From NCBI GenBank assembly GCA_025782575.1, contig JALGYY010000017.1, positions 111,884 through 175,883 on the forward strand: a DNA stretch of 64,000 nt, written 5' to 3'. Shown here piece after piece: positions 1-64,000 of this stretch; within the stretch, counting starts at the first letter, position 1; the number at the start of each line of letters is the position of its first letter. Origin of the DNA: a bacterium. Lineage in GTDB: Bacteria; Orphanbacterota; Orphanbacteria; Orphanbacterales; Orphanbacteraceae. The notes below the pieces were generated by a model. The model was not told the DNA's origin. It ran no database searches and saw nothing but the letters and a program-made list of their open reading frames with translations. A program made the position numbers and the translations under genes.

Positions 1-1
1 G

Positions 2-379
2 AATCGGCTTCGGCTCTTCGACTTTCCCGAAATGATCCGGAATCGTCCCGTGATCGCCTGGTCGGCCGGCGCCATGGTCCTCGGGGAGAGAGTCGTCCTC
101 TTTCACGACAAACCACCCCAGGGTGCCGGGAACGCGGAGGCGCTCGAAAACGGCCTCGCCGTTTATAGAGATGTGCTTCCGTTTCCCCACGCCAGACGTC
201 GCCTCATGCTGGACGACCCCATTCGGGTCCGCTGCATGGCCCGTCGCTTCGCCCCACTGCTTTGCGTTCCTTTGAACGAAGGGGACCGCATCGATCTCAC
301 GCATGGATCGCTCGAATCACCGGCTGGAGTGATGTCACTCTCCGAAGCGGGCAACATCGAACCTGCGGGGGCGGCGTGA
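2..379 (+). CDS. S51-family peptidase (cyanophycinase/dipeptidase E-like), 5' partial
   Basis: The reading frame is open from the left edge, so only the C-terminal part (about 125 residues) is visible. Near its start it carries the motif VIAWSAGAMVLGE. The G/W-S-A-G-A elbow is the nucleophile-serine signature of the S51 family (dipeptidase E, cyanophycinase), which has a class-I glutamine-amidotransferase-like fold. The family hydrolyses dipeptides or isopeptide-type bonds. An in-frame ATG at 32 lies just before this motif but would remove most of the fold, so the true start is outside the window. The stop codon overlaps the GTG start of the next gene by 4 bases (GTGA), implying translational coupling with the Fes-like esterase. 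The exact substrate is unknown. Family assignment is good from the serine motif but rests on a fragment. Confidence 0.7.
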   Translation, partial: NRLRLFDFPEMIRNRPVIAWSAGAMVLGERVVLFHDKPPQGAGNAEALENGLAVYRDVLPFPHARRRLMLDDPIRVRCMARRFAPLLCVPLNEGDRIDLTHGSLESPAGVMSLSEAGNIEPAGAA

Positions 380-1539
380 ATCCCGTGGCCTCCCATCGCG
401 GCGACCAGCTTGCCATCGGTGCCCTCCTCGAGAACGGACCACCATCCCCGGCCGACGTGGATCGCTTTCTTTCCAAGCACACGATTCCGATTGTCGAAGG
501 GACGCACTGTACGTTTCTTTACAGGGGCGAGGCGGACGCCGTCCGGCTCCGCCACTTCATTTTCGGATTGCCCTCCACCCAACCGTTTCATCGGATCCCT
601 CATACTGATCTGTGGTACCAGATCATCGAGATTCCGACGAACTCCCGCGTGGAATACAAGCTCGAAGTCATCGCCGGAGGGGAGGGACACTGGATCGAAG
701 ATCCACTGAACCCTCTTCGAGCACGCGATCCTTTCGGCGCGAATTCGGTTTGCCACGGGACGGGCTACGAGGTACCGGAGTGGACCATTCCCGATCCTGA
801 TGCACGAAGCGGAACCCTGGAAGAGATACGCATTCGGAGCGGCGCGTTCCACCGGGACTGTGGCGTCACCATGTATCTGCCCGCACGCTTCAGGAAGACG
901 CGTCGTTACCCTCTTCTCGTCGTGCATGACGGGAATGATTATCTGGAGTATTCCGGACTCAAGACCGTGCTCGACAATCTGATCCACAGGCTGGAAGTAG
1001 CCGACCTGATTGTGGCTCTCACCACTCCCCGGGAACGGCTTCTGGAGTACGCCGATCATGAAGCGCACGCCCGATTCATTTGCGAGGAACTCGTTCCTCG
1101 TCTCGAGTCCCGCTACCCGCTGATCGGCAAACCACGGGCACGGGGACTGATGGGAGCCAGTTTCGGCGGCGTAGCATCACTCAGCACGGCCGTACGCTAT
1201 CCTGACATGTACGGCCGGCTTCTTTTGCAGTCCGGATCTTTCGCGTTTACCGACATAGGCCCCCATCCGAGGGGTCCTGTTTTCGACCCTGTAGTACAGT
1301 TCATGAATAACTACCGAGAAGACCCCACACGAATCGCGGACAAAGTGTTCGTGAGCTGCGGCACGTACGAGTCGCTGATTTATGAGAACCGATCGATCGT
1401 CCCGATCCTTCAGTCGACCGGTATGGACGTCAAATATGTTGAAGCCAGAGACGGGCATAACTGGGAGAACTGGCGGGACCGTCTCCGCGAAGGCCTTTCC
1501 TGGCTCTTTCCCGGGCCTCTCTGGATGATTTACGAGTAG
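376..1539 (+). CDS. Enterochelin-esterase-like alpha/beta hydrolase with N-terminal E-set/CBM48-like domain
   Basis: About 387 residues if translation starts at GTG 376, which overlaps the upstream stop. Longer readings (from 262) would run deep into the S51 gene. Residues about 30-130 resemble the early beta-sandwich domain of Fes/esterase-D proteins. The C-terminal half is an alpha/beta hydrolase with the nucleophile elbow GASFGG (Ser about 262) and the terminal histidine in DGHNWENWR (His about 361), the typical Fes-family HNW..WR ending. No signal peptide is seen, so it should be cytoplasmic. In siderophore systems such enzymes hydrolyse trilactones. No siderophore genes are nearby, so an ester or amide of whatever the adjacent ATP-grasp protein makes is an equally good guess. 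Family assignment is firm; substrate is unknown. Confidence 0.85.
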   Translation: MNPVASHRGDQLAIGALLENGPPSPADVDRFLSKHTIPIVEGTHCTFLYRGEADAVRLRHFIFGLPSTQPFHRIPHTDLWYQIIEIPTNSRVEYKLEVIAGGEGHWIEDPLNPLRARDPFGANSVCHGTGYEVPEWTIPDPDARSGTLEEIRIRSGAFHRDCGVTMYLPARFRKTRRYPLLVVHDGNDYLEYSGLKTVLDNLIHRLEVADLIVALTTPRERLLEYADHEAHARFICEELVPRLESRYPLIGKPRARGLMGASFGGVASLSTAVRYPDMYGRLLLQSGSFAFTDIGPHPRGPVFDPVVQFMNNYREDPTRIADKVFVSCGTYESLIYENRSIVPILQSTGMDVKYVEARDGHNWENWRDRLREGLSWLFPGPLWMIYE

Positions 1540-1570
1540 GGCTGCAAGCTGAACTCCTGAGGTGTTTCCT

Positions 1571-2812
1571 ATGGCCAAGACGACCTCTGTACGCAAAATA
1601 GGCTTATCGCTGGCGGCGGATATCTGCTGGCCCATGTGTTACGAAATGATCATGAAAAGGCTCGATCTCTCCCTTCAGGTCGGGGCTGAAAAGATGCGAT
1701 TCGAAGTCGATCGTCTTTCGATCGAACCATTCCGCCTCCAGCAGGATTCCCGCTACGATGTCGTGATCGATCGCTTGACTCACTGGTATGTGGCAAGCCG
1801 CGAGTGGATCAAGAAGGCCATCATCCTGAACGATCTTTATGTATTCAATAATCCGTGGTCGATTCAATCGATGGAGAAACAGACGTCCTATTGCGCGATG
1901 ATGCGCCTCGGCTTTCCGATTCCGGAGACCTGGCTCCTCCCCCCCAAGAGTTACGCCGATTCGCCCGATCTCCAGAGGACACTCGAGCAGTACGCGCGGC
2001 ACTTCGACTTCGGGCATATCGGCGAATCGATCGGCTATCCCTTCTATATGAAACCCTACGACGGCGGCGCATGGGCGGGCGTAAGTCGCGTCGACAGTGA
2101 TGAATCGTTTCAAAAAGCATATGACGAGAGTGGAATGCGGATCATGAATATCCAGAAGTCGGTCGAGCCGTTCGAGAAATTCGTGCGGTGCATCGGCCTG
2201 GGGCCGCAGATCCGGTTCGTCCGCTACGATCCCGCGGCACCGTTACACGATCGTTATACATTGGATACCGATTTCCTTAGCGACCATGACAAAGCTCACC
2301 TGAAAAACATGACAATGACCATCAACTCATTCTTCGGGTGGGACTTCAATTCCTGCGAGGCTCTTCTTAAGGACGGCGTATGGCATCCGATCGATTTTGC
2401 CAATCCCTGCCCCGATTCGCAGGTAACTTCACTGCACTATCACTTTCCCTGGCTCATCAAAGCGAATATCCGATGGTCAGTCTATTGCGCAGCCACAAAG
2501 AGAAAACTGCGCCCGAACCTCGACTTCTCAAGCTATTATAAAATTGCCGGCAAAAGCCTGTCATTCGAAGAGAAGCTGGAACAATACGGCGAACTTGCTT
2601 CCAAACGGTTCACAGAAGAACGATTCTTCGCGTTCTGCAGGAAGCACCTTCCCCATCTGGATGAGGTAGCATCGGAATTCTTTTCGAGCTCGGATTGTCG
2701 CGACGCGATTCATCAGAAGGTCAGATCCATGTATCCCGATCATGAAATCGAAGAGTTTACGGAACTGTTCTGGGAGCGAATCCAGAAGTGTTTGACCGAT
2801 GAGGAGGCGTAA
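1571..2812 (+). CDS. ATP-grasp domain protein, putative amide/peptide ligase
   Basis: About 413 residues from ATG 1571, preceded by GAGG with an 8-base spacer; an in-frame GTG at 1562 is less well placed. The central segment GYPFYMKPYDGGAWAGVSRV has the lysine and glycine-rich loop of ATP-grasp enzymes. About 100 residues later, a glutamate (NSCEALL) followed by HPIDFANPCPDS matches the metal-binding acidic/Asn arrangement of the second ATP-grasp half. Such enzymes couple ATP hydrolysis to acyl-phosphate formation and amide or thioester bond formation. The N-terminal 100 residues look like a pre-ATP-grasp domain. The gene sits between two alpha/beta hydrolases (31-base and 5-base gaps), so the proteins probably act on the same metabolite. 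The substrate cannot be read from sequence. The specific family is not one I recognise. Confidence 0.75.
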   Translation: MAKTTSVRKIGLSLAADICWPMCYEMIMKRLDLSLQVGAEKMRFEVDRLSIEPFRLQQDSRYDVVIDRLTHWYVASREWIKKAIILNDLYVFNNPWSIQSMEKQTSYCAMMRLGFPIPETWLLPPKSYADSPDLQRTLEQYARHFDFGHIGESIGYPFYMKPYDGGAWAGVSRVDSDESFQKAYDESGMRIMNIQKSVEPFEKFVRCIGLGPQIRFVRYDPAAPLHDRYTLDTDFLSDHDKAHLKNMTMTINSFFGWDFNSCEALLKDGVWHPIDFANPCPDSQVTSLHYHFPWLIKANIRWSVYCAATKRKLRPNLDFSSYYKIAGKSLSFEEKLEQYGELASKRFTEERFFAFCRKHLPHLDEVASEFFSSSDCRDAIHQKVRSMYPDHEIEEFTELFWERIQKCLTDEEA

Positions 2813-2817
2813 GCACG

Positions 2818-3549
2818 ATGAAGAAGAGCGTCCGCTGGTATTCGGAGAGGCTCGAGCAGGATGTGCTGATGGCACGATGGGGAGAGTTCGGGCAGCCTGT
2901 GCTTGTTTTTCCGACCGCAGGCGGAGATGCGGAGGAGATCGAGAGATTCCACATCGTCGACTCCGTTTCGGAACTTCTCGCAGAGGGGCGGGTCAAGATC
3001 TACTCGTGCGACAGCGTTGCCGGCCGGACCTGGCTTGCCAAGCAGGGTTCCCTCGAGTACCGCGCCAGGATGCAGAATCAGTTTCATGAGTACGTGGCCC
3101 GGGAAGTGGTCCCCGCCATTCGGAGCGATTGCGACAATCAGGAGATTCAGGTGATCGCCGCCGGGTCATCGATCGGCGCCCTGAATGCACTGGCCATGCT
3201 CTGCCGCTACCCGGATCTCTTCTCCAGCGCGATCTGTATGAGCGGGACTTACGACCTGGGGAAGATTACCGAAACGAAAGTTACCGAAGATTACTATCAT
3301 GCCTCACCCATTCATTTTCTTCCCGGGCTCGAAGGACCTGTTCTCGAAAAACTTCGTACCCGATTCGTTCTGTTCGCGTCCGGTGAAGGCCGGGCGGAAG
3401 ACATCGGCGAATCCTGGCGTGCCGCCGACCTTCTCGGTTCCAAAGGGGTTCCGAACAGAGTCGACTCCTGGGGCGCGGAGTGGAATCACGACTGGCCTAC
3501 CTGGCGACACATGCTTCCCAAGTATTTGAAAGAGCTTACCGACGACTGA
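2818..3549 (+). CDS. Esterase of the YbbA/COG4947-like alpha/beta hydrolase group
   Basis: A 243-residue alpha/beta hydrolase starting 5 bases after the ATP-grasp stop, so almost certainly co-transcribed. The nucleophile elbow AGSSIGALNA places the catalytic serine at about residue 118, and a late WNHDW motif supplies the likely histidine. It has no N-terminal accessory domain, unlike the Fes-like enzyme two genes upstream. Small esterases of this type are related to esterase D and to the putative esterases next to iron or polyester genes. No signal peptide is seen. Because the same short cluster encodes an S51 peptidase, two esterases and an ATP-grasp ligase, it probably processes a shared ester or peptide product. 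This is inference from position only. Confidence 0.78.
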   Translation: MKKSVRWYSERLEQDVLMARWGEFGQPVLVFPTAGGDAEEIERFHIVDSVSELLAEGRVKIYSCDSVAGRTWLAKQGSLEYRARMQNQFHEYVAREVVPAIRSDCDNQEIQVIAAGSSIGALNALAMLCRYPDLFSSAICMSGTYDLGKITETKVTEDYYHASPIHFLPGLEGPVLEKLRTRFVLFASGEGRAEDIGESWRAADLLGSKGVPNRVDSWGAEWNHDWPTWRHMLPKYLKELTDD

Positions 3550-3556
3550 CTGCGAC

Positions 3557-4570
3557 CTAGGAACGCTCTTCCAGCGCCAGCTCCCTGACTACGACAGCCA
3601 AGGCCTCGACGACAAATGCCATCCTCTCATAGTCGAGCCGGGCGGGCGTGTCATCCTTCGTGTGGTAGGCCCTGTTCCGGAAGAACGCCGTATCGGTGAT
3701 CATCACAGCAGGAAACCCCTCTCGCCAGTAATTCAGGTGGTCGGACAGATCGATCCCATAGACAAGCTTCGGTGGGGCGCAAAACGAATGAACGGGGAGC
3801 GCGGTCGCCCGCATCATTGTCCTCTTGACACGTCGCACATCTCCCCCGCCACCCATATTCCCGATCACAGCTATGAAATTTCCCGCGGAAGGATAGAACG
3901 GTGCAAGCAAAGACAGTGGCAGGATCTGACTCTCTGTTTCGTCAGAAAAATAGCCGATCATTTCGAGACAGATCATGAGACGGACGTCGACTCCCCGCGA
4001 TCGGAGCTGTCTGGCATGAACTGCGCTCCCCATTCGATCGGACCTGAAATGTGGCGGCTCTTCGAGGGTGTAGGCAACCAGTTCGACGGTCATCTCCGGG
4101 GGGCTGCCGCCCAGGATGCGCCCGAGCTCGAGAAGCCCGGCGACACCACTTGCGTTGTCATCAGCGCCCGGCCATTCCCCCGCCGCGTCATAGTGAGCCC
4201 CAACGACGATTCTATCCGACGTCTCTCTTCCAAACCGAACGGTTACGTTCCGATAGGAACAACCATCGACCTCGTACGGCTGGATTGAGACACGCCCTCC
4301 CATCGAGCGGAAATGATCCTCGATATATCCGGCAACCCTGTCGAGCTGGTCGGGATGGGCGGCGTCCCGGGGTAGGAAATCGATGGCGAGTTTCCGGACA
4401 TGTTCCTCGAGTCTGCGAGCGGAGACGACGCCTTCGCTCTCACCCGGCTCCACGAAGAAGACAGGTTGAATGACAACGATCAGCAGCACTGCGATCGCGA
4501 CTAGAACGACCAGCGCGAATCGCATGATCCAGATCATGACTGTTCCAGCCCATGGGAATGATCGATTCAT
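3557..4570 (-). CDS. Membrane-anchored M28-family metallopeptidase
   Basis: About 337 residues. The ATG at 4570 is preceded by GGAG at good spacing; a TTG six codons upstream (4588) is less likely. Residues about 10-40 form one hydrophobic helix, so the catalytic part should face the periplasm. The M28 metal ligands are visible in order: GAHYDA (His), ADDNASG (bridging Asp), TLEEPP (Glu-Glu), CLEMIGY (Glu) and YHTKDDTP (His). This complete set indicates an active two-zinc aminopeptidase or glutaminyl-cyclase-like fold. It is the last gene of the Omp85-DUF4390-NtrY-NtrX-barrel cluster, 41 bases after the barrel gene, and converges on the esterase at 3549 with a 7-base gap. Substrate is unknown. 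Confidence 0.85.
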   Translation of the reverse strand: MNRSFPWAGTVMIWIMRFALVVLVAIAVLLIVVIQPVFFVEPGESEGVVSARRLEEHVRKLAIDFLPRDAAHPDQLDRVAGYIEDHFRSMGGRVSIQPYEVDGCSYRNVTVRFGRETSDRIVVGAHYDAAGEWPGADDNASGVAGLLELGRILGGSPPEMTVELVAYTLEEPPHFRSDRMGSAVHARQLRSRGVDVRLMICLEMIGYFSDETESQILPLSLLAPFYPSAGNFIAVIGNMGGGGDVRRVKRTMMRATALPVHSFCAPPKLVYGIDLSDHLNYWREGFPAVMITDTAFFRNRAYHTKDDTPARLDYERMAFVVEALAVVVRELALEERS

Positions 4571-4611
4571 TTTGCTCTCCAGCGACAACAGCCTTCAGGA
4601 AGAGCAATCTA

Positions 4612-5286
4612 TCAGAACCACCAGCTTCCACCGAGAAGGATTTTCGCAGCGGCGCCCTCTTCGTCGACGGGCGTTTCCACAATAACCACATCGCCGGAGT
4701 CGCCTCTCAGTTCGGCCACATTCTTCTCCCAGTTGATGACATCGAACCGGAGCGCGAGATCGAGCGCGAAGTGCTCACTCAAAAAGTAGAAGAGACCGCC
4801 GCCGAAATCGGCCCCCGGACCGGTCGATTCGATGCTGAGGCCGTTCTGCCTCGCCTTCATCGAATACCCGCCGATTCCCCCGAATAGATAGGGGCGGAGG
4901 CCGAGGCCGGAATCGAACAGATAGGCCGCCTCGATCATGACACTGGAAAAGACGAAATCGAATTCAGGGTTGGTGGTTTCGTGGGCGGCGCCCGAAACGA
5001 CGATACGAACGGGGAACGAGTCCGAAAAACGGTAACCAAGGGAAAAAACCGCTCCTCCCCCATCCTCTTCTATGAAGACGGATCCTTCCGGTGAGTCCGG
5101 CTTCGGTTCTTCGGCACCGATGTGGCTTGAGTGAAGCTGAAGGCCGATGAAGAGTCCCTTCTCTCCCGCATGGGCGAGGCTTGCTACTCCCTCAATAGTG
5201 GACAGGAGAGTGATTGCCGCCACGGTTGCCGTGAACGAAAGGAACAGACCGCCCCGGCAGGCTTGACGTTTCCCGTACTGATTCAT
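4612..5286 (-). CDS. Outer-membrane beta-barrel protein, unknown function
   Basis: A 224-residue protein with a signal peptide (hydrophobic core at about residues 14-35, cleavage near LAHAGEKG). It has alternating hydrophobic strands ending in an aromatic residue (GGSWWF), the usual last-strand signature of small eight-stranded outer-membrane barrels (OmpA/OmpW-like). Glycine-rich turns such as YLFGGIGGYSM and GGGLFYFLSEHFALDLALRF support this. The ATG overlaps the ntrX stop by 4 bases, so it is translated from the two-component operon mRNA. It could be a target or sensor of the envelope circuit, but the sequence gives no specific ligand. Confidence 0.7.
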   Translation of the reverse strand: MNQYGKRQACRGGLFLSFTATVAAITLLSTIEGVASLAHAGEKGLFIGLQLHSSHIGAEEPKPDSPEGSVFIEEDGGGAVFSLGYRFSDSFPVRIVVSGAAHETTNPEFDFVFSSVMIEAAYLFDSGLGLRPYLFGGIGGYSMKARQNGLSIESTGPGADFGGGLFYFLSEHFALDLALRFDVINWEKNVAELRGDSGDVVIVETPVDEEGAAAKILLGGSWWF

Positions 5287-6692
5287 CCTTCTTTCTCCCT
5301 TTGGAATTCAAGCCCATATGCCTGAATCTTCTTGTGCAGGTTCGTTCTGTCGATTCCGAGAGATCGTGCAGCTTCCGATACGTTTCCTCCGGCCCCCGTG
5401 AGTGCCTCTCTGATACAGGCCGCCTCGAACTGACGACGGGCTTCGACCAGGCCTCCGAGCTGCCTGACCTCATTCGGATGGAGCATGTGTGGTCCCCCCC
5501 CCGTCCCGGCCTGATCTCGAGAACGCTCCCCCCGAAGAACTCCTGCCATACGAAGCGAATCCAATTCAATTTCTGCTTCGGCCGTGAGAATGATCGTCCG
5601 TTCTACGACGTTCTGGAGTTCTCTTACGTTCCCGGGCCATGAGAGGTTAACCAGCGCCTTTTCGGCACTTGCTGAGAAAGTACGCGGAGGCAGGTTGTTT
5701 TCCATCCGGTAACGCTCGAGAAAATGGGCGGCCAGAACCGGTATGTCAGCTCGCCGCTCCCGCAATGGGGGGACCTCGACCGGGACGACATTCAATCGAA
5801 TGAGCAGGTCCTCTCGAAAACGTCCGGCCAGCACTTCTTCTTCGAGGTTTTTGTTGGTGGCTGCCAGAACCCTCACATCGACTCTGGTAACCCCCTGGCC
5901 ACCCACCTTTTCAATCTCACCTTCCTGTAGGGCACGGAGCACCTTTGCCTGCGCCCTTTTGCTCATGTCCCCTACTTCATCGAGGAAGAGCGTTCCGCCG
6001 TCGGCCTGTACGAACTTTCCATTCCGTGATGAGACGGCGCCGGTATAGGCGCCTTTCTCCGCACCAAAAAGCTCGCTCTCGATCAGCTCTTCGGGTATGG
6101 CGGCACAGTTCACTTTCACGAACGGTCCCGCCGAGCGACCGCTCCCCTCGTGAATCGCCCGCGCCACCAGCTCCTTGCCGGTTCCGCTTTCGCCCAGGAT
6201 AAGCACGCGCGCGTTCGTGGGAGCCACCTGGTTGATCCTCAACCTGATCGCCTTCATCGCTTCCGAATCACCCAGCATGACGTGCCGCTCCGCTTCTTTT
6301 GCTTTGAACGCGTTTACCTCTCGAGTCATCGAAGAAAGGCGAAGAGCGTTTCGCACTGCCACCAGAACACTCTCTTTGGACAGCGGTTTTTCGAGAAAAT
6401 TGTGGGCCCCTTCCTGAGTCGCCTCGACCGCGGTTCGGACGGTGGCGTGACCTGAAATCATGATGACTGCCTGACCCGGATGACGGCTCCTCATCTCGCG
6501 AAGTGTCTCCAGCCCGCCCATTCCCGGCAGACGGACATCGAGCAGAACAAGATCCGGCGACTCCTTTGCCAGCAGGTCGAGCCCCTCCTCGCCGCTTCCC
6601 GCCTCCAATACCCGGAATCCTTCCGCCTTCAATATCATGCCGATGGTCCGGCGGATATTTCTTTCATCATCAACAATCAGTATTCTGTTCAT
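5283..6692 (-). CDS. NtrX-like sigma-54-dependent response regulator
   Basis: A 469-residue three-domain NtrC-family activator. The receiver domain (about 1-120) has the acidic pocket VDDERN and the phospho-acceptor Asp in VLLDVRLPG. The AAA+ sigma-54 interaction domain (about 140-380) has Walker A GESGTGKE and the sigma-54-contacting loop GAEKGAYTGA. The Fis-type helix-turn-helix is at the end (SEAARSLGIDRTNLHKKIQ). It should activate sigma-54 promoters when phosphorylated by the kinase encoded just upstream, whose stop overlaps this start by 4 bases. It matches NtrX more than NtrC in gene order with an NtrY-like kinase. A run of nine G on the coding strand (plus-strand C at 5494-5502) lies in the linker before the helix-turn-helix. 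Confidence 0.92.
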   Translation of the reverse strand: MNRILIVDDERNIRRTIGMILKAEGFRVLEAGSGEEGLDLLAKESPDLVLLDVRLPGMGGLETLREMRSRHPGQAVIMISGHATVRTAVEATQEGAHNFLEKPLSKESVLVAVRNALRLSSMTREVNAFKAKEAERHVMLGDSEAMKAIRLRINQVAPTNARVLILGESGTGKELVARAIHEGSGRSAGPFVKVNCAAIPEELIESELFGAEKGAYTGAVSSRNGKFVQADGGTLFLDEVGDMSKRAQAKVLRALQEGEIEKVGGQGVTRVDVRVLAATNKNLEEEVLAGRFREDLLIRLNVVPVEVPPLRERRADIPVLAAHFLERYRMENNLPPRTFSASAEKALVNLSWPGNVRELQNVVERTIILTAEAEIELDSLRMAGVLRGERSRDQAGTGGGPHMLHPNEVRQLGGLVEARRQFEAACIREALTGAGGNVSEAARSLGIDRTNLHKKIQAYGLEFQREKEG

Positions 6693-8185
6693 CCGTTTTG
6701 TCCCTCTTCGCAGGAAGAAACCGGGAGTTCAATCGTGAACTCCGTAACTATCCCCGGCTCGCTCTCCACATGAATCCTGCCCCGATGTCCGTTCACAATC
6801 CCCTCGACAATGGCAAGGCCGAGTCCGAAGCCGTCGGTCTTGGTTGAAAAGTGAGGTTCAAATATGCGTGCCAGATTCTCTTTCTGAATGCCGCATCCTC
6901 TGTCTTTGACACGAATAACTGCGCGCCCTCCGGCGTACTCCAGATGGAGTTCCACTTTCTCATCCTGTCCGGCGGACGTGCACGCGGCGAGCCCGTTGTC
7001 GATCAGATTGATGAGGGCACGGCGCAGCTCATCGTGATCAAAGATCGCCGCAACCGCCCGCCCCCCCGTTCTAAGGACCACACGATCCGCGCCGTAGAGT
7101 TTGACCAGTTCACCGGCAAGGGCGTTCAGGGCGCCTGTTGCGAGAACCGGCTCGGGAAGCCGCGCGAATTCTGAGAATTCCTGAACGAGATTACGAAGGG
7201 CAGCTACCTCTTCATTGACGATCTCCACACACTCGGCCAGTAGTTCGCCATAGTCGGCGCGATCATCACCGTATCGATCCCCCAGCTCCTGGACCGCCAG
7301 CTGGATCGGGGTTAGAGGATTTTTGATTTCATGTGCGAGGCTTTGGGCAAGATCGCGCCACGCCGCCTTCCGTTCCAAACGGGCCAGCTCGAGACGCTGC
7401 TCTTTCAGATTGTCGAGCATACGGTTGAAAGAGATCTGCAACTCTCTGACCTCTCCCTGCCCCACCACCTCGACGGGAATATCGAAGTTACCCCGCGCCA
7501 CGTACCCGATTGTCCGGACGAGCCCTTCGAGAGGCCGGGCAATGCGACGGGCGAACAGGGTGCCGGCGGCAACCGCAATCATGATCAGGACCGCGTATGT
7601 AAGGAGGAAGGGGAGAATGTAGCTTCGAAGCACGGCGCTCCGTTCCCTCCGTACCCCCTCGGCAAGGACCAGTGCTTCTGTAATGGAAGCCGCATTCCCT
7701 AGAAGTTCAGCAGGAAGGGGACGGGTGATCACAATGATCCGGTTGTCACGAAAGCCCTTGAATGCGGCGGCGAGATCCGAGCCGACCAGAACCGGACCGC
7801 TCATCAGGTCACCCGCTTCGAGCGACGGCGGCGCTTCGCGGAGAACCCCCTCCTGGAGCGCCTCCGATACGCTCTCCAGAGGGAAGAGGTCCAGTTGGTA
7901 TCCCTCGGAAATGAGCGCGGAAGCAAGAGGCTCGAGCATGCCCTCGCTCGCACTCCAGGTCGGGCTCCACTCCTCGTTCAACCGATCAAGAAAAACACGC
8001 TTCTCCTCCGCCAATCGATGCCGGGACTCCTTAAGTCCCGCCTCGAGCGCGATGATCATGGTCTTCCCCGACCGGTGAGCCGTGCTTCTTTCGAGCAGAT
8101 CGTGAACGACGAACGAGAGCGGAACCGCCGGCAGGAGCGCGACGAGAACGAACGCAATCACGAGTCGGGTACGAAGACGAGTCAT
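6689..8185 (-). CDS. NtrY-like membrane sensor histidine kinase
   Basis: A 498-residue kinase. TM1 is at about residues 8-28, followed by an extracytoplasmic sensor region of about 160 residues. TM2 is at about 195-215, then a HAMP linker (RRIARPLEGLVRTIG). The HisKA box HEIKNPLTPIQ puts the phospho-accepting His at residue 285. The HATPase domain has N (INLIDNGL), G1 (DRGCGI), F (FEPHFSTK) and G2 (GFGLGLAIV) boxes. The TPIQ after the H-box and the pairing with NtrX are typical of NtrY. It lies between DUF4390 and ntrX with 4-base overlaps on both sides, so stoichiometric co-translation is likely. The input signal is unknown, but the Omp85 and barrel genes in the operon point to the envelope. 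Confidence 0.92.
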   Translation of the reverse strand: MTRLRTRLVIAFVLVALLPAVPLSFVVHDLLERSTAHRSGKTMIIALEAGLKESRHRLAEEKRVFLDRLNEEWSPTWSASEGMLEPLASALISEGYQLDLFPLESVSEALQEGVLREAPPSLEAGDLMSGPVLVGSDLAAAFKGFRDNRIIVITRPLPAELLGNAASITEALVLAEGVRRERSAVLRSYILPFLLTYAVLIMIAVAAGTLFARRIARPLEGLVRTIGYVARGNFDIPVEVVGQGEVRELQISFNRMLDNLKEQRLELARLERKAAWRDLAQSLAHEIKNPLTPIQLAVQELGDRYGDDRADYGELLAECVEIVNEEVAALRNLVQEFSEFARLPEPVLATGALNALAGELVKLYGADRVVLRTGGRAVAAIFDHDELRRALINLIDNGLAACTSAGQDEKVELHLEYAGGRAVIRVKDRGCGIQKENLARIFEPHFSTKTDGFGLGLAIVEGIVNGHRGRIHVESEPGIVTEFTIELPVSSCEEGQNG

Positions 8186-8877
8186 GGAAGTCGGCCCTCC
8201 ATCTGCAATTCTTCAAGAGTAAACCATTCGCCTTCGCCGCTGACCCCCTCACTCATTCCTCGACGTGGGCTTCTGTAGAAGAACCGGATCAACTCGCCAA
8301 TACCGAATGAGACCTCCCTCTCATCGGGATTCCCCCCGATTCCTTCCTCATCACCGGCGATCCACTGGCCGATCCTCTCCTTTGTCGCAGGGGCGATAGG
8401 GAACTCCTCGATCTCGATCGATAATCGATATTTTCGGCCGGGCTCGAGCGCCGCCGCCGGCATCAGTCCAATCCCACGAATTTCGCCGAAATACTCCTGA
8501 ACGTCATCAATTGAAGAGAGCCGGGAGGCATTTCCACTTCGCTCGACTCGGAATACTTCCTCCCACAGATCAAAAGCGAGACTGAAAGAGAATTTCCGCC
8601 TCAGAATCGGCACGTTGCTCCTATTTAGAAGCCGGAGGCGGAAATCGATGCGGGCGGGAAGGCCGTCCTGCAATGAGCCTCGTGTCTCCGCGCCAGGAAT
8701 GCCGGCCGTTCGAAGATGGCAGACTAGATTCCCGCCATGGATAGCCGCCCGTAAATCCACGATTTCAGGAGAAGCGACTGCCGATCCGGGAACGCCGAAG
8801 AACGTGAGGAGGGAAAGAGCGAGAAGATTGGCGCCGATGACACGCCGGCAGAGTCGCCAATCAAAGACGGCCCCCAT
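8182..8877 (-). CDS. DUF4390-like exported protein
   Basis: About 231 residues from the ATG at 8877, which forms a TGATG stop-start with the Omp85 gene; a second ATG at 8889 would add four residues. The N-terminus is a signal peptide (LLALSLLTFFGVPGSAVAS), so the protein acts in the periplasm. The body looks like a beta-rich DUF4390 protein (PARIDFRLRLLNRSN... LSFALAFDLW-type strands, then a GRKYRLSIEIEEFPI segment). DUF4390 genes are commonly found immediately upstream of NtrY/NtrX in proteobacteria, and the same order is seen here. It may assist signal input to the kinase or envelope assembly; function is unproven. Confidence 0.72.
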   Translation of the reverse strand: MGAVFDWRLCRRVIGANLLALSLLTFFGVPGSAVASPEIVDLRAAIHGGNLVCHLRTAGIPGAETRGSLQDGLPARIDFRLRLLNRSNVPILRRKFSFSLAFDLWEEVFRVERSGNASRLSSIDDVQEYFGEIRGIGLMPAAALEPGRKYRLSIEIEEFPIAPATKERIGQWIAGDEEGIGGNPDEREVSFGIGELIRFFYRSPRRGMSEGVSGEGEWFTLEELQMEGRLP

Positions 8878-10265
8878 CAGTAGGTCCATCCGATGGAGCC
8901 GTTCAATTGGAATGATTCGTTGACAGGAGAGTCAGTGAGCGGGAAACCGACATCGAGACCGACGTGGCCGAGCCAGGGAACGCGTACGCGAATTCCGTAA
9001 CCCGCTCCGACCGCCACATCCCGCCATGTCGTTGCACTCCCCGACCACCCATCTCCGGCATCCAAAAACAGGATAGCCGTTACCCGCGGTTCCGCACCAG
9101 GGCCAAGCAGGGGCGCACGAATCTCGGCGCCTGCCGTCCAGAATCGAGTCTCCCCTCTGGGCTCGCTGAGCGACTGGTTCGGAAAGCCCCGTACCGTATA
9201 GAGTCCGCCCAGCACATAGCGATCAAAGAAGGGTGCGGCACTGCCGATGATTCCCCCCCTCACCCGACCACTGAGTGAGAGAGCGCCGAGAGGCGCATAG
9301 CCCCGGAGATCGACACTTCCCGCTGCATATTCGCGGTCCCGATCCAGGAAGCCTTCCAATCGAGCGCGACCCCAGAGCCCGTTCGCCGGTGTTCCGGCTA
9401 TCCGCCGGGCGCTCCTCGAATCCCATACCAGATCGCCAAGGAGATGACCCCGCCTCGTCTCTCCCGCCGCTTCCCCGACACCGGGAGGGAGATCATCAAA
9501 GGGGAGTTCGTCTCCCCGTTCAACAGAGCGGGCTTCATTCGTCTCCTCCGCCTCGGCCGTGGAGTCGACTGTAATCTTCTCGAAGCCTGCACCAAGCCCG
9601 ACAAGAAGATGGGAGCCGTACCGCCGTCCGGCGTGAATTTCGACGATACCCCGACCCACGCCATGCCTGTACTCAGTTTCGTTCAGGAAGTACAACTGGT
9701 CATTGGAGAAGCCGGAGAACGTAAATCCCCAGAAGTAACGCCCCTTCCGGCCGAGCCGGGTCTCTTCGAAAGCGAATTCCAGACCCGCCTTCCGATAACC
9801 CAGCTTCGCATGAAGCCTCATCTCTTCGCCGTGGCCGAGCCTGTTGTCCATTCGAACTTCGGCCGGTATCAGGTACCAGCCGCTCAAGTCCTCATACCCG
9901 GCACCCAAGCGGAACTCAACGCCCAGTTCTTGGACCTCGAGTTCGAGAACCAGACGGCCTCGGGCCGAACCTTTTGTTATCCGATACTCGATGGTGCGGA
10001 AGAGCCCGCTCTCCCTGAGGCGCTCTACGGCCCGAACGATTTCAGAAGGATCGGCGGGATCACCCGGACCGATCCCGAGCCTCCCTTCGATCGTCTCCTG
10101 GGGCGTCCTCGTATTCCCTGTGATATGGACTTGCTCGAGCAACTGAACCGGATAATCAATTCCATCAGAGCATCGGGGGGAAACAGGCGACAAAAGCCCG
10201 GTGAGAAGCACAATGGCGGACAGGAGGGCCCGTCTGCACATTTGGTCAGCGAAGAATCGGTTCAT
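8877..10265 (-). CDS. Omp85/BamA-superfamily outer-membrane protein with one POTRA domain
   Basis: About 462 residues from the ATG at 10265; an in-frame ATG at 10340 would add 25 atypical residues before the signal peptide (ALLSAIVLLTGLLSP). After the signal a single POTRA domain (LLEQVHITGNTRTPQETIEGRL to about residue 110) leads into a 16-strand-type barrel. The barrel contains the Omp85 substrate/L6-type region (YVLGGLYTVRGFPNQ, a VRGF/Y motif) and ends in an aromatic (GSIGWTY). With one POTRA it is shorter than BamA (five POTRA) and closer to ShlB/TamA-like or PatD-like small Omp85 proteins. It leads the six-gene minus-strand operon. Cargo is unknown. Confidence 0.85.
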   Translation of the reverse strand: MNRFFADQMCRRALLSAIVLLTGLLSPVSPRCSDGIDYPVQLLEQVHITGNTRTPQETIEGRLGIGPGDPADPSEIVRAVERLRESGLFRTIEYRITKGSARGRLVLELEVQELGVEFRLGAGYEDLSGWYLIPAEVRMDNRLGHGEEMRLHAKLGYRKAGLEFAFEETRLGRKGRYFWGFTFSGFSNDQLYFLNETEYRHGVGRGIVEIHAGRRYGSHLLVGLGAGFEKITVDSTAEAEETNEARSVERGDELPFDDLPPGVGEAAGETRRGHLLGDLVWDSRSARRIAGTPANGLWGRARLEGFLDRDREYAAGSVDLRGYAPLGALSLSGRVRGGIIGSAAPFFDRYVLGGLYTVRGFPNQSLSEPRGETRFWTAGAEIRAPLLGPGAEPRVTAILFLDAGDGWSGSATTWRDVAVGAGYGIRVRVPWLGHVGLDVGFPLTDSPVNESFQLNGSIGWTY

Positions 10266-10408
10266 GGATCTGTATGGTTGCAAACTCCGTTCCGGAGCCT
10301 CCCGCAGACCCCACCTCGACCGCATATTCGCAACAGACATAGATACAATACCTTATGGTATATCGTGGAATTTCTGACCCACCACACACTTCGAAGTATC
10401 GACCGTAG

Positions 10409-10458
10409 TGTGAAAGTTCGCAACACTCCTGTAAGCGGCCTGTGAAAATTCACCACAC
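10409..10458. promoter_or_regulatory. Pair of 18-base direct repeats, candidate operator
   Basis: Two copies, TGTGAAAGTTCGCAACAC (10409-10426) and TGTGAAAATTCACCACAC (10441-10458), match at 15 of 18 positions. They are spaced exactly 32 bases apart, about three helical turns. They lie between the divergent Omp85 operon and the small gene at 10572. Same-face spacing suggests cooperative binding of a regulator; no regulator is identified. Confidence 0.45.
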
Positions 10459-10571
10459 ATCAGACCGGTTCAGTGATGGGTCGACTGGGACCGATAAGGA
10501 GGGTAGGTGGTCGAAAATCGAAAGCCCGCGTTTCGGACCAGCCTCCTGCCGCGGGCTGGAAGGTCGGATCG

Positions 10572-10859
10572 ATGCAGACGTATGAATGGAAACTTCGAGA
10601 TGAACATGAAAGATTGCTGGATCTGGAGGAATACGCTCTCGATCTGATGCGTATCATGCAGGAAGACTCGGGGGTGGAGAATATCGATCCTGAGCTCCGA
10701 AGGGAAATCTGCAGAGCCCTCAAACATCTGGCCCGCTTCCACCGAAAGCTGAAGTTCGCGCTTGCCAGTTCTTCCGAGATGCTTCTACTGCTCGGAGTGG
10801 GCGAATTCTCCGATTCCGGGAGAGGGGAGCAAGATCAGTCGGACCCCGATTCCCCTTGA
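10572..10859 (+). CDS. Small hypothetical protein (95 aa), alpha-helical
   Basis: Read from ATG 10572, which has GGAAGG nine bases upstream; an earlier in-frame ATG at 10473 has no ribosome site and gives a disordered basic extension. The protein starts MQTYEWKLRDEHERLLDLEE. It is rich in Leu, Glu and Arg with heptad-like spacing, suggesting two or three amphipathic helices or a short coiled coil, and ends in an acidic disordered tail. There is no signal peptide or metal motif. I do not recognise a family. It is divergent from the Omp85 operon across the direct-repeat region, so it could be co-regulated with it. It is followed by the SGNH hydrolase gene 84 bases downstream. Confidence 0.6.
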   Translation: MQTYEWKLRDEHERLLDLEEYALDLMRIMQEDSGVENIDPELRREICRALKHLARFHRKLKFALASSSEMLLLLGVGEFSDSGRGEQDQSDPDSP

Positions 10860-10943
10860 ACCTCTCGTGGGAACACCCATTCCATTCGCGCTCCTGATTT
10901 CTTCCGGGATTTTGTGACACATTGGGGCTAGACTACCGGCCTG

Positions 10944-12221
10944 ATGGCGACCCGCTCACCAAAAGATTTCCCGGCATCGTTTCTGAAGTCTGTCCGAGTG
11001 CTGGCCGGTCTTCTGATCGCGCTGACACTGGCCGCCGCAGTCCACGAGTCAGAGGCACCCACGACACTCGGCCGGTGGAGTGCCCCTTACAGCTGGATTT
11101 TGCTTCTCCTCACCGGGCTATCACTGCTGAGCGCCGTTTTCGCACTCCCGGGCCCCGCCGGCTTGCTCTACAGGAAGCGGGGAGAAATCATACTGCTCGT
11201 CCTGTCTGCAGCGGGGGGACTGGCGTTCCTCGAGTTCGCGGTTCGTCTGATTGATCCGGGGGGCATCTCCTACTACGAACACTCGACCGCCTATCATGTC
11301 GACAAGATTCCAGACCCGGACACGGTCTATAAGCACCGTCCCTCCCATCATGCCGTCTACGGACCGACGGAACTCCGAACCAATTCGTTCGGGCTTCGGG
11401 ACCATGAGTTTTCGAGGGAAAAGCCGGACGAGGAAATGCGCATACTGTTACTGGGCGACTCGGTGACACTCGGTTCGGGGGTCCCGGCCGAATCCACGTT
11501 TTGCGCCCGCATGGAACGGACGATTCAGGCGCAGTCACCGGGGCCGGTCGAGGTCATTAATTCCGGCGTGGGAAGTTACAATACGGAACAGGAACTCGCC
11601 TATCTGAAAAAGGAAGGAATGACTTTCTCCCCTGATCTCGTCCTCCTTCTCTATGTCATCAACGATCTCGTTCCTGCCGTTCCGTTCGAACCGGAACGGG
11701 AGCTTTCCTTCCGCGGGAAGAGCGTTCCGGGAAAGCTGATGCTTCTGCTGAAGAAGAGCTGGGTCTATCGGATGATCCACCACTCCATCCGTTATGGAGC
11801 GCTTCGAAGGCCAGGCAGGGGCGCCCCCCCTGTCCGTTCGCCGGATCCCGGGGTGGACGAAAGAGCGGCGCCTAACGGTTCAGCGCCATCATCCCCGGGT
11901 GCCGTTGCCGACCCGGAAGGTTGGGCGGCCTCCCGACAGGCGCTCGTCGAAATCGCGACGATCTCGAAAGAAGGCGGCGTCAATTTTGCCCTCTTTTTCT
12001 GGCACGACCACTCGGGCCCGAAGTACCTGCAGCTTCTGGAGTTAATCCGAATCACCGGTGGTGAGGAAGGATTCCCGGTGATCGACTCCCGGCCCTGGTT
12101 CGAGGGCCGGGATCTGTCAACCATCACGAACAGCACCATCGATTCTCACCCGAACAGCCGGGGCCACGCCCTGGTGGCCGAGCAGATGATCGAAGCCCTG
12201 GTACGCCTGGGACTCCTGTAG
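10944..12221 (+). CDS. Membrane-anchored SGNH/GDSL hydrolase
   Basis: A 425-residue protein. Three hydrophobic helices lie within the first 110 residues, then a C-terminal SGNH hydrolase domain. Block I is LLLGDSVTLGSGV (catalytic Ser), with a conserved Gly/Asn region (INSGVGSYNTEQELAYL). Block V is DSHPNSRGHALVAE (Asp-His pair). It resembles AlgX/DltD-like and O-acyl-processing SGNH proteins, which move or remove acyl groups on cell-surface glycans. A proline/glycine-rich linker at about residues 290-320 interrupts the domain. A second protein of the same type lies at 47.1-48.3 kb. Its acceptor is unknown. The assignment to the SGNH superfamily is firm. Confidence 0.83.
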   Translation: MATRSPKDFPASFLKSVRVLAGLLIALTLAAAVHESEAPTTLGRWSAPYSWILLLLTGLSLLSAVFALPGPAGLLYRKRGEIILLVLSAAGGLAFLEFAVRLIDPGGISYYEHSTAYHVDKIPDPDTVYKHRPSHHAVYGPTELRTNSFGLRDHEFSREKPDEEMRILLLGDSVTLGSGVPAESTFCARMERTIQAQSPGPVEVINSGVGSYNTEQELAYLKKEGMTFSPDLVLLLYVINDLVPAVPFEPERELSFRGKSVPGKLMLLLKKSWVYRMIHHSIRYGALRRPGRGAPPVRSPDPGVDERAAPNGSAPSSPGAVADPEGWAASRQALVEIATISKEGGVNFALFFWHDHSGPKYLQLLELIRITGGEEGFPVIDSRPWFEGRDLSTITNSTIDSHPNSRGHALVAEQMIEALVRLGLL

Positions 12222-12303
12222 GTCTTTCCCTCAAGAGCCAATGAGGCCGTAACATACTCCGGCTTTCCCGCTGATTCAGTCAGATTGTACTGATTTCCCC
12301 GGC

Positions 12304-12774
12304 TCAGGACGTGGCGCAACGCTCCAACTTGGCGATCGCCACTTCCACGACGGGCAGCGGAAGGGCTACGAAAACGGATTCATCATCACTCTCCACATGA
12401 ACCACAAGCCGTGAGCCTTCTTTCGTGATGCGCACATGTTCGTCCCGCTCATCCACTTCGACCATCACAAAATCAGGGAGCTTGGCGAGCTCATCGCACA
12501 CCGTGCTCACGAGCCTCAGGTACTTCCCCAGATCATCCAAATCGTCTTCGATTTCACATCGAATCAGATGGTTCGGAACGCAGAGGAGCGCGGCGGATAC
12601 GAGCGCGCCAGGTACCTGAATCGAGATCCGGTTTCCATCAGTCCCCTTTTCCTGAATCAGGATTTCGATCGTTCCCTTGTCCATGACGGCCGATGCCAAT
12701 GCGCCGGCCGTAATTCCGACCAGCAACAGAATCCCGCCGAGAAAAAGCAGTGCGACCCGGTTCTTCCTTTTCAT
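12304..12774 (-). CDS. Hypothetical membrane-anchored protein, paralogue of the next gene upstream
   Basis: A 156-residue protein with an N-terminal hydrophobic helix (residues about 7-30) that is either an uncleaved anchor or a signal peptide. The body starts TIEILIQEKGTDGNRISIQV and later has EHVRITKEGSRLVVHVES. Both segments align with the 196-residue gene immediately upstream (HVLVDEKGEDGDRVRINL and DVSVKREGDYLTVEVRED). A ribosome site AGGAGG lies 7 bases before the ATG, just behind the upstream gene's stop (12-base gap), so the pair is an operon from a tandem duplication. It is acidic, beta-rich and cysteine-poor. I do not recognise a named function. Similar proteins exist, as far as I recall, in Eisenbacteria-like genomes. 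Confidence 0.7.
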   Translation of the reverse strand: MKRKNRVALLFLGGILLLVGITAGALASAVMDKGTIEILIQEKGTDGNRISIQVPGALVSAALLCVPNHLIRCEIEDDLDDLGKYLRLVSTVCDELAKLPDFVMVEVDERDEHVRITKEGSRLVVHVESDDESVFVALPLPVVEVAIAKLERCATS

Positions 12775-12786
12775 TTTTCACTCCTC

Positions 12787-13377
12787 CTAGTCGGCCGTGT
12801 TCTTATCGTCCACCCAGATCCGAACGGATTCGTCTTCTTCGTTCACGACGACGAGATCACCTCGGGCATTTTCGCCGAGGGCTTTGATCGCCGCCAGTAT
12901 GTCGAGTTTCTCCCCCTCTCCTGAGAGAAGCGCATCGACAATGGAGAGGTGAATTCGAATACTCACATCAGTGGTAGACCCATCTTCATCTTCTCTCACT
13001 TCCACAGTGAGATAGTCCCCTTCACGCTTGACCGACACATCTTCGTCCACCCCTTCCACGCGAATATACTCGCCCCCTTCAGCCTCGCGAACCGAGCTCC
13101 AGATCTCTCGAAGATCTTCGGCCGACAGATGGTCGCTGTCGATCGACACACACCCACCGGAAAAGCCTTCCTCCTCGATAAGCGGGAGAATGGACTCGAC
13201 CAGATTGAGGGGGAGATTGATCCGAACCCGATCACCATCTTCGCCCTTTTCATCTACCAGCACGTGAAGCCAGGCTGTATCCCCCGCGACGGCGACTTGA
13301 GGGAACATGAGGGCCAATGCCATCGCAACACTCATCGCCCCAACGACTAAGCCCGGAAAGTTTCTGGCGGTTTTCAT
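12787..13377 (-). CDS. Hypothetical exported acidic protein, tandem paralogue
   Basis: A 196-residue protein with a clear signal peptide (VGAMSVAMALALMFPQVAVA-G). The ATG is preceded by GGAGGAG at good spacing. The mature part starts with WLHVLVDEKGEDGDRVRINL and runs into an NLVESILPLIEEEG helix. A second unit, EDVSVKREGDYLTVEV, is followed by a third short echo, GDLVVVNEEDESVRIWVDD, near the C-terminus. So it has an internal repeat as well as a paralogue next door. Strongly acidic and probably periplasmic or surface located. No catalytic motif is visible. Function is unknown. A role as a sensor or anti-sigma partner is conceivable but not supported by a neighbour here. Confidence 0.72.
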   Translation of the reverse strand: MKTARNFPGLVVGAMSVAMALALMFPQVAVAGDTAWLHVLVDEKGEDGDRVRINLPLNLVESILPLIEEEGFSGGCVSIDSDHLSAEDLREIWSSVREAEGGEYIRVEGVDEDVSVKREGDYLTVEVREDEDGSTTDVSIRIHLSIVDALLSGEGEKLDILAAIKALGENARGDLVVVNEEDESVRIWVDDKNTAD

Positions 13378-13577
13378 GGATGATCTCCTCCTGGTTCACG
13401 ATCCGACATGGGATCGCCTGATTGCCTCTTGCATTCCCATACGATGGCCGGGCCGACATGTTTCATTCGATATTGGGGGACTGGGAGAATAGCAACAGCG
13501 GAGAAACTACCTCGAAAGTAGGGGACAGGGCAGCCCGGTATCCCAGGCCACGGCAGGAAGTCGGTGTGACGGGCGGG

Positions 13578-14603
13578 CTAGCCCACTTTCCAGGTTTCGC
13601 CTGACTCCAGAAGAGCCTGCAATGTGTCAGGCTTTCTCATCTTCCGTGCTTCCATGACCTGATCGTCCAGCAACGCCTCGTAAGTCGGTTTGGTCACATC
13701 TCGAAGCACACCGATGGCTACGGGAAAATCAGGATAGTCCATGCGGGCCAGCATATAGGCCACAAAGGCCCGGCTATGCTCATCGTGAACGATCAGTTCG
13801 GACTCGGGAATGCCATCGTTCACATCCACGACTTCAAGTTCGCAATGATTAATCCGGAATCCCTTCTCGCCATCGGCGCCGAACCGGATCTGCTTCTCAT
13901 GCTCCAGGCGTACGATCCGGTTCGCGCGGACATCACGCGCCTTGAAATTATCGAATGCTTTGTCATTGAAGATATTGCAGTTCTGGAAGATTTCGATGAA
14001 TGCGCTTCCCTTATGCCTGGCCGCCCGTTCGATCACCTCGGCCAGGTGCTTCGTCTCCGTATCGATCGCCCGTGCGACGAACGTCGCCTCGGACGCCAAC
14101 GCTATGGAGAGCGGGTGGAGGGGATAGTCGACCGACCCCATGGGAGTCGACTTCGTCCGCTTGCCCAGCTCCGACGTAGGCGAATACTGCCCCTTGGTCA
14201 AGCCGTAGATCCGGTTGTTGAAGAGAAGGATCTTGATATCCATGTTTCGTCGAAGGGCATGAATCAGATGATTCCCACCGATACTGAGGGCATCGCCATC
14301 TCCTGTGACTACCCAGACCGACAGTTCAGGATTGGCGATCTTGATCCCGGTGGCGATCGTCGGCGCCCGGCCATGAATGGTGTGAAATCCGTAAGCGTTC
14401 ATGTAGTAAGGGAACCGGCTCGAACATCCGATTCCCGAAACGAACACGAATTTCTCCTTCGGGATTCCCAAGGCCGGCACCACTTTCTGGACCTGAGAGA
14501 GTATGGCGTAGTCGCCACATCCGGGGCACCATCGCACCTCCTGATCGGACACGAAATCCTTCTTCGTCAGCGCGGGCGTGGGGATCGGTCGGGTGCTCAT
14601 CAC
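13578..14603 (-). CDS. korB: 2-oxoacid:ferredoxin oxidoreductase, beta subunit
   Basis: A 341-residue TPP-binding subunit. The N-terminal WCPGCGDYAIL supplies two cluster cysteines, GIGCSSRFPYYM the third and QNCNIF a late fourth, the usual [4Fe-4S] set of this family. The TPP/Mg motif is GDGDALSIGGNH, continued by NNRIYGLTKGQYSPTS. With KorA it oxidatively decarboxylates 2-oxoglutarate or a related 2-oxoacid to the acyl-CoA, reducing ferredoxin. The start overlaps the korA stop by 4 bases. The two-subunit (gamma-alpha fusion plus beta) layout matches the KorAB/OforAB type, so 2-oxoglutarate is the most likely substrate, though pyruvate is possible. Confidence 0.9.
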   Translation of the reverse strand: MMSTRPIPTPALTKKDFVSDQEVRWCPGCGDYAILSQVQKVVPALGIPKEKFVFVSGIGCSSRFPYYMNAYGFHTIHGRAPTIATGIKIANPELSVWVVTGDGDALSIGGNHLIHALRRNMDIKILLFNNRIYGLTKGQYSPTSELGKRTKSTPMGSVDYPLHPLSIALASEATFVARAIDTETKHLAEVIERAARHKGSAFIEIFQNCNIFNDKAFDNFKARDVRANRIVRLEHEKQIRFGADGEKGFRINHCELEVVDVNDGIPESELIVHDEHSRAFVAYMLARMDYPDFPVAIGVLRDVTKPTYEALLDDQVMEARKMRKPDTLQALLESGETWKVG

Positions 14604-16468
14604 TTACTCCTCAACATTTCGTCCATCTTCGCATGCACCTCCCGCACCTTGAACGGCTGGCCCTCTACTTTGTTGAGGCCGACAGCGTCCACCAGATAAC
14701 GGGCGCGAAGCACGATTGAGAGTTGCCCCATATTCAGTTCGGGGATCAGTACCTTTTTGAATCGGCCGATGATATCGCCCAGATCCTTGGGGAGAGGATG
14801 AAGATGGCGGAGGTGCACATGGGATACGGAGAGGCCTTCTTTTCGGGCACGGCGAGCGGCGGTCCGGATCGCCCCGAACGTTCCTCCCCAGCCGATTACA
14901 AGCAATTCTCCCTCAGGTTCGCCGTCTACCTCAGTCGGATCGTAGAAATCAGCGATCCGATCCAGCTTCTCCTGCCGCAAATCAGTCATCCTCTGATGGT
15001 TCTTCGGCTCGTAATTGACGTTACCGGTCAGGACGTCCTTCTCGAGTCCGCCGATCCGATGCTCCAAACCGGCCGTGCCCGGAATTCCCCACGGGCGGGC
15101 GAGCGTCTTCTCATCACGGGCATACGGCAGAAATTCCTCCGCATCATCGCTTGACGGATGCCGCACTTCGATCGGCTCGAGACAGCTCACGTCCGGAAGT
15201 CGCCACGGCTCGGAGCCGTTTGCGAGATAACCGTCGGACAGAAGCATTACCGGAATCATGTGTCGCACAGCGATTCGAAAAGCCTCGATTGCGCAATCGA
15301 ACCCTTCAGCCGGCGTGGCCGGAGCGATCACAGCTACCGGCGATTCCCCGTTTCTCCCGTACAACGCCTGAAGAAGATCACTCTGCTCTGTCTTGGTCGG
15401 TAGTCCGGTACTTGGCCCCGCTCGCTGTATGTTGATGATGACGCATGGAAGCTCGGTCATGACGGCGAGGTTGATCGCCTCTGCTTTCAGCGCCAGTCCG
15501 GGCCCGCTCGTCCCCGTAACTGCCAGCTTTCCGGCGAATGACGCGCCGATCACGATGCCCATAGCGGCGATTTCATCTTCCGCCTGCACCGTTCGGATAT
15601 CCATGTGCCTGTAATGAGACAGATAGTGGAGGATCTCGGAAGCGGGTGTAATCGGATAACTCGAATAGACAAGCGGCCTCTTCGCGAGAATACTCGCAGC
15701 CACGCAGCCGACCGCGATCGCCTCGTTACCAGCTATCTTCCGATAGGTGCCCGGCTCGATGGCAGCTTCCCGCACCTTGAAAGAAGAAGCGAATATCTCG
15801 CTCGCTTCCGCGTAAGCATGCCCGGCCAGGAGCGCGGTACTGTTTGCCTCGATAAGAATCGGATTCCCGGCGAACTTGCCCTCGAGCCAGCGGAGCGTCG
15901 GTTCGAGGGACCGATCAAAGAGCCAGTAGAGTAGGCCGAGAGCCCAGAAATTTTTGGAACGGCTCACCTGTTTCTTGGGAAGGTCCACGCTTTCGAGCGC
16001 CTGGGCATTCAAGGAGGTGATCGGCAACTCGATCACCTGGTAGTTGCCGAGGGTCCCGTCATTAAGCGGGTTTTCCGTATAGCCCGCCTTCTTCAGATTT
16101 CCGGCGGTAAAAGCATCCGTATTGATGATGACCCGCCCTGCCGGTTGAAGATCGGGCAGGTTGGTCATGAGAGCGGCCGGATTCATCGCAACCAGCAGGT
16201 CAGGTTCGTCCCCGGGGGTCATGATGTCTACGCTGGAGAAGTTCAGCTGGAAAGCACTCACACCGGGAAGGGATCCGGCGGGAGCTCGAATCTCAGCAGG
16301 GAAATCAGGAAGGGTGCTGATGTCGTTCCCTGCAATCGCAGATGTGCTCGAGAACTGTGTACCGGTGAGCTGCATACCGTCGCCCGAATCACCGGCGAAC
16401 CGGATGACGACGCCTTCGATCTCCTTCGGCGTCTCGACAGGCCTCTTACGGGTCTTTGTTTTTCCCAT
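14600..16468 (-). CDS. korA: 2-oxoacid:ferredoxin oxidoreductase, fused gamma-alpha subunit
   Basis: A 622-residue fusion. The gamma domain is at about residues 15-205 (VIRFAGDSGDGMQLTGTQFS at the start). The alpha pyrimidine-binding domain follows, with YPITPASEILHYLS and the conserved block INIQRAGPSTGLPTKTEQSD. A transketolase-C-like domain closes the protein. The ATG follows GAGGAGGAA closely. It forms the heterodimer with KorB encoded directly downstream and should be cytoplasmic. No ferredoxin-like delta subunit is next to it, as expected for the two-subunit type. It is divergent from purU across 316 bases. Confidence 0.92.
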   Translation of the reverse strand: MGKTKTRKRPVETPKEIEGVVIRFAGDSGDGMQLTGTQFSSTSAIAGNDISTLPDFPAEIRAPAGSLPGVSAFQLNFSSVDIMTPGDEPDLLVAMNPAALMTNLPDLQPAGRVIINTDAFTAGNLKKAGYTENPLNDGTLGNYQVIELPITSLNAQALESVDLPKKQVSRSKNFWALGLLYWLFDRSLEPTLRWLEGKFAGNPILIEANSTALLAGHAYAEASEIFASSFKVREAAIEPGTYRKIAGNEAIAVGCVAASILAKRPLVYSSYPITPASEILHYLSHYRHMDIRTVQAEDEIAAMGIVIGASFAGKLAVTGTSGPGLALKAEAINLAVMTELPCVIINIQRAGPSTGLPTKTEQSDLLQALYGRNGESPVAVIAPATPAEGFDCAIEAFRIAVRHMIPVMLLSDGYLANGSEPWRLPDVSCLEPIEVRHPSSDDAEEFLPYARDEKTLARPWGIPGTAGLEHRIGGLEKDVLTGNVNYEPKNHQRMTDLRQEKLDRIADFYDPTEVDGEPEGELLVIGWGGTFGAIRTAARRARKEGLSVSHVHLRHLHPLPKDLGDIIGRFKKVLIPELNMGQLSIVLRARYLVDAVGLNKVEGQPFKVREVHAKMDEMLRSK

Positions 16469-16784
16469 TTCCTCCTCGTCGACTCAGGCGGTTTCGTCCC
16501 GCTTCCTATCAGGGGACGTCGATAGATTTAAGTTTAGCACGGATCGAGAGGGGCGCCACCCCCTTGAGGGGGTGGCTGTATGATAAAATGAACTGACGTG
16601 CCGATGAACCACAACAGCCCGCCATCGACAGGATTTAATCCCGGCGGGTTCGGAGGGGGGGTGCTCCCACGCTATATGCCGCTTTCATGAACGGCTCCCC
16701 GTGGGACCTCAACCGGTCAGCCGATTCCGGCGACCGGACCAGCCCGACGACACTCATCCGATAACGCCTGAGGGGGAATCGATT
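16469..16784. other. Intergenic region between korA (-) and purU (+)
   Basis: A 316-base divergent promoter region. It contains a perfect 9-bp hairpin GCCACCCCC-TTGA-GGGGGTGGC at 16555-16576, followed on the plus strand by the AT-rich TATGATAAAATG, a plausible -10 for purU. A weaker GC inverted repeat sits around 16619-16645. No convincing ORF or known riboswitch pattern is visible, including no tetrahydrofolate-aptamer-like core. Confidence 0.5.
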
Positions 16785-17651
16785 TTGCACGAAGAAACAA
16801 CCGCTCGGCTTCTCATCCGGTGTCCGGACAAACCGGGGATCGTAGCCGCGGTCTCCGGATTTCTCTACAACCACGGAGCCAACATCAACACGCTCGATGA
16901 ATACACTACCGATCCTGATGGTGGTGAGTTTTTCATGCGCCTCGAATTCCAGACACCTCACCTCGATCTCTCCCGTTCCGTCCTCGAACGATCATTCAAC
17001 GAAACAGTGGCGGAGCGCTACGAGATGGATTGGAGAATTTCCTACGCCGCCAAGAAACAGCGAACGGCACTCTTTGTATCCAAAATGGACCACGCTCTTG
17101 TTGAACTCCTATGGCGCTGGTCCCGGGGAAAGCTGCCAGCTGATATTGTCATGGTCATCAGCAATCACGACCGGCTGCGAGAAACTGTCAACGGTTTCGG
17201 CGTGCCGTTTCATCATGTTCCCGTTACGCCCGAGACCAAACAAGAGGCGGAAGCCGAGATGACTCGTCTCATGGGCGATGACATCGACCTGATGGTTCTC
17301 GCCCGTTACATGCAGATTCTGACTCGGCCCATGGTCGACAAATACAGAAACCGGATCATCAATATTCATCACTCTTTTCTGCCGGCGTTCGTGGGAGCCA
17401 ACCCCTATCGGCGCGCTCATGACCGGGGCGTCAAACTGATCGGTGCGACAGCGCACTACGTGACGGACAATCTGGACGAAGGGCCGATCATCGAACAGGA
17501 TGTGCTCCGAGTATCACATGCCCACACAGTGTCGGAATTGATTGAGATGGGACAGAATATCGAACGGCACGTGCTGGCACGCGCGGTCAAGTGGCATCTG
17601 GAGGACCGGACGATCGTACACGGAAACAAGACCATCGTTTTTCAAAAGTAA
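16785..17651 (+). CDS. purU: Formyltetrahydrofolate deformylase
   Basis: 288 residues if read from the TTG at 16785, which sits about 6-8 bases after a strong GAGGGGGAA ribosome site. The ATG at 16701 would add 28 non-homologous residues, so TTG is preferred. The N-terminal ACT domain (RLLIRCPDKPGIVAAVSGFL) is followed by a formyltransferase-fold hydrolase. That domain has ISNHDRL, INIHHSFLPAF (His) and AHYVTDNLDEGPIIEQD (Asp), the PurU catalytic Asn-His-Asp set. It releases formate from 10-formyl-THF for PurT or to balance the C1 pool. The length matches typical PurU of about 280-290 residues. Confidence 0.93.
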   Translation: MHEETTARLLIRCPDKPGIVAAVSGFLYNHGANINTLDEYTTDPDGGEFFMRLEFQTPHLDLSRSVLERSFNETVAERYEMDWRISYAAKKQRTALFVSKMDHALVELLWRWSRGKLPADIVMVISNHDRLRETVNGFGVPFHHVPVTPETKQEAEAEMTRLMGDDIDLMVLARYMQILTRPMVDKYRNRIINIHHSFLPAFVGANPYRRAHDRGVKLIGATAHYVTDNLDEGPIIEQDVLRVSHAHTVSELIEMGQNIERHVLARAVKWHLEDRTIVHGNKTIVFQK

Positions 17652-17674
17652 CGGGTGTACTCTCCGCCCCGATC

Positions 17675-19066
17675 TCAGACCCCTTCGAGGTCGATCCGGC
17701 GCCAGGCACCCCCGCGGAACCGATGAAAGACCCCCGCAGCCATCAGGACGTAGCTGACGATTCCGGCCGCCCATGCCTCTGTTACGCCCCCTCCCCGAAC
17801 TTCAACGACATACCAGGTGAGAGGTACGAACACCCCGAAGAGAACGGCGAAGGCGAGGATTGTCGGATACCGTGTGTCTCCCGCCCCCTGCAGAATACCG
17901 ATGCCGATCATTCGGAGGCCGTCAAAGACCTGGAAACCGGCTGCTGTCAGCGCAAGAAGGGGCGCGAATACCAAAACGGCAGGGTCATCCGTGAAGATCG
18001 AAAAAATTTCGTGGCCGAACAGCACCATCAGGATGCCGATTCCGATTGAGAAGTAAAATGTAAGCAGGTAAGTCTCCCGTCCATAGCGTGCAGCCCGGTC
18101 GCGATCCCCTCTCCCGATTTCATTTCCTACGAGAACGCTCGCGGCCGTTGTAATTCCCCAGATCGGCATGAACGAAAATGAAATCATCTGAATGGTGATC
18201 TGACTCGCGGCGAGCGCCTCGATTCCCCGCCTTCCGATGAGCGCCGTAAAGATCGAAAAGGAGAGCATATCGACCAACTCACCGAGGGAGAGGGGAACGC
18301 CGACCTGGATGATCTTCCTGATTCTTCCCCACGCCGGCAATCGGGGTACGTGGATCCTGTAGCGGAGGCGGTTGGCGGCGGGTGCCACCATCCAGACGAA
18401 AAGAATGCCGGCATTCAGGAAGACCGCTATGCTCGTCGCGATAGCCGCTCCCCGAATTCCCATGGGATCAACAGCGAGCCAACTGGTGCCGCCGATCTCC
18501 AGTCCCGACCAGCCGAAGATCAGAATCCAATCGAGCAGAATATTGACCGCATTCGAAACAATGCCGGCATACATGGGGGGCGCGACATCTTTCCGCCCTT
18601 GAAAGAAACCGGAGAGAGTCATTGTCAGTTGCGTCGCAACAGCGCTTAACGTCCGGAGCCGGATGTATGTGTAGGCGTTTTCCTGTATGTCCCGGGAGTG
18701 GCCGGTGAGGGAAAGCAACCAGTGACTCTCCATTCCAGCCCACATCAACACGAGGCCGGCAACGATCGCCACCCAGATTCCCTGCCAGGTGTATTCCGCA
18801 ACGGCACGATCGTCCCCCCGCCCGTTCGACTGGGAAACGAAAGTGGAAGTGATACGGGAGAGACCGTTGAACATACAGTAGCCGGTCCAGGTGAGCAGGC
18901 CGCCGAGGCCGGCAGCGCCGAGCGCCATGCTCGATACATGGCCGAGAAAGGCACTGTCCACGGTCCACATCAGAGTGTGAGATAGCATGGTGAGGATCGT
19001 CGGCGCGGCAAGCGCCGTGATCTCCCGACCATGTCTGATGCCGATCCGTTCCAACAAGCGACTCAA
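17675..19066 (-). CDS. MATE-family multidrug/sodium efflux transporter
   Basis: About 463 residues with 12 predicted membrane helices in two six-helix halves. I prefer the TTG at 19066, preceded by GAAGGGG with a 6-base spacer; ATGs at 19132 and 19303 give long hydrophilic extensions without ribosome sites. Signature segments include ALAAPTILTMLSHTLMWTVD in helix 1 and LVDMLSFSIFTALIGRRGIE at the start of the second half. It exports cationic drugs or metabolites in exchange for Na+ or H+. It is convergent with purU (23-base gap) and divergent from the FIST gene. Confidence 0.88.
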   Translation of the reverse strand: MSRLLERIGIRHGREITALAAPTILTMLSHTLMWTVDSAFLGHVSSMALGAAGLGGLLTWTGYCMFNGLSRITSTFVSQSNGRGDDRAVAEYTWQGIWVAIVAGLVLMWAGMESHWLLSLTGHSRDIQENAYTYIRLRTLSAVATQLTMTLSGFFQGRKDVAPPMYAGIVSNAVNILLDWILIFGWSGLEIGGTSWLAVDPMGIRGAAIATSIAVFLNAGILFVWMVAPAANRLRYRIHVPRLPAWGRIRKIIQVGVPLSLGELVDMLSFSIFTALIGRRGIEALAASQITIQMISFSFMPIWGITTAASVLVGNEIGRGDRDRAARYGRETYLLTFYFSIGIGILMVLFGHEIFSIFTDDPAVLVFAPLLALTAAGFQVFDGLRMIGIGILQGAGDTRYPTILAFAVLFGVFVPLTWYVVEVRGGGVTEAWAAGIVSYVLMAAGVFHRFRGGAWRRIDLEGV

Positions 19067-19207
19067 CGTGAACCCCTTCGAGTGACCCTGGTTCTTCTGG
19101 CAGTTGAAATTGACAGTGTACTCGATTCGCATCGCATGAAATCGAATTACTCTTCCCGGATCGACCGCTTTGACTTGCCGTTTCCCCGGCACTGACCGGT
19201 TCGATTC

Positions 19208-19240
19208 AGCCGCTCCTGGACGCTTTGTCCGGGAGCGGCT
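19208..19240 (+). promoter_or_regulatory. 14-bp hairpin upstream of the FIST gene
   Basis: AGCCGCTCCTGGAC (19208-19221) pairs with GTCCGGGAGCGGCT (19227-19240) around a 5-base loop. There is one U-G wobble in the plus-strand RNA. No T-tract follows, so it is not a standard terminator. It lies in the divergent MATE/FIST interval, 57 bases before the FIST start, and could be a leader element or operator. Confidence 0.45.
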
Positions 19241-19297
19241 ACACTCCCTATGCAAGCGGTTCCCGGTTGAGAAACAGCCGCGCGGGGAGATGGATCC

Positions 19298-20479
19298 ATG
19301 CACTGGGCGACCGCTTCATCCGGTTCTTCCATTCTGAAAGACGCGATCCGGGAAGTGACCGATCTGATTCGCCGGCGTATGCAAGATCATCCGATCGACC
19401 TCGTCCTCCTGTTTGTCTCCAGACATTTTGCTTCTCTCTTCGGCGAAGCCCGGCGACTGGCACGGGAGTCTATCCCGGAAGGGGTGCTGATCGGTTGTTC
19501 GGCGGAGGGCGTCATCGGAGGGGGCCGGGAAATCGAGGACTCCCCCGGTGTTGCTTTGACAGCCGCCTCTCTGCCCGATGTGAATATCCACTCGTTCAGG
19601 CTGAGCGTCGGCGACCTCCCCGATGGAGATGCTTCGCCCGGGGCGTGGCATGAGGCGCTCGGAGTCGGGCCTGCCCCTCCCCCTCAGTTCCTGCTCCTTA
19701 CCGACCCGCTTACATTTCCGGCAGAAACGCTCATACACGGTCTGGACTACGCATTCCCCCGAAGCGTCAAGATCGGCGGCCTCGCGAGCGCGGCGATCAA
19801 TCCTGGAGGGAACGCGTTATACAGGAATGAAGAAATGTTTGGTCGGGGAGCTGTCGGCGTAGCCCTCGCGGGTAATATTCTGGTCGAAACGGTCGTCTCT
19901 CAAGGCTGCCGCCCGATCGGAAAGCCACTCGCCGTCACCAAGTGCAGGGAAAACACGATCTTCGAGATCGACGGACAGAAGCCGCTTGATGTGATTCATG
20001 AATTGCTGCAATCGCTCACCGAAGATGAAAGGCGCGCGGCGAGCCAGTCGCTCTTCATCGGCGTCGTCATGAACAAGCTCGCTTTCCGGCCGGGGGCGGG
20101 CGACTTTCTGATGCGTAATCTGGTGGCCATCGATCGCCAATCCGGCTCGATCACAGTAGGAGAGTATCTCAGGAACGGTCAGACCCTGCAGTTTCATCTG
20201 CGAGACGCCCAGGCGTCGGCCGACGATCTCGATCTCCTTCTGGACAAGTACACGGAGGAGGGTGCGGGAAAGGCGACCGGCGCGCTTCTCTTCTCCTGTG
20301 TGGGACGTGGTGTCGACCTCTACCATGAGCCGGATCACGACAGCAGAGCTTTCCGGAACCATATGGGGGATGTCCCTCTCGGCGGCTTTTTCTGCAGTGG
20401 GGAGATCGGGCCGATCGGAGGCGACACCTATATTCATGGGTACACCAGCTCGTTCGGCATCTTTCGGCCGGCCAGGTAA
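19298..20479 (+). CDS. FIST domain sensory protein (FIST_N plus FIST_C)
   Basis: A 393-residue soluble protein with GGGGAG about 8 bases before the ATG. The FIST N domain covers about residues 25-215, with the LIGCSAEGVIGGG motif. The FIST C domain covers about 220-375, with LFIGVVMN, FLMRNLVAID and the ending GGFFCSGEIGPIG. FIST domains bind small ligands, possibly amino acids, and usually sit with GGDEF, histidine kinase or methyl-accepting genes. None of these lie nearby, so it is a stand-alone FIST protein of the kind that must signal by protein contact. Ligand and partner are unknown. Confidence 0.88.
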   Translation: MHWATASSGSSILKDAIREVTDLIRRRMQDHPIDLVLLFVSRHFASLFGEARRLARESIPEGVLIGCSAEGVIGGGREIEDSPGVALTAASLPDVNIHSFRLSVGDLPDGDASPGAWHEALGVGPAPPPQFLLLTDPLTFPAETLIHGLDYAFPRSVKIGGLASAAINPGGNALYRNEEMFGRGAVGVALAGNILVETVVSQGCRPIGKPLAVTKCRENTIFEIDGQKPLDVIHELLQSLTEDERRAASQSLFIGVVMNKLAFRPGAGDFLMRNLVAIDRQSGSITVGEYLRNGQTLQFHLRDAQASADDLDLLLDKYTEEGAGKATGALLFSCVGRGVDLYHEPDHDSRAFRNHMGDVPLGGFFCSGEIGPIGGDTYIHGYTSSFGIFRPAR

Positions 20480-20523
20480 ACGTCGCATGCATCCCCCCTG
20501 CTTCCCTTGCGGAGCAACTCTGT

Positions 20524-20529
20524 TATAAT
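20524..20529 (+). promoter_or_regulatory. -10 element of the pepF operon
   Basis: A perfect TATAAT lies 24 bases before the ATG at 20553, with AAGGAGG in between (20541-20547). No good -35 is seen at 17 bases (CTTCCC), so the promoter may rely on the strong -10. Confidence 0.5.
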
Positions 20530-20552
20530 TTCCCCCTCAAAAGGAGGATACG

Positions 20553-22349
20553 ATGCAGAAACTCGAACAGACTTGGGATCTCGCTTCTCTCTTCGAGGGA
20601 GGGAGCAAATCAAAAGCATTAAAAGAAAGCATGCAGGAGATCGAGGCGAGCCTTGATACCTGTCAGAAATCGATCGACAGCCTCGGCGATCAACCGAATG
20701 CCGCCTGGAAGAAGACGATCATCGCCATGCAGGCGCTCGACGCCAATCTGAGCGAAGTATGCAACTTCGCAGAATGCCTCGAGGCGCAGGATACGGCCGA
20801 CTCCCTTGCCACTCAGCTGACGGGGATCCTGGACGGGCTTCGAGCCCGTAACCAATCACTGGGAGTGCAGCTCGAGACACGGTTTCTGCAAGCGGATGAC
20901 GCTGCCTGGGAATCCCTGCTCTCCGATTCCGAGCTCGCGCCCATCGCCTTCTCTCTGAGTGACCAGCGGGATCTCGCCGGCCGTAAAATGGATCCCGAAA
21001 AAGAGATGCTCACCGGTGAGCTGGCCAAGGACGGTTATCATGCGTGGGGCCGGTTGTACGACAAGCTCGCCGGCTCGCTTCGGGTCGACTTTCAGGAGAA
21101 CGGTTCCTCCGAAACGTTATCCATGGGACAGCTCCACAACAAGATGGAAAGCGTCCATGCCGGCATCAGGCGATCGGCTTTCGAAAAACTAGAAGAAGCG
21201 TGGAGTTCTGTAGCCGATCTGTCCGCAATGGCGCTCAACAATCAAGCAGGATTCCGGCTCACCACCTACAAGAAGCGTAACTGGGACTCCGTGCTTTACG
21301 AACCGCTTCGCATGAACCGGATGAGCCGGGAAACGCTCGAGGCGATGTGGGGTGTAGTGGCGGACAAGAGTGCCGAACTCGTCCCTTATATCGAGGCGAA
21401 AGCGAGTCTTCTCGGTCAGAGTAAGATGACCTGGTACGACAAGTCGGCGCCCGTAAGCTCCGACGAGAAATCCTATAGCTATGAAGAGGCCGCCCAGTAC
21501 ATCATGGAGCAGTTCGGCAAGTTCAGTCAGCCGCTCGCCGATTTTGCCCGGCAGGCATTCGACAAGAGATGGATTGAAGTAGAAGACCGCCAGGGTAAAG
21601 GGGCGGGAGGGTTCTGCACTGATTTTCCGGATAGCCAGGAAACTCGGATCTTCATGACGTTCGGAGGAACATTCGGCGGTGTATCGACGCTCGCACATGA
21701 ACTGGGCCACGCTCATCACACGTGGATCCTCCGGAAGAAGCCTTTCTGGGCGACGGAATACCCCATGACTCTCGCCGAAACAGCGAGCACCTTCTGCGAA
21801 ACGCTGATCACCGATTCCGCACTCAAGAGTGCATCGAATGACGAGGAGAAACTCAATCTTCTCGACAAGAAGCTCGATGAAGCGGCGACCATGATGATGA
21901 ATCTGCGGTCCCGTTTTCTATTCGAGACATCGTTCTTCGCGGAGCGTGAGTCAGGCCCCCTGACGGTGGACCGGCTGAACGAACTTATGAAGAATGCGCA
22001 GGTGACGGCATACGCCGGCGCCCTTGATGACCACGCCTATCATCCGCTCTTCTGGGCGTCGAAACTCCACTTCTACATCACAAGCTATCCGTTCTACAAC
22101 TTCCCCTATGTCTTCGGATTCCTGTTCAGCAACGGAATCTACGATCGGGCGATTCAGGAGGGACCGTCATTCTCGAAGAAGTACGTCGCTCTCCTCGAGG
22201 ACACCGGGTCCATGACATGCGAAGATCTCGCGAAGAAACATCTCGGCGTCGACCTGATAAAACCCGATTTCTGGGAAGCATCGGTTGAACGGGCGCTCCA
22301 GCATGTCGATCCATTCGTAAAACTGGCGCGTGCCAGAACCACAGTATAG
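20553..22349 (+). CDS. pepF: Cytoplasmic oligoendopeptidase F-type peptidase (M3 family)
   Basis: 598 residues with no signal peptide. The ATG follows AAGGAGG with 5-base spacing. The zinc motif HELGH is at residues 382-386 (LAHELGHAHHTWIL), and the third ligand is in the ETASTFCE segment about 25 residues later, as in M3B PepF. It cleaves medium-size oligopeptides in the cytosol. It heads a four-gene plus-strand run (PepF, exported Xaa-Pro peptidase, SDR epimerase, MBL hydrolase), with 11 bases to the next start. A related exported M3 enzyme lies at 50.06-51.97 kb. Confidence 0.93.
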   Translation: MQKLEQTWDLASLFEGGSKSKALKESMQEIEASLDTCQKSIDSLGDQPNAAWKKTIIAMQALDANLSEVCNFAECLEAQDTADSLATQLTGILDGLRARNQSLGVQLETRFLQADDAAWESLLSDSELAPIAFSLSDQRDLAGRKMDPEKEMLTGELAKDGYHAWGRLYDKLAGSLRVDFQENGSSETLSMGQLHNKMESVHAGIRRSAFEKLEEAWSSVADLSAMALNNQAGFRLTTYKKRNWDSVLYEPLRMNRMSRETLEAMWGVVADKSAELVPYIEAKASLLGQSKMTWYDKSAPVSSDEKSYSYEEAAQYIMEQFGKFSQPLADFARQAFDKRWIEVEDRQGKGAGGFCTDFPDSQETRIFMTFGGTFGGVSTLAHELGHAHHTWILRKKPFWATEYPMTLAETASTFCETLITDSALKSASNDEEKLNLLDKKLDEAATMMMNLRSRFLFETSFFAERESGPLTVDRLNELMKNAQVTAYAGALDDHAYHPLFWASKLHFYITSYPFYNFPYVFGFLFSNGIYDRAIQEGPSFSKKYVALLEDTGSMTCEDLAKKHLGVDLIKPDFWEASVERALQHVDPFVKLARARTTV

Positions 22350-22360
22350 GAGTGGATTCA

Positions 22361-23662
22361 TTGACCATCCCCGGATTCTTGCGATGCTGTCTGGTTCTGG
22401 TGGCCTTCGCCTCCGGTCTGACGCTCCTGGCGACGCCCGCCTCGGCAGACGAGCCGACGATCGACCCCGGTACCTACGAAGCGAGGCGAGACGCCCTGCT
22501 TGATTCCCTCGGTGAGGGGGCGGCAATCGTCTACTCGGACGGGAGTGAGACCGAAATCGGTCACCGGGTGAACAGCGATTTCTGGTATCTCACCGGCTTC
22601 AATGAGCCGGGGGCAATCCTCTTCCTATCCGCAACCGGGCGGGAGAGGGATGTGCTCCTGCTTGCCGCGCGGAATCCCGATGTGGAGCGGTGGGAAGGTC
22701 TGAGGCCGGAAATCACCGATTCACTGACCGAGGCTCTCGGATTCGATCGGATCCGTCGTACTTCCTATCTCGATCGTCAGATCGTGAAGCAGATGAAGCA
22801 CGACCAGGTGCTTCACTATGTGGGGCCGCTCGTCGGCCCCGGTGGCCCCCTGCCGAAAGAGCTGGAGCTCTACCGGAAGATCACTGCCAGAGTACCGGGC
22901 GCTTCGATTCAAAACTCATCGCGCTTTCTGGAGAACCTCCGGATGATCAAAAGTGACGATGAGATTGCAATGGTCCGGCAGGCGATCGAAGTGACCGGTC
23001 GGGGAATCACGGATCTGCTGGCCCTTGCGAAACCGGGCGCCACGGAATTCGAGCTTGATGGAGCGCTCGAAGCGTCGTTCAAGAGACAAGGAGCCCAGTT
23101 TCTCGCGTTCGGACCGATCGTCGGATCGGGAGTGCAGTCAACCGTACTCCATTACCGAGCCAAACAGAAAACCCTCCAGCAGGGGGACATACTCCTCCTC
23201 GACGTAGGCGCTGAGTGGGGTCACTACTGCGCCGATATCAGCCGGACAGTACCGATCGATGGTAAATTCACGCCCGAGCAGGCGGAGATTTACGACATCG
23301 TTCTGGAAGCGCAGGAGAAGGCGATCGCGGCGGTCCGGCCAGGGGTCACGATCCATGATGTCCACCAGGTGGCAAGAAGTGTCATTCGGGAGTACGGCTA
23401 CGAGGACTACTTCATGCATGGCACTTCCCATCACTTGGGCCTGGATGTGCATGACGTTGCGGACTACTCACAGCCATTGCGCCCGGGCATGATCATCACG
23501 GTCGAGCCGGGAATCTACCTGGAAGACGAAGAGATCGGCGTTCGAATCGAAGATGACATTCTTGTTACACGGGACGGGCGGGTCAATCTCTCCGCCGATA
23601 TACCTCGCACTCGAGCTGAAGTGGAAGCGTGGATCGTCGAAGCGAAGAAGCAAGCGGATTGA
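22361..23662 (+). CDS. Exported Xaa-Pro aminopeptidase (M24B)
   Basis: About 433 residues from the TTG at 22361, with AGGAG at an 8-base spacing. The GTG at 22352 overlaps that ribosome site and is unlikely. The N-terminus is a signal peptide (LVLVAFASGLTLLATPASA-D), unusual because most aminopeptidase P enzymes are cytosolic. The pita-bread domain shows all five metal ligands: LLDVGAEWGHYCADISRT (two Asp), GTSHHLGLDVHD (His), TVEPGIYLE (Glu) and GVRIEDD (Glu). It removes N-terminal residues preceding proline, probably in the periplasm. It lies directly downstream of pepF. Confidence 0.92.
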   Translation: MTIPGFLRCCLVLVAFASGLTLLATPASADEPTIDPGTYEARRDALLDSLGEGAAIVYSDGSETEIGHRVNSDFWYLTGFNEPGAILFLSATGRERDVLLLAARNPDVERWEGLRPEITDSLTEALGFDRIRRTSYLDRQIVKQMKHDQVLHYVGPLVGPGGPLPKELELYRKITARVPGASIQNSSRFLENLRMIKSDDEIAMVRQAIEVTGRGITDLLALAKPGATEFELDGALEASFKRQGAQFLAFGPIVGSGVQSTVLHYRAKQKTLQQGDILLLDVGAEWGHYCADISRTVPIDGKFTPEQAEIYDIVLEAQEKAIAAVRPGVTIHDVHQVARSVIREYGYEDYFMHGTSHHLGLDVHDVADYSQPLRPGMIITVEPGIYLEDEEIGVRIEDDILVTRDGRVNLSADIPRTRAEVEAWIVEAKKQAD

Positions 23663-24750
23663 TATCGGGCGACCGGTCGGTGCCTCCTGTTCTCGTAACC
23701 GGTGCCACCGGCCAGCTGGGCGCGCAGTTCATTCACCGGCTCAACCGATCCGACATTGTCCCCCGAGCCCTTGTTCGAAAGAGCTATTCCGCTCTCGCCT
23801 GGGGCGATCTTCAGGTCGATGAGGTACCCGGCGACCTGACCGATTTCACTCCCACCGGCGCTCAAAAACTCGATCGTGCACTCGTAAACGTAGATACGGT
23901 CTATCACCTGGCCGCCTATGTGCACGTCGGGACGAAAAACCATTCCAGGCACGACGATCTGAACAGGAAGGGGACCGCCCGGCTCTATGAAGCGGCTGCC
24001 CGAATGGGTGTGCGGCGTTTTCTTCACGTCAGCACCATCGGCGCCGTCGGGGGAGGGCTCACGGATACGCCCCTCGACGAGAATGCTGACTGGAACCTCG
24101 CCTCATTCCGGAACCCCTATTTCGACACCAAGCGTGCAGCCGAAGAGTATCTTCTCAGCGAAAAGCGAGAGGAGCTGACGGGGCCTGAGATCGTCATCGT
24201 TAACCCATCGATCATACTAGGGTCCCGAAAATCGGTTCGGTCGAGAAACAGGTATATCGAGAAGAGCAAGATTCCGCCGACTCTATCGGTAACGGAAATC
24301 CCGCTCTGGACCCGGTGGCTCAAACTCTGGCCGTTCGTCCCCCCTGTTTCAATCAACGTAGTAGATGGCGACGACGTATCCGAAGGGATTCTGCTGGCTG
24401 CCGGGAAGGGCCGACCGGGAGAGCGCTACATCCTGGCCGGGTGGAATCTCACGTTCCGGGATATTGCTACCGCACTCAGACCGTGGGTGCCGATGGGACC
24501 TCTCCTGATTCCTGTTCCGAGACGACTGCTTGTAGCAAGCGGGGCGCTTACGGCGGGCGTGGCCGGACTGTTCCGGGTCAAAACCAAATGGACGGCTGAC
24601 CGGGCGAGGCTCTCCTCGATGCGCTGGTTCTACTCGACCGGAAAAGCGGAACGCGAACTGGGTTGGAAAAAAACGCCCTTCCCCCGTACATTGGAGAAGA
24701 TCCTCGGCTCGGCGGACAGGGGTAACCGTGGGGACGGAACCGACCGGTGA
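23659..24750 (+). CDS. NAD(P)-dependent epimerase/dehydratase (extended SDR)
   Basis: About 363 residues from the TTG at 23659, which overlaps the upstream stop (TTGA). A GTG at 23680 is an alternative. The nucleotide-binding motif VTGATGQLGAQF begins the protein, and the active-site region contains NPYFDTKRAAE (FxxxK form with Lys). HLAAYVHVG and VSTIGAVGG are Rossmann-fold landmarks. It resembles 3-beta-hydroxysteroid or dihydroflavonol-type SDRs rather than sugar epimerases, but its substrate is not determinable. The canonical YxxxK reads as Phe-Asp-Thr-Lys, so the usual tyrosine is shifted or absent. Confidence 0.82.
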   Translation: MISGDRSVPPVLVTGATGQLGAQFIHRLNRSDIVPRALVRKSYSALAWGDLQVDEVPGDLTDFTPTGAQKLDRALVNVDTVYHLAAYVHVGTKNHSRHDDLNRKGTARLYEAAARMGVRRFLHVSTIGAVGGGLTDTPLDENADWNLASFRNPYFDTKRAAEEYLLSEKREELTGPEIVIVNPSIILGSRKSVRSRNRYIEKSKIPPTLSVTEIPLWTRWLKLWPFVPPVSINVVDGDDVSEGILLAAGKGRPGERYILAGWNLTFRDIATALRPWVPMGPLLIPVPRRLLVASGALTAGVAGLFRVKTKWTADRARLSSMRWFYSTGKAERELGWKKTPFPRTLEKILGSADRGNRGDGTDR

Positions 24751-24780
24751 CCGGTTGACAGGCGAGAGGAGCCAAGCGGA

Positions 24781-25659
24781 ATGATTCGAGCAGGACGATA
24801 CGAGATTCACTCGGCGATCACAGGATGGGACCGTCTGGACGGTGGCGCCATGTTCGGTGTGGTTCCCAAAGTTCTCTGGCAGAAGACCGAAGATACGGAC
24901 GACGACAATCGCATTCTGATGGCTTTGCGTTCCCTGGTAGCGATCGACCCGGAAGAAAAGCGAGTGGTCGTCATCGACACGGGCGCCGGAAGCAAATGGG
25001 ATGATCAGGAAGCGGCACGCTTTGCCATCACCTACGATTCCGGGGCGATCCCCCGCGTCCTCGCTCCCTACGGGCTTACGATGGAGGACGTAACCGACGT
25101 GATCATCACCCACACCCACTTCGATCACGCGGGGGGCATGACCGATTGGGCGGGGAAACAGGACGGCCCCACTTCGCTTGTTTTCCCGAACGCGTCGCAC
25201 TGGGTGCATGAGAGTCACTGGAGTCACGCTCTCCGACCGACCGATCGTGACCGCGCATCATTTCTCATGCGAGATCTGGAGCTTCTGAACGATTCGGACC
25301 GGTTGGTCCGCCTGACCGGCGATGAGCCGGAATCGACGATCCCCGGCATCCGGTGGCGGCTCTCGCACGGCCATACCCCCTATCAACTGCTTCCCTGGTT
25401 TGAGGACGACGACAGTCCTCTCCTTTTTGTGGGCGACATGATCCCGACGAGCACTCATCTCCCCCCGGCCTGGGTAATGGCGTACGACCTCTATCCACTG
25501 AAAACATTGGATGAGCGTAAGGCGCTCTATTCCTCCGCCGCGTCCATCAATCTGCGGATCGCATTCCCCCACGACCGTTTTCACGGCGCGGGCCGCCTCG
25601 ATGTTTCGGGAAAGAGAGTGCAGATAGCAGAGGGGCTTCTTCCAAGTCCGGGGGCATAG
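24781..25659 (+). CDS. MBL-fold metallohydrolase
   Basis: 292 residues. The ATG follows GAGGAG by about 10 bases. The metallo-beta-lactamase ligands are present: THTHFDHAGGM (HxHxDH), a later LSHGHTPYQL (His), LFVGDMIPT (bridging Asp) and FPHDRFHG (final His). That is a complete two-metal set. The arrangement is like quorum-quenching lactonase or organophosphatase-type hydrolases (AttM/AiiA-like size), though the substrate is unknown. It is the last gene of the pepF run. No signal peptide is present. Confidence 0.85.
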   Translation: MIRAGRYEIHSAITGWDRLDGGAMFGVVPKVLWQKTEDTDDDNRILMALRSLVAIDPEEKRVVVIDTGAGSKWDDQEAARFAITYDSGAIPRVLAPYGLTMEDVTDVIITHTHFDHAGGMTDWAGKQDGPTSLVFPNASHWVHESHWSHALRPTDRDRASFLMRDLELLNDSDRLVRLTGDEPESTIPGIRWRLSHGHTPYQLLPWFEDDDSPLLFVGDMIPTSTHLPPAWVMAYDLYPLKTLDERKALYSSAASINLRIAFPHDRFHGAGRLDVSGKRVQIAEGLLPSPGA

Positions 25660-25720
25660 TCGCAAGCTGCCCGGATCCCTTCCAGGACAGCCCCCCCTTT
25701 CAACCGCACGTCGAATCAGT

Positions 25721-25726
25721 TATAAT
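25721..25726 (+). promoter_or_regulatory. -10 element of the exported Asp-box repeat gene
   Basis: A perfect TATAAT preceded by GT lies 77 bases before the ATG at 25804. The hexamer 17 bases upstream is TTTCAA, a weak -35. AAGGGG lies 7 bases before the ATG. Confidence 0.5.
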
Positions 25727-25803
25727 AGAAGGCGTCCGCTCCCTGTCCGCCGCTTCCGCGGTACTCCATAAACTCTTGTTCACCCTTTATTAAGGGGATT
25801 TTC

Positions 25804-28446
25804 ATGAGAAAAGCGCTTCTTACCGCTCCATTGCTCATTATCGTCGTTGCGGGTTTTCTTCTAATCGACCGGGAACCGGCGGAAAATCGAACCCCTCCCC
25901 TTCCAAGCAATGAAATTACCGAACTGATCAATGTAGAGAAAACGAATCGCCGGGCGACCCGAAAAGAGGCCGGCCTCCCGCACGGTCCCGGCACGGAACC
26001 GAGTGACTGGGCCTACAGGCAGAGGGCATATCCCTACGACGAATTGAACTACGGGCAATATGAAGAAGCGCGGGATCAGGCTGTCGCCATGCGACGAGCC
26101 GCGCGAGCGAACCAGAAAACGAAGAGCCTCGGAACATGGGTAGAAGAGGGGCCGACCAATATCGGGGGCAGGGTGACCGACATTGAAATGCACCCGGTGG
26201 TCGCCGACCGACTTTACGCCGCCATGGCAAGCGGTGGGATCTTTCGATCGAACGACGGGGGAACTTCATGGACACCGGTATTCGACGACCAGCCGGTTCT
26301 TACGATCGGAGACATTGCGATCGACCCGACGAATCCGGATGTCATGTGGGCGGGAACGGGCGAAGCGAACTCGCATAGCTTCAGCTGGTTCGGGAACGGC
26401 ATCTATAAATCGACCGACCGTGGGGATACCTGGAGTCCTTCAGGCCTCGACAGCACCAAGTACATCGGGCGTGTCGTGGTCGATCCGAATGACGGCGACC
26501 GTGTCTGGGTAGCGGCCGCGGGGATCCTGTTCGGCACGGGCGGTGATCGGGGCGTTTATAGAACCACGGATGGCGGCCAGAACTGGAGACAGGTTCTCTG
26601 GATCAACGATTCAACCGCGGCGATGGACATCGTCGTCCACCCCACACAGACCGACACGATTTATGCGGCCATGTGGGAACGTACGCGGGGATTGACCTAT
26701 CGCACGTCCGGCGGTGACGGGAGCGGCATCTGGCGATCTTACGATGGCGGCGACACATGGACCGAACTCACTTCGGGACTTCCGAGCGGTACGGATGTCG
26801 GCCGGATCGGCATCACCATTTTTAATGGGGCGCCCAACCTGCTTTACGCATGTTACGAATTCGGAAGCGGCGGATTCGACGGCGTCTACCGATCATTCGA
26901 CGGGGGCGATAACTGGCTCAAAGTCGGAGGCACCCAGCTGGACGGCATTACAAGCTCATTCGGCTGGTACTTCGGCCAGATCCGCAGTGACCCGACCAGC
27001 TCCGGTCGGGTCTTCGCATTGGGTGTTCCTCTCCATCGAACAACGGATGGCGGCAATAACTGGTCGGACGTAACCGATATCATGCATGTCGATTTCCACG
27101 CGATGGCTTTCGATCCGCACACGACGGGGCGCATATTCGCCGGTAACGACGGTGGTGTATTCGTCTCCACGGATGACGGGGCTACATGGACCAAGCTCTT
27201 CAATCAGCCGAGCAATCAGTTCTATGCTATCGAGATCGATCCATCTGATCCGTCCAGACTCTACGGGGGAACGCAGGATAACGGCACGATGCGAACCACT
27301 ACCGGTGCGACGAACGACTACCAGAGCATCTTCGGTGGGGACGGTTTCACCGTGCTCGTTCACCCGGGCGGGTCCGATACGATCTTTGTCGAGTATCAGT
27401 GGGGGAACATGTTCAAATCGGAAGACGACGCCGGAAACTGGAATTGGGGTCTCACCGGTGTTGACGGCGCCGATCGACGGAACTGGCACACGCCGTATCT
27501 CTTCGACCCATCCGATCCGCAGACGATGTACTACGGTACGTATCGTGTCTACAAGACCACCGACGGCGCTGACAACTGGAGCGCCATTTCGAGCGACCTG
27601 ACCAACGGTGATCAGGGGGCCGGATTCGGGACGATAACAACAATGGCCGTCAGCCCGACCGATCCGAACTCGATCCTCGCAGGTACTGATGACGGCAACG
27701 TCTGGCTGACCACCAGCGGAGGCTCCTTCTGGACAGACGTCTCAGGGGCCCTCCCTGTTCGATGGGTAACCCAGGTTGCGTTCGACCCGACTAATTCCTC
27801 CATAGCCTATGTGACCTTCTCCGGTCTTCGGTGGGACGAAGACATCTCTCACATTTACAGAACTGTTGATGGGGGCAACAACTGGACAGATATCAGCAGC
27901 AACATCCCGGACGCCCCGATCAACGGCATGCTGGTGGACCCCCACTTCCCCGATGTTCTTTATGTCGCCTCTGATGTAGGTGTCTACTTTTCGACCGATA
28001 CAGGAGGGTTCTGGCAGGTTTTGGGAAGCGGGCTCCCGGCAGTCTCGACCTATGATCTCAAGATGCACGCCGGTTCCCGCCTGCTGGTAGCGGGGACTCA
28101 CGGCCGTTCGATGTTCTCACTCGATCTGAACACGGCCACCGATATCGCCGCCGATGACGCCCCCCGGCCGGGCCGATTCACTCTGGCTGCGAGTCCCAAT
28201 CCCTTTAATCCGACGACAACGATTCGTTTCAGCCTCGACGGCGAAACCGAAGTAAACCTCGGGATATACGACCTGGCGGGGCGACTTGTGCGAACGCTCG
28301 AAAGCGGGGCCTATCCATCCGGGGAGCATGAGACAAATTGGAACGGAACAAATGATTCCGGCCGACCGGTTGCAAGCGGGGCATACTTTCTGAAGCTGGT
28401 CACCGGAAGCGAAGTGCTGTCTAAGAAAATCAACCTGGTGCGATAA
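25804..28446 (+). CDS. Exported Asp-box (BNR/sortilin-like) beta-propeller protein with C-terminal FlgD-Ig-like sorting domain
   Basis: 880 residues. The signal peptide is at about 1-22. At least nine Asp-box-type motifs of the S/T-x-D-x-G-x-x-W kind follow (for example NDGGTSW, TDRGDTW, TTDGGQNW, SYDGGDTW, STDDGATW, TVDGGNNW). This is the pattern of sialidase/VPS10-type propellers. The last 85 residues start at SPNPFNPTTTIRFSL and end in a KINLVR-type tail, the FlgD-Ig or type-A sorting-like domain common in FCB bacteria and usually associated with type IX-like secretion. It is probably secreted or surface bound. No glycosidase active site could be identified, so binding or structural roles are possible. 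Confidence 0.85.
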   Translation: MRKALLTAPLLIIVVAGFLLIDREPAENRTPPLPSNEITELINVEKTNRRATRKEAGLPHGPGTEPSDWAYRQRAYPYDELNYGQYEEARDQAVAMRRAARANQKTKSLGTWVEEGPTNIGGRVTDIEMHPVVADRLYAAMASGGIFRSNDGGTSWTPVFDDQPVLTIGDIAIDPTNPDVMWAGTGEANSHSFSWFGNGIYKSTDRGDTWSPSGLDSTKYIGRVVVDPNDGDRVWVAAAGILFGTGGDRGVYRTTDGGQNWRQVLWINDSTAAMDIVVHPTQTDTIYAAMWERTRGLTYRTSGGDGSGIWRSYDGGDTWTELTSGLPSGTDVGRIGITIFNGAPNLLYACYEFGSGGFDGVYRSFDGGDNWLKVGGTQLDGITSSFGWYFGQIRSDPTSSGRVFALGVPLHRTTDGGNNWSDVTDIMHVDFHAMAFDPHTTGRIFAGNDGGVFVSTDDGATWTKLFNQPSNQFYAIEIDPSDPSRLYGGTQDNGTMRTTTGATNDYQSIFGGDGFTVLVHPGGSDTIFVEYQWGNMFKSEDDAGNWNWGLTGVDGADRRNWHTPYLFDPSDPQTMYYGTYRVYKTTDGADNWSAISSDLTNGDQGAGFGTITTMAVSPTDPNSILAGTDDGNVWLTTSGGSFWTDVSGALPVRWVTQVAFDPTNSSIAYVTFSGLRWDEDISHIYRTVDGGNNWTDISSNIPDAPINGMLVDPHFPDVLYVASDVGVYFSTDTGGFWQVLGSGLPAVSTYDLKMHAGSRLLVAGTHGRSMFSLDLNTATDIAADDAPRPGRFTLAASPNPFNPTTTIRFSLDGETEVNLGIYDLAGRLVRTLESGAYPSGEHETNWNGTNDSGRPVASGAYFLKLVTGSEVLSKKINLVR

Positions 28447-28468
28447 TCGATCGGTCCGGCCAGGACCC

Positions 28469-30325
28469 TCAGGATCTTTCGTAGGCCCCCTGGTCGGTCA
28501 CGACATCAGCACCACTGTACCTCTGAATCATAACGTCCAGATCGCCTCGAAATTTATTGAGCGAATGGCGGGCTTGTCCACGGTATTCCCGCCCCAGAAG
28601 TCCGATCCGTCTGGATGCGGTCTGATGGAGTATCTCGGCGTTTCGCCGGAGTGATCCGACCGAACGCGTGAGGCTGAGGCGTCCTTTGATGGCCTCCAGG
28701 ATGTCGCAGCTGAAGCGGGGCAACCTGGGATGAAGAACACTCTTCGCCCCCCTCCCGATCTGCTCGAGAAGGCCGAGCGATTCATCATAGAAATTCTGAA
28801 TCTTGGCCACTTCGAGTGCCTGCTGGGTCACCGTGACCATGTGGTGTCCCTGAATCGCGAGGCGCGCCGTCATCGGTAATCTGCGAGGATCTGTGATGAG
28901 TACCGTCAAAAGAGTCTTCCAGTATTCCCATCGATAAGATGCAAGCACACCCTGCTTCCAGAACGACCGGAAGAGCGCCTGGATCTCGGGCAATCGAACG
29001 GGTTGTGAACTCTTGGAGTACCGACCGAGCCGCGAAATGAGTTTGCGCACCCGAGGGAAGTAATACTCCGCGCTATGAATCCTGGTGACGATTTCGCGGT
29101 GGCGGCGGAACAGCTCCTCAGGTTCGATGACCGGCACGAAACTCAGCTCCTTCCGAAAGAGCCCCGAATCGCCCGAGTATTTGGCCCCCTCCACAAGCCT
29201 TCCTGCTCGTCCGAATCTCTTGTAGTCAGGCGTATCCCTGAGCACGCCCAGAATCCCGACCATCGCGACCGGAATCGCGGCTTCCTGAATGAAATTGATC
29301 ATGATTTCCGCGACGTCGTCTGGATCGGTATCGAGCCCGACAATAAACCCGGCTGAGATCTCGAACCCGTACCTCTGGAGAGTTTTTACTTTTTCGAGGA
29401 GCGTGCTATCCCCCTGGAGATTCTTTTGCGCTCCCATGAATTTCAGACTCGCCTTGACAGGTGTTTCAATACCGCAGAACACATGATTGAAACCGGCATC
29501 GAGCATCGCCTCGAGAAGCTCCGGATCGTCGGCCATGCGCACTGAGGCCTGTGTGTAGAGCTGAAACGGATAGTTCCGCTCTTCCTGCCACGGTGCGATA
29601 TCCTCCTGCAGAACGCGGACAATGTTGTCCCTGTTGCCGATGAAATTATCATCCACAGCCATGACCGAGCCGCGCCACCCCGCCGCCTCAAGAGCTTCCA
29701 GTTCCCGCACCGTCTGGCTTCCATCTTTTACTCTGGTCGTCTTCCCATAGAGAGCCGGAATATTGCAGAATGTGCAGCTCTCCGGGCATCCGCGAGTGAT
29801 CTGGACGAGCATATCGGTGTACTCATCCAGATCGATCAGATCCCACCGGGGAAGGGGCGTCTCACTGAGAGCCCGGAATCCCTTTCGCCTGTCGACGTTT
29901 TCACGCGCTGCGGTCCCCTTCATCTCCACAAGCCGTTCGACAATGTCGAGAAACCCGTTTTCCGCCTCACCGAGATAGAAAACGGCATCACCCTCGATCT
30001 CGTCATGGTATTGGGTGGGGAGGGGCCCGCCGCAGAGAATGGGAACGTCGGCCCGGTTGCTCCGAGCGATCACTTCCTCCAGAGAGGCCCAATGGATGAT
30101 CATCGAGGAGGTAATCACGATGTCCGCCCATTCGAATTCGGTGTCATCCACTTGCCCGATGTTCAGATCATGGACGCGGAGATCGTAGGATTCCGGCAGC
30201 ATACCGGCAATAGTCAAGAGCCCGAGAGGCGGGAAGTTACACTTCCGCTTGATCATCTTCAATGACTCGTTGAAGCTCCAGAACGTAACCGGCTGTTTCG
30301 GCGCGATCAGAAGTGCATTTGGCAT
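28469..30325 (-). CDS. B12-binding-domain radical SAM protein
   Basis: 618 residues. An N-terminal cobalamin-binding Rossmann domain covers about 1-140. The radical SAM core carries the cluster motif RGCPESCTFCNIP (CxxxCxxC) at about residue 180. The C-terminal part is helical and DUF4070-like. It resembles HpnP/HpnJ-type and hopanoid or lipid methylase-like proteins of this broad class. They methylate or rearrange hydrophobic or unactivated carbons. The N-terminal domain lacks an obvious DxHxxG cobalamin ligand motif, so base-off binding is uncertain. It is divergent from aceE and convergent with the Asp-box gene. Confidence 0.87.
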   Translation of the reverse strand: MPNALLIAPKQPVTFWSFNESLKMIKRKCNFPPLGLLTIAGMLPESYDLRVHDLNIGQVDDTEFEWADIVITSSMIIHWASLEEVIARSNRADVPILCGGPLPTQYHDEIEGDAVFYLGEAENGFLDIVERLVEMKGTAARENVDRRKGFRALSETPLPRWDLIDLDEYTDMLVQITRGCPESCTFCNIPALYGKTTRVKDGSQTVRELEALEAAGWRGSVMAVDDNFIGNRDNIVRVLQEDIAPWQEERNYPFQLYTQASVRMADDPELLEAMLDAGFNHVFCGIETPVKASLKFMGAQKNLQGDSTLLEKVKTLQRYGFEISAGFIVGLDTDPDDVAEIMINFIQEAAIPVAMVGILGVLRDTPDYKRFGRAGRLVEGAKYSGDSGLFRKELSFVPVIEPEELFRRHREIVTRIHSAEYYFPRVRKLISRLGRYSKSSQPVRLPEIQALFRSFWKQGVLASYRWEYWKTLLTVLITDPRRLPMTARLAIQGHHMVTVTQQALEVAKIQNFYDESLGLLEQIGRGAKSVLHPRLPRFSCDILEAIKGRLSLTRSVGSLRRNAEILHQTASRRIGLLGREYRGQARHSLNKFRGDLDVMIQRYSGADVVTDQGAYERS

Positions 30326-30505
30326 CTAAATCCCCCAGGCGGCGCGTAGCTGACAGCCGCGTGGTATGCTAGACGATCTCAGAGATCCTGTCAAAGGCAT
30401 TTCAGCTCGCCCGATCTTGCGGAATAGAGCCGGTTTGTCATATGTTTAGCGCAACAAAGACTAACAGATCATGAATCCGAAACGAATCGAGCAGGGAGTA
30501 TCCCG

Positions 30506-33268
30506 GTGTCCAATACCCGTTCGAAGCCTCAGCGCGACCATCGAGACGTGGTCGACGTATCTTCCGTGATGGAGAATCCCATGTACGACAAGACATTCAA
30601 GAAACAGCTTCATGATCTCGATCCGGAAGAAACGACGGAATGGATCGAGTCGCTTGATCGCGTGATCGAAACAGACGGCCCCGCCCGCGCGAGGTTCCTG
30701 CTCAGAAAAGTACTGAAGCGGGCGCGAATGCAAAGTCTTCGCATGGAGCTGACTCAGACTCCATACGTCAACACGATCTCTTCCGAACAGGAGCCGGCAT
30801 TCCCCGGCGATGAATGGATGGAGAAGCGAATTCGGCGAATCGTCCGGTGGAATGCCGTTGCCATGGTGACGAGGGCCAATCATCTCTATCCGGGGATCGG
30901 TGGCCATCTCTCCACCTATGCATCTGCAGCGTCGCTATACGAGGTGGGCTTCAATCACTTCTTTCGTGGCCGGACCGAAAGCGAATCCGGTGATCAGGTC
31001 TACTTTCAGGGCCATGCGGCACCGGGGATCTACGCCCGTGCCTATATCGAGGGATTCCTTGACGAATCACAGCTCCAACACTTCCGTCAGGAAGTAGGCG
31101 GCCGGGGCCTTCCTTCTTACTGCCATCCCCGTCGACTACCGGACTTCTGGGAGTTTCCGACAGTCAGCATGGGGCTCGGCCCGATCAACGCGATCTACCA
31201 GGCTCGATTCAATCGATATCTATATAACCGAGGAATCAAAGATACCTCGGGGAGTAAAGTGTGGGCGTTTCTGGGTGACGGTGAGATGGATGAATCGGAA
31301 GCGCGGGGCGCTCTTCAGCTTCCGGCCAATGAAGGGCTCGATAACCTGATTTTCGTCGTGAACTGCAATCTGCAGCGATTGGACGGGCCGGTGCGTGGAA
31401 ACGGCAAGATCATCCAGGAACTCGAAGCGGTATTCCGTGGCTATGGCTGGAATGTAATCAAGGTGATCCATGGCCGTGAATGGGACGAGCTTCTCCGGAA
31501 CGACTCCCACGGTTTACTTGTGGACAGGCTGAACACGGTCATCGACGGGTGGTGGCAGCGCTACAGCACCGAGGGACCCGAATTTACCCGCAGGCACTTC
31601 TGGGGCTCCGATCCGAGGCTTCTGGAACTGGTGGCCCACCTGAACGACGACCAGATCTGGCACCTCCGCCGGGGAGGCCACGACTACCAGAAAGTTTATG
31701 CAGCATACAAACTCGCATCGGAATACCGGGGGAAACCGACCGTTATTCTTGTAAAGACGGTAAAGGGCTGGGCGCTCGGCTCCGGGTTCGAAGGCAAGAA
31801 CGCCACCCACAGCATGAAGAGTCTCGACGAAGCGCAGTTGAAAGCATTTCGGGACAAACTGGAACTCCCCATTTCCGACAAAGATCTGGAGAACGACCCG
31901 CCCTTCTATCATCCAGGTGCGAACAGCCCTGAGGTGCAATACCTTTGTGCCCGGAGGTCGGCGCTCGGCGGCACCCTTCCCCGCCGGGGCAGGCCTGCGA
32001 CCAAGCTTTCTCTCCCCCCCCCTGATCTCTACGAGGAATTTGACAAGGGCACCCCCAAAAATCAGCAAGTGTCGACCACTATGGTTCTCGTCCGGATTCT
32101 TCGCAAGCTGACGAGGGACAAGGCGTTCGGCAAATTTGTGGTACCCATTATTCCTGACGAAGCGAGGACTTTCGGTATGGAATCGCTCTTCAACGAGATG
32201 GGAATCTACTCGTCAAAAGGACAGCTCTACGAGCCCGTCGATCACGAACTCGTTCTTCGATACAAAGAAGCGACCGATGGACAGATTCTCGAAGAGGGGA
32301 TCACCGAGGCGGGTGCCATGGCTGACTTCACAGCGTCGGGGACATCCTATTCTGTGCACGGCACCTACACCGTCCCATTCTACATCTTCTATTCCATGTT
32401 CGGATTCCAGAGAACGGGCGATTCGATCTGGGCGTTCGGCGATTCGTGCGGCCGGGGATTCCTGATAGGCGCCACGGCAGGCCGGACCACACTGATGGGG
32501 GAAGGACTCCAGCATGATGACGGCCACAGCCAGATACTCGCTTCCACGATCCCGAACATCAGGAGCTACGATCCTGCTTACGCATACGAACTCGCGGAGA
32601 TCGTGAAGGACGGTCTTGAGAGGATGTACGGTCGGGAGGAGGATCTGTTTTACTATCTGACCTGTTACAATGAGGCTTATTCCATGCTGGCCAAGCCGAA
32701 GGGAGAAGGGATCGGCGACGGTATTCTACGAGGCATGTATCTGCTGAGTGAACCCGCCAGAAACAGGAGGCACCAGGTTCAGCTGGCCGGAAGCGGGGCG
32801 ATCCTTCTGGAAGTGCGGCGCGCGGCGGAAATTCTAGAGGAGACTTACAAGATTGCAGCGACCGTGTGGAGTGCGCCGAGTTGGCAGCAGCTCCGTGCGG
32901 ACGGGCTCGAGGTGGAACGCTGGAATCGACTGCACCCGGCGAGAAAAGAACGCGTACCTTACGTTACAGCACTTTTGAAGGGTAAGAAAGGTCCATTCAT
33001 CGCGGCGACGGACTATATGAAGAGCCTGCCGGAGATGATCACACGCTGGGTTCCCTGCGAGTCGTTTCTTCCCCTCGGGACGGATGGTTACGGAATGAGC
33101 GATAACCGCCGGAACCTACGGCGCCACTTTGAAGTGGATGCAGAGCACATCGTGGTGGCAGCGCTTTCCGAACTCGCCCGGCTCGGCAAGATCGAGAAGA
33201 AGATCCCTGCGAAGGCCATCAAGGATTTCAACATCGATCCGGATTGTGTCGACCCTGTGAAGGCCTAG
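30506..33268 (+). CDS. aceE: Pyruvate dehydrogenase E1 component, homodimeric type
   Basis: 920 residues from the GTG at 30506, with GGGAG about 7 bases upstream. TPP-binding motif GDGEMDESEARGAL runs into NLIFVVNCNLQRLDGPVRGN, characteristic of AceE. The early GHLSTYASAASLYEVGFNHF segment and the late VPCESFLPLGTDGYGMSDN region also match. It decarboxylates pyruvate and passes the acetyl group to lipoyl-E2. No E2 (aceF) or E3 (lpd) is adjacent, so the rest of the complex must be encoded elsewhere. A run of nine C (32014-32022) lies inside the coding sequence at a Ser-Leu-Pro-Pro-Pro stretch. Confidence 0.95.
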   Translation: MSNTRSKPQRDHRDVVDVSSVMENPMYDKTFKKQLHDLDPEETTEWIESLDRVIETDGPARARFLLRKVLKRARMQSLRMELTQTPYVNTISSEQEPAFPGDEWMEKRIRRIVRWNAVAMVTRANHLYPGIGGHLSTYASAASLYEVGFNHFFRGRTESESGDQVYFQGHAAPGIYARAYIEGFLDESQLQHFRQEVGGRGLPSYCHPRRLPDFWEFPTVSMGLGPINAIYQARFNRYLYNRGIKDTSGSKVWAFLGDGEMDESEARGALQLPANEGLDNLIFVVNCNLQRLDGPVRGNGKIIQELEAVFRGYGWNVIKVIHGREWDELLRNDSHGLLVDRLNTVIDGWWQRYSTEGPEFTRRHFWGSDPRLLELVAHLNDDQIWHLRRGGHDYQKVYAAYKLASEYRGKPTVILVKTVKGWALGSGFEGKNATHSMKSLDEAQLKAFRDKLELPISDKDLENDPPFYHPGANSPEVQYLCARRSALGGTLPRRGRPATKLSLPPPDLYEEFDKGTPKNQQVSTTMVLVRILRKLTRDKAFGKFVVPIIPDEARTFGMESLFNEMGIYSSKGQLYEPVDHELVLRYKEATDGQILEEGITEAGAMADFTASGTSYSVHGTYTVPFYIFYSMFGFQRTGDSIWAFGDSCGRGFLIGATAGRTTLMGEGLQHDDGHSQILASTIPNIRSYDPAYAYELAEIVKDGLERMYGREEDLFYYLTCYNEAYSMLAKPKGEGIGDGILRGMYLLSEPARNRRHQVQLAGSGAILLEVRRAAEILEETYKIAATVWSAPSWQQLRADGLEVERWNRLHPARKERVPYVTALLKGKKGPFIAATDYMKSLPEMITRWVPCESFLPLGTDGYGMSDNRRNLRRHFEVDAEHIVVAALSELARLGKIEKKIPAKAIKDFNIDPDCVDPVKA

Positions 33269-33289
33269 ACCCGGTCGACATGACCGAAT

Positions 33290-35935
33290 CTATTTTCTGC
33301 GGGAGCGGCGCTTCTTACGCGCAGCTTTCTTTCGTGCGCCCCGCGCGGGAGGCGTGGCGTCTAGTTTCTTGAGCCGCTCCTGTACGCGGCTGAAAAGGCT
33401 CCCCCTCTCCCAGGCGCCGGTCGACGATTTTTTGCCCGCCCGGATACCGGTGAGAAGCTCGATCCCCTCTTCGATTCTCTTCACCCCGTAAATGTGAAAA
33501 CGGCCCTTCTTAACCGCATCCCGCACTTCCTGACTGAGCATCAGATCCTGTACGTTCGATTCAGGGATCAGCACACCCTGTTTCCCGGTGAGGCCCCTCT
33601 CTTTGCAGTGCATGAAGAACCCCTCGATCTTTTCGTTGGCTCCACCGATCGCCTGGATGTCCCCCTTCTGATTCACCGAGCCGGTAACAGCGAGATCCTG
33701 TCGGATCGGCACTTCGGCAATGGCGGAGAGTAAAGCGTAAAGTTCTGTTGATGAAGCGCTGTCGCCGTCGACCCCGCCGTAGGATTGCTCAAAACAGATA
33801 CTCGCAGTGAGAGAGAGGGCGATATTCTGAGTGAACTGCTCACGCAGGAAGCCGGAGAGAATGAGAACCCCTTTGTCATGGGTGGAACCGGAGAGATGGG
33901 ACTCTCTCTCGATGTTGATTATCCCCCCCTTGCCACGCGCCATGGATACAGTGATCCTCGACGGCATGCCGAACCGGTGCTGGCCGTAAGTAAGCACAGC
34001 CAGTCCGTTTACCTGGCCGATGCGTTCGCCCTCGGTGTCGATCAGCACGACGCCGTCCCTGATCCTGCTTCTCACTTTTCCTTCAATGAGATTCAGCCGT
34101 TCACGGCGATCCAGGATCGTGTGTTCCACCTCCTCACTGTCAACGACTTTGCGATCCCGCTTGACAGCCCAGAAGCTGGACTCCCTGACAATGTCGGCAA
34201 TCTCCCCGAAACGTGTCGTAATCCTCGACTTACGACCTGCCAGACGGATGCCGTAGGCCATGAGCCTTCCCACGGCCGCCGCACTGAACGGCAATGTCTC
34301 CTCCCTCTCCGTCATCTGCGCGACGAACCGGGAGTAGTACTCCACGGATTTCTTATCGACAGGCATTTCGTGATCGAAATCCGCTCGAACTTTAAATACT
34401 TTTCGGAACTCCTCGTCATGATGATCGAGTAGAAAATAGAGTTGAGGCGTACCGATCAGGATCAGGGTCACCTCAATCAGTATGGGCTCCGGTTTCAGAC
34501 TAGCCGTTGAAACCTGCAGCAATCCCTCAATCCCCTGGATTACCAGTTCCTTGTGCACGAGAATGCGCTTCAGCGTGCGCCAGACGCCCGGCTCCGAGAG
34601 TGCGTCCTGCGCGTTCAGCACCAGATACCCGCCGTCAGCACGTAAAAGCGCGCCGGCCGTGATCCTGGTGAAATCAGTAAAGGTGTTTCCGGCGCGGTTC
34701 ATGCGGCGCTCAATCGTTCCGAACACATTGTTGAATGTCGGATTCGTTTCGAGGACGATCGGACACTGTTTCGTCCCGCCGTTGTCCATTACGAGATTGA
34801 CACGGAATGGCAGATACGGATCGGCCATATCCGCACCATGAGCCGCCCGCGGATCATGCTCGTCACCATCTTCGAAAGCGGCACGGATCTCACCGATGTG
34901 GTCGAGAACATACTCCCGATAATCATTCAGGTATTGAATGATCTTCGGGTATTGTTCGTAGTCATCCTGCAGGTCTTCGATCGCGCCACCGATCAGAAAT
35001 GTCACGATCTCCCGATCGAGTGCCTCGAGCCGCTCCACCATCGTTTCGTTCAGACGGCGGGACTCCTTCATCACCGCCCGGAGCTTCTGCCGAAAGGCGC
35101 CGCAGGTCTTTTCCAACTCCTTGAGATCCAGATCTTCCTCGGGTTCCAGCTCGCCCATTTCGATCAGCATCGAGAGCTGTTCGATCGGATAGGCATTCTC
35201 CCCTACAGGAATCATGATTTCCGGACGGACGACCGACCCCATCTTGACTTGAGTAAGAACGAGCCCAGCTGTTTTGAGTTCCATTTCCAGGCCGGTAAAC
35301 ATTTCCTTCTGTTGATCAAGGAACTGCTTGGCCAGGGCTTCTTTCTGGTCGAGGATGCCTTCCCCCTGGAGCGTATGAGGGAGCTCATGGCTGATGAGAT
35401 TGAGCAGCCGTCCCATCTTCGTCGTGAACACGGCGCCCATGGAAGCGGGAAGAGTAATCAGGATCGGCTCGTTCGGCGTATGGTAGTTATAGACGTATAG
35501 AAAATCGCGCAGCGCCGGGCAATTGGGGCGAATTTGATCCAGCAGCCGCTTGACGGTAGACATCTTTCCAGTGCCCGACATGCCGCTTACGTAGATATTG
35601 TAGCCGGATGCTCCCAGTTCCACACCGAGGCGAAGTGCCCGGAGCGCACGATCCTGGCCCACGATGTCATTCAACGCCGAGAGTTCGGAAGTGTTCTTGA
35701 AATTGAACTTCCCGGGATTCATGGCATGAGTAAGAGCCGATGGGGTAAGCCCCTTGATCGCTTTGGCTTTTCTGAGGGCCGGGGAGCGGCGGCTCTTCTT
35801 CTTCGCGATCTTTCGGGTGGTCTTCTTCGTCGTCTTCCCGGTCAACCTGCGAGTCGTTTTCTTCCGGACGATCTTTCGAGCGACCTTTTTCTTTGTCTTG
35901 GCTTTCTTCCCGGTCTTCTTCTTTCTCGTGGCCAT
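33290..35935 (-). CDS. Lon-like ATP-dependent protease (LonB/YcbZ-type) with basic histone-like tails
   Basis: 881 residues. Residues 1-55 are extremely basic (27 of the first 50 are Lys or Arg), like a histone H1 or AlgP tail. The AAA_32-type ATPase begins at about 70, with P-loop GMSGTGKMSTVKR near 118. The S16 protease domain has the catalytic Ser in GVDGDSASSTELYALL and the Lys in IGGANEKIEGFF, so the dyad is complete. The C-terminal 20 residues are again Lys/Arg-rich. It degrades misfolded or regulatory proteins; the tails may direct it to DNA or RNA. It is convergent with aceE and divergent from the YIP1 gene. Confidence 0.87.
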   Translation of the reverse strand: MATRKKKTGKKAKTKKKVARKIVRKKTTRRLTGKTTKKTTRKIAKKKSRRSPALRKAKAIKGLTPSALTHAMNPGKFNFKNTSELSALNDIVGQDRALRALRLGVELGASGYNIYVSGMSGTGKMSTVKRLLDQIRPNCPALRDFLYVYNYHTPNEPILITLPASMGAVFTTKMGRLLNLISHELPHTLQGEGILDQKEALAKQFLDQQKEMFTGLEMELKTAGLVLTQVKMGSVVRPEIMIPVGENAYPIEQLSMLIEMGELEPEEDLDLKELEKTCGAFRQKLRAVMKESRRLNETMVERLEALDREIVTFLIGGAIEDLQDDYEQYPKIIQYLNDYREYVLDHIGEIRAAFEDGDEHDPRAAHGADMADPYLPFRVNLVMDNGGTKQCPIVLETNPTFNNVFGTIERRMNRAGNTFTDFTRITAGALLRADGGYLVLNAQDALSEPGVWRTLKRILVHKELVIQGIEGLLQVSTASLKPEPILIEVTLILIGTPQLYFLLDHHDEEFRKVFKVRADFDHEMPVDKKSVEYYSRFVAQMTEREETLPFSAAAVGRLMAYGIRLAGRKSRITTRFGEIADIVRESSFWAVKRDRKVVDSEEVEHTILDRRERLNLIEGKVRSRIRDGVVLIDTEGERIGQVNGLAVLTYGQHRFGMPSRITVSMARGKGGIINIERESHLSGSTHDKGVLILSGFLREQFTQNIALSLTASICFEQSYGGVDGDSASSTELYALLSAIAEVPIRQDLAVTGSVNQKGDIQAIGGANEKIEGFFMHCKERGLTGKQGVLIPESNVQDLMLSQEVRDAVKKGRFHIYGVKRIEEGIELLTGIRAGKKSSTGAWERGSLFSRVQERLKKLDATPPARGARKKAARKKRRSRRK

Positions 35936-36153
35936 TGATTACCCTCTTGTGCTTAAGGACCGGCATGGCGGTGATCTATAATTGAGCGTCATCATACACC
36001 CCACTCCCAGGGGGGTACAACTCATTCCGGAGCCGTACTTAATCTATAAACCATAAAGAATATCCCGTCCGTACCGACGTGTTTGACCAGTACCCGTCAA
36101 TCGGTTATCGTTCCCGGGAGCATTGCCATGCGCAAAACTAAGGAGGTATGCCG

Positions 36154-36696
36154 ATGTCCTCGCTCCAGGATCGAATGATTCGCGCCGCCAAACTCGATGT
36201 TTCCCTCTACGAGGAGGTCGAGGCGGACACCGGGGCTACATCTCAAGCCCTCAAGGTAGTACTGCTCTCGAGTGTAGCCGCCGGGATCGGCAGCCTGTTC
36301 TACGTCGGATTTTCCGGACTCGTGTTCAGTGTACTCGCCGCCGTCATCGGCTGGTTCCTCTGGGCGCTCACGACGTATTTCGTCGGTACCAGGCTCCTCC
36401 CCGAACCTCAGACAAAGGCCGACCTCGGAGAACTTCTTCGAACGACCGGATTCGCCCAGGCCCCCGGGATAATCCGGGTTGCCGGCATAGTGCCGTTCTT
36501 TGGAATGCTCGTAAATCTCGTCGCTTTCGTCTGGATGCTGGTCGCCATGGTGATCGCAGTCCGGCAGGCTCTCGACTACTCGAGTACGGGGAGGGCGGTA
36601 GCAGTCTGCGTCATCGGTGCGATCGCCTATATCATGGTAACCACTCTGGTCCTCGCCGTGCCAGCCATGCTCGGCCTGGTTGCTCTCGGCTCCTGA
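36154..36696 (+). CDS. YIP1-family membrane protein
   Basis: About 180 residues from ATG 36154, which lies 7 bases after AAGGAGG. The ATG at 36148 is only one base from the ribosome site and is rejected. A short N-terminal amphipathic helix (SLQDRMIRAAKLDVSLYEEV) precedes about five membrane segments, with the conserved YIP1 WxxxxxTYFVG region (LWALTTYFVGTRLLP). Bacterial YIP1 proteins are of uncertain function and often accompany envelope transporters. It ends 28 bases before the spermidine-synthase-like fusion and is probably co-transcribed with it. Confidence 0.78.
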   Translation: MSSLQDRMIRAAKLDVSLYEEVEADTGATSQALKVVLLSSVAAGIGSLFYVGFSGLVFSVLAAVIGWFLWALTTYFVGTRLLPEPQTKADLGELLRTTGFAQAPGIIRVAGIVPFFGMLVNLVAFVWMLVAMVIAVRQALDYSSTGRAVAVCVIGAIAYIMVTTLVLAVPAMLGLVALGS

Positions 36697-36724
36697 ACGA
36701 TCGATCAGTCCGGAGGAATCGGCC

Positions 36725-39622
36725 ATGAGGATTGATCCGAAGCCGGCGATCCTCACTTTCTTTCTCTTCTCAGGCGCGACCGGTCTGGTCTATGAAGTCG
36801 CCTGGGTACGAATGCTGTCGCTGGTGTTCGGCGTCGCCTCTTTCGCCGTAGCCACGGTGCTGGCGGCATTCATGGGTGGACTGGCGATCGGCGCTTTCCT
36901 ATTTGGAAAAATCGCCGACAGGCGACGGAACCCCCTGGCGATCTATGGTCTTCTGGAAATCGCCATCGGTGCGTATGCGCTCGCCGTCCCCTCGATCTTC
37001 TCCCATCTCCCCGCACTCCAGAACGCCTTATATCACTCGGCGTTCGGAGTCGAGAACCCTGCATTGTTCGCGCTCGCCCGGTTCCTGATCTGCGGAGCGG
37101 TATTGATCCCTCCCACTCTACTCATGGGGGGAACACTCCCCCTGCTCGTCCGCTGGTGGACGTCCGATACCGGCAGTGACCGGGGAGATTCCCGCATCGC
37201 GACTCTTTATGGACTGAATACGATCGGCGCCGTCGCCGGAACTGTGGCTGCCGGATTCATACTGCTCCCCTCTCTCGGGCTCCAGGCGACTATTCAGCTG
37301 ACAGCGGGCGTCAATTTTCTGATCGGATTCGGGATTCTTATCGTCTCTCCATACGCCCCCCTCCCACCCATTATTTCCAGCGGGACGGGGGGAGACCACC
37401 CGGTAACGCTCCCCCCGGTGGCGCCCGGCGTGAGGCGCCTCGTCCTGATCGTCTCCGCACTCTCAGGCCTCATCGCCCTCGGTAGCGAGATCTACTGGAC
37501 CAGGATTCTCGTACTCATCATCGGACCGTCCGCATACGCATTCACGACCATGCTCGCCACGTTTCTCGCCGGCATCGCCCTCGGGAGCCTCGCGGTTAAA
37601 CCGCTGTTGAAGAGAGCGGGAGATAAGCTGCTCCTCCTCGGCTCTCTTCAACTTGCCGTTTCGCTCTTTACTCTTTCCGCCATGCTTCTTTTTACACGAT
37701 TTCCGGGCTGGTTTGTCCGCCTGAGCGCCTGGGCGGATTACGGGGAATCATCCTTCTTTCTCGTGCCCATTCCTCTCATCTTTCTGACCATTCTGCCCCC
37801 CACTCTCGCCATGGGCGCCGCGTTTCCGGTGGCGGCCCATCTGGTAAAAAGACCGGGCGAGAGCCGGGCCCGCTCAGTAGGAATACTTTATACAGTTAAT
37901 ACACTGGGGGGAATTGCAGGCTCTTATCTGACCGGTTTCTTTCTACTGCCGGCGCTCGGCACTCGATCGGGGATGACACTGCTCGTCGCTTCGAGTGCGC
38001 TTCTCGGAATCGGTCTGCTGGTTGCTGCCAGGCCGGGCCGGGCCAGGTTACGAACCTGGGTAACGGCAGCGGCCCTCTTTTTTCTTCTTGGAGGCGCCAA
38101 GGTTGTGACAGGCACGACGATCTGGGATGAGAACCTGATGACCATGGGACCGTTCCAGCGATCGATAAGAGACAGGGGACAAAAGGGCGAACGATTAGAG
38201 GATTTCTTTCAGCCTCAAAATATCGTTTATTATGCTGAGGGGTTGAATGCCACCATCACTGTTCGCGAAACAAACGGTACGTTTACCGTACAGACTAACG
38301 GCAAGACCGACGCCTCGTCGGGAGGGGATATGAGGACCCAGGTCCTCCTCGGCCAGCTCCCGGCGCTCTTTCATCCGGCCCCTGAAAAAGGCCTGGTGAT
38401 CGGGCTGGCGAGCGGGATATCCGCAGCCCACGTGATCTGGCAGGGAGCCGAGTCGCTCGTCGCCGTCGAACTCGAACCGGCAATGCTCGAAGCCTGCCGT
38501 TTCTTCTCACCCTGGAACGGCAACTTACTGGACCGTTCCACCGTGGACATACGTATTGAGGATGGGCGGAATTACTTGCTCGCAACCGACGATCATTTCG
38601 ACGTGATCGTATCCGAACCATCCAACCCATGGATTTCCGGTGTGAATAATCTCTTTACTCGCGAAGCGTTTCTATTGATTCGTAAGAGTCTTCGTCCGGG
38701 GGGAATCGTGGCGCAGTGGTTCCATTACTACAGCATGGGTGAGGAAGATCTGCTGTCACTGCTCCGTACGTTTTCGGATGTCTTCCCCTACGTCGATGTA
38801 TTTCTCTCGTCACCCGGCGATCTCGTTCTCCTCGGGAGTGAATCCCCCATTCTGTTCGACATCACAAGACTCGCGATCCGCATGGAGGAAAAGAATTCTG
38901 CCGCCGCATTCCGGACGGTAGGCATACAGTCCCCCCTCGACCTTCTCAGTCTCTATCTATTTTCCATCAACGATGAAACGAGAACCGGTGTGCGGGAGAA
39001 GTTGGCCTCTTATCCTATGAATACAGATGACAACATGCTGCTCGAATTCTCCGCGCCCCGACATCTCTATGACCGGGAGAGTGAAAAAAACCGGGATGTT
39101 CTCGCCCGGTTCCAGGAGCGATCGAAAGTCCATATCGCAACAAGCGGGAATTATCTCGGCCTCGCGGAAGGATCCGTCCGCGCCTGGGATCTTCCCGGCG
39201 CACTCGAGGAGCTTCGCCTTGAAAGCGAATCGGCCGAGCCTGACTGGGCGGGCATTCACAATCTTCGTGCCCGCATCCTTCTTCTCAGGGCCGGTCGTGA
39301 ACAGAAAGCGGAGTTCGTATCCCTGGCGATCGAGGAAGTGGAATCAGCCCTTGCCGTGGATTCCCTCTCTTCCACCGCCCATTTGCTGCTCGGTTCGGCC
39401 TGGTTGCAGAAACGCGAACCGGCGCGAGCCGCCGACCGGTTCAGCCGTGCCCTGGAACTCGGGGAGGATCCGGCTCTTGTTCTTTCGTTTCTGGGAACCG
39501 CAAGAGAGATGGAAGGGCGGGCGGGCGACGCGATCGAAGCCTATCGCCGGGCACTGGAACTCGACCCGGCCAATCCGGTTGCACGGCAGGGGCTTGCGCG
39601 GCTCGTTCAGGCCGAAAGGTAG
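36725..39622 (+). CDS. Fused multi-spanning membrane / spermidine-synthase-like / TPR protein
   Basis: About 965 residues from ATG 36725, with GGAGGA at 8-base spacing. Residues about 10-450 contain some 14 membrane helices in two halves, each with a TG/E-W/YEV-W-R motif (GLVYEVAWVRML and GSEIYWTRILVL). Then comes a Rossmann-like SpeE domain (about 540-770). The last 130 residues form TPR-type repeats (HLLLGSAWLQKREPARAADR; LGTAREMEGRAGDAIEAYRR). The catalytic DSSDP region of true spermidine synthases reads EPSNPWISG, so aminopropyl transfer is doubtful. Fused MFS/spermidine-synthase proteins are known but not assigned a reaction. It probably acts at the membrane. Confidence 0.8.
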   Translation: MRIDPKPAILTFFLFSGATGLVYEVAWVRMLSLVFGVASFAVATVLAAFMGGLAIGAFLFGKIADRRRNPLAIYGLLEIAIGAYALAVPSIFSHLPALQNALYHSAFGVENPALFALARFLICGAVLIPPTLLMGGTLPLLVRWWTSDTGSDRGDSRIATLYGLNTIGAVAGTVAAGFILLPSLGLQATIQLTAGVNFLIGFGILIVSPYAPLPPIISSGTGGDHPVTLPPVAPGVRRLVLIVSALSGLIALGSEIYWTRILVLIIGPSAYAFTTMLATFLAGIALGSLAVKPLLKRAGDKLLLLGSLQLAVSLFTLSAMLLFTRFPGWFVRLSAWADYGESSFFLVPIPLIFLTILPPTLAMGAAFPVAAHLVKRPGESRARSVGILYTVNTLGGIAGSYLTGFFLLPALGTRSGMTLLVASSALLGIGLLVAARPGRARLRTWVTAAALFFLLGGAKVVTGTTIWDENLMTMGPFQRSIRDRGQKGERLEDFFQPQNIVYYAEGLNATITVRETNGTFTVQTNGKTDASSGGDMRTQVLLGQLPALFHPAPEKGLVIGLASGISAAHVIWQGAESLVAVELEPAMLEACRFFSPWNGNLLDRSTVDIRIEDGRNYLLATDDHFDVIVSEPSNPWISGVNNLFTREAFLLIRKSLRPGGIVAQWFHYYSMGEEDLLSLLRTFSDVFPYVDVFLSSPGDLVLLGSESPILFDITRLAIRMEEKNSAAAFRTVGIQSPLDLLSLYLFSINDETRTGVREKLASYPMNTDDNMLLEFSAPRHLYDRESEKNRDVLARFQERSKVHIATSGNYLGLAEGSVRAWDLPGALEELRLESESAEPDWAGIHNLRARILLLRAGREQKAEFVSLAIEEVESALAVDSLSSTAHLLLGSAWLQKREPARAADRFSRALELGEDPALVLSFLGTAREMEGRAGDAIEAYRRALELDPANPVARQGLARLVQAER

Positions 39623-39633
39623 CCGGATAATCT

Positions 39634-40236
39634 CTACGACCGGCGAGCGAGAATGCTGGCCACCCCCTTCCGGGTTCCGGTCGGACCCTCACAGATAGTC
39701 GCCTCCCGATAATCAATGATCGTCAGGGCCGAAAACGCATCCGGAAGTTCATTCGTTTCGAGAAGATAGCGAGGCGATTTCTCCAGACCGAGTGCGCGCA
39801 CATGATCGACATGAAACGTCTCGAAGGCGAGAATGCCGCCCGGAGAGAGGGCCTTTTCCATCGAAGGAAAGAGTGATCTCTCGAGATAGTTGAAGCAGAT
39901 CACCAGATCGTAGGACCCTTCCGGAATGTTGTAATCGGTCAGATCGACACGCCGGGGGGTAACAGGAAGACTGCGCCTGGCTGCGATCTCGGCGATCCAG
40001 GCGACTGCGCGGTCGGAAACATCAATCGCATCGACGTTGAATCCGATATCGGCGAGATAGAAAGAGTTCCGTCCGTTTCCCGCCGCGAGATCGAGCGCCC
40101 GCCCCCCTTTCAGCTCACGAAGAACTTCCTCATGTTCGAGAAGCCAACCGGAAGGCTCCTCCCCGAACGAGTCACACCCCCTTTGATCGAACTTTTGATT
40201 CCATCTGTCTCTGTCGGAACGTTTCTCTTTCGCCAT
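39634..40236 (-). CDS. Class I SAM-dependent methyltransferase
   Basis: 200 residues. Motif I LDLAAGNGRNSFYLA is followed by VDAIDVSDRAV (acidic residue binding SAM ribose) and YDLVICFNYLERSLFPSMEK. The fold resembles TehB-like small methyltransferases. Gene is convergent with the spermidine-synthase fusion (11-base gap) and divergent from ggt. Substrate is unknown. A role in tellurite or thiopurine detoxification is one family precedent but is not supported by neighbours. Confidence 0.83.
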   Translation of the reverse strand: MAKEKRSDRDRWNQKFDQRGCDSFGEEPSGWLLEHEEVLRELKGGRALDLAAGNGRNSFYLADIGFNVDAIDVSDRAVAWIAEIAARRSLPVTPRRVDLTDYNIPEGSYDLVICFNYLERSLFPSMEKALSPGGILAFETFHVDHVRALGLEKSPRYLLETNELPDAFSALTIIDYREATICEGPTGTRKGVASILARRS

Positions 40237-40263
40237 ATCGCCTTCCGCTCCACCCGGGGTGAC

Positions 40264-40292
40264 TTGACTTCCCTTAAGCGCCTCCCGATACT
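40264..40292 (+). promoter_or_regulatory. Sigma-70-type promoter of the ggt gene
   Basis: TTGACT (40264-40269), 17-base spacer, GATACT (40287-40292; four of six matches to TATAAT). The start codon lies 42 bases downstream at 40334. Confidence 0.6.
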
Positions 40293-40333
40293 CGGCTCAT
40301 CGATCGGCCCCTCTAGATTAAGGATACGTCTTC

Positions 40334-42103
40334 ATGAATCGAATTCCCATCCCCCTTCGGGGTACCGCCTGTTATTTGCTTATTACTTTTCTCGGTCTCT
40401 CGTTCTTTCCTGCTTCAAAGGCGGCGGGGAGTGGCGACGATGAGGATACGGTCTGGCGGGGCGGGGTGGTCGCGGCCGACCATGAACTCGCGTCGCTCGC
40501 AGGCGAACGAATGCTCGAGCTGGGCGGGAACGCAGTAGATGCCGCCGTAGCGACCGGATTCTGTCTCTCTGTTGTCAGACCCTATTCGTCCGGTCTCGGT
40601 GGTGGAGGATTCATGGTCCTTTATGTGAAAGATCCTGAGAGCGGTACGGCACGATCGATTGCGATCGACTTTAGAGAAACCGCCCCGGCCGCCGTCGGTC
40701 CTGATTACTTCGAGAAACTGGACGCTGATTCGATCGCCACGCGCTACTCGGGAGACGCGGTCGGAGTTCCCGGCATGGTCGCCGGGTTGCTCCACGCTCT
40801 TGATCACTACGGCACCCTCGATCGAGCAACGGTTCTCCAGCCGGCGATTGATGCCGCCACCGACGGATTCCTGGCGGACGCTCACTATGTTCAAGCTGCC
40901 GGGAAGGTGGCCGACTGGATTGAGCGCGCATCGTTCGACAAGAAGAAGAACCGGTTTCTGTATCGCACTTTTCTGGCGAAAGGCGGGGTAGCGGAGGGGG
41001 ACCGGATCAAAAACCCGGAGCAGGCGGAGGCTCTCATGCTCATCCGGGACGGGGGGGCACGTGGATTCTATGAAGGGCCGCTGGCCGAAGGGATCGCACG
41101 AACTGTTCAAGGTGCCGGCGGGTCAATGACCGTAGACGATCTCCGATCATATGAAGTCGACATTTCCAATCCGTTGATCGGTACGTTTCGGGAACGCTCC
41201 GTGATCACAATGCCGCCACCATCGAGCGGCGGGATCGCGATTCAGCAGATACTGGGAATGCTGGAACACCGTGAGGTCGATCCGGCCACCCTCGATCCGA
41301 TGAGCTCCGCTTACGTCCATACAGTGGTAGAGGCGATGAAGCATGCATTTGCCGACCGCGCGGAGTGGCTGGGAGACGACCGATTCGTCGACGTTCCGAT
41401 CGAGAGGCTCCTCCGCGAAGATTATCTCCGGGAAAAAGCGATCATGTTCAATCCCCGGCGAACCGCTCTGCAGGAAGACTACGGGAGCCGGGAAGCACCG
41501 GCCGATGATCATGGAACGAGCCACTATTCCGTGGTTGACGGCAATGGGAATGCGGTCGCCTGCTCGGAAACGATCAACCTCAACTTCGGCTCCCGGCTGG
41601 TAGTCGACGGGTTCGGATTCTGCCTGAACAATGAAATGGACGACTTCCTGACGAGGCGGGGTACTGTAAACGCCTTCGGTCTTCAACAGTCGGAACGGAA
41701 CCTGCCCGAACCGGGAAAACGCCCTCTCTCCAGCATGTCCCCGACAATCATACTGAACCGCGGGGAAGTGGAAGTCGTGGCCGGCGGTTCCGGCGGCCCG
41801 CGAATCATCAGCAGCACATTGCAGGCCATTCTTAACGTACTTCTCTTTGACATGAGCGCTGAAGAGGCGGTCGAAGCACCCCGGTTCCATCATCAATGGT
41901 CACCGGACAAGCTGTATCTGGAGCGGGGTCTTCGAGGGCAGGATGTGGCTCAAGGACTCTTCGGGAAGGGCCACACACCGAAACCGCGGGAGCAGATCGG
42001 CGTGGTTCAACTGATCAGGAAGAAAGCGGATGGTTATCAGGCGGCGAGTGACCCCCGAAAGGGGGGCGTTCCCCACGGCCTTGATCCGGCGCCAAGCGAC
42101 TGA
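40334..42103 (+). CDS. ggt: Gamma-glutamyltransferase, exported
   Basis: 589 residues. Signal peptide LLITFLGLSFFPASKA directs it to the periplasm. The catalytic threonine that becomes the N-terminus of the small subunit after autocleavage is in DDHGTSHYSVVD. The substrate loop SETINLNFGSRLV and the late SSMSPTIIL and GGSGGPRIISS complete the family signature. It hydrolyses or transfers the gamma-glutamyl group of glutathione and related peptides. It is a single gene, divergent from the methyltransferase, with its own promoter. Confidence 0.94.
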   Translation: MNRIPIPLRGTACYLLITFLGLSFFPASKAAGSGDDEDTVWRGGVVAADHELASLAGERMLELGGNAVDAAVATGFCLSVVRPYSSGLGGGGFMVLYVKDPESGTARSIAIDFRETAPAAVGPDYFEKLDADSIATRYSGDAVGVPGMVAGLLHALDHYGTLDRATVLQPAIDAATDGFLADAHYVQAAGKVADWIERASFDKKKNRFLYRTFLAKGGVAEGDRIKNPEQAEALMLIRDGGARGFYEGPLAEGIARTVQGAGGSMTVDDLRSYEVDISNPLIGTFRERSVITMPPPSSGGIAIQQILGMLEHREVDPATLDPMSSAYVHTVVEAMKHAFADRAEWLGDDRFVDVPIERLLREDYLREKAIMFNPRRTALQEDYGSREAPADDHGTSHYSVVDGNGNAVACSETINLNFGSRLVVDGFGFCLNNEMDDFLTRRGTVNAFGLQQSERNLPEPGKRPLSSMSPTIILNRGEVEVVAGGSGGPRIISSTLQAILNVLLFDMSAEEAVEAPRFHHQWSPDKLYLERGLRGQDVAQGLFGKGHTPKPREQIGVVQLIRKKADGYQAASDPRKGGVPHGLDPAPSD

Positions 42104-42683
42104 CAACAGGCACTTCCTCTACGTTCAGGCAGCACCTCTGCCCCGGCTGACGCTGGTGCCCCTCCTCGCAAGTCGACTCTCCTCCCGAATTCTCCCGCGA
42201 GGAGGGTCGATCGGCGTGTGGAGAGGCACAGGTAGGTGGCGAACTGTTAACGGAGAAGGGCATTGGTCGCCTCGGTCAATCACCCACAAATCAGTTCCTG
42301 ATCTGTGGCGAGAATTTCTGCTTGATCATGGCTATACCCCTGGATCGTTTAGTCCGGCGCGATGGGGTTATGGTCAGAATATACACTGTTTTTCTGACTT
42401 CGACGGGGCGTCAAGATGGCGCAAAATGGCCTCAGGGAGCGATCAGAGGGTCAGAAATGAAATATTTTCAGACGAAGAGCCGGGGAGAGGGTCCTCCGGT
42501 TATTCTCGCAAGGCGCTTGTGGGCCAAGCGATTCACGCCTCAAAAAGGTGTCACATGGGCACCCCTCTCAGCACGCGATAAGGCTGTTCAGTGAGTTCGA
42601 CCTGTCAAGTAGGGCAGAGCGGCCCGTGATCGAGCTCCCCGGAGGAGCGTATGCAGCGTGAGTGGTCCGAATACTCGGCCGGG
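42104..42683. other. 580-base intergenic region between convergent ggt and citrate synthase
   Basis: No convincing gene. It holds two mutually exclusive hairpins at 42160-42210 (10 bp CCCTCCTCGC with GCGAGGAGGG, or 12 bp TCGACTCTCCTC with GAGGAGGGTCGA, one wobble). A GTCAGAA-N12-TTCTGAC hairpin follows, and GGTCAGAA recurs. A possible basic 45-residue ORF (42457-42594) with a weak ribosome site was considered. The function of the region is unknown. Confidence 0.45.
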
Positions 42684-43931
42684 CTACCGCTTCTCGAGCG
42701 GGACGTATACCTGCTCGGTTTTACCGGCGTAAATCCCTCGAGGCCGGAAGATCCTGTTGTCTGACAGGTATTCGAGTGCACGGGCGGTCCATCCGGCAAC
42801 ACGGGATACGGCGAAGATAGGAGTAAAAATGGCCGTTTCGATCCCCATCGCCTTGTAGAGAAGACCGGAGTAAAAGTCGACATTGGGGTAGATCTTTTTT
42901 GTCTTGCCGAGGTCGGCCGTTACCGTCCGCTCCAGCTCGCGGGCAATCGCGAATAAATTCGAGGCCTCCGGATCCCCCTCGGTCATCAGCCCGGCGAGCG
43001 GTCCCAGAATGCGTCCCCGCGGATCGTACGCCTTGTAGACGCGGTGCCCCATCCCCATCACTTTCGTCTTCGATGCTTTCGCCCTCGTAAACCAGTCAAT
43101 CGTATTCTCCGGCTTTCCGATTTCCTCGAGCTGGTAGAGCACTCTCTCGTTCGCCCCTCCGTGCAGACTTCCCTTGAGGCTGGCAATCCCGGAAACGACC
43201 GAGCTGTACATATCGGATAACGTCGAGTTCACTACCATTGTCGTGAACGTCGATGCGTTCATGCCGTGATCGGCGTGCAATATGAGGGAGATGTCCATCA
43301 CTCGCGCCGTCTGTTCGTCCGGCCGTTTCCCGCTCATCATGTAAAGGAAATTAGCCGCATGAGAAAGGGAAGTATCGGGCGCCACCGGTTTTTTCCCCGC
43401 CCTCATGCGCGCGATCTGGCCTACCAGTGTCGCCGTCTGCGCGATCAGTTTGAGGGAGATTTCCATTTCCCCCTCCAGGGAAGTCTCATCACTCATCGGG
43501 TCAAACGCGCCGAGAAGGGAAATCGCTGTCAGAAGCGCCGCCATGGGGTGCATCTCCGCCACGGGGAGTCCGGCCATCACATCGACTACCTGTGGGGGCA
43601 CTTCGCGGAAACCGGCCAGCTTTCGATTGAAATCATCCAGTTCATTCGCTGCCGGCAGCTTTCCGAACAGAAGCAGATAGGCGGTCTCTTCATAGGTCGA
43701 GTGAAGGGCGAGATCGAAACAATTATAGCCCCGGTAGACCAGCCAGCCCTTCTGGCCATTCACATACCCGATACTGCTGACGGCCGCTACCGCCCCTTCG
43801 AGTCCCCTGCCGATAGAGACATCAATCGGCCACTTGACGGCACCTGAAAGTTTCGCCTCAGGTGAGGAATCTGTTTCGCCGGCGGCCTCCGCGGTTACTC
43901 TCCGAACGATCTCTTCTACGGCGTTTGACAC
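42684..43931 (-). CDS. gltA: Citrate synthase
   Basis: 415 residues. Active-site histidines are in LHGGANERV and MGMGHRVYKAYDPRG, and the Asp in YPNVDFYSG. The N-terminal part (YNCFDLALHSTYEETAYLLL) is of the short, dimeric citrate/2-methylcitrate synthase type. It condenses oxaloacetate and acetyl-CoA, linking AceE output to the TCA cycle. It is divergent from fusA across 337 bases. A 2-methylcitrate role cannot be excluded but no prp genes are near. Confidence 0.92.
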   Translation of the reverse strand: MSNAVEEIVRRVTAEAAGETDSSPEAKLSGAVKWPIDVSIGRGLEGAVAAVSSIGYVNGQKGWLVYRGYNCFDLALHSTYEETAYLLLFGKLPAANELDDFNRKLAGFREVPPQVVDVMAGLPVAEMHPMAALLTAISLLGAFDPMSDETSLEGEMEISLKLIAQTATLVGQIARMRAGKKPVAPDTSLSHAANFLYMMSGKRPDEQTARVMDISLILHADHGMNASTFTTMVVNSTLSDMYSSVVSGIASLKGSLHGGANERVLYQLEEIGKPENTIDWFTRAKASKTKVMGMGHRVYKAYDPRGRILGPLAGLMTEGDPEASNLFAIARELERTVTADLGKTKKIYPNVDFYSGLLYKAMGIETAIFTPIFAVSRVAGWTARALEYLSDNRIFRPRGIYAGKTEQVYVPLEKR

Positions 43932-44268
43932 GAAATACTCCTTCTGCTCATACTACGGACGTCAGAGGCTACACTTCCAGCGAAGGGGGCTGAGGTCAAG
44001 GGGATTCACTCCGAACAGGCGGGTGCCGTCATTTCCCCTCTCTCCTAAATCGCCCGGCAGCCCGTCGCGGCCGGGCGGGGAACAAAAAATCGACAAGCTC
44101 CTGAAAACGCTTGCTTTTTCATCAAAATCTAACTAAAATTCACGGCTGTTGTCGAGATCGTATTTCCGATCTCGATTTCGTATGATTCACCCCGATCGAG
44201 GGGTGCGAACCGTAATCCCGCACCAAAGGCGGAGAGTCCCTCCGGGACGCACGAGTGAGTGGTGAGAA
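43932..44268. other. Divergent intergenic region citrate synthase (-) / fusA (+)
   Basis: 337 bases. It contains a GC hairpin (CGCCCGGC 44051-44058 with GCCGGGCG 44070-44077), the fusA promoter at 44111-44139 and two leader hairpins before the fusA start: CGAGATCG/CGATCTCG at 44153-44174 and CACCCC/GGGGTG at 44188-44205. No ORF is convincing. Confidence 0.5.
44111..44139 (+). promoter_or_regulatory. Sigma-70-type promoter of fusA
   Basis: TTGCTT (44111-44116), 17-base spacer, TAAAAT (44134-44139). The start codon is at 44269, giving a leader of about 125 bases with two hairpins. Confidence 0.65.
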
Positions 44269-46368
44269 ATGAAACATGATATTGAACGAATCAGAAACAT
44301 CGGGATCAGCGCCCATATCGATTCCGGCAAGACAACGCTGACCGAACGGATCCTCTATTACACGGATAGAATCGGCAAGATCCACGATGTCCGTGGCAAA
44401 GACGGCGTGGGCGCCAAGATGGATTCGATGGAGCTCGAGAGAGAGCGTGGGATTACGATTCAGTCCGCAGCCACACATTGCGAGTGGAAAGACCACCATA
44501 TCAACATCATCGACACCCCCGGCCACGTGGACTTCACAATCGAAGTGGAGCGGGCGCTCCGTGTTCTGGATGGCGCCGTCCTCGTGCTCTGCTCGGTGGC
44601 AGGTGTCCAGTCGCAGTCGATCACGGTCGACCGTCAGATGAAGCGCTACAATGTGCCTCGCGTCGCTTTCGTAAACAAGTGCGATCGTTCGGGGGCCGAT
44701 CCGAAGCGCGTCGCCACCCAGCTTTGCGAAAAGCTCGGCCATAACGCCGTCCTCCTCCAGCTCCCCATCGGCCTCGAAGCAAAGCACGAGGGTGTGATCG
44801 ATCTCGTTAAGATGAAGGCCTACTACTTCGGCGGCGAGAACGGCGAAGAGATCAAAGAGACCGATATCCCAGCCGAACTCATGGATGAGGCCGAAGAGGC
44901 CCGCGAGGAGATGCTCGATAACGTCTCTCTCTTCTCAGAGGAACTGACCGAAGCGATTCTCGAAGAGAGGGTCACGGAGAAGCTGATCAACGAAGCGATC
45001 CGGATCGGCACGCTCTCTTTGGATCTCACACCGGTTCTCATGGGATCGGCTTACAAGAACAAGGGTGTTCAGAAGCTCCTGGATGCGGTAATCGACTATA
45101 TGCCGAGACCGACTGACGTCGAAAACGAGGCAATCTCACTCGCATCTGAGGACGACAAAATCCTTGTATCGAACAATGCCGATGATCCTGTCCTGGCTCT
45201 CGCTTTCAAGCTGGAAGACGGTGCATACGGCCAGCTCACCTACATCCGGATGTACCAGGGGACGATCAACAAGAGCGACACCGTGATCAACAGCCGGACG
45301 CAGAAAAAGACCCGTATCGGCCGGCTTGTTCGAATGCATGCCGACGAGATGGAAGAGATCGCAACCGGTCGCGCAGGTGACATCGTCGCGCTCTTCGGAA
45401 TCGATTGCGCTTCGGGCGACACCTTCTTCAGCGACGGTTTCGAGTACAGCATGACTTCGATGCACGTACCCGAGCCGGTAATCTCGCTCGCGGTCAGGCC
45501 GAAGGATCGCAAATCCCAGGACAACCTGTCCAAGGCTCTCGCCCGCTTTGTCCGGGAGGATCCGACATTCATCGCGGAGTCGGATGAAGAGTCTGGTGAG
45601 ACAATTATTTCGGGGATGGGCGAGCTGCATCTTGATGTTTACATCGAGAGAATGAAACGCGAATACAACGCCGAAGTCATTTCGGGGCAGCCCCAGGTTA
45701 AATATCGCGAGACGATCACCGAGAAGGCCGAGTTCAGGCACACCCATAAGAAACAGACGGGCGGGTCCGGTCAGTTCGGGCGGGTCGACGGCTACATAGA
45801 ACCCCACGCCGAGGGTGAGTTCGAATTCGTAAGCGATGTCAAGGGTGGCAACATTCCTACTGAGTATATCCCGGCCTGCAAGAAGGGCTTCCAGTCCATG
45901 ATGGATGAAGGGCTTTTGATCGGATTCCCGGTGGTAGGCGTAAGGGTCGTTCTGACAGACGGCGCCTCACACAACGTCGACTCCTCGGACAATGCGTTCC
46001 AGGCGGCCGCCCGCGGCGCATTCCGTACGGTTTATCCGAAAGCGAAACCGATTCTCCTTGAGCCGGTGATGGATGTTTCCGTAGAAGGGCCGAGTGAATT
46101 CCAGGGTGAGATGCTTCGCACGATCATGCAGCGAAGAGGAATCGTGATCGGCACGACCGATGAAGGCGACTTCGTTCGCATTGACGGCGAAGTTCCGCTG
46201 TCTGAGATGTTCGGCTACGCCACTACCCTTCGATCCTCGACGCAGGGCAAGGCGGAGTTCACCATGGAGTTCTCCCGTTATTCCCCGGTGCCGCGTGAAC
46301 TCTCCGAGAAGGTCATTGAAGACATCCGGCAGAAGAAAGCTGAAAAGGAAGGCGCCAATGTATCGTAA
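44269..46368 (+). CDS. fusA: Elongation factor G, spirochaete/mitochondrial (spdEFG1) type
   Basis: 699 residues. P-loop is [18 protein letters not shown] rather than the canonical DAGKTTTTER. Switch and G-domain blocks [34 protein letters not shown] and [11 protein letters not shown] closely match human mitochondrial EF-G1 and the spd group of spirochaetes, planctomycetes and deltaproteobacteria. It should catalyse ribosomal translocation. It is not in an rpsL-rpsG-tuf operon; a second EF-G of the spdEFG2 or canonical class probably exists elsewhere. Its stop overlaps the downstream P-loop gene by 11 bases. Confidence 0.92.
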
Positions 46369-47071
46369 AGAGGTGAACGAGCGGAGCCCCCTCCGCGTCT
46401 TCGAGCGTTCGATCCATGGCGGTCTCGGCCGCGGGAATCTGGGCGTGGTCATGTCCCGCGCCGGCATTGGAAAATCGGCATTCCTGATCGATATCGGACT
46501 CGACGACCTGATGCGGGATCGGCGGGTCCTTCATGTGGCAGTCAACGACTCGGTCGAGCGGGTACGCGCGTTCTACGACGAAATGTTCGTGGAACTCGCC
46601 AAATCCACTCATCTCGAGCATCCGGACGAAGTCCGCTACATGGTAGAGCGGAACCGTCACATCCATTCCTACAAGGACGTTCAGTTCAGCGTGGACCGAC
46701 TGGTAACGGTGGTCCGTTTCCTGAAGGAGCACGCCGATTTCCCTCTCGACGCTGTAATTGTCGACAACTTCCCGTTTGCTTCCACCACCACGGAAGAAGT
46801 GGGTGTCGTCAAGAACCTGGCCAAGGAAATGAACTGCGAGATCTGGATGTCCGCACTCAGTCATAGAGACAGCGAGAAGAACGATATGGGCTTCCCGGAC
46901 CCTCTGACGAAGCATGACGAATTCTTGAGCGTGAAGATCTATCTGAAGACGGAAGGAGACGGGATCCGGCTCAAACTTCTCAAGGATCACGACAATGAAG
47001 ATCTGAGTGAGTTGATGCTCGATCTTGACCCGACGACTCTTCTGCTCAAGGACCGCCAGCCGGCCAGCTGA
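46358..47071 (+). CDS. P-loop NTPase of the RecA-like superfamily, unknown function
   Basis: 237 residues from ATG 46358, inside the end of fusA, with AAGGAAGG about 6 bases upstream. A longer reading from 46160 lies entirely in fusA and is rejected. A Walker-A-like [11 protein letters not shown] (residues 33-43; the first Gly is Ser) and Walker-B-like [11 protein letters not shown] (about 128-138) point to a RecA/KaiC-type fold. It has no signal peptide. The overlap with EF-G implies translational coupling. Small orphan P-loop proteins of this kind are, as far as I recall, unnamed; a link with translation or ribosome state is inferred only from position. Confidence 0.75.
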
Positions 47072-47089
47072 CGGGCGCCTTCGATCCGC

Positions 47090-48262
47090 TCAAGGATCGA
47101 GGAGGCCATTCTCTTCGATCATTCCTGCGAGCGTCCTGGAAGCAAGTGCGTGCCCCGCTGCATTCCAGTGCCCGTCATGGACGAAAAAGAGCGCCTCCCC
47201 CCGGTCAGCCGCCTGGTGGAACGCCGGTTCGATATCGAGAAAGCGCATCCCCCCCTCCGAACATAACTCCTGCAGGAGCTCATTCGGCCGGCGCATGACA
47301 AACCGATCGCGAGGCACATCGTAATGCCCGATAATCTCCTCCCACTTTTCCTCGCGTATCTGCTCTTCGTTAGGAACAAGAAACACGATCAGAGGAACTC
47401 CTCGCTCTCCGCACTCCCGTTGAATTTCCATCAGAATCGCACTTGCCAGGTTCCATCCTTCCGCCAGTCGCTCTGTCTGATCGACCAGAAAATTCTGATA
47501 GTAGAGATCGAGGCGATCAAGAGGAAGAAGAGTGTCCCCCTCCACCGGTTTGGTGATCATCTGCACATCCCCCCCCCGCTTCTTCAATATCTGAGTCAAC
47601 CTGGGTGAGAGGAGCGTCCAGAGATGGGACCGTTGTGCCAGGAAACTTTTGGCGGACGAAGAGAGTTTTCCCTTCCAGTTCTGTCGGCGGGGAGGGTCGA
47701 TCACCAGTTTTTCACCCTCCAGCCGGGCAAAACCGAAATGCAGATTGTCATAAATATCGTTCAGACAGAAACTGAGAATCACGAGATCAGGATCGTATTT
47801 CAATACGAACTGCCGAAGTACGATCAAATACTGAATCGTGCCGTAACCGGAAACGCCGAAGTTGATTGTTTCGATATCACGCTGCCCGGAATCGATTCTC
47901 TCGACATCCGATTCGAGGCGCCTTACAAGTGCCTGCTCGAGAAGGACCTGATTCGCCTCCATGAAGGAGTCGCCGAGAATCGCGATCCGGAACGTGCTGT
48001 CCGGCTTCACTTCGTCGTGCTCCACATCCCGGAGCCCGACCGAGCTATACCGGACGGGGATGGAAAACTCTTCCCGACTATGGGTAAACCGGGCGCCCGG
48101 CTTGTGAAGCCAGCCGAGATAGGGGTCTCGCTGCACTGCAGCGAGCGGTTGGGGCGCGAACATTTTGATGCCGAGTTCCAGAACGGCGATTGTCACCCCG
48201 ATGCCGATCGCTGCAGCAAGCAGATTAGGGACCATTCCGCGCAGAAATCGCCTAGCCCTCAT
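47090..48262 (-). CDS. Membrane-anchored SGNH/GDSL hydrolase (second copy)
   Basis: 390 residues. One N-terminal membrane helix at about 8-30 is followed by a periplasmic SGNH domain. Block I is AILGDSFMEANQVL (Ser), the Asn block is INFGVSGYGTIQYL, and the final Asp-His is in VHDGHWNAAGHALAS. It is similar in architecture to the enzyme at 10.9-12.2 kb but shorter in its membrane part. Probably an O-acetyl or acyl esterase acting on surface polysaccharide. A run of nine C (47569-47577) sits in the coding sequence. It is convergent with the P-loop gene. Confidence 0.83.
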   Translation of the reverse strand: MRARRFLRGMVPNLLAAAIGIGVTIAVLELGIKMFAPQPLAAVQRDPYLGWLHKPGARFTHSREEFSIPVRYSSVGLRDVEHDEVKPDSTFRIAILGDSFMEANQVLLEQALVRRLESDVERIDSGQRDIETINFGVSGYGTIQYLIVLRQFVLKYDPDLVILSFCLNDIYDNLHFGFARLEGEKLVIDPPRRQNWKGKLSSSAKSFLAQRSHLWTLLSPRLTQILKKRGGDVQMITKPVEGDTLLPLDRLDLYYQNFLVDQTERLAEGWNLASAILMEIQRECGERGVPLIVFLVPNEEQIREEKWEEIIGHYDVPRDRFVMRRPNELLQELCSEGGMRFLDIEPAFHQAADRGEALFFVHDGHWNAAGHALASRTLAGMIEENGLLDP

Positions 48263-48300
48263 CTCTCTCCAGCTTTCGTAGCGAGTGTCTGAAGTACGGG

Positions 48301-49806
48301 CTAGAGGTCATAGATTTCCGTGTACTTGTCCCGCAGATAGTCCAGAAAGTACTGCGGATTGAGAGATTCGCCGGTTACACGGCGGACAAGCTCATGGGAT
48401 GGATAGGTCTGGCCCATAAGGTGAATTTTCTCGCGCTGCCATTCCCGGAGGGGACTGAAATCCCCTTTCCGGAAAGTTTCCTCCCAATGGGGCAGTTCTT
48501 TTCTGGCGGTATTCCAGAATTGTGCCGCATAGAGATAGCCGAGAGCGTATGTCGGAAAGTATCCGAAGATTGCATGCGCCCAATGGATGTCCTGGAGTAC
48601 TCCTTCGGCGTCATTCTTAGGAGTCAGATCCAGAAAATCGACCATTTTGGCATTCCACGCTTCGGGAAGATCGCGAACGGTGAGACGCCCTTCAATCAGA
48701 TCCATCTCGAGCTCGAAACGGAGAATCACATGGAGGCAGTAGGTCACTTCGTCCGCCTCGACCCGGATCATCGAACGCTCCACCAGATTGACCTGCCTGT
48801 GCCACTGATCGAGATCGTATTCCCCGGCAAGGTCGGGGAAGTGTCTGGTGAGCACGGGATACGCATGCTCCCAGAACGGCCGGGACCGGCCGACGATGTT
48901 TTCCCATGTGAGTGACTGCGATTCGTGAATGCCGAGGCTGACCGCCTGAGCCCGAGGCGTTCCCGCATGATCGGGATCGAAACCCTGCTCATAAAGGCCG
49001 TGCCCCCCTTCGTGAAGCAGGCCGAAGAGCGATTTGGTCAGGTCCTTCGCGTCATAGCGGGTAGTCAGCCGGACGTCATGCAGATTCCCGCTGCAGAACG
49101 GGTGTGCGGAGACGTCGATCCGGCCCGCCTCCCAGTCAAATCCGATCGATGTCAGCAGATCCCGCCCGAGCGCCTCCTGTCGATCAACGGGAAAGTGTCC
49201 GTCCATCAGCTTCTGGGTCCCGGCGCGCCTGGATTCGGCGATCGCCTGCACCAGGGGGACCAGCTTCTTGCGTAGATCGGCAAAGATCACCGCCACGTCC
49301 TCGGCCCGGCTTCCGGGCTCGAACTCGTCATGGAGCGCGTTATAACGAGAACCGGTGTAGCCGATCGCATCCGCCACCTGAAGTTTCAGCCCCAGAGTTT
49401 TCTCGAGAAACGGGGCGAACCTGTTGAAGTCAGAGGCTTCCTTTGCCTCGGTCCAGGCTTCCATCGAGAGAGCCTGGACGCGCGCGATCTCTTTGACCAG
49501 GTCGGTCGGCACCCGGGAAGCCCGATCGAACTGCCGGCGGACCTCGCGGAGATTGACGGCAGCGTCATCTCCCAGGCTCGATGTATCATCATCCTGAAGC
49601 GCCTTCAGATGATCCGGCATCGCACCCTTTGTTAAAGTCACGTGATGAATGCCGCTGAGGACCGCCATCTGATCGGCCCGAAGGGCGGCCCCTCTGGGGG
49701 GCATTTTAGTCTGCTGATCCCAGGAAAGCAGGCCGTCGACCAGCTCGAGGGCGTGAAGTTCCTTGGTCAGCGCGAGAAACGCATCGTAGCGCTCCTGGAC
49801 GTTCAT
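48301..49806 (-). CDS. Carboxypeptidase Taq (M32 family)
   Basis: 501 residues, helical and cytoplasmic. The metal motif HEGGH lies at about residue 264 (LLHEGGHGLYEQGF), with the third Glu in the IHESQSLTWEN segment about 30 residues later. WFNRTD-type M32 landmarks such as MVDFLDLTPKNDAEGVLQDI and GYFPTYALGYLYAAQ are present. It removes C-terminal residues, with broad specificity, except proline. It is divergent from the exported M3 peptidase over 250 bases and may share its regulation. Confidence 0.92.
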   Translation of the reverse strand: MNVQERYDAFLALTKELHALELVDGLLSWDQQTKMPPRGAALRADQMAVLSGIHHVTLTKGAMPDHLKALQDDDTSSLGDDAAVNLREVRRQFDRASRVPTDLVKEIARVQALSMEAWTEAKEASDFNRFAPFLEKTLGLKLQVADAIGYTGSRYNALHDEFEPGSRAEDVAVIFADLRKKLVPLVQAIAESRRAGTQKLMDGHFPVDRQEALGRDLLTSIGFDWEAGRIDVSAHPFCSGNLHDVRLTTRYDAKDLTKSLFGLLHEGGHGLYEQGFDPDHAGTPRAQAVSLGIHESQSLTWENIVGRSRPFWEHAYPVLTRHFPDLAGEYDLDQWHRQVNLVERSMIRVEADEVTYCLHVILRFELEMDLIEGRLTVRDLPEAWNAKMVDFLDLTPKNDAEGVLQDIHWAHAIFGYFPTYALGYLYAAQFWNTARKELPHWEETFRKGDFSPLREWQREKIHLMGQTYPSHELVRRVTGESLNPQYFLDYLRDKYTEIYDL

Positions 49807-50056
49807 ACGGTCTGCTCCTTGTGGTGCCTCGGGTTTGGGGCTTTCAGCCCGCGATTAGCGAAATTATGCACTAAGATAGCTCGACCCGTCCAGAAGACCT
49901 CCTTCGAATGGGCGTCACATGAGCGTTCGGGCTCATTTCTCCGTCTCTCTCTATTGAGGGAAATGGCCCATTAACGTATGATATGGCATTGGATTTTCCG
50001 ATTCCCCCCGAGCAACTAAACTGAATACCTCCTGATCGGGAGGTTGAGAGGGAGAT

Positions 50057-51967
50057 ATGCGAAACCATAACTGGAGAAAACTGATGGTCATCACCCTGAG
50101 CGCGGTCGCCGCGTGGGCATTCCTCGTGACGCCCAGTGAAACCATCGCCGCCGACAAGAGCGCCAAGGATCGCAGCGAGATCGATGACAGCTACAAATGG
50201 GATCTGACCGGACTCTACGAAACGGCTGATCAGTGGGAAAGTGAGTTTGCCGCTACAGAAAAGTTGATCGATGAAATCTCCGATTTCAAGGGACGACTGC
50301 ATCAATCGGCCGACACATTTCTGGAGTTTCAGGAGAAGAGCGAAAAACTGGGATGGTACTCTGAGCGCATTCTGATATTCGCCGGACTCAAATACCATGA
50401 AGACACGAACGTCTCCGAGAATGCCGCACTCTGGGAGCGGGCGCGCAGCCTGATGACCCGGATTTCAGCCGCCGTCTCCTGGGTGCAACCGGAGATGGTG
50501 AGCATCCCCCATGAGACAATCGAAGATTGGATCGCGAAAAACGAAAAAGTCGCTGTTTATCGCCACTGGTTCGACGATATGTGGCGGACCCAAGAATACA
50601 CTCTGTCCGAAAAAGAGGAGCGCGTTCTCGCGCTTGCCGGAGATCTCGCCGGCGCACCGACAAGTATATTCGAAGCGATGACCAACGCCGATCTCAAGTT
50701 CGGCACATTTGTCGATAGCGAAGGCGACGAAGTGGAAATGACACAGGCTCGCTACGGCACATATATGCAGGACCCGGATCGCGATGTGCGGGACCGTGCG
50801 TGGCAGGTTTACTATGACGGCTACGAAAGATATATCAACGCGAACGCGGCCGCCCTGGCCGGCGCGGTGAAGCGTGATCTGTTTTATACGCGCGCGCGAG
50901 GATATGAGTCCTGCGCCGAGCGCGCGCTCGATGCGGACAATGTCACGGTCGATCTCCTCGACAACCTGATCGCCACGATCAACGAGAACCACGCCCCGAT
51001 TCACAAGTACAACAGGATTCGATCGTCCGTACTCGGAATCGATACGCTCAGGCACTGGGATCTCTACACCCCTCTCACGCCCGAACTCAATGTCGAGATT
51101 TCCTACGAAGATGCGGTCAAGACGATTCTCGAAGGCTTGGAGCCGCTAGGCGACGAATACGTGAAGAATCTGGAAATGGCATTCTCGTCCAATTGGATCG
51201 ATGTCTATGAGAACAAAGGGAAGCGGAGCGGAGCCTATTCATGGGGCGGCTACGCCACCGGCAACCCATACGTTCTTCTGAACTACGAAAACAAACACGA
51301 AGACATGTCTACAGTGGCTCACGAGATCGGCCATGCCCTTCACACCTGGTACACGATCAATAATCAGCCTCAGGTCTATGCGGACTATTCGATCTTCGTT
51401 GCCGAGGTAGCTTCTACTACGAACGAAGCGATTCTCATGAACTACCTTCTTGAGAAAGAGAAGGATCCGATGAAGAGAATGTTCCTCATCAACTCGTATA
51501 TCCGTCAGATTGAAGGGACGATGTACACGCAAGTGGAATTCGCCGAGTTCGAAAGGGGAATTCACGACATGGCGGAAAGCGGCGACCCGCTGACTGTTGA
51601 TTCGATGAATGATCTCTATTCTGGCCTGCTGACGAAATACGCCGGACCCGCTGTGAAGTACGACGAGCGATCCGGCATGGGCTGGAGCCGGATCGGCCAC
51701 TTCCATCGAAACTTCTACGTCTACAAGTACGCGACTTCCTACGCGGCCGCGACGGCATTTGCGAAAAAGATTCTCGACGGCGAACCGGGAGTGCGTGAGA
51801 AATATCTCGAATTCCTGAAAAGTGGTTCAAGCGATTACCCGGTGGAGCTTCTGAAAGAAGCGGGCGTCGATCTTTCGTCTCCGGAGCCGATTCAGGCGAC
51901 CTGCGATCTCCTTGCGGAGCTTGTGGATGAACTGGAACGGTTGATCAAAGAGAACGGTCGGAGCTGA
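50057..51967 (+). CDS. Exported oligoendopeptidase (M3 family)
   Basis: 636 residues. A signal peptide (LMVITLSAVAAWAFLVTPSETIAA) makes this unusual among M3 enzymes, most of which are cytosolic. The HEIGH motif is at residues 422-426 (VAHEIGHALHTW) and the third ligand in EVASTTNEAI. ATG is preceded by GAGGGAG; a 6-bp hairpin ACCTCC/GGGAGGT (50028-50045) sits just upstream. It should cut oligopeptides in the periplasm. It is related to, but clearly diverged from, the cytosolic PepF at 20.6 kb. Confidence 0.92.
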   Translation: MRNHNWRKLMVITLSAVAAWAFLVTPSETIAADKSAKDRSEIDDSYKWDLTGLYETADQWESEFAATEKLIDEISDFKGRLHQSADTFLEFQEKSEKLGWYSERILIFAGLKYHEDTNVSENAALWERARSLMTRISAAVSWVQPEMVSIPHETIEDWIAKNEKVAVYRHWFDDMWRTQEYTLSEKEERVLALAGDLAGAPTSIFEAMTNADLKFGTFVDSEGDEVEMTQARYGTYMQDPDRDVRDRAWQVYYDGYERYINANAAALAGAVKRDLFYTRARGYESCAERALDADNVTVDLLDNLIATINENHAPIHKYNRIRSSVLGIDTLRHWDLYTPLTPELNVEISYEDAVKTILEGLEPLGDEYVKNLEMAFSSNWIDVYENKGKRSGAYSWGGYATGNPYVLLNYENKHEDMSTVAHEIGHALHTWYTINNQPQVYADYSIFVAEVASTTNEAILMNYLLEKEKDPMKRMFLINSYIRQIEGTMYTQVEFAEFERGIHDMAESGDPLTVDSMNDLYSGLLTKYAGPAVKYDERSGMGWSRIGHFHRNFYVYKYATSYAAATAFAKKILDGEPGVREKYLEFLKSGSSDYPVELLKEAGVDLSSPEPIQATCDLLAELVDELERLIKENGRS

Positions 51968-52007
51968 TCAGCAGTAGTCGGGGAACGGCTGTGGGTGAGG
52001 CTTATCG

Positions 52008-52382
52008 GGCCGCCCGCGGCCTTGTTCCGTGACTGGTTCAGTTTTTTTGCTTGAACGGAACTAACCGGCCGCCTAAGATGCACTTGGATTGTCGAATGCT
52101 TTGGCCCGCAAGTACCCGGGTCTGTAGGGCATCCTCAAGCGGAATTGCGATTACAGGGGTTCACGCCGGTCCCCCCCGGACTGACCGGCAACCGTCTGGC
52201 GTGCCAGGTAATGGCCCGCAGAAGGGGTATGTCTCATGGTCACTCGATTCGAATTTTTTGCTGAGCATCTATACGCTATCAAGCTCCAGCTCCTGCTTGA
52301 TTTCCTCGCTCGGTTCAATTTTATCTAGGGGTTCAAGAAATTCGTTCGACTGCGGCGCAGAGATTTTCTGCGCCGCTTTTTT
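52008..52382 (+). ncRNA. Candidate structured RNA ending in a rho-independent terminator
   Basis: At least six helices are visible: GGCCG/CGGCC (52008-52021); GTTCC...GTTCA/TGAAC-GGAAC (52024-52061, 7-base bulge); GATGC-ACTTG with CAAGT and GCATC (52077-52133); GCCGGTC/GACCGGC (52165-52189); CTGG/CCAG (52196-52207); ATCAAGC/GCTTGAT (52278-52301). The final terminator follows. It starts 40 bases after an exported peptidase gene, so it may be a long 3' UTR rather than an independent RNA. It lacks tmRNA, RNase P, SRP and 6S signatures. Confidence 0.35.
52352..52382 (+). terminator. Strong rho-independent terminator
   Basis: A 10-bp perfect stem GCGGCGCAGA/TCTGCGCCGC with a 5-base loop, followed directly by six T. 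Orientation is plus-strand only. The nearest upstream coding gene ends 385 bases away. Confidence 0.85.
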
Positions 52383-52523
52383 ATTGTCCCGGCACGGCCC
52401 TTGCGGAATATCTTCCCGAACGGAGGCCGGTTTGCTGGAGGCCGCACCGATTAGAGCTCCAGGTTCGTTTGGTACCGTTTTCGGAAATATTAGGGCAGCA
52501 CAAAGGGTGAGGGGGTGTTCAGA

Positions 52524-52634
52524 ATGGGTGCATGGCCGAAAGATTTTTTGGCAGGAATCGAGGATCTGATGCACGGACCCGCCATCGGTGAGTTCGTAAG
52601 CAGGGTCCAGGATTTCCTTTCCGGGATATTCTAA
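52524..52634 (+). CDS. Candidate small protein (36 aa), amphipathic, unannotated
   Basis: ATG 52524 is preceded by GAGGGGG with an 8-base spacer and a TATTAG -10-like element 31 bases further up. The product begins MGAWPKDFLAGIEDLM, continues HGPAIGEFVSRVQDF and ends LSGIF. Hydrophobic residues recur every three to four positions, consistent with an amphipathic helix. Net charge is about -3. The length and pattern resemble modulin- or type-I-toxin-like peptides, but no family is recognised. It lies in an otherwise gene-free stretch between a terminator and the nth terminator. It could be a chance ORF. Confidence 0.4.
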   Translation: MGAWPKDFLAGIEDLMHGPAIGEFVSRVQDFLSGIF

Positions 52635-52684
52635 TACCGGACCGGTAAGGTTCGGCGGTCTTGTGGGATGTGGGGAAGGGCAAA

Positions 52685-52712
52685 GCGGGCGTCTCCCTGG
52701 GGAGGCGCCCGC
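52685..52712 (-). terminator. Terminator downstream of nth
   Basis: A 12-bp stem (one G-T wobble) GCGGGCGTCTCC/GGAGGCGCCCGC with a 4-base loop, 10 bases past the nth stop. On the minus strand it is followed by TTT only, so moderate. It may also end transcription from the small ORF on the plus strand. Confidence 0.65.
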
Positions 52713-52722
52713 CTGATATTGT

Positions 52723-53388
52723 TCAGACCTTGTGTGCCGAAGGACAGAGAGGCGAAAGAGCACAGTTATCGCAGTCGGGTTTCCTCGCCATGCAGACTCT
52801 CCGGCCATGCCAGATCGCCGAGTGCCCGAATCGGGTCCAGTCTTCCCGTTGAATCACTTCCATCAGATCTCGCTCAATTTTTGCCGCGTCTTTGGAATCC
52901 TTGCTGCGCCAGGTTAACTTCCATCGATGAGCGAGACGCCCGACATGTGTGTCCACAGTAATGCCTTCGCTCTTCCCGAACCAGGTCCCGAGAACGACGT
53001 TAGCCGTCTTCCGCGCCACTCCGGGCAGTGCAATCAGTGACTCCATCTGATCAGGGACCTCACCACCATATTCATCCATGATCTTCCGCGCCGATCCCCG
53101 TATGTTTTTAGATTTCTGACGGAAGAAACCTGTCTGTCTCACAAGAGTCTCCAGTTCATCGAGCTCAGCATCCGCAAAATCAGAGATCGTTCTATATCGT
53201 TTGAAGAGGGTTGGCGAGACACGGTTTACGGTCTGGTCTGTCGACTGTGCGGATAGAATCGTAGCGAAAAGAAGTTGATGGGCGTTCCCGTGTAGAAGCG
53301 CACACTCGGCATCGGGGTAGAGCCGGTCGAGGCCGTCGACAATCTTCCCGGCCCGCTCGACCCTTTTAGACAAGGACTCGCGCGACAT
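52723..53388 (-). CDS. nth: Endonuclease III
   Basis: 221 residues. The helix-hairpin-helix LPGVARKTANVVL carries the catalytic Lys; the catalytic Asp is in VDTHVGRLAHR. The C-terminal iron-sulfur loop CMARKPDCDNCALSPLC has the four-cysteine C-x6-C-x2-C-x5-C spacing. It removes oxidised pyrimidines from DNA and nicks abasic sites. Its start is 2 bases after the MoaD-MoaE gene stop on the same strand, so they are co-transcribed. Confidence 0.95.
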   Translation of the reverse strand: MSRESLSKRVERAGKIVDGLDRLYPDAECALLHGNAHQLLFATILSAQSTDQTVNRVSPTLFKRYRTISDFADAELDELETLVRQTGFFRQKSKNIRGSARKIMDEYGGEVPDQMESLIALPGVARKTANVVLGTWFGKSEGITVDTHVGRLAHRWKLTWRSKDSKDAAKIERDLMEVIQREDWTRFGHSAIWHGRRVCMARKPDCDNCALSPLCPSAHKV

Positions 53389-53390
53389 GA

Positions 53391-54071
53391 TCAGATATCT
53401 GCGGTCGGATTAACCCAGGAGGTCTCTCCACCTTGCCAGATTTCGCTTTTCCAGATCGGCACATCTTCTTTGATTCGATCCATAATATACTGGCAAGCGG
53501 CAAACCCGTCTTTTCGATGGGGTGATGAAAGAACGATCGCCACCGACGCCACGCCCAGTTCCATTCGGCCCAATCGATGAACGACATCGATAGCGGTCAG
53601 CTCGAATCGCTCGAGCGCCTCCTCTCCGATCTGGCGGAGCTTCCGCCGGGCCATCTCCTCGTAAGCAGTGTATTCGAGAGCGATCAGCGGATGATCTGAC
53701 GCTCCCTCGGCACGCACCGTTCCGAGAAAAGTCGTCACCGCACCTGCATGAATCGAAGAGACCCGATTGATCATCGGCGAGAATTCGATCGCCTCGTGCG
53801 TCAGCGCCACAGTAAGATCCGCCGTGCCACCCGCTACGGGGGGAATCACAGCCACTTCGTCGCCGTCAGCGAGCGGGCGCTTAATGTCCACGTAGTCGAG
53901 ATTCACGGCAAACCGCAGAATCTCTTCCTGCCGAGCAAGCTCCGGATGGCTCGCGAACAGTATTGATCGGAGGGACTGAACCGTCGAGCTGTCATCCAGC
54001 CCGACTATCTCCTCACGGCCGCCCGCAGCATCCGCCGCGGGACCGAAGTAGAGTACCTTGATGTGAATCAT
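53391..54071 (-). CDS. MoaD-MoaE fusion, molybdopterin synthase
   Basis: 226 residues. The MoaD ubiquitin-like domain ends at IPPVAGG (Gly81-Gly82), the normal thiocarboxylated C-terminus, and continues straight into the MoaE domain. MoaE shows HRLGRMELGVASVAI and the lysines in DRIKEDVPIWKSE. Such fusions are known in mycobacteria (MoaX), where cleavage after the diglycine is needed for activity, so processing is likely here too. Molybdopterin synthase inserts sulfur into precursor Z. No other moa genes lie in the window. The neighbour is nth. Confidence 0.92.
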   Translation of the reverse strand: MIHIKVLYFGPAADAAGGREEIVGLDDSSTVQSLRSILFASHPELARQEEILRFAVNLDYVDIKRPLADGDEVAVIPPVAGGTADLTVALTHEAIEFSPMINRVSSIHAGAVTTFLGTVRAEGASDHPLIALEYTAYEEMARRKLRQIGEEALERFELTAIDVVHRLGRMELGVASVAIVLSSPHRKDGFAACQYIMDRIKEDVPIWKSEIWQGGETSWVNPTADI

Positions 54072-54250
54072 CGTCCCCTCGGGATGAATTGCGTGCCGTC
54101 AGTCGCCCGACAGACCATTTTACGAGCGTCAATTGAAGATAGGCTCTCCCCCCCCCCATTGGCCAGTGGAAACGGGAGAGGCGACTGCAGGCGAGCCGCC
54201 ATCCAAGATCCCTCTCGACCGGGAGAGAGATTTCTCGTAAAACCATGTAG

Positions 54251-55741
54251 GTGAATTCGCCCTCTCCAGAAGAACTCCCTAATGGGACCCGTATTGCGGC
54301 GTGGGTCTTTCTTCGCTCACTTGGTGTGATCTACTTTCTGGCGTTCGCCTCGCTGGCACCGCAGGTCGCCGGCCTTTTCGGCTCAGAAGGAATTCTTCCG
54401 GCAGAGGATTATCTCGCTTCATTCCCTGACGAACTGGGTGGCAGACGGATCGCTCTCGTGCCCACACTATTCTGGCTCGGGTCAGGAGACTTCGCACTTT
54501 CGTTCTCCTGTGGACTGGGAATCACTCTTTCGATCCTGCTGATCGCCGGGGTACTCCCCCTTCTATCCGCGACACTGCTCTGGTTACTTTATCTCTCTTT
54601 CGTTCAGGTGGGAGGCGATTTTCTTTCCTTTCAGTGGGACATGCTTCTCATCGAGACCGGCCTGCTGGCTCTGTTTCTCGCGCCTCCGACTCTCCTTTCG
54701 CCCCCCAGCCAGGCCAAGAACCCCTCCAGACTCACTCTCCTTCTCTTTTTCTGGCTGTTGTTCCGCCTGATATTCGCATCCGGGGTCGTGAAGCTCGCGA
54801 GCGGCGACCCGGCCTGGCGCAGCCTGACCGCCCTCGCTTACCATTTTGAAACTCAACCACTCCCCCCCTGGACAGCGTGGTACGCCCATCACTTTCCCGC
54901 AGTTCTTCTCCGATCCTTCACGGCAAGCATGTTTCTGATCGAACTACTGATCCCCTTTCTGATATTCGCCCCCGCCCGAGTGAGGCGGGTCGGTTTCGGC
55001 CTTCTCCTCTTTCTTCAGGCCATGATTCTCGCTACTGGGAACTACGGTTTCTTCAACTGGATTACGATCGCCCTTTGCCTTCTCATTCTGGATGACCACG
55101 CTTGGCCCCGCTCTCTCCGCCGGCGATTCGAACCGGTCCAGCCAAGAGGGGACGGCCGGCGTTCGATTACACCGCGCACCGTACTTCTCCCGCCGTTCGC
55201 TCTTATCATATTTACCGTATCACTCGCCCAGATGTCCCGGACGTTACCCCTCGCTGTCTCCTGGCCGGCTTCGGTCAGGGCACTCGAGCGATCCGTAGCC
55301 CCTTATCGCTCGATCAACAGTTATGGCCTTTTTGCCATCATGACAACATCACGCCCTGAGATCATAATTGAAGGATCAAATGACGGCATTCATTGGCTTC
55401 CGTACGAGTTCGCCCATAAGATCGGTGACCCTGAGAAGAGGCCTGCGTTCGTTGCTCCCCATATGCCCCGACTGGACTGGCAGATGTGGTTTCAGGCGCT
55501 CTCCAGCTACAGACAGACTCGTTGGTATGTGAACTTTCTCATCCGTCTGCTCGAAGGCTCTGAGCCGGTTCTCGGTCTGCTCGAATCAAATCCCTTCCCC
55601 GACGGTCCGCCCCGACAGATCCGGGCAGCCTACTACAACTACCGGTTCTCTGATCCAGCAGCGAAGCGGGACCGGGGAGTCTGGTGGACAAGGGATTTGA
55701 TCGGATATTATTCTCCGCCGGTATCTCTTCGGACTGAGTGA
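54251..55741 (+). CDS. Lipase maturation factor (LMF1)-family membrane protein
   Basis: 496 residues from GTG 54251 (no strong ribosome site). About eight membrane helices are followed by a soluble C-terminal domain. The LMF1 signature is visible in FASGVVKLASGDPAWR, SLTALAYHFETQPLP and PPWTAWYAHHFP. In vertebrates LMF1 is an ER protein needed for lipase folding; bacterial members are of unknown function, possibly folding or quinone/thiol related. A run of ten C (54148-54157) lies just upstream in the divergent interval with moaDE. Downstream is the Tricorn gene. Confidence 0.85.
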   Translation: MNSPSPEELPNGTRIAAWVFLRSLGVIYFLAFASLAPQVAGLFGSEGILPAEDYLASFPDELGGRRIALVPTLFWLGSGDFALSFSCGLGITLSILLIAGVLPLLSATLLWLLYLSFVQVGGDFLSFQWDMLLIETGLLALFLAPPTLLSPPSQAKNPSRLTLLLFFWLLFRLIFASGVVKLASGDPAWRSLTALAYHFETQPLPPWTAWYAHHFPAVLLRSFTASMFLIELLIPFLIFAPARVRRVGFGLLLFLQAMILATGNYGFFNWITIALCLLILDDHAWPRSLRRRFEPVQPRGDGRRSITPRTVLLPPFALIIFTVSLAQMSRTLPLAVSWPASVRALERSVAPYRSINSYGLFAIMTTSRPEIIIEGSNDGIHWLPYEFAHKIGDPEKRPAFVAPHMPRLDWQMWFQALSSYRQTRWYVNFLIRLLEGSEPVLGLLESNPFPDGPPRQIRAAYYNYRFSDPAAKRDRGVWWTRDLIGYYSPPVSLRTE

Positions 55742-55818
55742 CGATTCTACGCCCCCGGTGTTACTATCAGGCTGATCTTTCCCCCCCCGAGCAACATGTC
55801 ATGAGACTGGAGGAGTTG

Positions 55819-58800
55819 ATGAAATGGACAGGAAGGGCGCTGATCGCCCTCATGATGATCGCGGTCTGGGTAGCCGCTGGAACCTGGACCAGAGCCGACG
55901 CCGAAGATCTCCTCGGCGCACGCCATCCGAACCTGTCGCCGGACGGTTCCATGATCGCCTTCTCCTACATGGGCGATATCTGGACCGTTCCATCCGAGGG
56001 GGGAAGGGCGAACCGAATCACTGTCCATGAATCTTATGACAGGACCCCGATCTGGTCGCCTGACGGCACCCGCCTCGCGTTTTCGTCGAATCGATTCGGG
56101 AACGATGATATCTGGGTGGTGGATGCCGGCGGAGGACGGGCTGAACGCCGCACCTGGCATTCCGCAGCTGACCAGGTCGTCGGATGGTCGGCAACAGGGG
56201 ATGAGATCTACTTCGCATCGAGACGGGAATCTCGCCAACCCCACCTGTTCTTGACCGATCGGAACGGCTCCCACCCTCTTTCCGTAATCCGCGAGCGAAC
56301 GCTTCATGCGGCTGTTTCACCTGACGGAGAACAGCTCCTCTGGGTCAAGGGCTACACACCATGGTGGCGGAAGCACTATAAAGGATCGGCCAGCCGTGAC
56401 ATATGGACACGGGCGACCGGGGGCGGAGAGAGCGTCCGACTGACACAATGGGAAGGGGATGACGAGTACCCCATGTGGGCGGCCGACGGGAAAGCATTCT
56501 ACTTTCTATCAGAACGGGATGACGGCGTAGCCAACATCTGGAAGGCGGAGATCGAATATGGGGCGAGCCCGGCCCGCATGATCGGCCAACCTGTCCAGAT
56601 CACACATCACGATGAATGGTCGATCGAGAGCGCATCGATCGCCGCAAACGGTTCGCTGATCGCATACGAACGCCACGGAAAATTATACACCGTCACCCTT
56701 TCGGGAGGAGAGCCGGAGCAAGTCGCAATCGATCTGGAAAGCGACGACAAATGGAACCGGGTTCGCTACGAAACCGCCACCGACCATGCCACCGAATTCG
56801 CCGTTTCCCCTGATGAATCAGAAGTGGCAATCGTGGTCCATGGCGAGGTTTTCGTCATGGAACTGGACGACGGCGAAGGGACCGATCAAATCCGCCGGAT
56901 CACCGACACTCCGGCTCGGGAGCGACACGTTGCATGGGCGCCCGACGGAGAGTCGATCTATTTCGCCTCTGACCGGAACGGCCAGACCGATATCATCCGG
57001 GCCTACTCGACTGATTCGGACGAGAAGCGTCTCTCACGATCCCGCAGGACAGCCACATCTCTCGTTACGGATACGCCTGATAATGAGCTGAACCCGGTCC
57101 CCTCTCCGGACGGCGAGAGAGTCGCGTTCCTGAGGGGCGCCGGTTATGCCCATACGATCAAGATCGACGGGGGCGATGAGCGCCTGCTTCTTCCCGGGCC
57201 GGACGTTCTCTATACGCGCTGGTCTCCTGATTCGAAGTGGGTTGCTGTCTCTCAATCCAATCTGGGCGGCCTGGAAGATGTACTGATAGCACCCGCCTCA
57301 GGGGGCGAGGCGTACAATGTCTCCCGCGCCTACATTGACGACTACTCCCCGTTCTGGACAGGTGACGGCAAGCGGCTGGTCTACGCCAGCCGGGACAACG
57401 AGGGCAATCTCTGGCTCAAGTATGTCTGGCTTACAGAAGAAGAGTTTTTGAAGAGCGAATCCGAGCGGAAGGATGAAGAACGGCTGGAGGATCGAAAAAA
57501 AGAGAAAACCGAAAAAGAGAGTAAAAGCGACGACGATGCGGACGAAGAGGAAGTGCCTGTTGTAGCCATCGATTTCGATGGTCTCCATTCCCGATCTGTC
57601 ACAGTGACACGCCTTTCGGGCGGCTACAATCCGTTTGCTGTTACGCCGGACGGCGATTTCTTCGCGGTGGTCTCGAACCAGCTCGGATCGAATGATATCT
57701 GGCTCGTGAATCGAGAGGGAGACAGGATCACGCGGCTCGCGAGCGGAGGAGGAGGATCCGGTTTCTTCCGATTCCGCGAGGACAGCCGGGCCATCTACTA
57801 TCTCGACGGTGGCGGACGGATCAAGCTCTCCGAATTCGACGATGACGGAGAAAGCAAGGGAGGCCCAAAAGGGGTTTCATTCGAGGCGCGCTACGACATC
57901 GATCTGGCCGCGGAAGCGGAGCAGAAGTACAGCGAAGCCTGGTCACTCCTGAACGACGGTTTCTACGACGATCGTTTTCACGGGGCTGACTGGGGAGCGC
58001 TGAGGGCGGCCTACGCACCGCGGGCACATGCCGCCTACACTCTCGAAGAATTTCGCGATGTGTTGAGCGAGCTGATCGGCGAGCTTTCCGCGTCCCATCT
58101 TGGCGTCTGGCTACCCGGCGGCAAGGGTGGCGACGCGACCGCGTTTCCCGGTTTTTACATCGATCCGACCTACTCGGGGCGGGGAGTACGCATCAATCAT
58201 GTACTCGATCGCGGCCCGGCGGATCGGAGTGAGTGCAAGATTCAGGTGGGCGAATTCATCCTGGCGATCGACGGTGAAGAGCTGGAGGCGGGTGCAAGTT
58301 ACTACGCCATGCTGAATCGCAAAGCAGGGGAAAAGGTAGACATGATCGTCGCCGAGACTGCCACGGGCAAAGGGAGCCGAGAGGTGACCATCATACCGGT
58401 CAGTCCGGGACGGGCATTCTCCCTCATCTGGGAGGACTGGAAGAGAGAGAACCGGCTCCTTGCTGAAATACTTTCTAATGGCCGTGTGGGCTATATCGCT
58501 CTCGCCGCCATGGGAGCGGGCGACATTGCGCGATTCGAGAGGGAGATCATCGCCGAGACCGGTGACAGGGATGCGCTCATTCTGGACATCCGGTTCAACA
58601 ACGGGGGATCCGTCCACGACCAGGTGATCACCATCCTGCAACGCCGGCCTTACGCAAAGACAAAGAGCCGCGGTCGGGAAGGGAATCTCAATCCGTACGA
58701 AATGCTGAACAAGCCGGTCGTCTGCCTGATCAATGAACGGAGCTACTCGGACGGCGAGATCTTCCCCCACGCCTTCAAGACGCTCGACCTGGGGACGGTA

Positions 58801-59067
58801 GTAGGCGTTCCGACCTATGGGGCGGTAATCGGCACGAACAACGTTCCGCTGATCGACGGCACAATGTTCCGGATTCCGGGAACAGGATGGTATGGCCTCG
58901 ACGGGAAAAGCCTCGAAAACAACGGCGTAACGCCTGACGTCTATGTTGAATCGATCCCGGAGGAGAGGGCGGCCGGCAGGGACATCCAGATCGAGCGTGC
59001 GGTAGAGATCCTTCTGGAGCAAACAGGCTCAACGAAGGTGAGCGCCAAGAACCCTCCAGTGAACTGA
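55819..59067 (+). CDS. Tricorn protease homologue with signal peptide
   Basis: About 1082 residues from ATG 55819, with GGAGGAG upstream; a GTG at 55738 overlaps the LMF1 stop and would add 27 residues. A Sec signal (ALIALMMIAVWVAAGTW then RADA-E) is unusual, since classical Tricorn is cytosolic. Two beta-propellers built of WSPDG-type repeats (about 35-660) have a Lys/Glu-rich insert (residues about 545-585). The PDZ domain (about 780-870) and S41-like catalytic core follow. Catalytic residues by position: His 760 (SASHLGVW), Ser 977 (RSYSDGEIF), Glu 1033 (SLENNGVTPDV). It cuts oligopeptides. Confidence 0.92.
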   Translation: MKWTGRALIALMMIAVWVAAGTWTRADAEDLLGARHPNLSPDGSMIAFSYMGDIWTVPSEGGRANRITVHESYDRTPIWSPDGTRLAFSSNRFGNDDIWVVDAGGGRAERRTWHSAADQVVGWSATGDEIYFASRRESRQPHLFLTDRNGSHPLSVIRERTLHAAVSPDGEQLLWVKGYTPWWRKHYKGSASRDIWTRATGGGESVRLTQWEGDDEYPMWAADGKAFYFLSERDDGVANIWKAEIEYGASPARMIGQPVQITHHDEWSIESASIAANGSLIAYERHGKLYTVTLSGGEPEQVAIDLESDDKWNRVRYETATDHATEFAVSPDESEVAIVVHGEVFVMELDDGEGTDQIRRITDTPARERHVAWAPDGESIYFASDRNGQTDIIRAYSTDSDEKRLSRSRRTATSLVTDTPDNELNPVPSPDGERVAFLRGAGYAHTIKIDGGDERLLLPGPDVLYTRWSPDSKWVAVSQSNLGGLEDVLIAPASGGEAYNVSRAYIDDYSPFWTGDGKRLVYASRDNEGNLWLKYVWLTEEEFLKSESERKDEERLEDRKKEKTEKESKSDDDADEEEVPVVAIDFDGLHSRSVTVTRLSGGYNPFAVTPDGDFFAVVSNQLGSNDIWLVNREGDRITRLASGGGGSGFFRFREDSRAIYYLDGGGRIKLSEFDDDGESKGGPKGVSFEARYDIDLAAEAEQKYSEAWSLLNDGFYDDRFHGADWGALRAAYAPRAHAAYTLEEFRDVLSELIGELSASHLGVWLPGGKGGDATAFPGFYIDPTYSGRGVRINHVLDRGPADRSECKIQVGEFILAIDGEELEAGASYYAMLNRKAGEKVDMIVAETATGKGSREVTIIPVSPGRAFSLIWEDWKRENRLLAEILSNGRVGYIALAAMGAGDIARFEREIIAETGDRDALILDIRFNNGGSVHDQVITILQRRPYAKTKSRGREGNLNPYEMLNKPVVCLINERSYSDGEIFPHAFKTLDLGTVVGVPTYGAVIGTNNVPLIDGTMFRIPGTGWYGLDGKSLENNGVTPDVYVESIPEERAAGRDIQIERAVEILLEQTGSTKVSAKNPPVN

Positions 59068-59070
59068 TAA

Positions 59071-59103
59071 TAGAGGCCGGGCCCGCCGCCGGGTCCGGCT
59101 CTA
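59071..59103. terminator. Bidirectional terminator between Tricorn and adenosine deaminase
   Basis: A 13-bp stem with one bulge around GCCGCC: TAGAGGCCGGGCCC pairs with GGGTCCGGCTCTA. It lies between convergent genes, directly after the Tricorn stop, with TCTATTCC following. Confidence 0.75.
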
Positions 59104-59123
59104 TTCCTTCGTCGGACCGTTTC

Positions 59124-60143
59124 CTATCTGGTCATTCCCACAAAAGACATTTCCTCCGCCATCCGCACCAGACGGCGAACATCTTCTTCGCTGAGGTCGA
59201 ATGTATCGATCGCGGTAAGATACTCGTCGATTACGGAGATGCCGGAAACGGTGGGATTATCGGTGCAGATACATATTTTTACACCCGCTTCCAGAAAGAC
59301 GGGGAGCGGGTGATTCGATACCTTGTCGATCGCTCCGGTCTGCACATTGGAGGTCAGACAGACTTCCACCGCAATGCCGTCATCAGCGAGGCGTTTGACC
59401 AGCTTGGGATCCTTCGCTGCGCTCGTTCCGTGCCCGATCCGTTCCGGCGCCAGTAATTCCACCGCCTGCCACACTTTATCGGGCCCTTCATCTTCGCCGG
59501 CATGAACCGTCCGACTGAGGCCCATCGTCCTGGCGAGCGCGAACGGCTCTACGAACAGAATGGGAGGAAACGGACGCTCGGGTCCGGCGATATCGAACCC
59601 GACCACACCGATGTCGGAGTGAAAGTTCTCTTTCTCGCCGATCACTTCGCGCAGGAGAATTTTGGCCATATTGCCGCCGAAGTTCCGCATGGCGATGGCG
59701 ATGATGCCCACACGCAGATCGGGGTGCCGTTTCCGGCAGGCCCGAAGACCTTTCCTCACCGCGGTCAGCACCTGACGGGTGCTGAGGCCCGCCCGCTGGT
59801 GAATCGTCGGATTAATACGAAGTTCGAGAAGCCTGATGCCCTCTTTATATGCGTCCTCCGCAATCTCCTCCGCGATCGTCTGGATGTTGTCGAAAAACTG
59901 CGTGTACTGCAGGGGTATATGGAACTTATCCAGGTAATCGAGAAGGCTCTTGTCCTTCTCGGCGTCATAGGAGAGCTTGGCCCGGAATTCCTCGAACCCC
60001 AGGCCGGGAACGGCGGAATAGTACGTTTTCGACAGATCCCATAGCGTCTCCGGCCTGACCGATCCATCGAAGTGCCTGTGGAGATCGGCAAGGGGCTGAC
60101 TCTTCAGGAACGCGACCTTATCTTCTTTCGACCATTGCTTCAA
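59124..60143 (-). CDS. add: Adenosine deaminase
   Basis: 339 residues, cytosolic. Zinc ligands and catalytic residues: ADLHRHFDGSV (two His), VHAGEDEGPDKV (His, Glu), IGHGTSA (His) and ICTDNPTVSGI (Asp). The TDN form instead of TDD occurs in many bacterial members. It converts adenosine to inosine for purine salvage. It is divergent from hflK across 137 bases. A close 6-aminodeoxyfutalosine or adenine deaminase function is possible for diverged members but nothing indicates it. Confidence 0.9.
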   Translation of the reverse strand: MKQWSKEDKVAFLKSQPLADLHRHFDGSVRPETLWDLSKTYYSAVPGLGFEEFRAKLSYDAEKDKSLLDYLDKFHIPLQYTQFFDNIQTIAEEIAEDAYKEGIRLLELRINPTIHQRAGLSTRQVLTAVRKGLRACRKRHPDLRVGIIAIAMRNFGGNMAKILLREVIGEKENFHSDIGVVGFDIAGPERPFPPILFVEPFALARTMGLSRTVHAGEDEGPDKVWQAVELLAPERIGHGTSAAKDPKLVKRLADDGIAVEVCLTSNVQTGAIDKVSNHPLPVFLEAGVKICICTDNPTVSGISVIDEYLTAIDTFDLSEEDVRRLVRMAEEMSFVGMTR

Positions 60144-60217
60144 AGCTGACTTCTCCCTCTGTAATAGATTTGGCGTACTTTACCAGATTTCTACCTGCCG
60201 GGACAGGGGGGTTCTCC

Positions 60218-60246
60218 TTGACACCGGCCCTGCCCTCTCCTACCGT
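60218..60246 (+). promoter_or_regulatory. Sigma-70-type promoter of hflKC
   Basis: TTGACA (60218-60223), exactly 17-base spacer, TACCGT (60241-60246; three of six). The hflK start is at 60281. Confidence 0.55.
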
Positions 60247-60280
60247 TCTTCTCGCGTTCCTTTAATTCAGGAGATCGAAA

Positions 60281-61267
60281 ATGCGACAGGATATCCCTCC
60301 GTTTCGGGGGCAGGAGATTAAGCTTCCGTCGATCAGCGGCCGGACAATCGGGCTCGTGGCGCTCGGTCTGGCCGTACTGTTCGCGGTCTTCTCGAGCGTC
60401 TACACCGTAAGTCCGGAAGAGGTCGGCGTTGTGCTTACACTGGGCAAGTACACGCGCACAACCGAACCAGGCCTTCAATTCAAACTCCCCTTCGGCATCG
60501 AAAAGGTCTACAAGGTTCCGGTGCGGAGGCAGCTCAAAGAGGAATTCGGGTTCCGGACGGTGCAGGCCGGCCAGAGAACGCAGTATTCCAATCAGAAGTT
60601 CGAGGAAGAAGAGCTGATGTTGACGGGCGACCTCAACTCGGCACTTGTCGAGTGGATCGTGCAGTACAAGATCGCCGATCCCGTGAAGTTCCTTTTCCGC
60701 GTCCGCTCGCCGAGGGATACGTTTCGCGATATGACCGAAGCGGTCATGCGAAGCCTCGTCGGTGATCGAAGCGTCAATGAAGTCCTGACGACCGGCCGTG
60801 AAGAGATCGGTTCGGAACTCAAAATTCATCTTCAGGAACTTTGTGATCAGTATGAAACGGGCATTCAGGTGCAGGTTGTCGTTCTTCAGGACGTCAATCC
60901 GCCAGTACCGGTGCAGGCGTCGTTCAACGAAGTGAACAACGCCATTCAGGAGAAGGAAAAGCTCATCAACGAAGCACTCTCTTCCTATAACCAGGAGATT
61001 CCGCGAGCAAGCGGGCAGGCCCAGGCCATGGTTCTCGAAGCGGAAGGATTTGCGCTTGATAGAGTGAACCGGGCAAAGGGAGATGTAGCGCGTTTCAAGG
61101 CACTCCTCACGGAATACAAGAAAGCGCCTGAAGTTACGCGGCGCAGGCTCTATCTGGAAGCGATGGAGGAGGTGATGGGGAATATGGACCGCAAGATCAT
61201 TCTGGACGATTCGATCGAGAGCGTCATCCCGTTCCTTCCTCTCGCCGGGGAGGCGATAAAACCATGA
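60281..61267 (+). CDS. hflK: HflK membrane protease regulator
   Basis: 328 residues. A short cytoplasmic head, one membrane helix (about 21-42) and an extracytoplasmic SPFH/band-7 domain starting VSPEEVGVVLTLGKYT, followed by a long coiled-coil tail. With HflC it forms the cage that encloses and limits FtsH. Its stop overlaps hflC by 4 bases (ATGA). The N-terminal part is shorter than in E. coli HflK. No FtsH gene lies in the window. Confidence 0.92.
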   Translation: MRQDIPPFRGQEIKLPSISGRTIGLVALGLAVLFAVFSSVYTVSPEEVGVVLTLGKYTRTTEPGLQFKLPFGIEKVYKVPVRRQLKEEFGFRTVQAGQRTQYSNQKFEEEELMLTGDLNSALVEWIVQYKIADPVKFLFRVRSPRDTFRDMTEAVMRSLVGDRSVNEVLTTGREEIGSELKIHLQELCDQYETGIQVQVVVLQDVNPPVPVQASFNEVNNAIQEKEKLINEALSSYNQEIPRASGQAQAMVLEAEGFALDRVNRAKGDVARFKALLTEYKKAPEVTRRRLYLEAMEEVMGNMDRKIILDDSIESVIPFLPLAGEAIKP

Positions 61268-62202
61268 ATCAGTCAACGATCGTTGCGATCGGCGTTGTCG
61301 CTTTCGTGCTTCTTCTCGTGTTGAGCGGGAGTCTTTATGTGGTGAACGAGACCGAGCAGGTCATTATTACTCAGTTCGGTAGGCCTGTAGGAGATCCGAT
61401 CAAATCTGCCGGCCTCCACTTCAAGATTCCATTCGTCCAGAAGGTGAATGTTTTTGAGCGGCGCTGGATCGAATGGGACGGCTACCCGAATCAGATTCCG
61501 ACCAAGGACAAGAAGTATATCTGGGTCGATACGTACGCTCGCTGGAGGATCGAAGATCCTCTTCTCTTTTTCCAGAGTGTGCGTGATGAGCGTGGGGCGC
61601 AGTCACGGCTCGACGATATTCTCGATGGGGAGACGCGAAACTTCATCGCCGCCTATCCGCTGATCGAAGTGGTGCGCGCCACCAATCGCGAAATGGCCGC
61701 AGAAGAGGGAATCAGCCAGATCGGTGAGAAGCGGCTTACTGCCGAAGTGGAGGTGGGGCGCGAAGCGATCTCCGCCATGATTCTTAAGAGCGCGTCGAAA
61801 CTGACGCCGTCTCTCGGCATCGAGCTCGTCGATGTCAGAATCAAACGGATCAACTACATCGAAGATGTACGTAGAAAAGTTTACGATCGGATGATCTCGG
61901 AGCGACATCAGATTGCTGAGAAATCACGCTCGGAAGGACGCGGGCGAAGCGCGGAAATTATCGGGGAAAAAGAGAAAGAACTGAAGAAGATCCTCTCCGA
62001 AGCTTACAAACAAGCAGAGGAGATCAAGGGAAAGGCGGATGCGGAAGCGGCGTCGATCTACGCATCCGCTTACAATCGTGATCCTGAGTTCTATTCATTC
62101 GTCACCACGCTGAATGTTTATCGAAAAACACTGGGAAAGAATTCATCGCTCGTCACAAGCACGGACGGTGATTTCTTCCGGTATCTGAAGAAAATTCGGT
62201 AG
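61264..62202 (+). CDS. hflC: HflC membrane protease regulator
   Basis: 312 residues. One membrane helix (about 8-26), then the SPFH domain beginning NETEQVIITQFGRPVG. Landmarks include WVDTYARWRIEDPLLFFQSV and the Ala/Glu-rich coiled coil ending with AEAASIYASAYNRDPEFYSF, a strongly conserved HflC segment. It pairs with HflK from the overlapping upstream gene. The AGCS gene follows 6 bases downstream and may be co-transcribed. Confidence 0.93.
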   Translation: MNQSTIVAIGVVAFVLLLVLSGSLYVVNETEQVIITQFGRPVGDPIKSAGLHFKIPFVQKVNVFERRWIEWDGYPNQIPTKDKKYIWVDTYARWRIEDPLLFFQSVRDERGAQSRLDDILDGETRNFIAAYPLIEVVRATNREMAAEEGISQIGEKRLTAEVEVGREAISAMILKSASKLTPSLGIELVDVRIKRINYIEDVRRKVYDRMISERHQIAEKSRSEGRGRSAEIIGEKEKELKKILSEAYKQAEEIKGKADAEAASIYASAYNRDPEFYSFVTTLNVYRKTLGKNSSLVTSTDGDFFRYLKKIR

Positions 62203-62208
62203 GCCCGA

Positions 62209-63876
62209 TTGGAAGGCCTTACTGACATTGCCAACCGTCTGAGCGGATACGTCTGGGGGTGGCCGGATGCGGCCCCCCTTCTCGTACTCATCCTGCTCGG
62301 CACCGGACTGATCACCACTTTCGCCCTCGGCTGGATTCAGATCCGCCGCTTCCGTCATGGTGTCGACGTAATCCGCGGCCAGTACGACGACCCCTCCCAC
62401 GAAGGGGATATCTCCCACTATCAGGCCCTTACCACCGCTCTATCAGCAACGGTCGGAATCGGAAATATCGCCGGTGTGGCGACCGCCATCCACTACGGCG
62501 GGCCGGGCGCACTCTTCTGGATGTGGGTTACGGCCGTCTTCGGCATGGCATTAAAATACGCCGAATGCACTCTTGCGATGAAGTACAGGACGATTCTTCC
62601 GAACGGGGAAGCGGCCGGAGGACCGATGTACTACATCGAGAAGGGTCTCGGATCGAAGTGGAAACCGCTCGCCATTTTTTTCGCCGTCTGTGCCGTAATT
62701 TCCAGCTTCGGCTCCGGGAACGGTGTGCAGGCGTTCACGGTGGCTGATCAGTTCCGGGCCGATCTCGGGATTCCGACCTGGATTACGGGGTTGTTCACCG
62801 TATCGGTCGTCGGCCTCGTCATTCTCGGAGGAATCAAACGAATCGGGCGGGTCACATCGAAACTCGCCCCCATCATGGCAGTGACCTACGTAGCGGCCGG
62901 CCTTTTCGTTCTGGTCACACACGCTTCCGTCATACCGGACACTCTCGCTCTCATCGTACGCTCCGCCTTCCAGCCTGCTGCCCAGCTGGGCGGCTTCGCC
63001 GGAGGTTCGTTCATATTCATGCTTACCTGGGGTGTGAAGCGGGGGCTCTTCTCCAACGAGTCCGGACAAGGTTCCGCGCCGATCGCTCACGCGGCGGCGA
63101 AGACCGATGAGCCTGTGCGCGAAGGGGTGGTGGCCATGCTCGGGCCATTCATCGACACTCTCGTCATCTGCACGATTACCGGGCTCGTAATCCTCTCCAC
63201 CGGCGTCTGGAGCGATCGGAAGGATGATTCGATGACGATCAATCATCAGGCCGGTATCACTGTGGTTCAGGAGGGTATTGCCCCCGGATTGAACGGGACA
63301 ATTGGTGATGCCGATCGTTACACGGGGACAGTTCGATGCGACCGGGGAAAGGTCGACGGGCTTTTCTTCGTGCGTAATCACTCGCTGGTCGAAAATGCGA
63401 CCCTTCTCGGGAGCGACGGAGAACCGTTCACCGGGATATTGCAGGTCGACAATGGTGACATCGACCTATCGGGACTGCCGGGACTCACGCTTACCGGAGC
63501 AATGGCACAAAACGGGTCGCCGCTGACAGCATGGGCATTTCAGAAGGGCCTCTCCCCTCTCGGGAACTGGGGCCATTACATTATTACGATTGCAGTCCTC
63601 CTCTTTGCGGTCTCTACGGCAATCAGCTGGTCATACTACGGTGATCGCGCGACGACTTACCTGTTCGGATCGGCGATGGTATTGCCCTACAAAGTCTTCT
63701 TTCTCATGATGCATTTCGCAGGCGCCGTTTTCCCCCTGGAATTCGTATGGGGTTTCGCCGACGTCGCTCTCGGGCTGATGGCGCTTCCCAATCTGATCGC
63801 GATCATTCTGCTCCTCCCCGCCGTAATGCGTATGACCAAAGATTATTTCCAACGAGATCACAAACCGCTCCGGTAG
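62209..63876 (+). CDS. Alanine/glycine:sodium symporter (AGCS family) with an extra extracytoplasmic insert
   Basis: 555 residues from the TTG at 62209. AGCS signatures are present: GIGNIAGVATAIHYGGPGAL, GGPMYYIEKGLG and NESGQGSAPIAHAAAKTD. About 11 membrane helices take up D/L-alanine or glycine with Na+. Between the VILSTGVW helix and the GSPLTAWAFQKGL segment lies an insert of roughly 90 residues (about 332-424), rich in Asp and Gly and probably beta-structured, where most members have only a short loop. Typical AGCS are about 450-490 residues. It begins 6 bases after hflC. Confidence 0.9.
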   Translation: MEGLTDIANRLSGYVWGWPDAAPLLVLILLGTGLITTFALGWIQIRRFRHGVDVIRGQYDDPSHEGDISHYQALTTALSATVGIGNIAGVATAIHYGGPGALFWMWVTAVFGMALKYAECTLAMKYRTILPNGEAAGGPMYYIEKGLGSKWKPLAIFFAVCAVISSFGSGNGVQAFTVADQFRADLGIPTWITGLFTVSVVGLVILGGIKRIGRVTSKLAPIMAVTYVAAGLFVLVTHASVIPDTLALIVRSAFQPAAQLGGFAGGSFIFMLTWGVKRGLFSNESGQGSAPIAHAAAKTDEPVREGVVAMLGPFIDTLVICTITGLVILSTGVWSDRKDDSMTINHQAGITVVQEGIAPGLNGTIGDADRYTGTVRCDRGKVDGLFFVRNHSLVENATLLGSDGEPFTGILQVDNGDIDLSGLPGLTLTGAMAQNGSPLTAWAFQKGLSPLGNWGHYIITIAVLLFAVSTAISWSYYGDRATTYLFGSAMVLPYKVFFLMMHFAGAVFPLEFVWGFADVALGLMALPNLIAIILLLPAVMRMTKDYFQRDHKPLR

Positions 63877-63894
63877 CCCCCCCCCACCTCTCCC

Positions 63895-63923
63895 TTGACA
63901 GAAATCACGCTGAGTAGGATGCT
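63895..63923 (+). promoter_or_regulatory. Promoter candidate for the gene at the right edge
   Basis: TTGACA (63895-63900), 17-base spacer, GATGCT (63918-63923; three of six). A start codon follows at 63960. It lies after a nine-C run (63877-63885) and the AGCS stop. Confidence 0.45.
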
Positions 63924-63959
63924 CGACTGAGTGGCGATCCCCTTTTGCAGGTTTGATTC

Positions 63960-64000
63960 ATGGTTCAATCTACAACACATAGAAGTGCGATCGCCGCGAT
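63960..64000 (+). CDS. Start of an unidentified gene, 3' partial
   Basis: ATG 63960 has CAGGT about 9 bases upstream and a promoter-like TTGACA 65 bases upstream. Only MVQSTTHRSAIAA is visible before the window ends, too short to identify. The frame stays open to the edge. It could be a signal-anchor or cytoplasmic start; nothing more can be said. Confidence 0.4.
   Translation, partial: MVQSTTHRSAIAA

Follow-up and report, generated by a model that had tools for sequence, protein, structure and literature searches.

A conserved cassette of ATP-grasp ligases and hydrolases at bacterial glycogen genes, with a putative role in glycogen modification

Genes of the locus

We analyzed a 64,000-nucleotide stretch of contig JALGYY010000017.1 (assembly GCA_025782575.1, Orphanbacterota), referred to here as the window. 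Four genes are encoded at its left edge, all on the plus strand, in the order S51-like, Fes-like, ATP-grasp (AG_D) and esterase (EstB) (Table 1). S51-like and Fes-like overlap by 4 bases, the gap between Fes-like and AG_D is 31 bases with the ATG start, and EstB follows AG_D after 5 bases; an earlier sequence-only reading had described these four genes and spacings, and all of the frames lie where it placed them. Upstream of S51-like, the source genome encodes three further ATP-grasp proteins resembling L-amino acid ligases (AG_A, AG_B and AG_C) and glgB. The whole locus comprises eight genes in two divergent operons, AG_B-AG_A-glgB and AG_C-S51-Fes-AG_D-EstB, and the four genes of the window are the right-hand half of this block. 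A scan of the 60-base intergenic region between the two operons for promoters and terminators found none. An M28 peptidase and an OMP encoded downstream were considered as cassette members and rejected; the M28 peptidase was undetected in three family relatives, and we therefore place the end of the cassette at EstB.

Table 1. Positions of the four cassette genes in the window, with the complete S51-like gene given in L002 coordinates
Feature	Position	Strand	Description
S51-like, 3' part	1..379 (frame 2-379)	+	gene cut by the window edge
S51-like, whole gene	L002:6450-7379		309 aa; start 550 bases upstream of the window
Fes-like serine esterase	376..1539	+	N-terminal Enterochelin_N/CBM48-like domain and CE1/PF00756 catalytic domain
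AG_D ATP-grasp	1562..2812	+	likelier start is ATG 1571
EstB alpha/beta-hydrolase	2818..3549	+	second PF00756 protein of the locus

Protein families of the cassette

AG_D yields only sub-threshold ATP-grasp matches in Pfam, below every cut-off. The best fold match of its structural model (pLDDT 85) is RimK, with a Z score of 19.8 over 262 residues. Residues K106, K164, R209, E266, D278 and N281 are invariant in the AG_D family, and the corresponding positions are kept in remote homologues; the sequence-only reading had made its case depend on an intact active site, and this expectation was borne out. AG_D carries the hallmarks of the ATP-grasp superfamily, namely the fold, two ATP-binding lysines, an arginine and the metal-binding acid/Asn positions, and shares them with the RimK, LysX and ArgX ligases. 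It differs from those ligases in its low identity to them (12-14%), in a C-terminal helical extension of ~100 residues and in having DFAN for the usual ExN motif. Within the family, conservation reaches ~60% identity between phyla and 67% mean column identity. By sequence and model, AG_D is an intact ATP-grasp protein of a new family with a RimK/LysX-like fold. In the R2K clade of ATP-grasp proteins (CDC123-like), a second lysine within the RAGNYA domain substitutes for the linker lysine (PMC4431377). Assignment of AG_D to this clade was rejected: AG_D and its remote counterpart AG_D' retain the classical linker lysine (K106, invariant in the alignment), and the R2K_2 profile gives only a weak match (E 0.004).

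AG_A, AG_B and AG_C belong to three paralogous clades that are used together. Among solved structures, the one that best matches AG_B and AG_C is the L-amino acid ligase RizA (4wd3), and AG_B additionally shows a sub-threshold match to LAL_C2. Like the L-amino acid ligases RizA, BL00235 and BacD, the three are ATP-grasp proteins of ~405 aa; unlike them, they occur as three clades combined, beside glycogen genes and with no antibiotic cluster. Linked multi-ligase peptide systems also encode several ATP-grasp or other ligases per operon, which are taken to add successive residues (PMC4431377). The cassette resembles these systems in carrying multiple ligases in a single operon, but none of those described in that review is tied to glycogen synthesis or has paired PF00756 esterases.

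Fes-like and EstB both exceed the Pfam cut-off of 22 for PF00756, with 77 and 42 bits, and their families show invariant Ser262 and His361 (Fes-like) and Ser118 and His224 (EstB). By score, GxSxG serine and histidine, both proteins belong to carbohydrate esterase family 1/PF00756; the three hydrolases had been read as unlike in fold, and this has to be corrected, since two of the three share this alpha/beta-hydrolase family. The overall best fold match of Fes-like is Fes (Z 33); polysaccharide esterases of the CBM48-CE1 type reach Z 28. Fes-like shares with Fes and with the CBM48-CE1 feruloyl/acetylxylan esterases the two-domain fold and a PF00756 domain with conserved Ser/His, and differs from the feruloyl/acetylxylan esterases in its setting, which is a glycogen operon as opposed to xylan degradation. 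A siderophore esterase role was rejected: Fes-like scores 91.5 bits against the enterobactin esterase equivalog NF007758 of NCBIfam, where the cut-off is 222, and there are no siderophore genes among the conserved neighbors of the cassette.

The S51-like protein has a class-I glutamine-amidotransferase-like fold with the nucleophile motif WSAGAM. The protein of the window scores 18 bits against PF03575, under the cut-off of 23.9, while 25 of the 29 family members match this profile (best 9e-10). These matches and the GxSAG-type nucleophile are common to the family and to S51 peptidases (PepE, cyanophycinase, DR_1070). Unlike those peptidases, S51-like has an additional N-terminal half of ~140 residues; in addition, the presumed second catalytic residue, a histidine, is replaced in 5/29 members and the nucleophile serine, GxSAG-type in nearly all, in 1/29. 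S51-like thus appears to be only a remote S51 relative in which the second catalytic position is variable. All four ATP-grasp proteins of the locus are 405-416 aa long and have no Mur-ligase match in Pfam. The analogy to cyanophycin drawn in the sequence-only reading was therefore not supported, given a merely remote S51 relative and no ATP-grasp protein with the Mur-ligase part of cyanophycin synthetase, and a cyanophycin-like polymer system was rejected because the CphA-type set of ATP-grasp and Mur-ligase domains is absent.

Conservation and linkage to glycogen genes

The same gene set, mostly in the same order, is found in Planctomycetota, Acidobacteriota, Gemmatimonadota, Myxococcota, Krumholzibacteriota and others. 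S51-like adjoins Fes-like in 27/27 usable loci, with the 4-base overlap in 18 of them, and this recurrence in several phyla puts the arrangement far beyond chance. In L006, L007, L022 and L028, extra genes lie between Fes and AG_D and, as far as gene order and sequence indicate, are lineage-specific.

In order to quantify co-occurrence we used 196 planctomycete genomes and Fisher tests, uncorrected for phylogeny. AG_D and EstB occur together in 41/43 genomes each way (p=2.5e-37), and EstB is a near-obligate partner of AG_D. S51-like is present in 25/26 genomes with a strong AG_D (p=2.5e-29), and glgA in 41/43 AG_D genomes vs 81/153 other planctomycete genomes (p=3.5e-8). The cassette families are single-copy with a correlated, multi-phylum distribution, and distances correlate across all seven of them (r 0.59-0.94). 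The proposal that the ligase and the hydrolases form a joint system is well supported; separate occurrence of the genes in most relatives was looked for and not seen.

In most loci the cassette lies beside glgA, glgB, glgC or glgP. Many retrieved flanks are short, and glgA, glgB or glgC falls inside them in 17/27 usable loci; about a third of the loci have no glycogen gene within the retrieved flank. All four of glgP, glgB, glgA and glgC are beside the cassette in L003. Among the 26 planctomycete genomes with a strong AG_D, glgA lies within 13 kb of it in 15, where ~0.6% is expected for each. The cassette-linked glgA is often the sole glgA of the genome, and more generally the cassette glg genes are often the only copies, interleaved in the operons. 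Among seven genomes of the source phylum, glgB occurs only in the 4 cassette genomes, always inside the cassette, and in 0/3 genomes that lack it; in the source genome, a targeted search located glgA ~70 kb from the window locus. A remote form of the system, AG_D' with EstB (25-30% identity), is also found at glgB/glgC/glgA. Its partners differ and include a GCS2 ligase, an M29 peptidase and another ATP-grasp-like protein; a further neighbor, U405, has no PDB or Pfam match. The linkage shows shared physiology, and not that glycogen is the substrate.

A possible role in glycogen modification

Bacterial glycogen is usually described as a plain glucose polymer handled by few glg enzymes, and to our knowledge aminoacylated or acylated forms have not been reported. 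The available portion of a 2024 review of prokaryotic alpha-glucan enzymes mentions neither ATP-grasp proteins nor esterases. In the literature searched on ATP-grasp proteins with glycogen, esterases, S51 or L-amino acid ligases the cluster is undescribed, and an earlier mention in the amidoligase survey of Iyer et al. (2009) is possible.

We propose, with somewhat less than even confidence, that the eight-gene locus (glgB-AG_A-AG_B / AG_C-S51-Fes-AG_D-EstB) serves glycogen metabolism via reversible covalent modification, the chemistry of which we infer from the protein families. AG_A, AG_B and AG_C would assemble a small building block of amino-acid or peptide nature. AG_D would convert a carboxylate into an acyl phosphate and couple it, through an ester or amide linkage, to glycogen, to a glycogen oligosaccharide, or to a glycogen-particle protein or carrier. 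Fes-like, with its CBM48-like domain, and EstB would remove or transfer the attached group, and S51-like may trim or recycle the amino-acid part. Such a modification could tune glycogen structure, storage or mobilization. Only tentatively do we specify it as amino-acid or peptide decoration of glycogen or its oligosaccharides, in which AG_D writes, AG_A, AG_B and AG_C feed and the dedicated esterases erase; it would be ancient, present in several phyla and in two biochemical versions, and previously undescribed. Several observations count against the glycogen reading: the loci with no glycogen gene in the retrieved flank, the ~70 kb between the window locus and glgA in the source genome, the nearly equal fold likeness of AG_D to inositol-phosphate kinases, and the top fold match of Fes-like, enterobactin esterase, whose own N-terminal domain is CBM48-like without a sugar substrate. 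Overall, the data suggest that in these bacteria a chemical group is put on and taken off glycogen or one of its partners, a process undescribed in the literature searched. Make-and-break chemistry, as the sequence-only reading had it, remains plausible; its ligase and hydrolase system is well supported, its likeness to cyanophycin is not, and the three additional ligases and the tie to glycogen lay beyond its reach.

A free oligopeptide would also be a fitting product for three enzymes resembling L-amino acid ligases together with an S51-like hydrolase, and the GCS2 ligase and M29 aminopeptidase of the remote form are again peptide chemistry. It is possible, if somewhat doubtful, that the product is a separate amino-acid conjugate or peptide (a nitrogen or amino-acid reserve, an osmolyte or a signal), merely co-regulated with glycogen in a storage or stationary-phase program; the loci without glycogen neighbors are consistent with this. 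However, a pure peptide store fits poorly with two esterases, one of them with a CBM48-like domain, the core pair in all forms is an ATP-grasp protein and an esterase rather than a ligase and a peptidase, and the interleaved, often sole glg copies also speak against it.

L-amino acid ligases such as RizA work in small peptide antibiotics, and the fold matches of AG_D include MdnC/PsnB-type ATP-grasp enzymes, which form ester bonds; both points would suit a specialized-metabolite cluster for a peptide or peptide-ester natural product located near glycogen genes by chance. We consider this unlikely: AG_D is strongly conserved between phyla, a tally of conserved neighbors found neither a transporter nor a tailoring enzyme nor a precursor gene common to the loci, with no shared short frame standing out as a possible precursor of a graspetide, and the families have the single-copy, correlated, multi-phylum spread described above, so the system looks like core physiology. 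Least probable, and in our view very much so, is that AG_D is an ITPK/PPIP5K-like kinase whose target is a sugar hydroxyl on glycogen or on one of its precursors, with the esterases acting elsewhere. Phosphorylation of glycogen and starch exists (glucan water dikinase), and in VIA-align the Z scores for ITPK1 (18.6) and PPIP5K2 (17.4) are only slightly below that for RimK. By sequence, however, AG_D is nearest to Ddl, RimK and carboxylases, all of which work through acyl phosphates, and its conserved partner is an alpha/beta-hydrolase and not a phosphatase.

Four ligases and three hydrolases conserved at glg genes in multiple phyla point to a missing chapter in glycogen biology: the polymer may bear a removable group, or the cells may produce another storage or signal compound in parallel with it. 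Either outcome would give a function to several large uncharacterized families. The cultured strain 'Saltatorellus ferox' Poly30, which has a complete genome, carries the set, so the proposed modification is directly testable.

Architecture of the locus

The sequence-only reading had described four frames, for an S51-like peptidase, a Fes-like esterase, an ATP-grasp protein (AG_D) and a second esterase (EstB), and these are indeed present there in the sequence. The window (positions 111884-175883 of contig C2 in the source genome G000) begins inside the S51-like gene, and the upstream stretch was taken as locus L002, where the window position equals the L002 position minus 7000. The four genes belong to a larger divergent cassette, glgB-AG_A-AG_B / AG_C-S51-Fes-AG_D-EstB, in which glgB encodes a branching enzyme, AG_A, AG_B and AG_C are L-amino-acid-ligase-like ATP-grasp proteins, and 60 bases separate AG_B from AG_C. 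The overlaps of AG_C with S51 and of S51 with Fes, 4 bases each, suggest translational coupling, and the cassette genes are probably co-transcribed. An M28-type peptidase (window 3557-4588, minus strand) lies convergently, directly downstream of EstB; it was undetected in three family relatives and is therefore placed outside the cassette.

Coordinates of cassette genes (L002 or window) and of the alternative genes at planctomycete loci
Feature	Location	Strand	Remark
glgB	L002:511-2775	-	real start probably near last codons of AG_A
AG_A	L002:2714-3931	-	ATP-grasp
AG_B	L002:3949-5169	-	ATP-grasp
AG_C	L002:5230-6453	+	ATP-grasp
S51-like	L002:6450-7379	+	
Fes-like	L002:7376-8539 (window 376-1539)	+	
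AG_D	window 1562-2812	+	ATP-grasp; likely ATG 1571
EstB	window 2818-3549	+	
GCS2 + M29	L113:9096-11294, L110:5731-7977		replace L-amino-acid-ligase-like enzymes, S51, Fes
U405	L113:11331-12539 (+), L104:9859-11076, L108:9798-11048, L110:4473-5675 (-)		conserved 405-aa family

Predicted activities of the encoded proteins

In fold, AG_D (model pLDDT 85) most resembles RimK (Z 19.8), followed by ITPK1 (18.6), synapsin (18), LysX/ArgX (17.5) and Ddl (17). It reaches none of the Pfam cut-offs and is treated as a family still to be named. Its invariant residues (linker lysine K106, RAGNYA lysine K164, R209, E266 and D278-FA-N281) predict binding of ATP and metal and formation of an acyl phosphate. 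The best solved match of AG_B and AG_C is L-amino acid ligase 4wd3.

The Fes-like model (pLDDT 90) folds like enterobactin esterase (Z 33) and like CBM48-CE1 esterases (Z 28), with invariant Ser262 and His361; EstB, likewise PF00756, has invariant Ser118 and His224. The S51-like protein is distantly related to the S51/class-I amidotransferase group and carries a long extension at its N-terminus. Its nucleophile serine is nearly invariant and the residue where a catalytic histidine would be expected is variable, so it is only a putative peptidase. One homolog (L009:5858-6814) carries alanine instead of this serine (AWAAGAM) and is possibly inactive in that lineage.

Conservation and association with glycogen synthesis

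A single AG_D scan of genome contigs yielded 36 loci at 56-64% identity. Their records carry the labels Planctomycetota, Acidobacteriota, Gemmatimonadota, Myxococcota/Deltaproteobacteria, Krumholzibacteriota, Gammaproteobacteria and Acidimicrobiaceae; because the majority are metagenome bins, an isolated odd assignment may reflect a binning error. Among 27 non-redundant loci with sufficient flank, S51-like adjoins Fes-like in all 27 (exact 4-base overlap in 18), EstB is present in 23, and at least one of AG_A, AG_B and AG_C occurs in 20 within the limited flank. Relatives G001, G002 and G004 have the complete block. The AG_A, AG_B and AG_C sequences fall into three clades, each of single origin and spanning phyla. 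Across all seven families the pairwise distances are mutually correlated (r 0.59-0.94, every p<=0.001), as expected for genes inherited together; such a measure cannot tell co-function apart from a common species history.

Clustering of neighboring genes without prior expectation returned only two further widely shared families, GlgA (glycogen synthase; 21 loci, frequently placed right between AG_B and AG_C) and GlgC (ADP-glucose pyrophosphorylase; 14 loci); at L003, glgP, glgB, glgA and glgC adjoin the cassette. Among 196 planctomycete genomes, 43 encode AG_D (26 close, 17 remote or partial). EstB is found in 41 of these and in only two genomes lacking AG_D, and S51-like in 25 of the 26 close-AG_D genomes plus one other. 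GlgA occurs in 41/43 AG_D genomes versus 81/153 others, and within 13 kb of AG_D in 15/26 close-AG_D genomes; p-values for co-occurrence ignore relatedness and thus overstate its strength. Across seven genomes of the window's phylum, branching enzyme TIGR01515 occurs only in the four cassette genomes, one copy each, inside the cassette. Genomes G003, G005 and G006 have neither the cassette nor a GlgB-type branching enzyme (compare G000:C2:105424-107280).

Because the linkage extends across phyla and into remote homologs, common descent by itself poorly accounts for the glycogen association. These loci hold a conserved system in which ATP-dependent ligases and alpha/beta-hydrolases are linked to glycogen synthesis; the open literature searched did not contain the cluster, one likely survey lying outside that search. 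We infer that the ligases, acting through AG_D, would couple an amino-acid or peptide unit to glycogen or to a component of the glycogen particle, and that the esterases would release this unit. Polysaccharide esters are substrates of CE1 enzymes, some ATP-grasp ligases, such as the microviridin ligase MdnC, can form ester bonds, and the N-domain of the Fes-like protein shares a CBM48-like fold with glycogen enzymes; all three points are compatible with such a scheme, though no proof of it. The leading alternative is a reserve or signal distinct from glycogen but regulated together with it.

A remote version in planctomycetes

Other planctomycetes encode a remote form, AG_D' (about 320 aa, 25-30% identity), with catalytic columns kept. 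A remote EstB accompanies it, and several copies adjoin glgB, glgC or glgA. At some loci a GCS2 (YbdK-type) carboxylate-amine ligase, an M29 aminopeptidase and the 405-aa protein U405 stand in for the other ligases and hydrolases. With peptide-type ligases and peptidases swapped, the constant core is AG_D, EstB and the glycogen genes, which is the strongest hint of mechanism. U405 accompanies AG_D', in some loci also GCS2 and M29, near glycogen genes; it has no Pfam or PDB match, and its motifs (K-P...GGG, ExR, DFN) look ATP-grasp-like. Intermediate AG_D homologs (29-36% identity; L098:7962-9293, L099:7893-9227, L100:7950-9422) occur in two planctomycete genomes, the rest of the cassette not being nearby.
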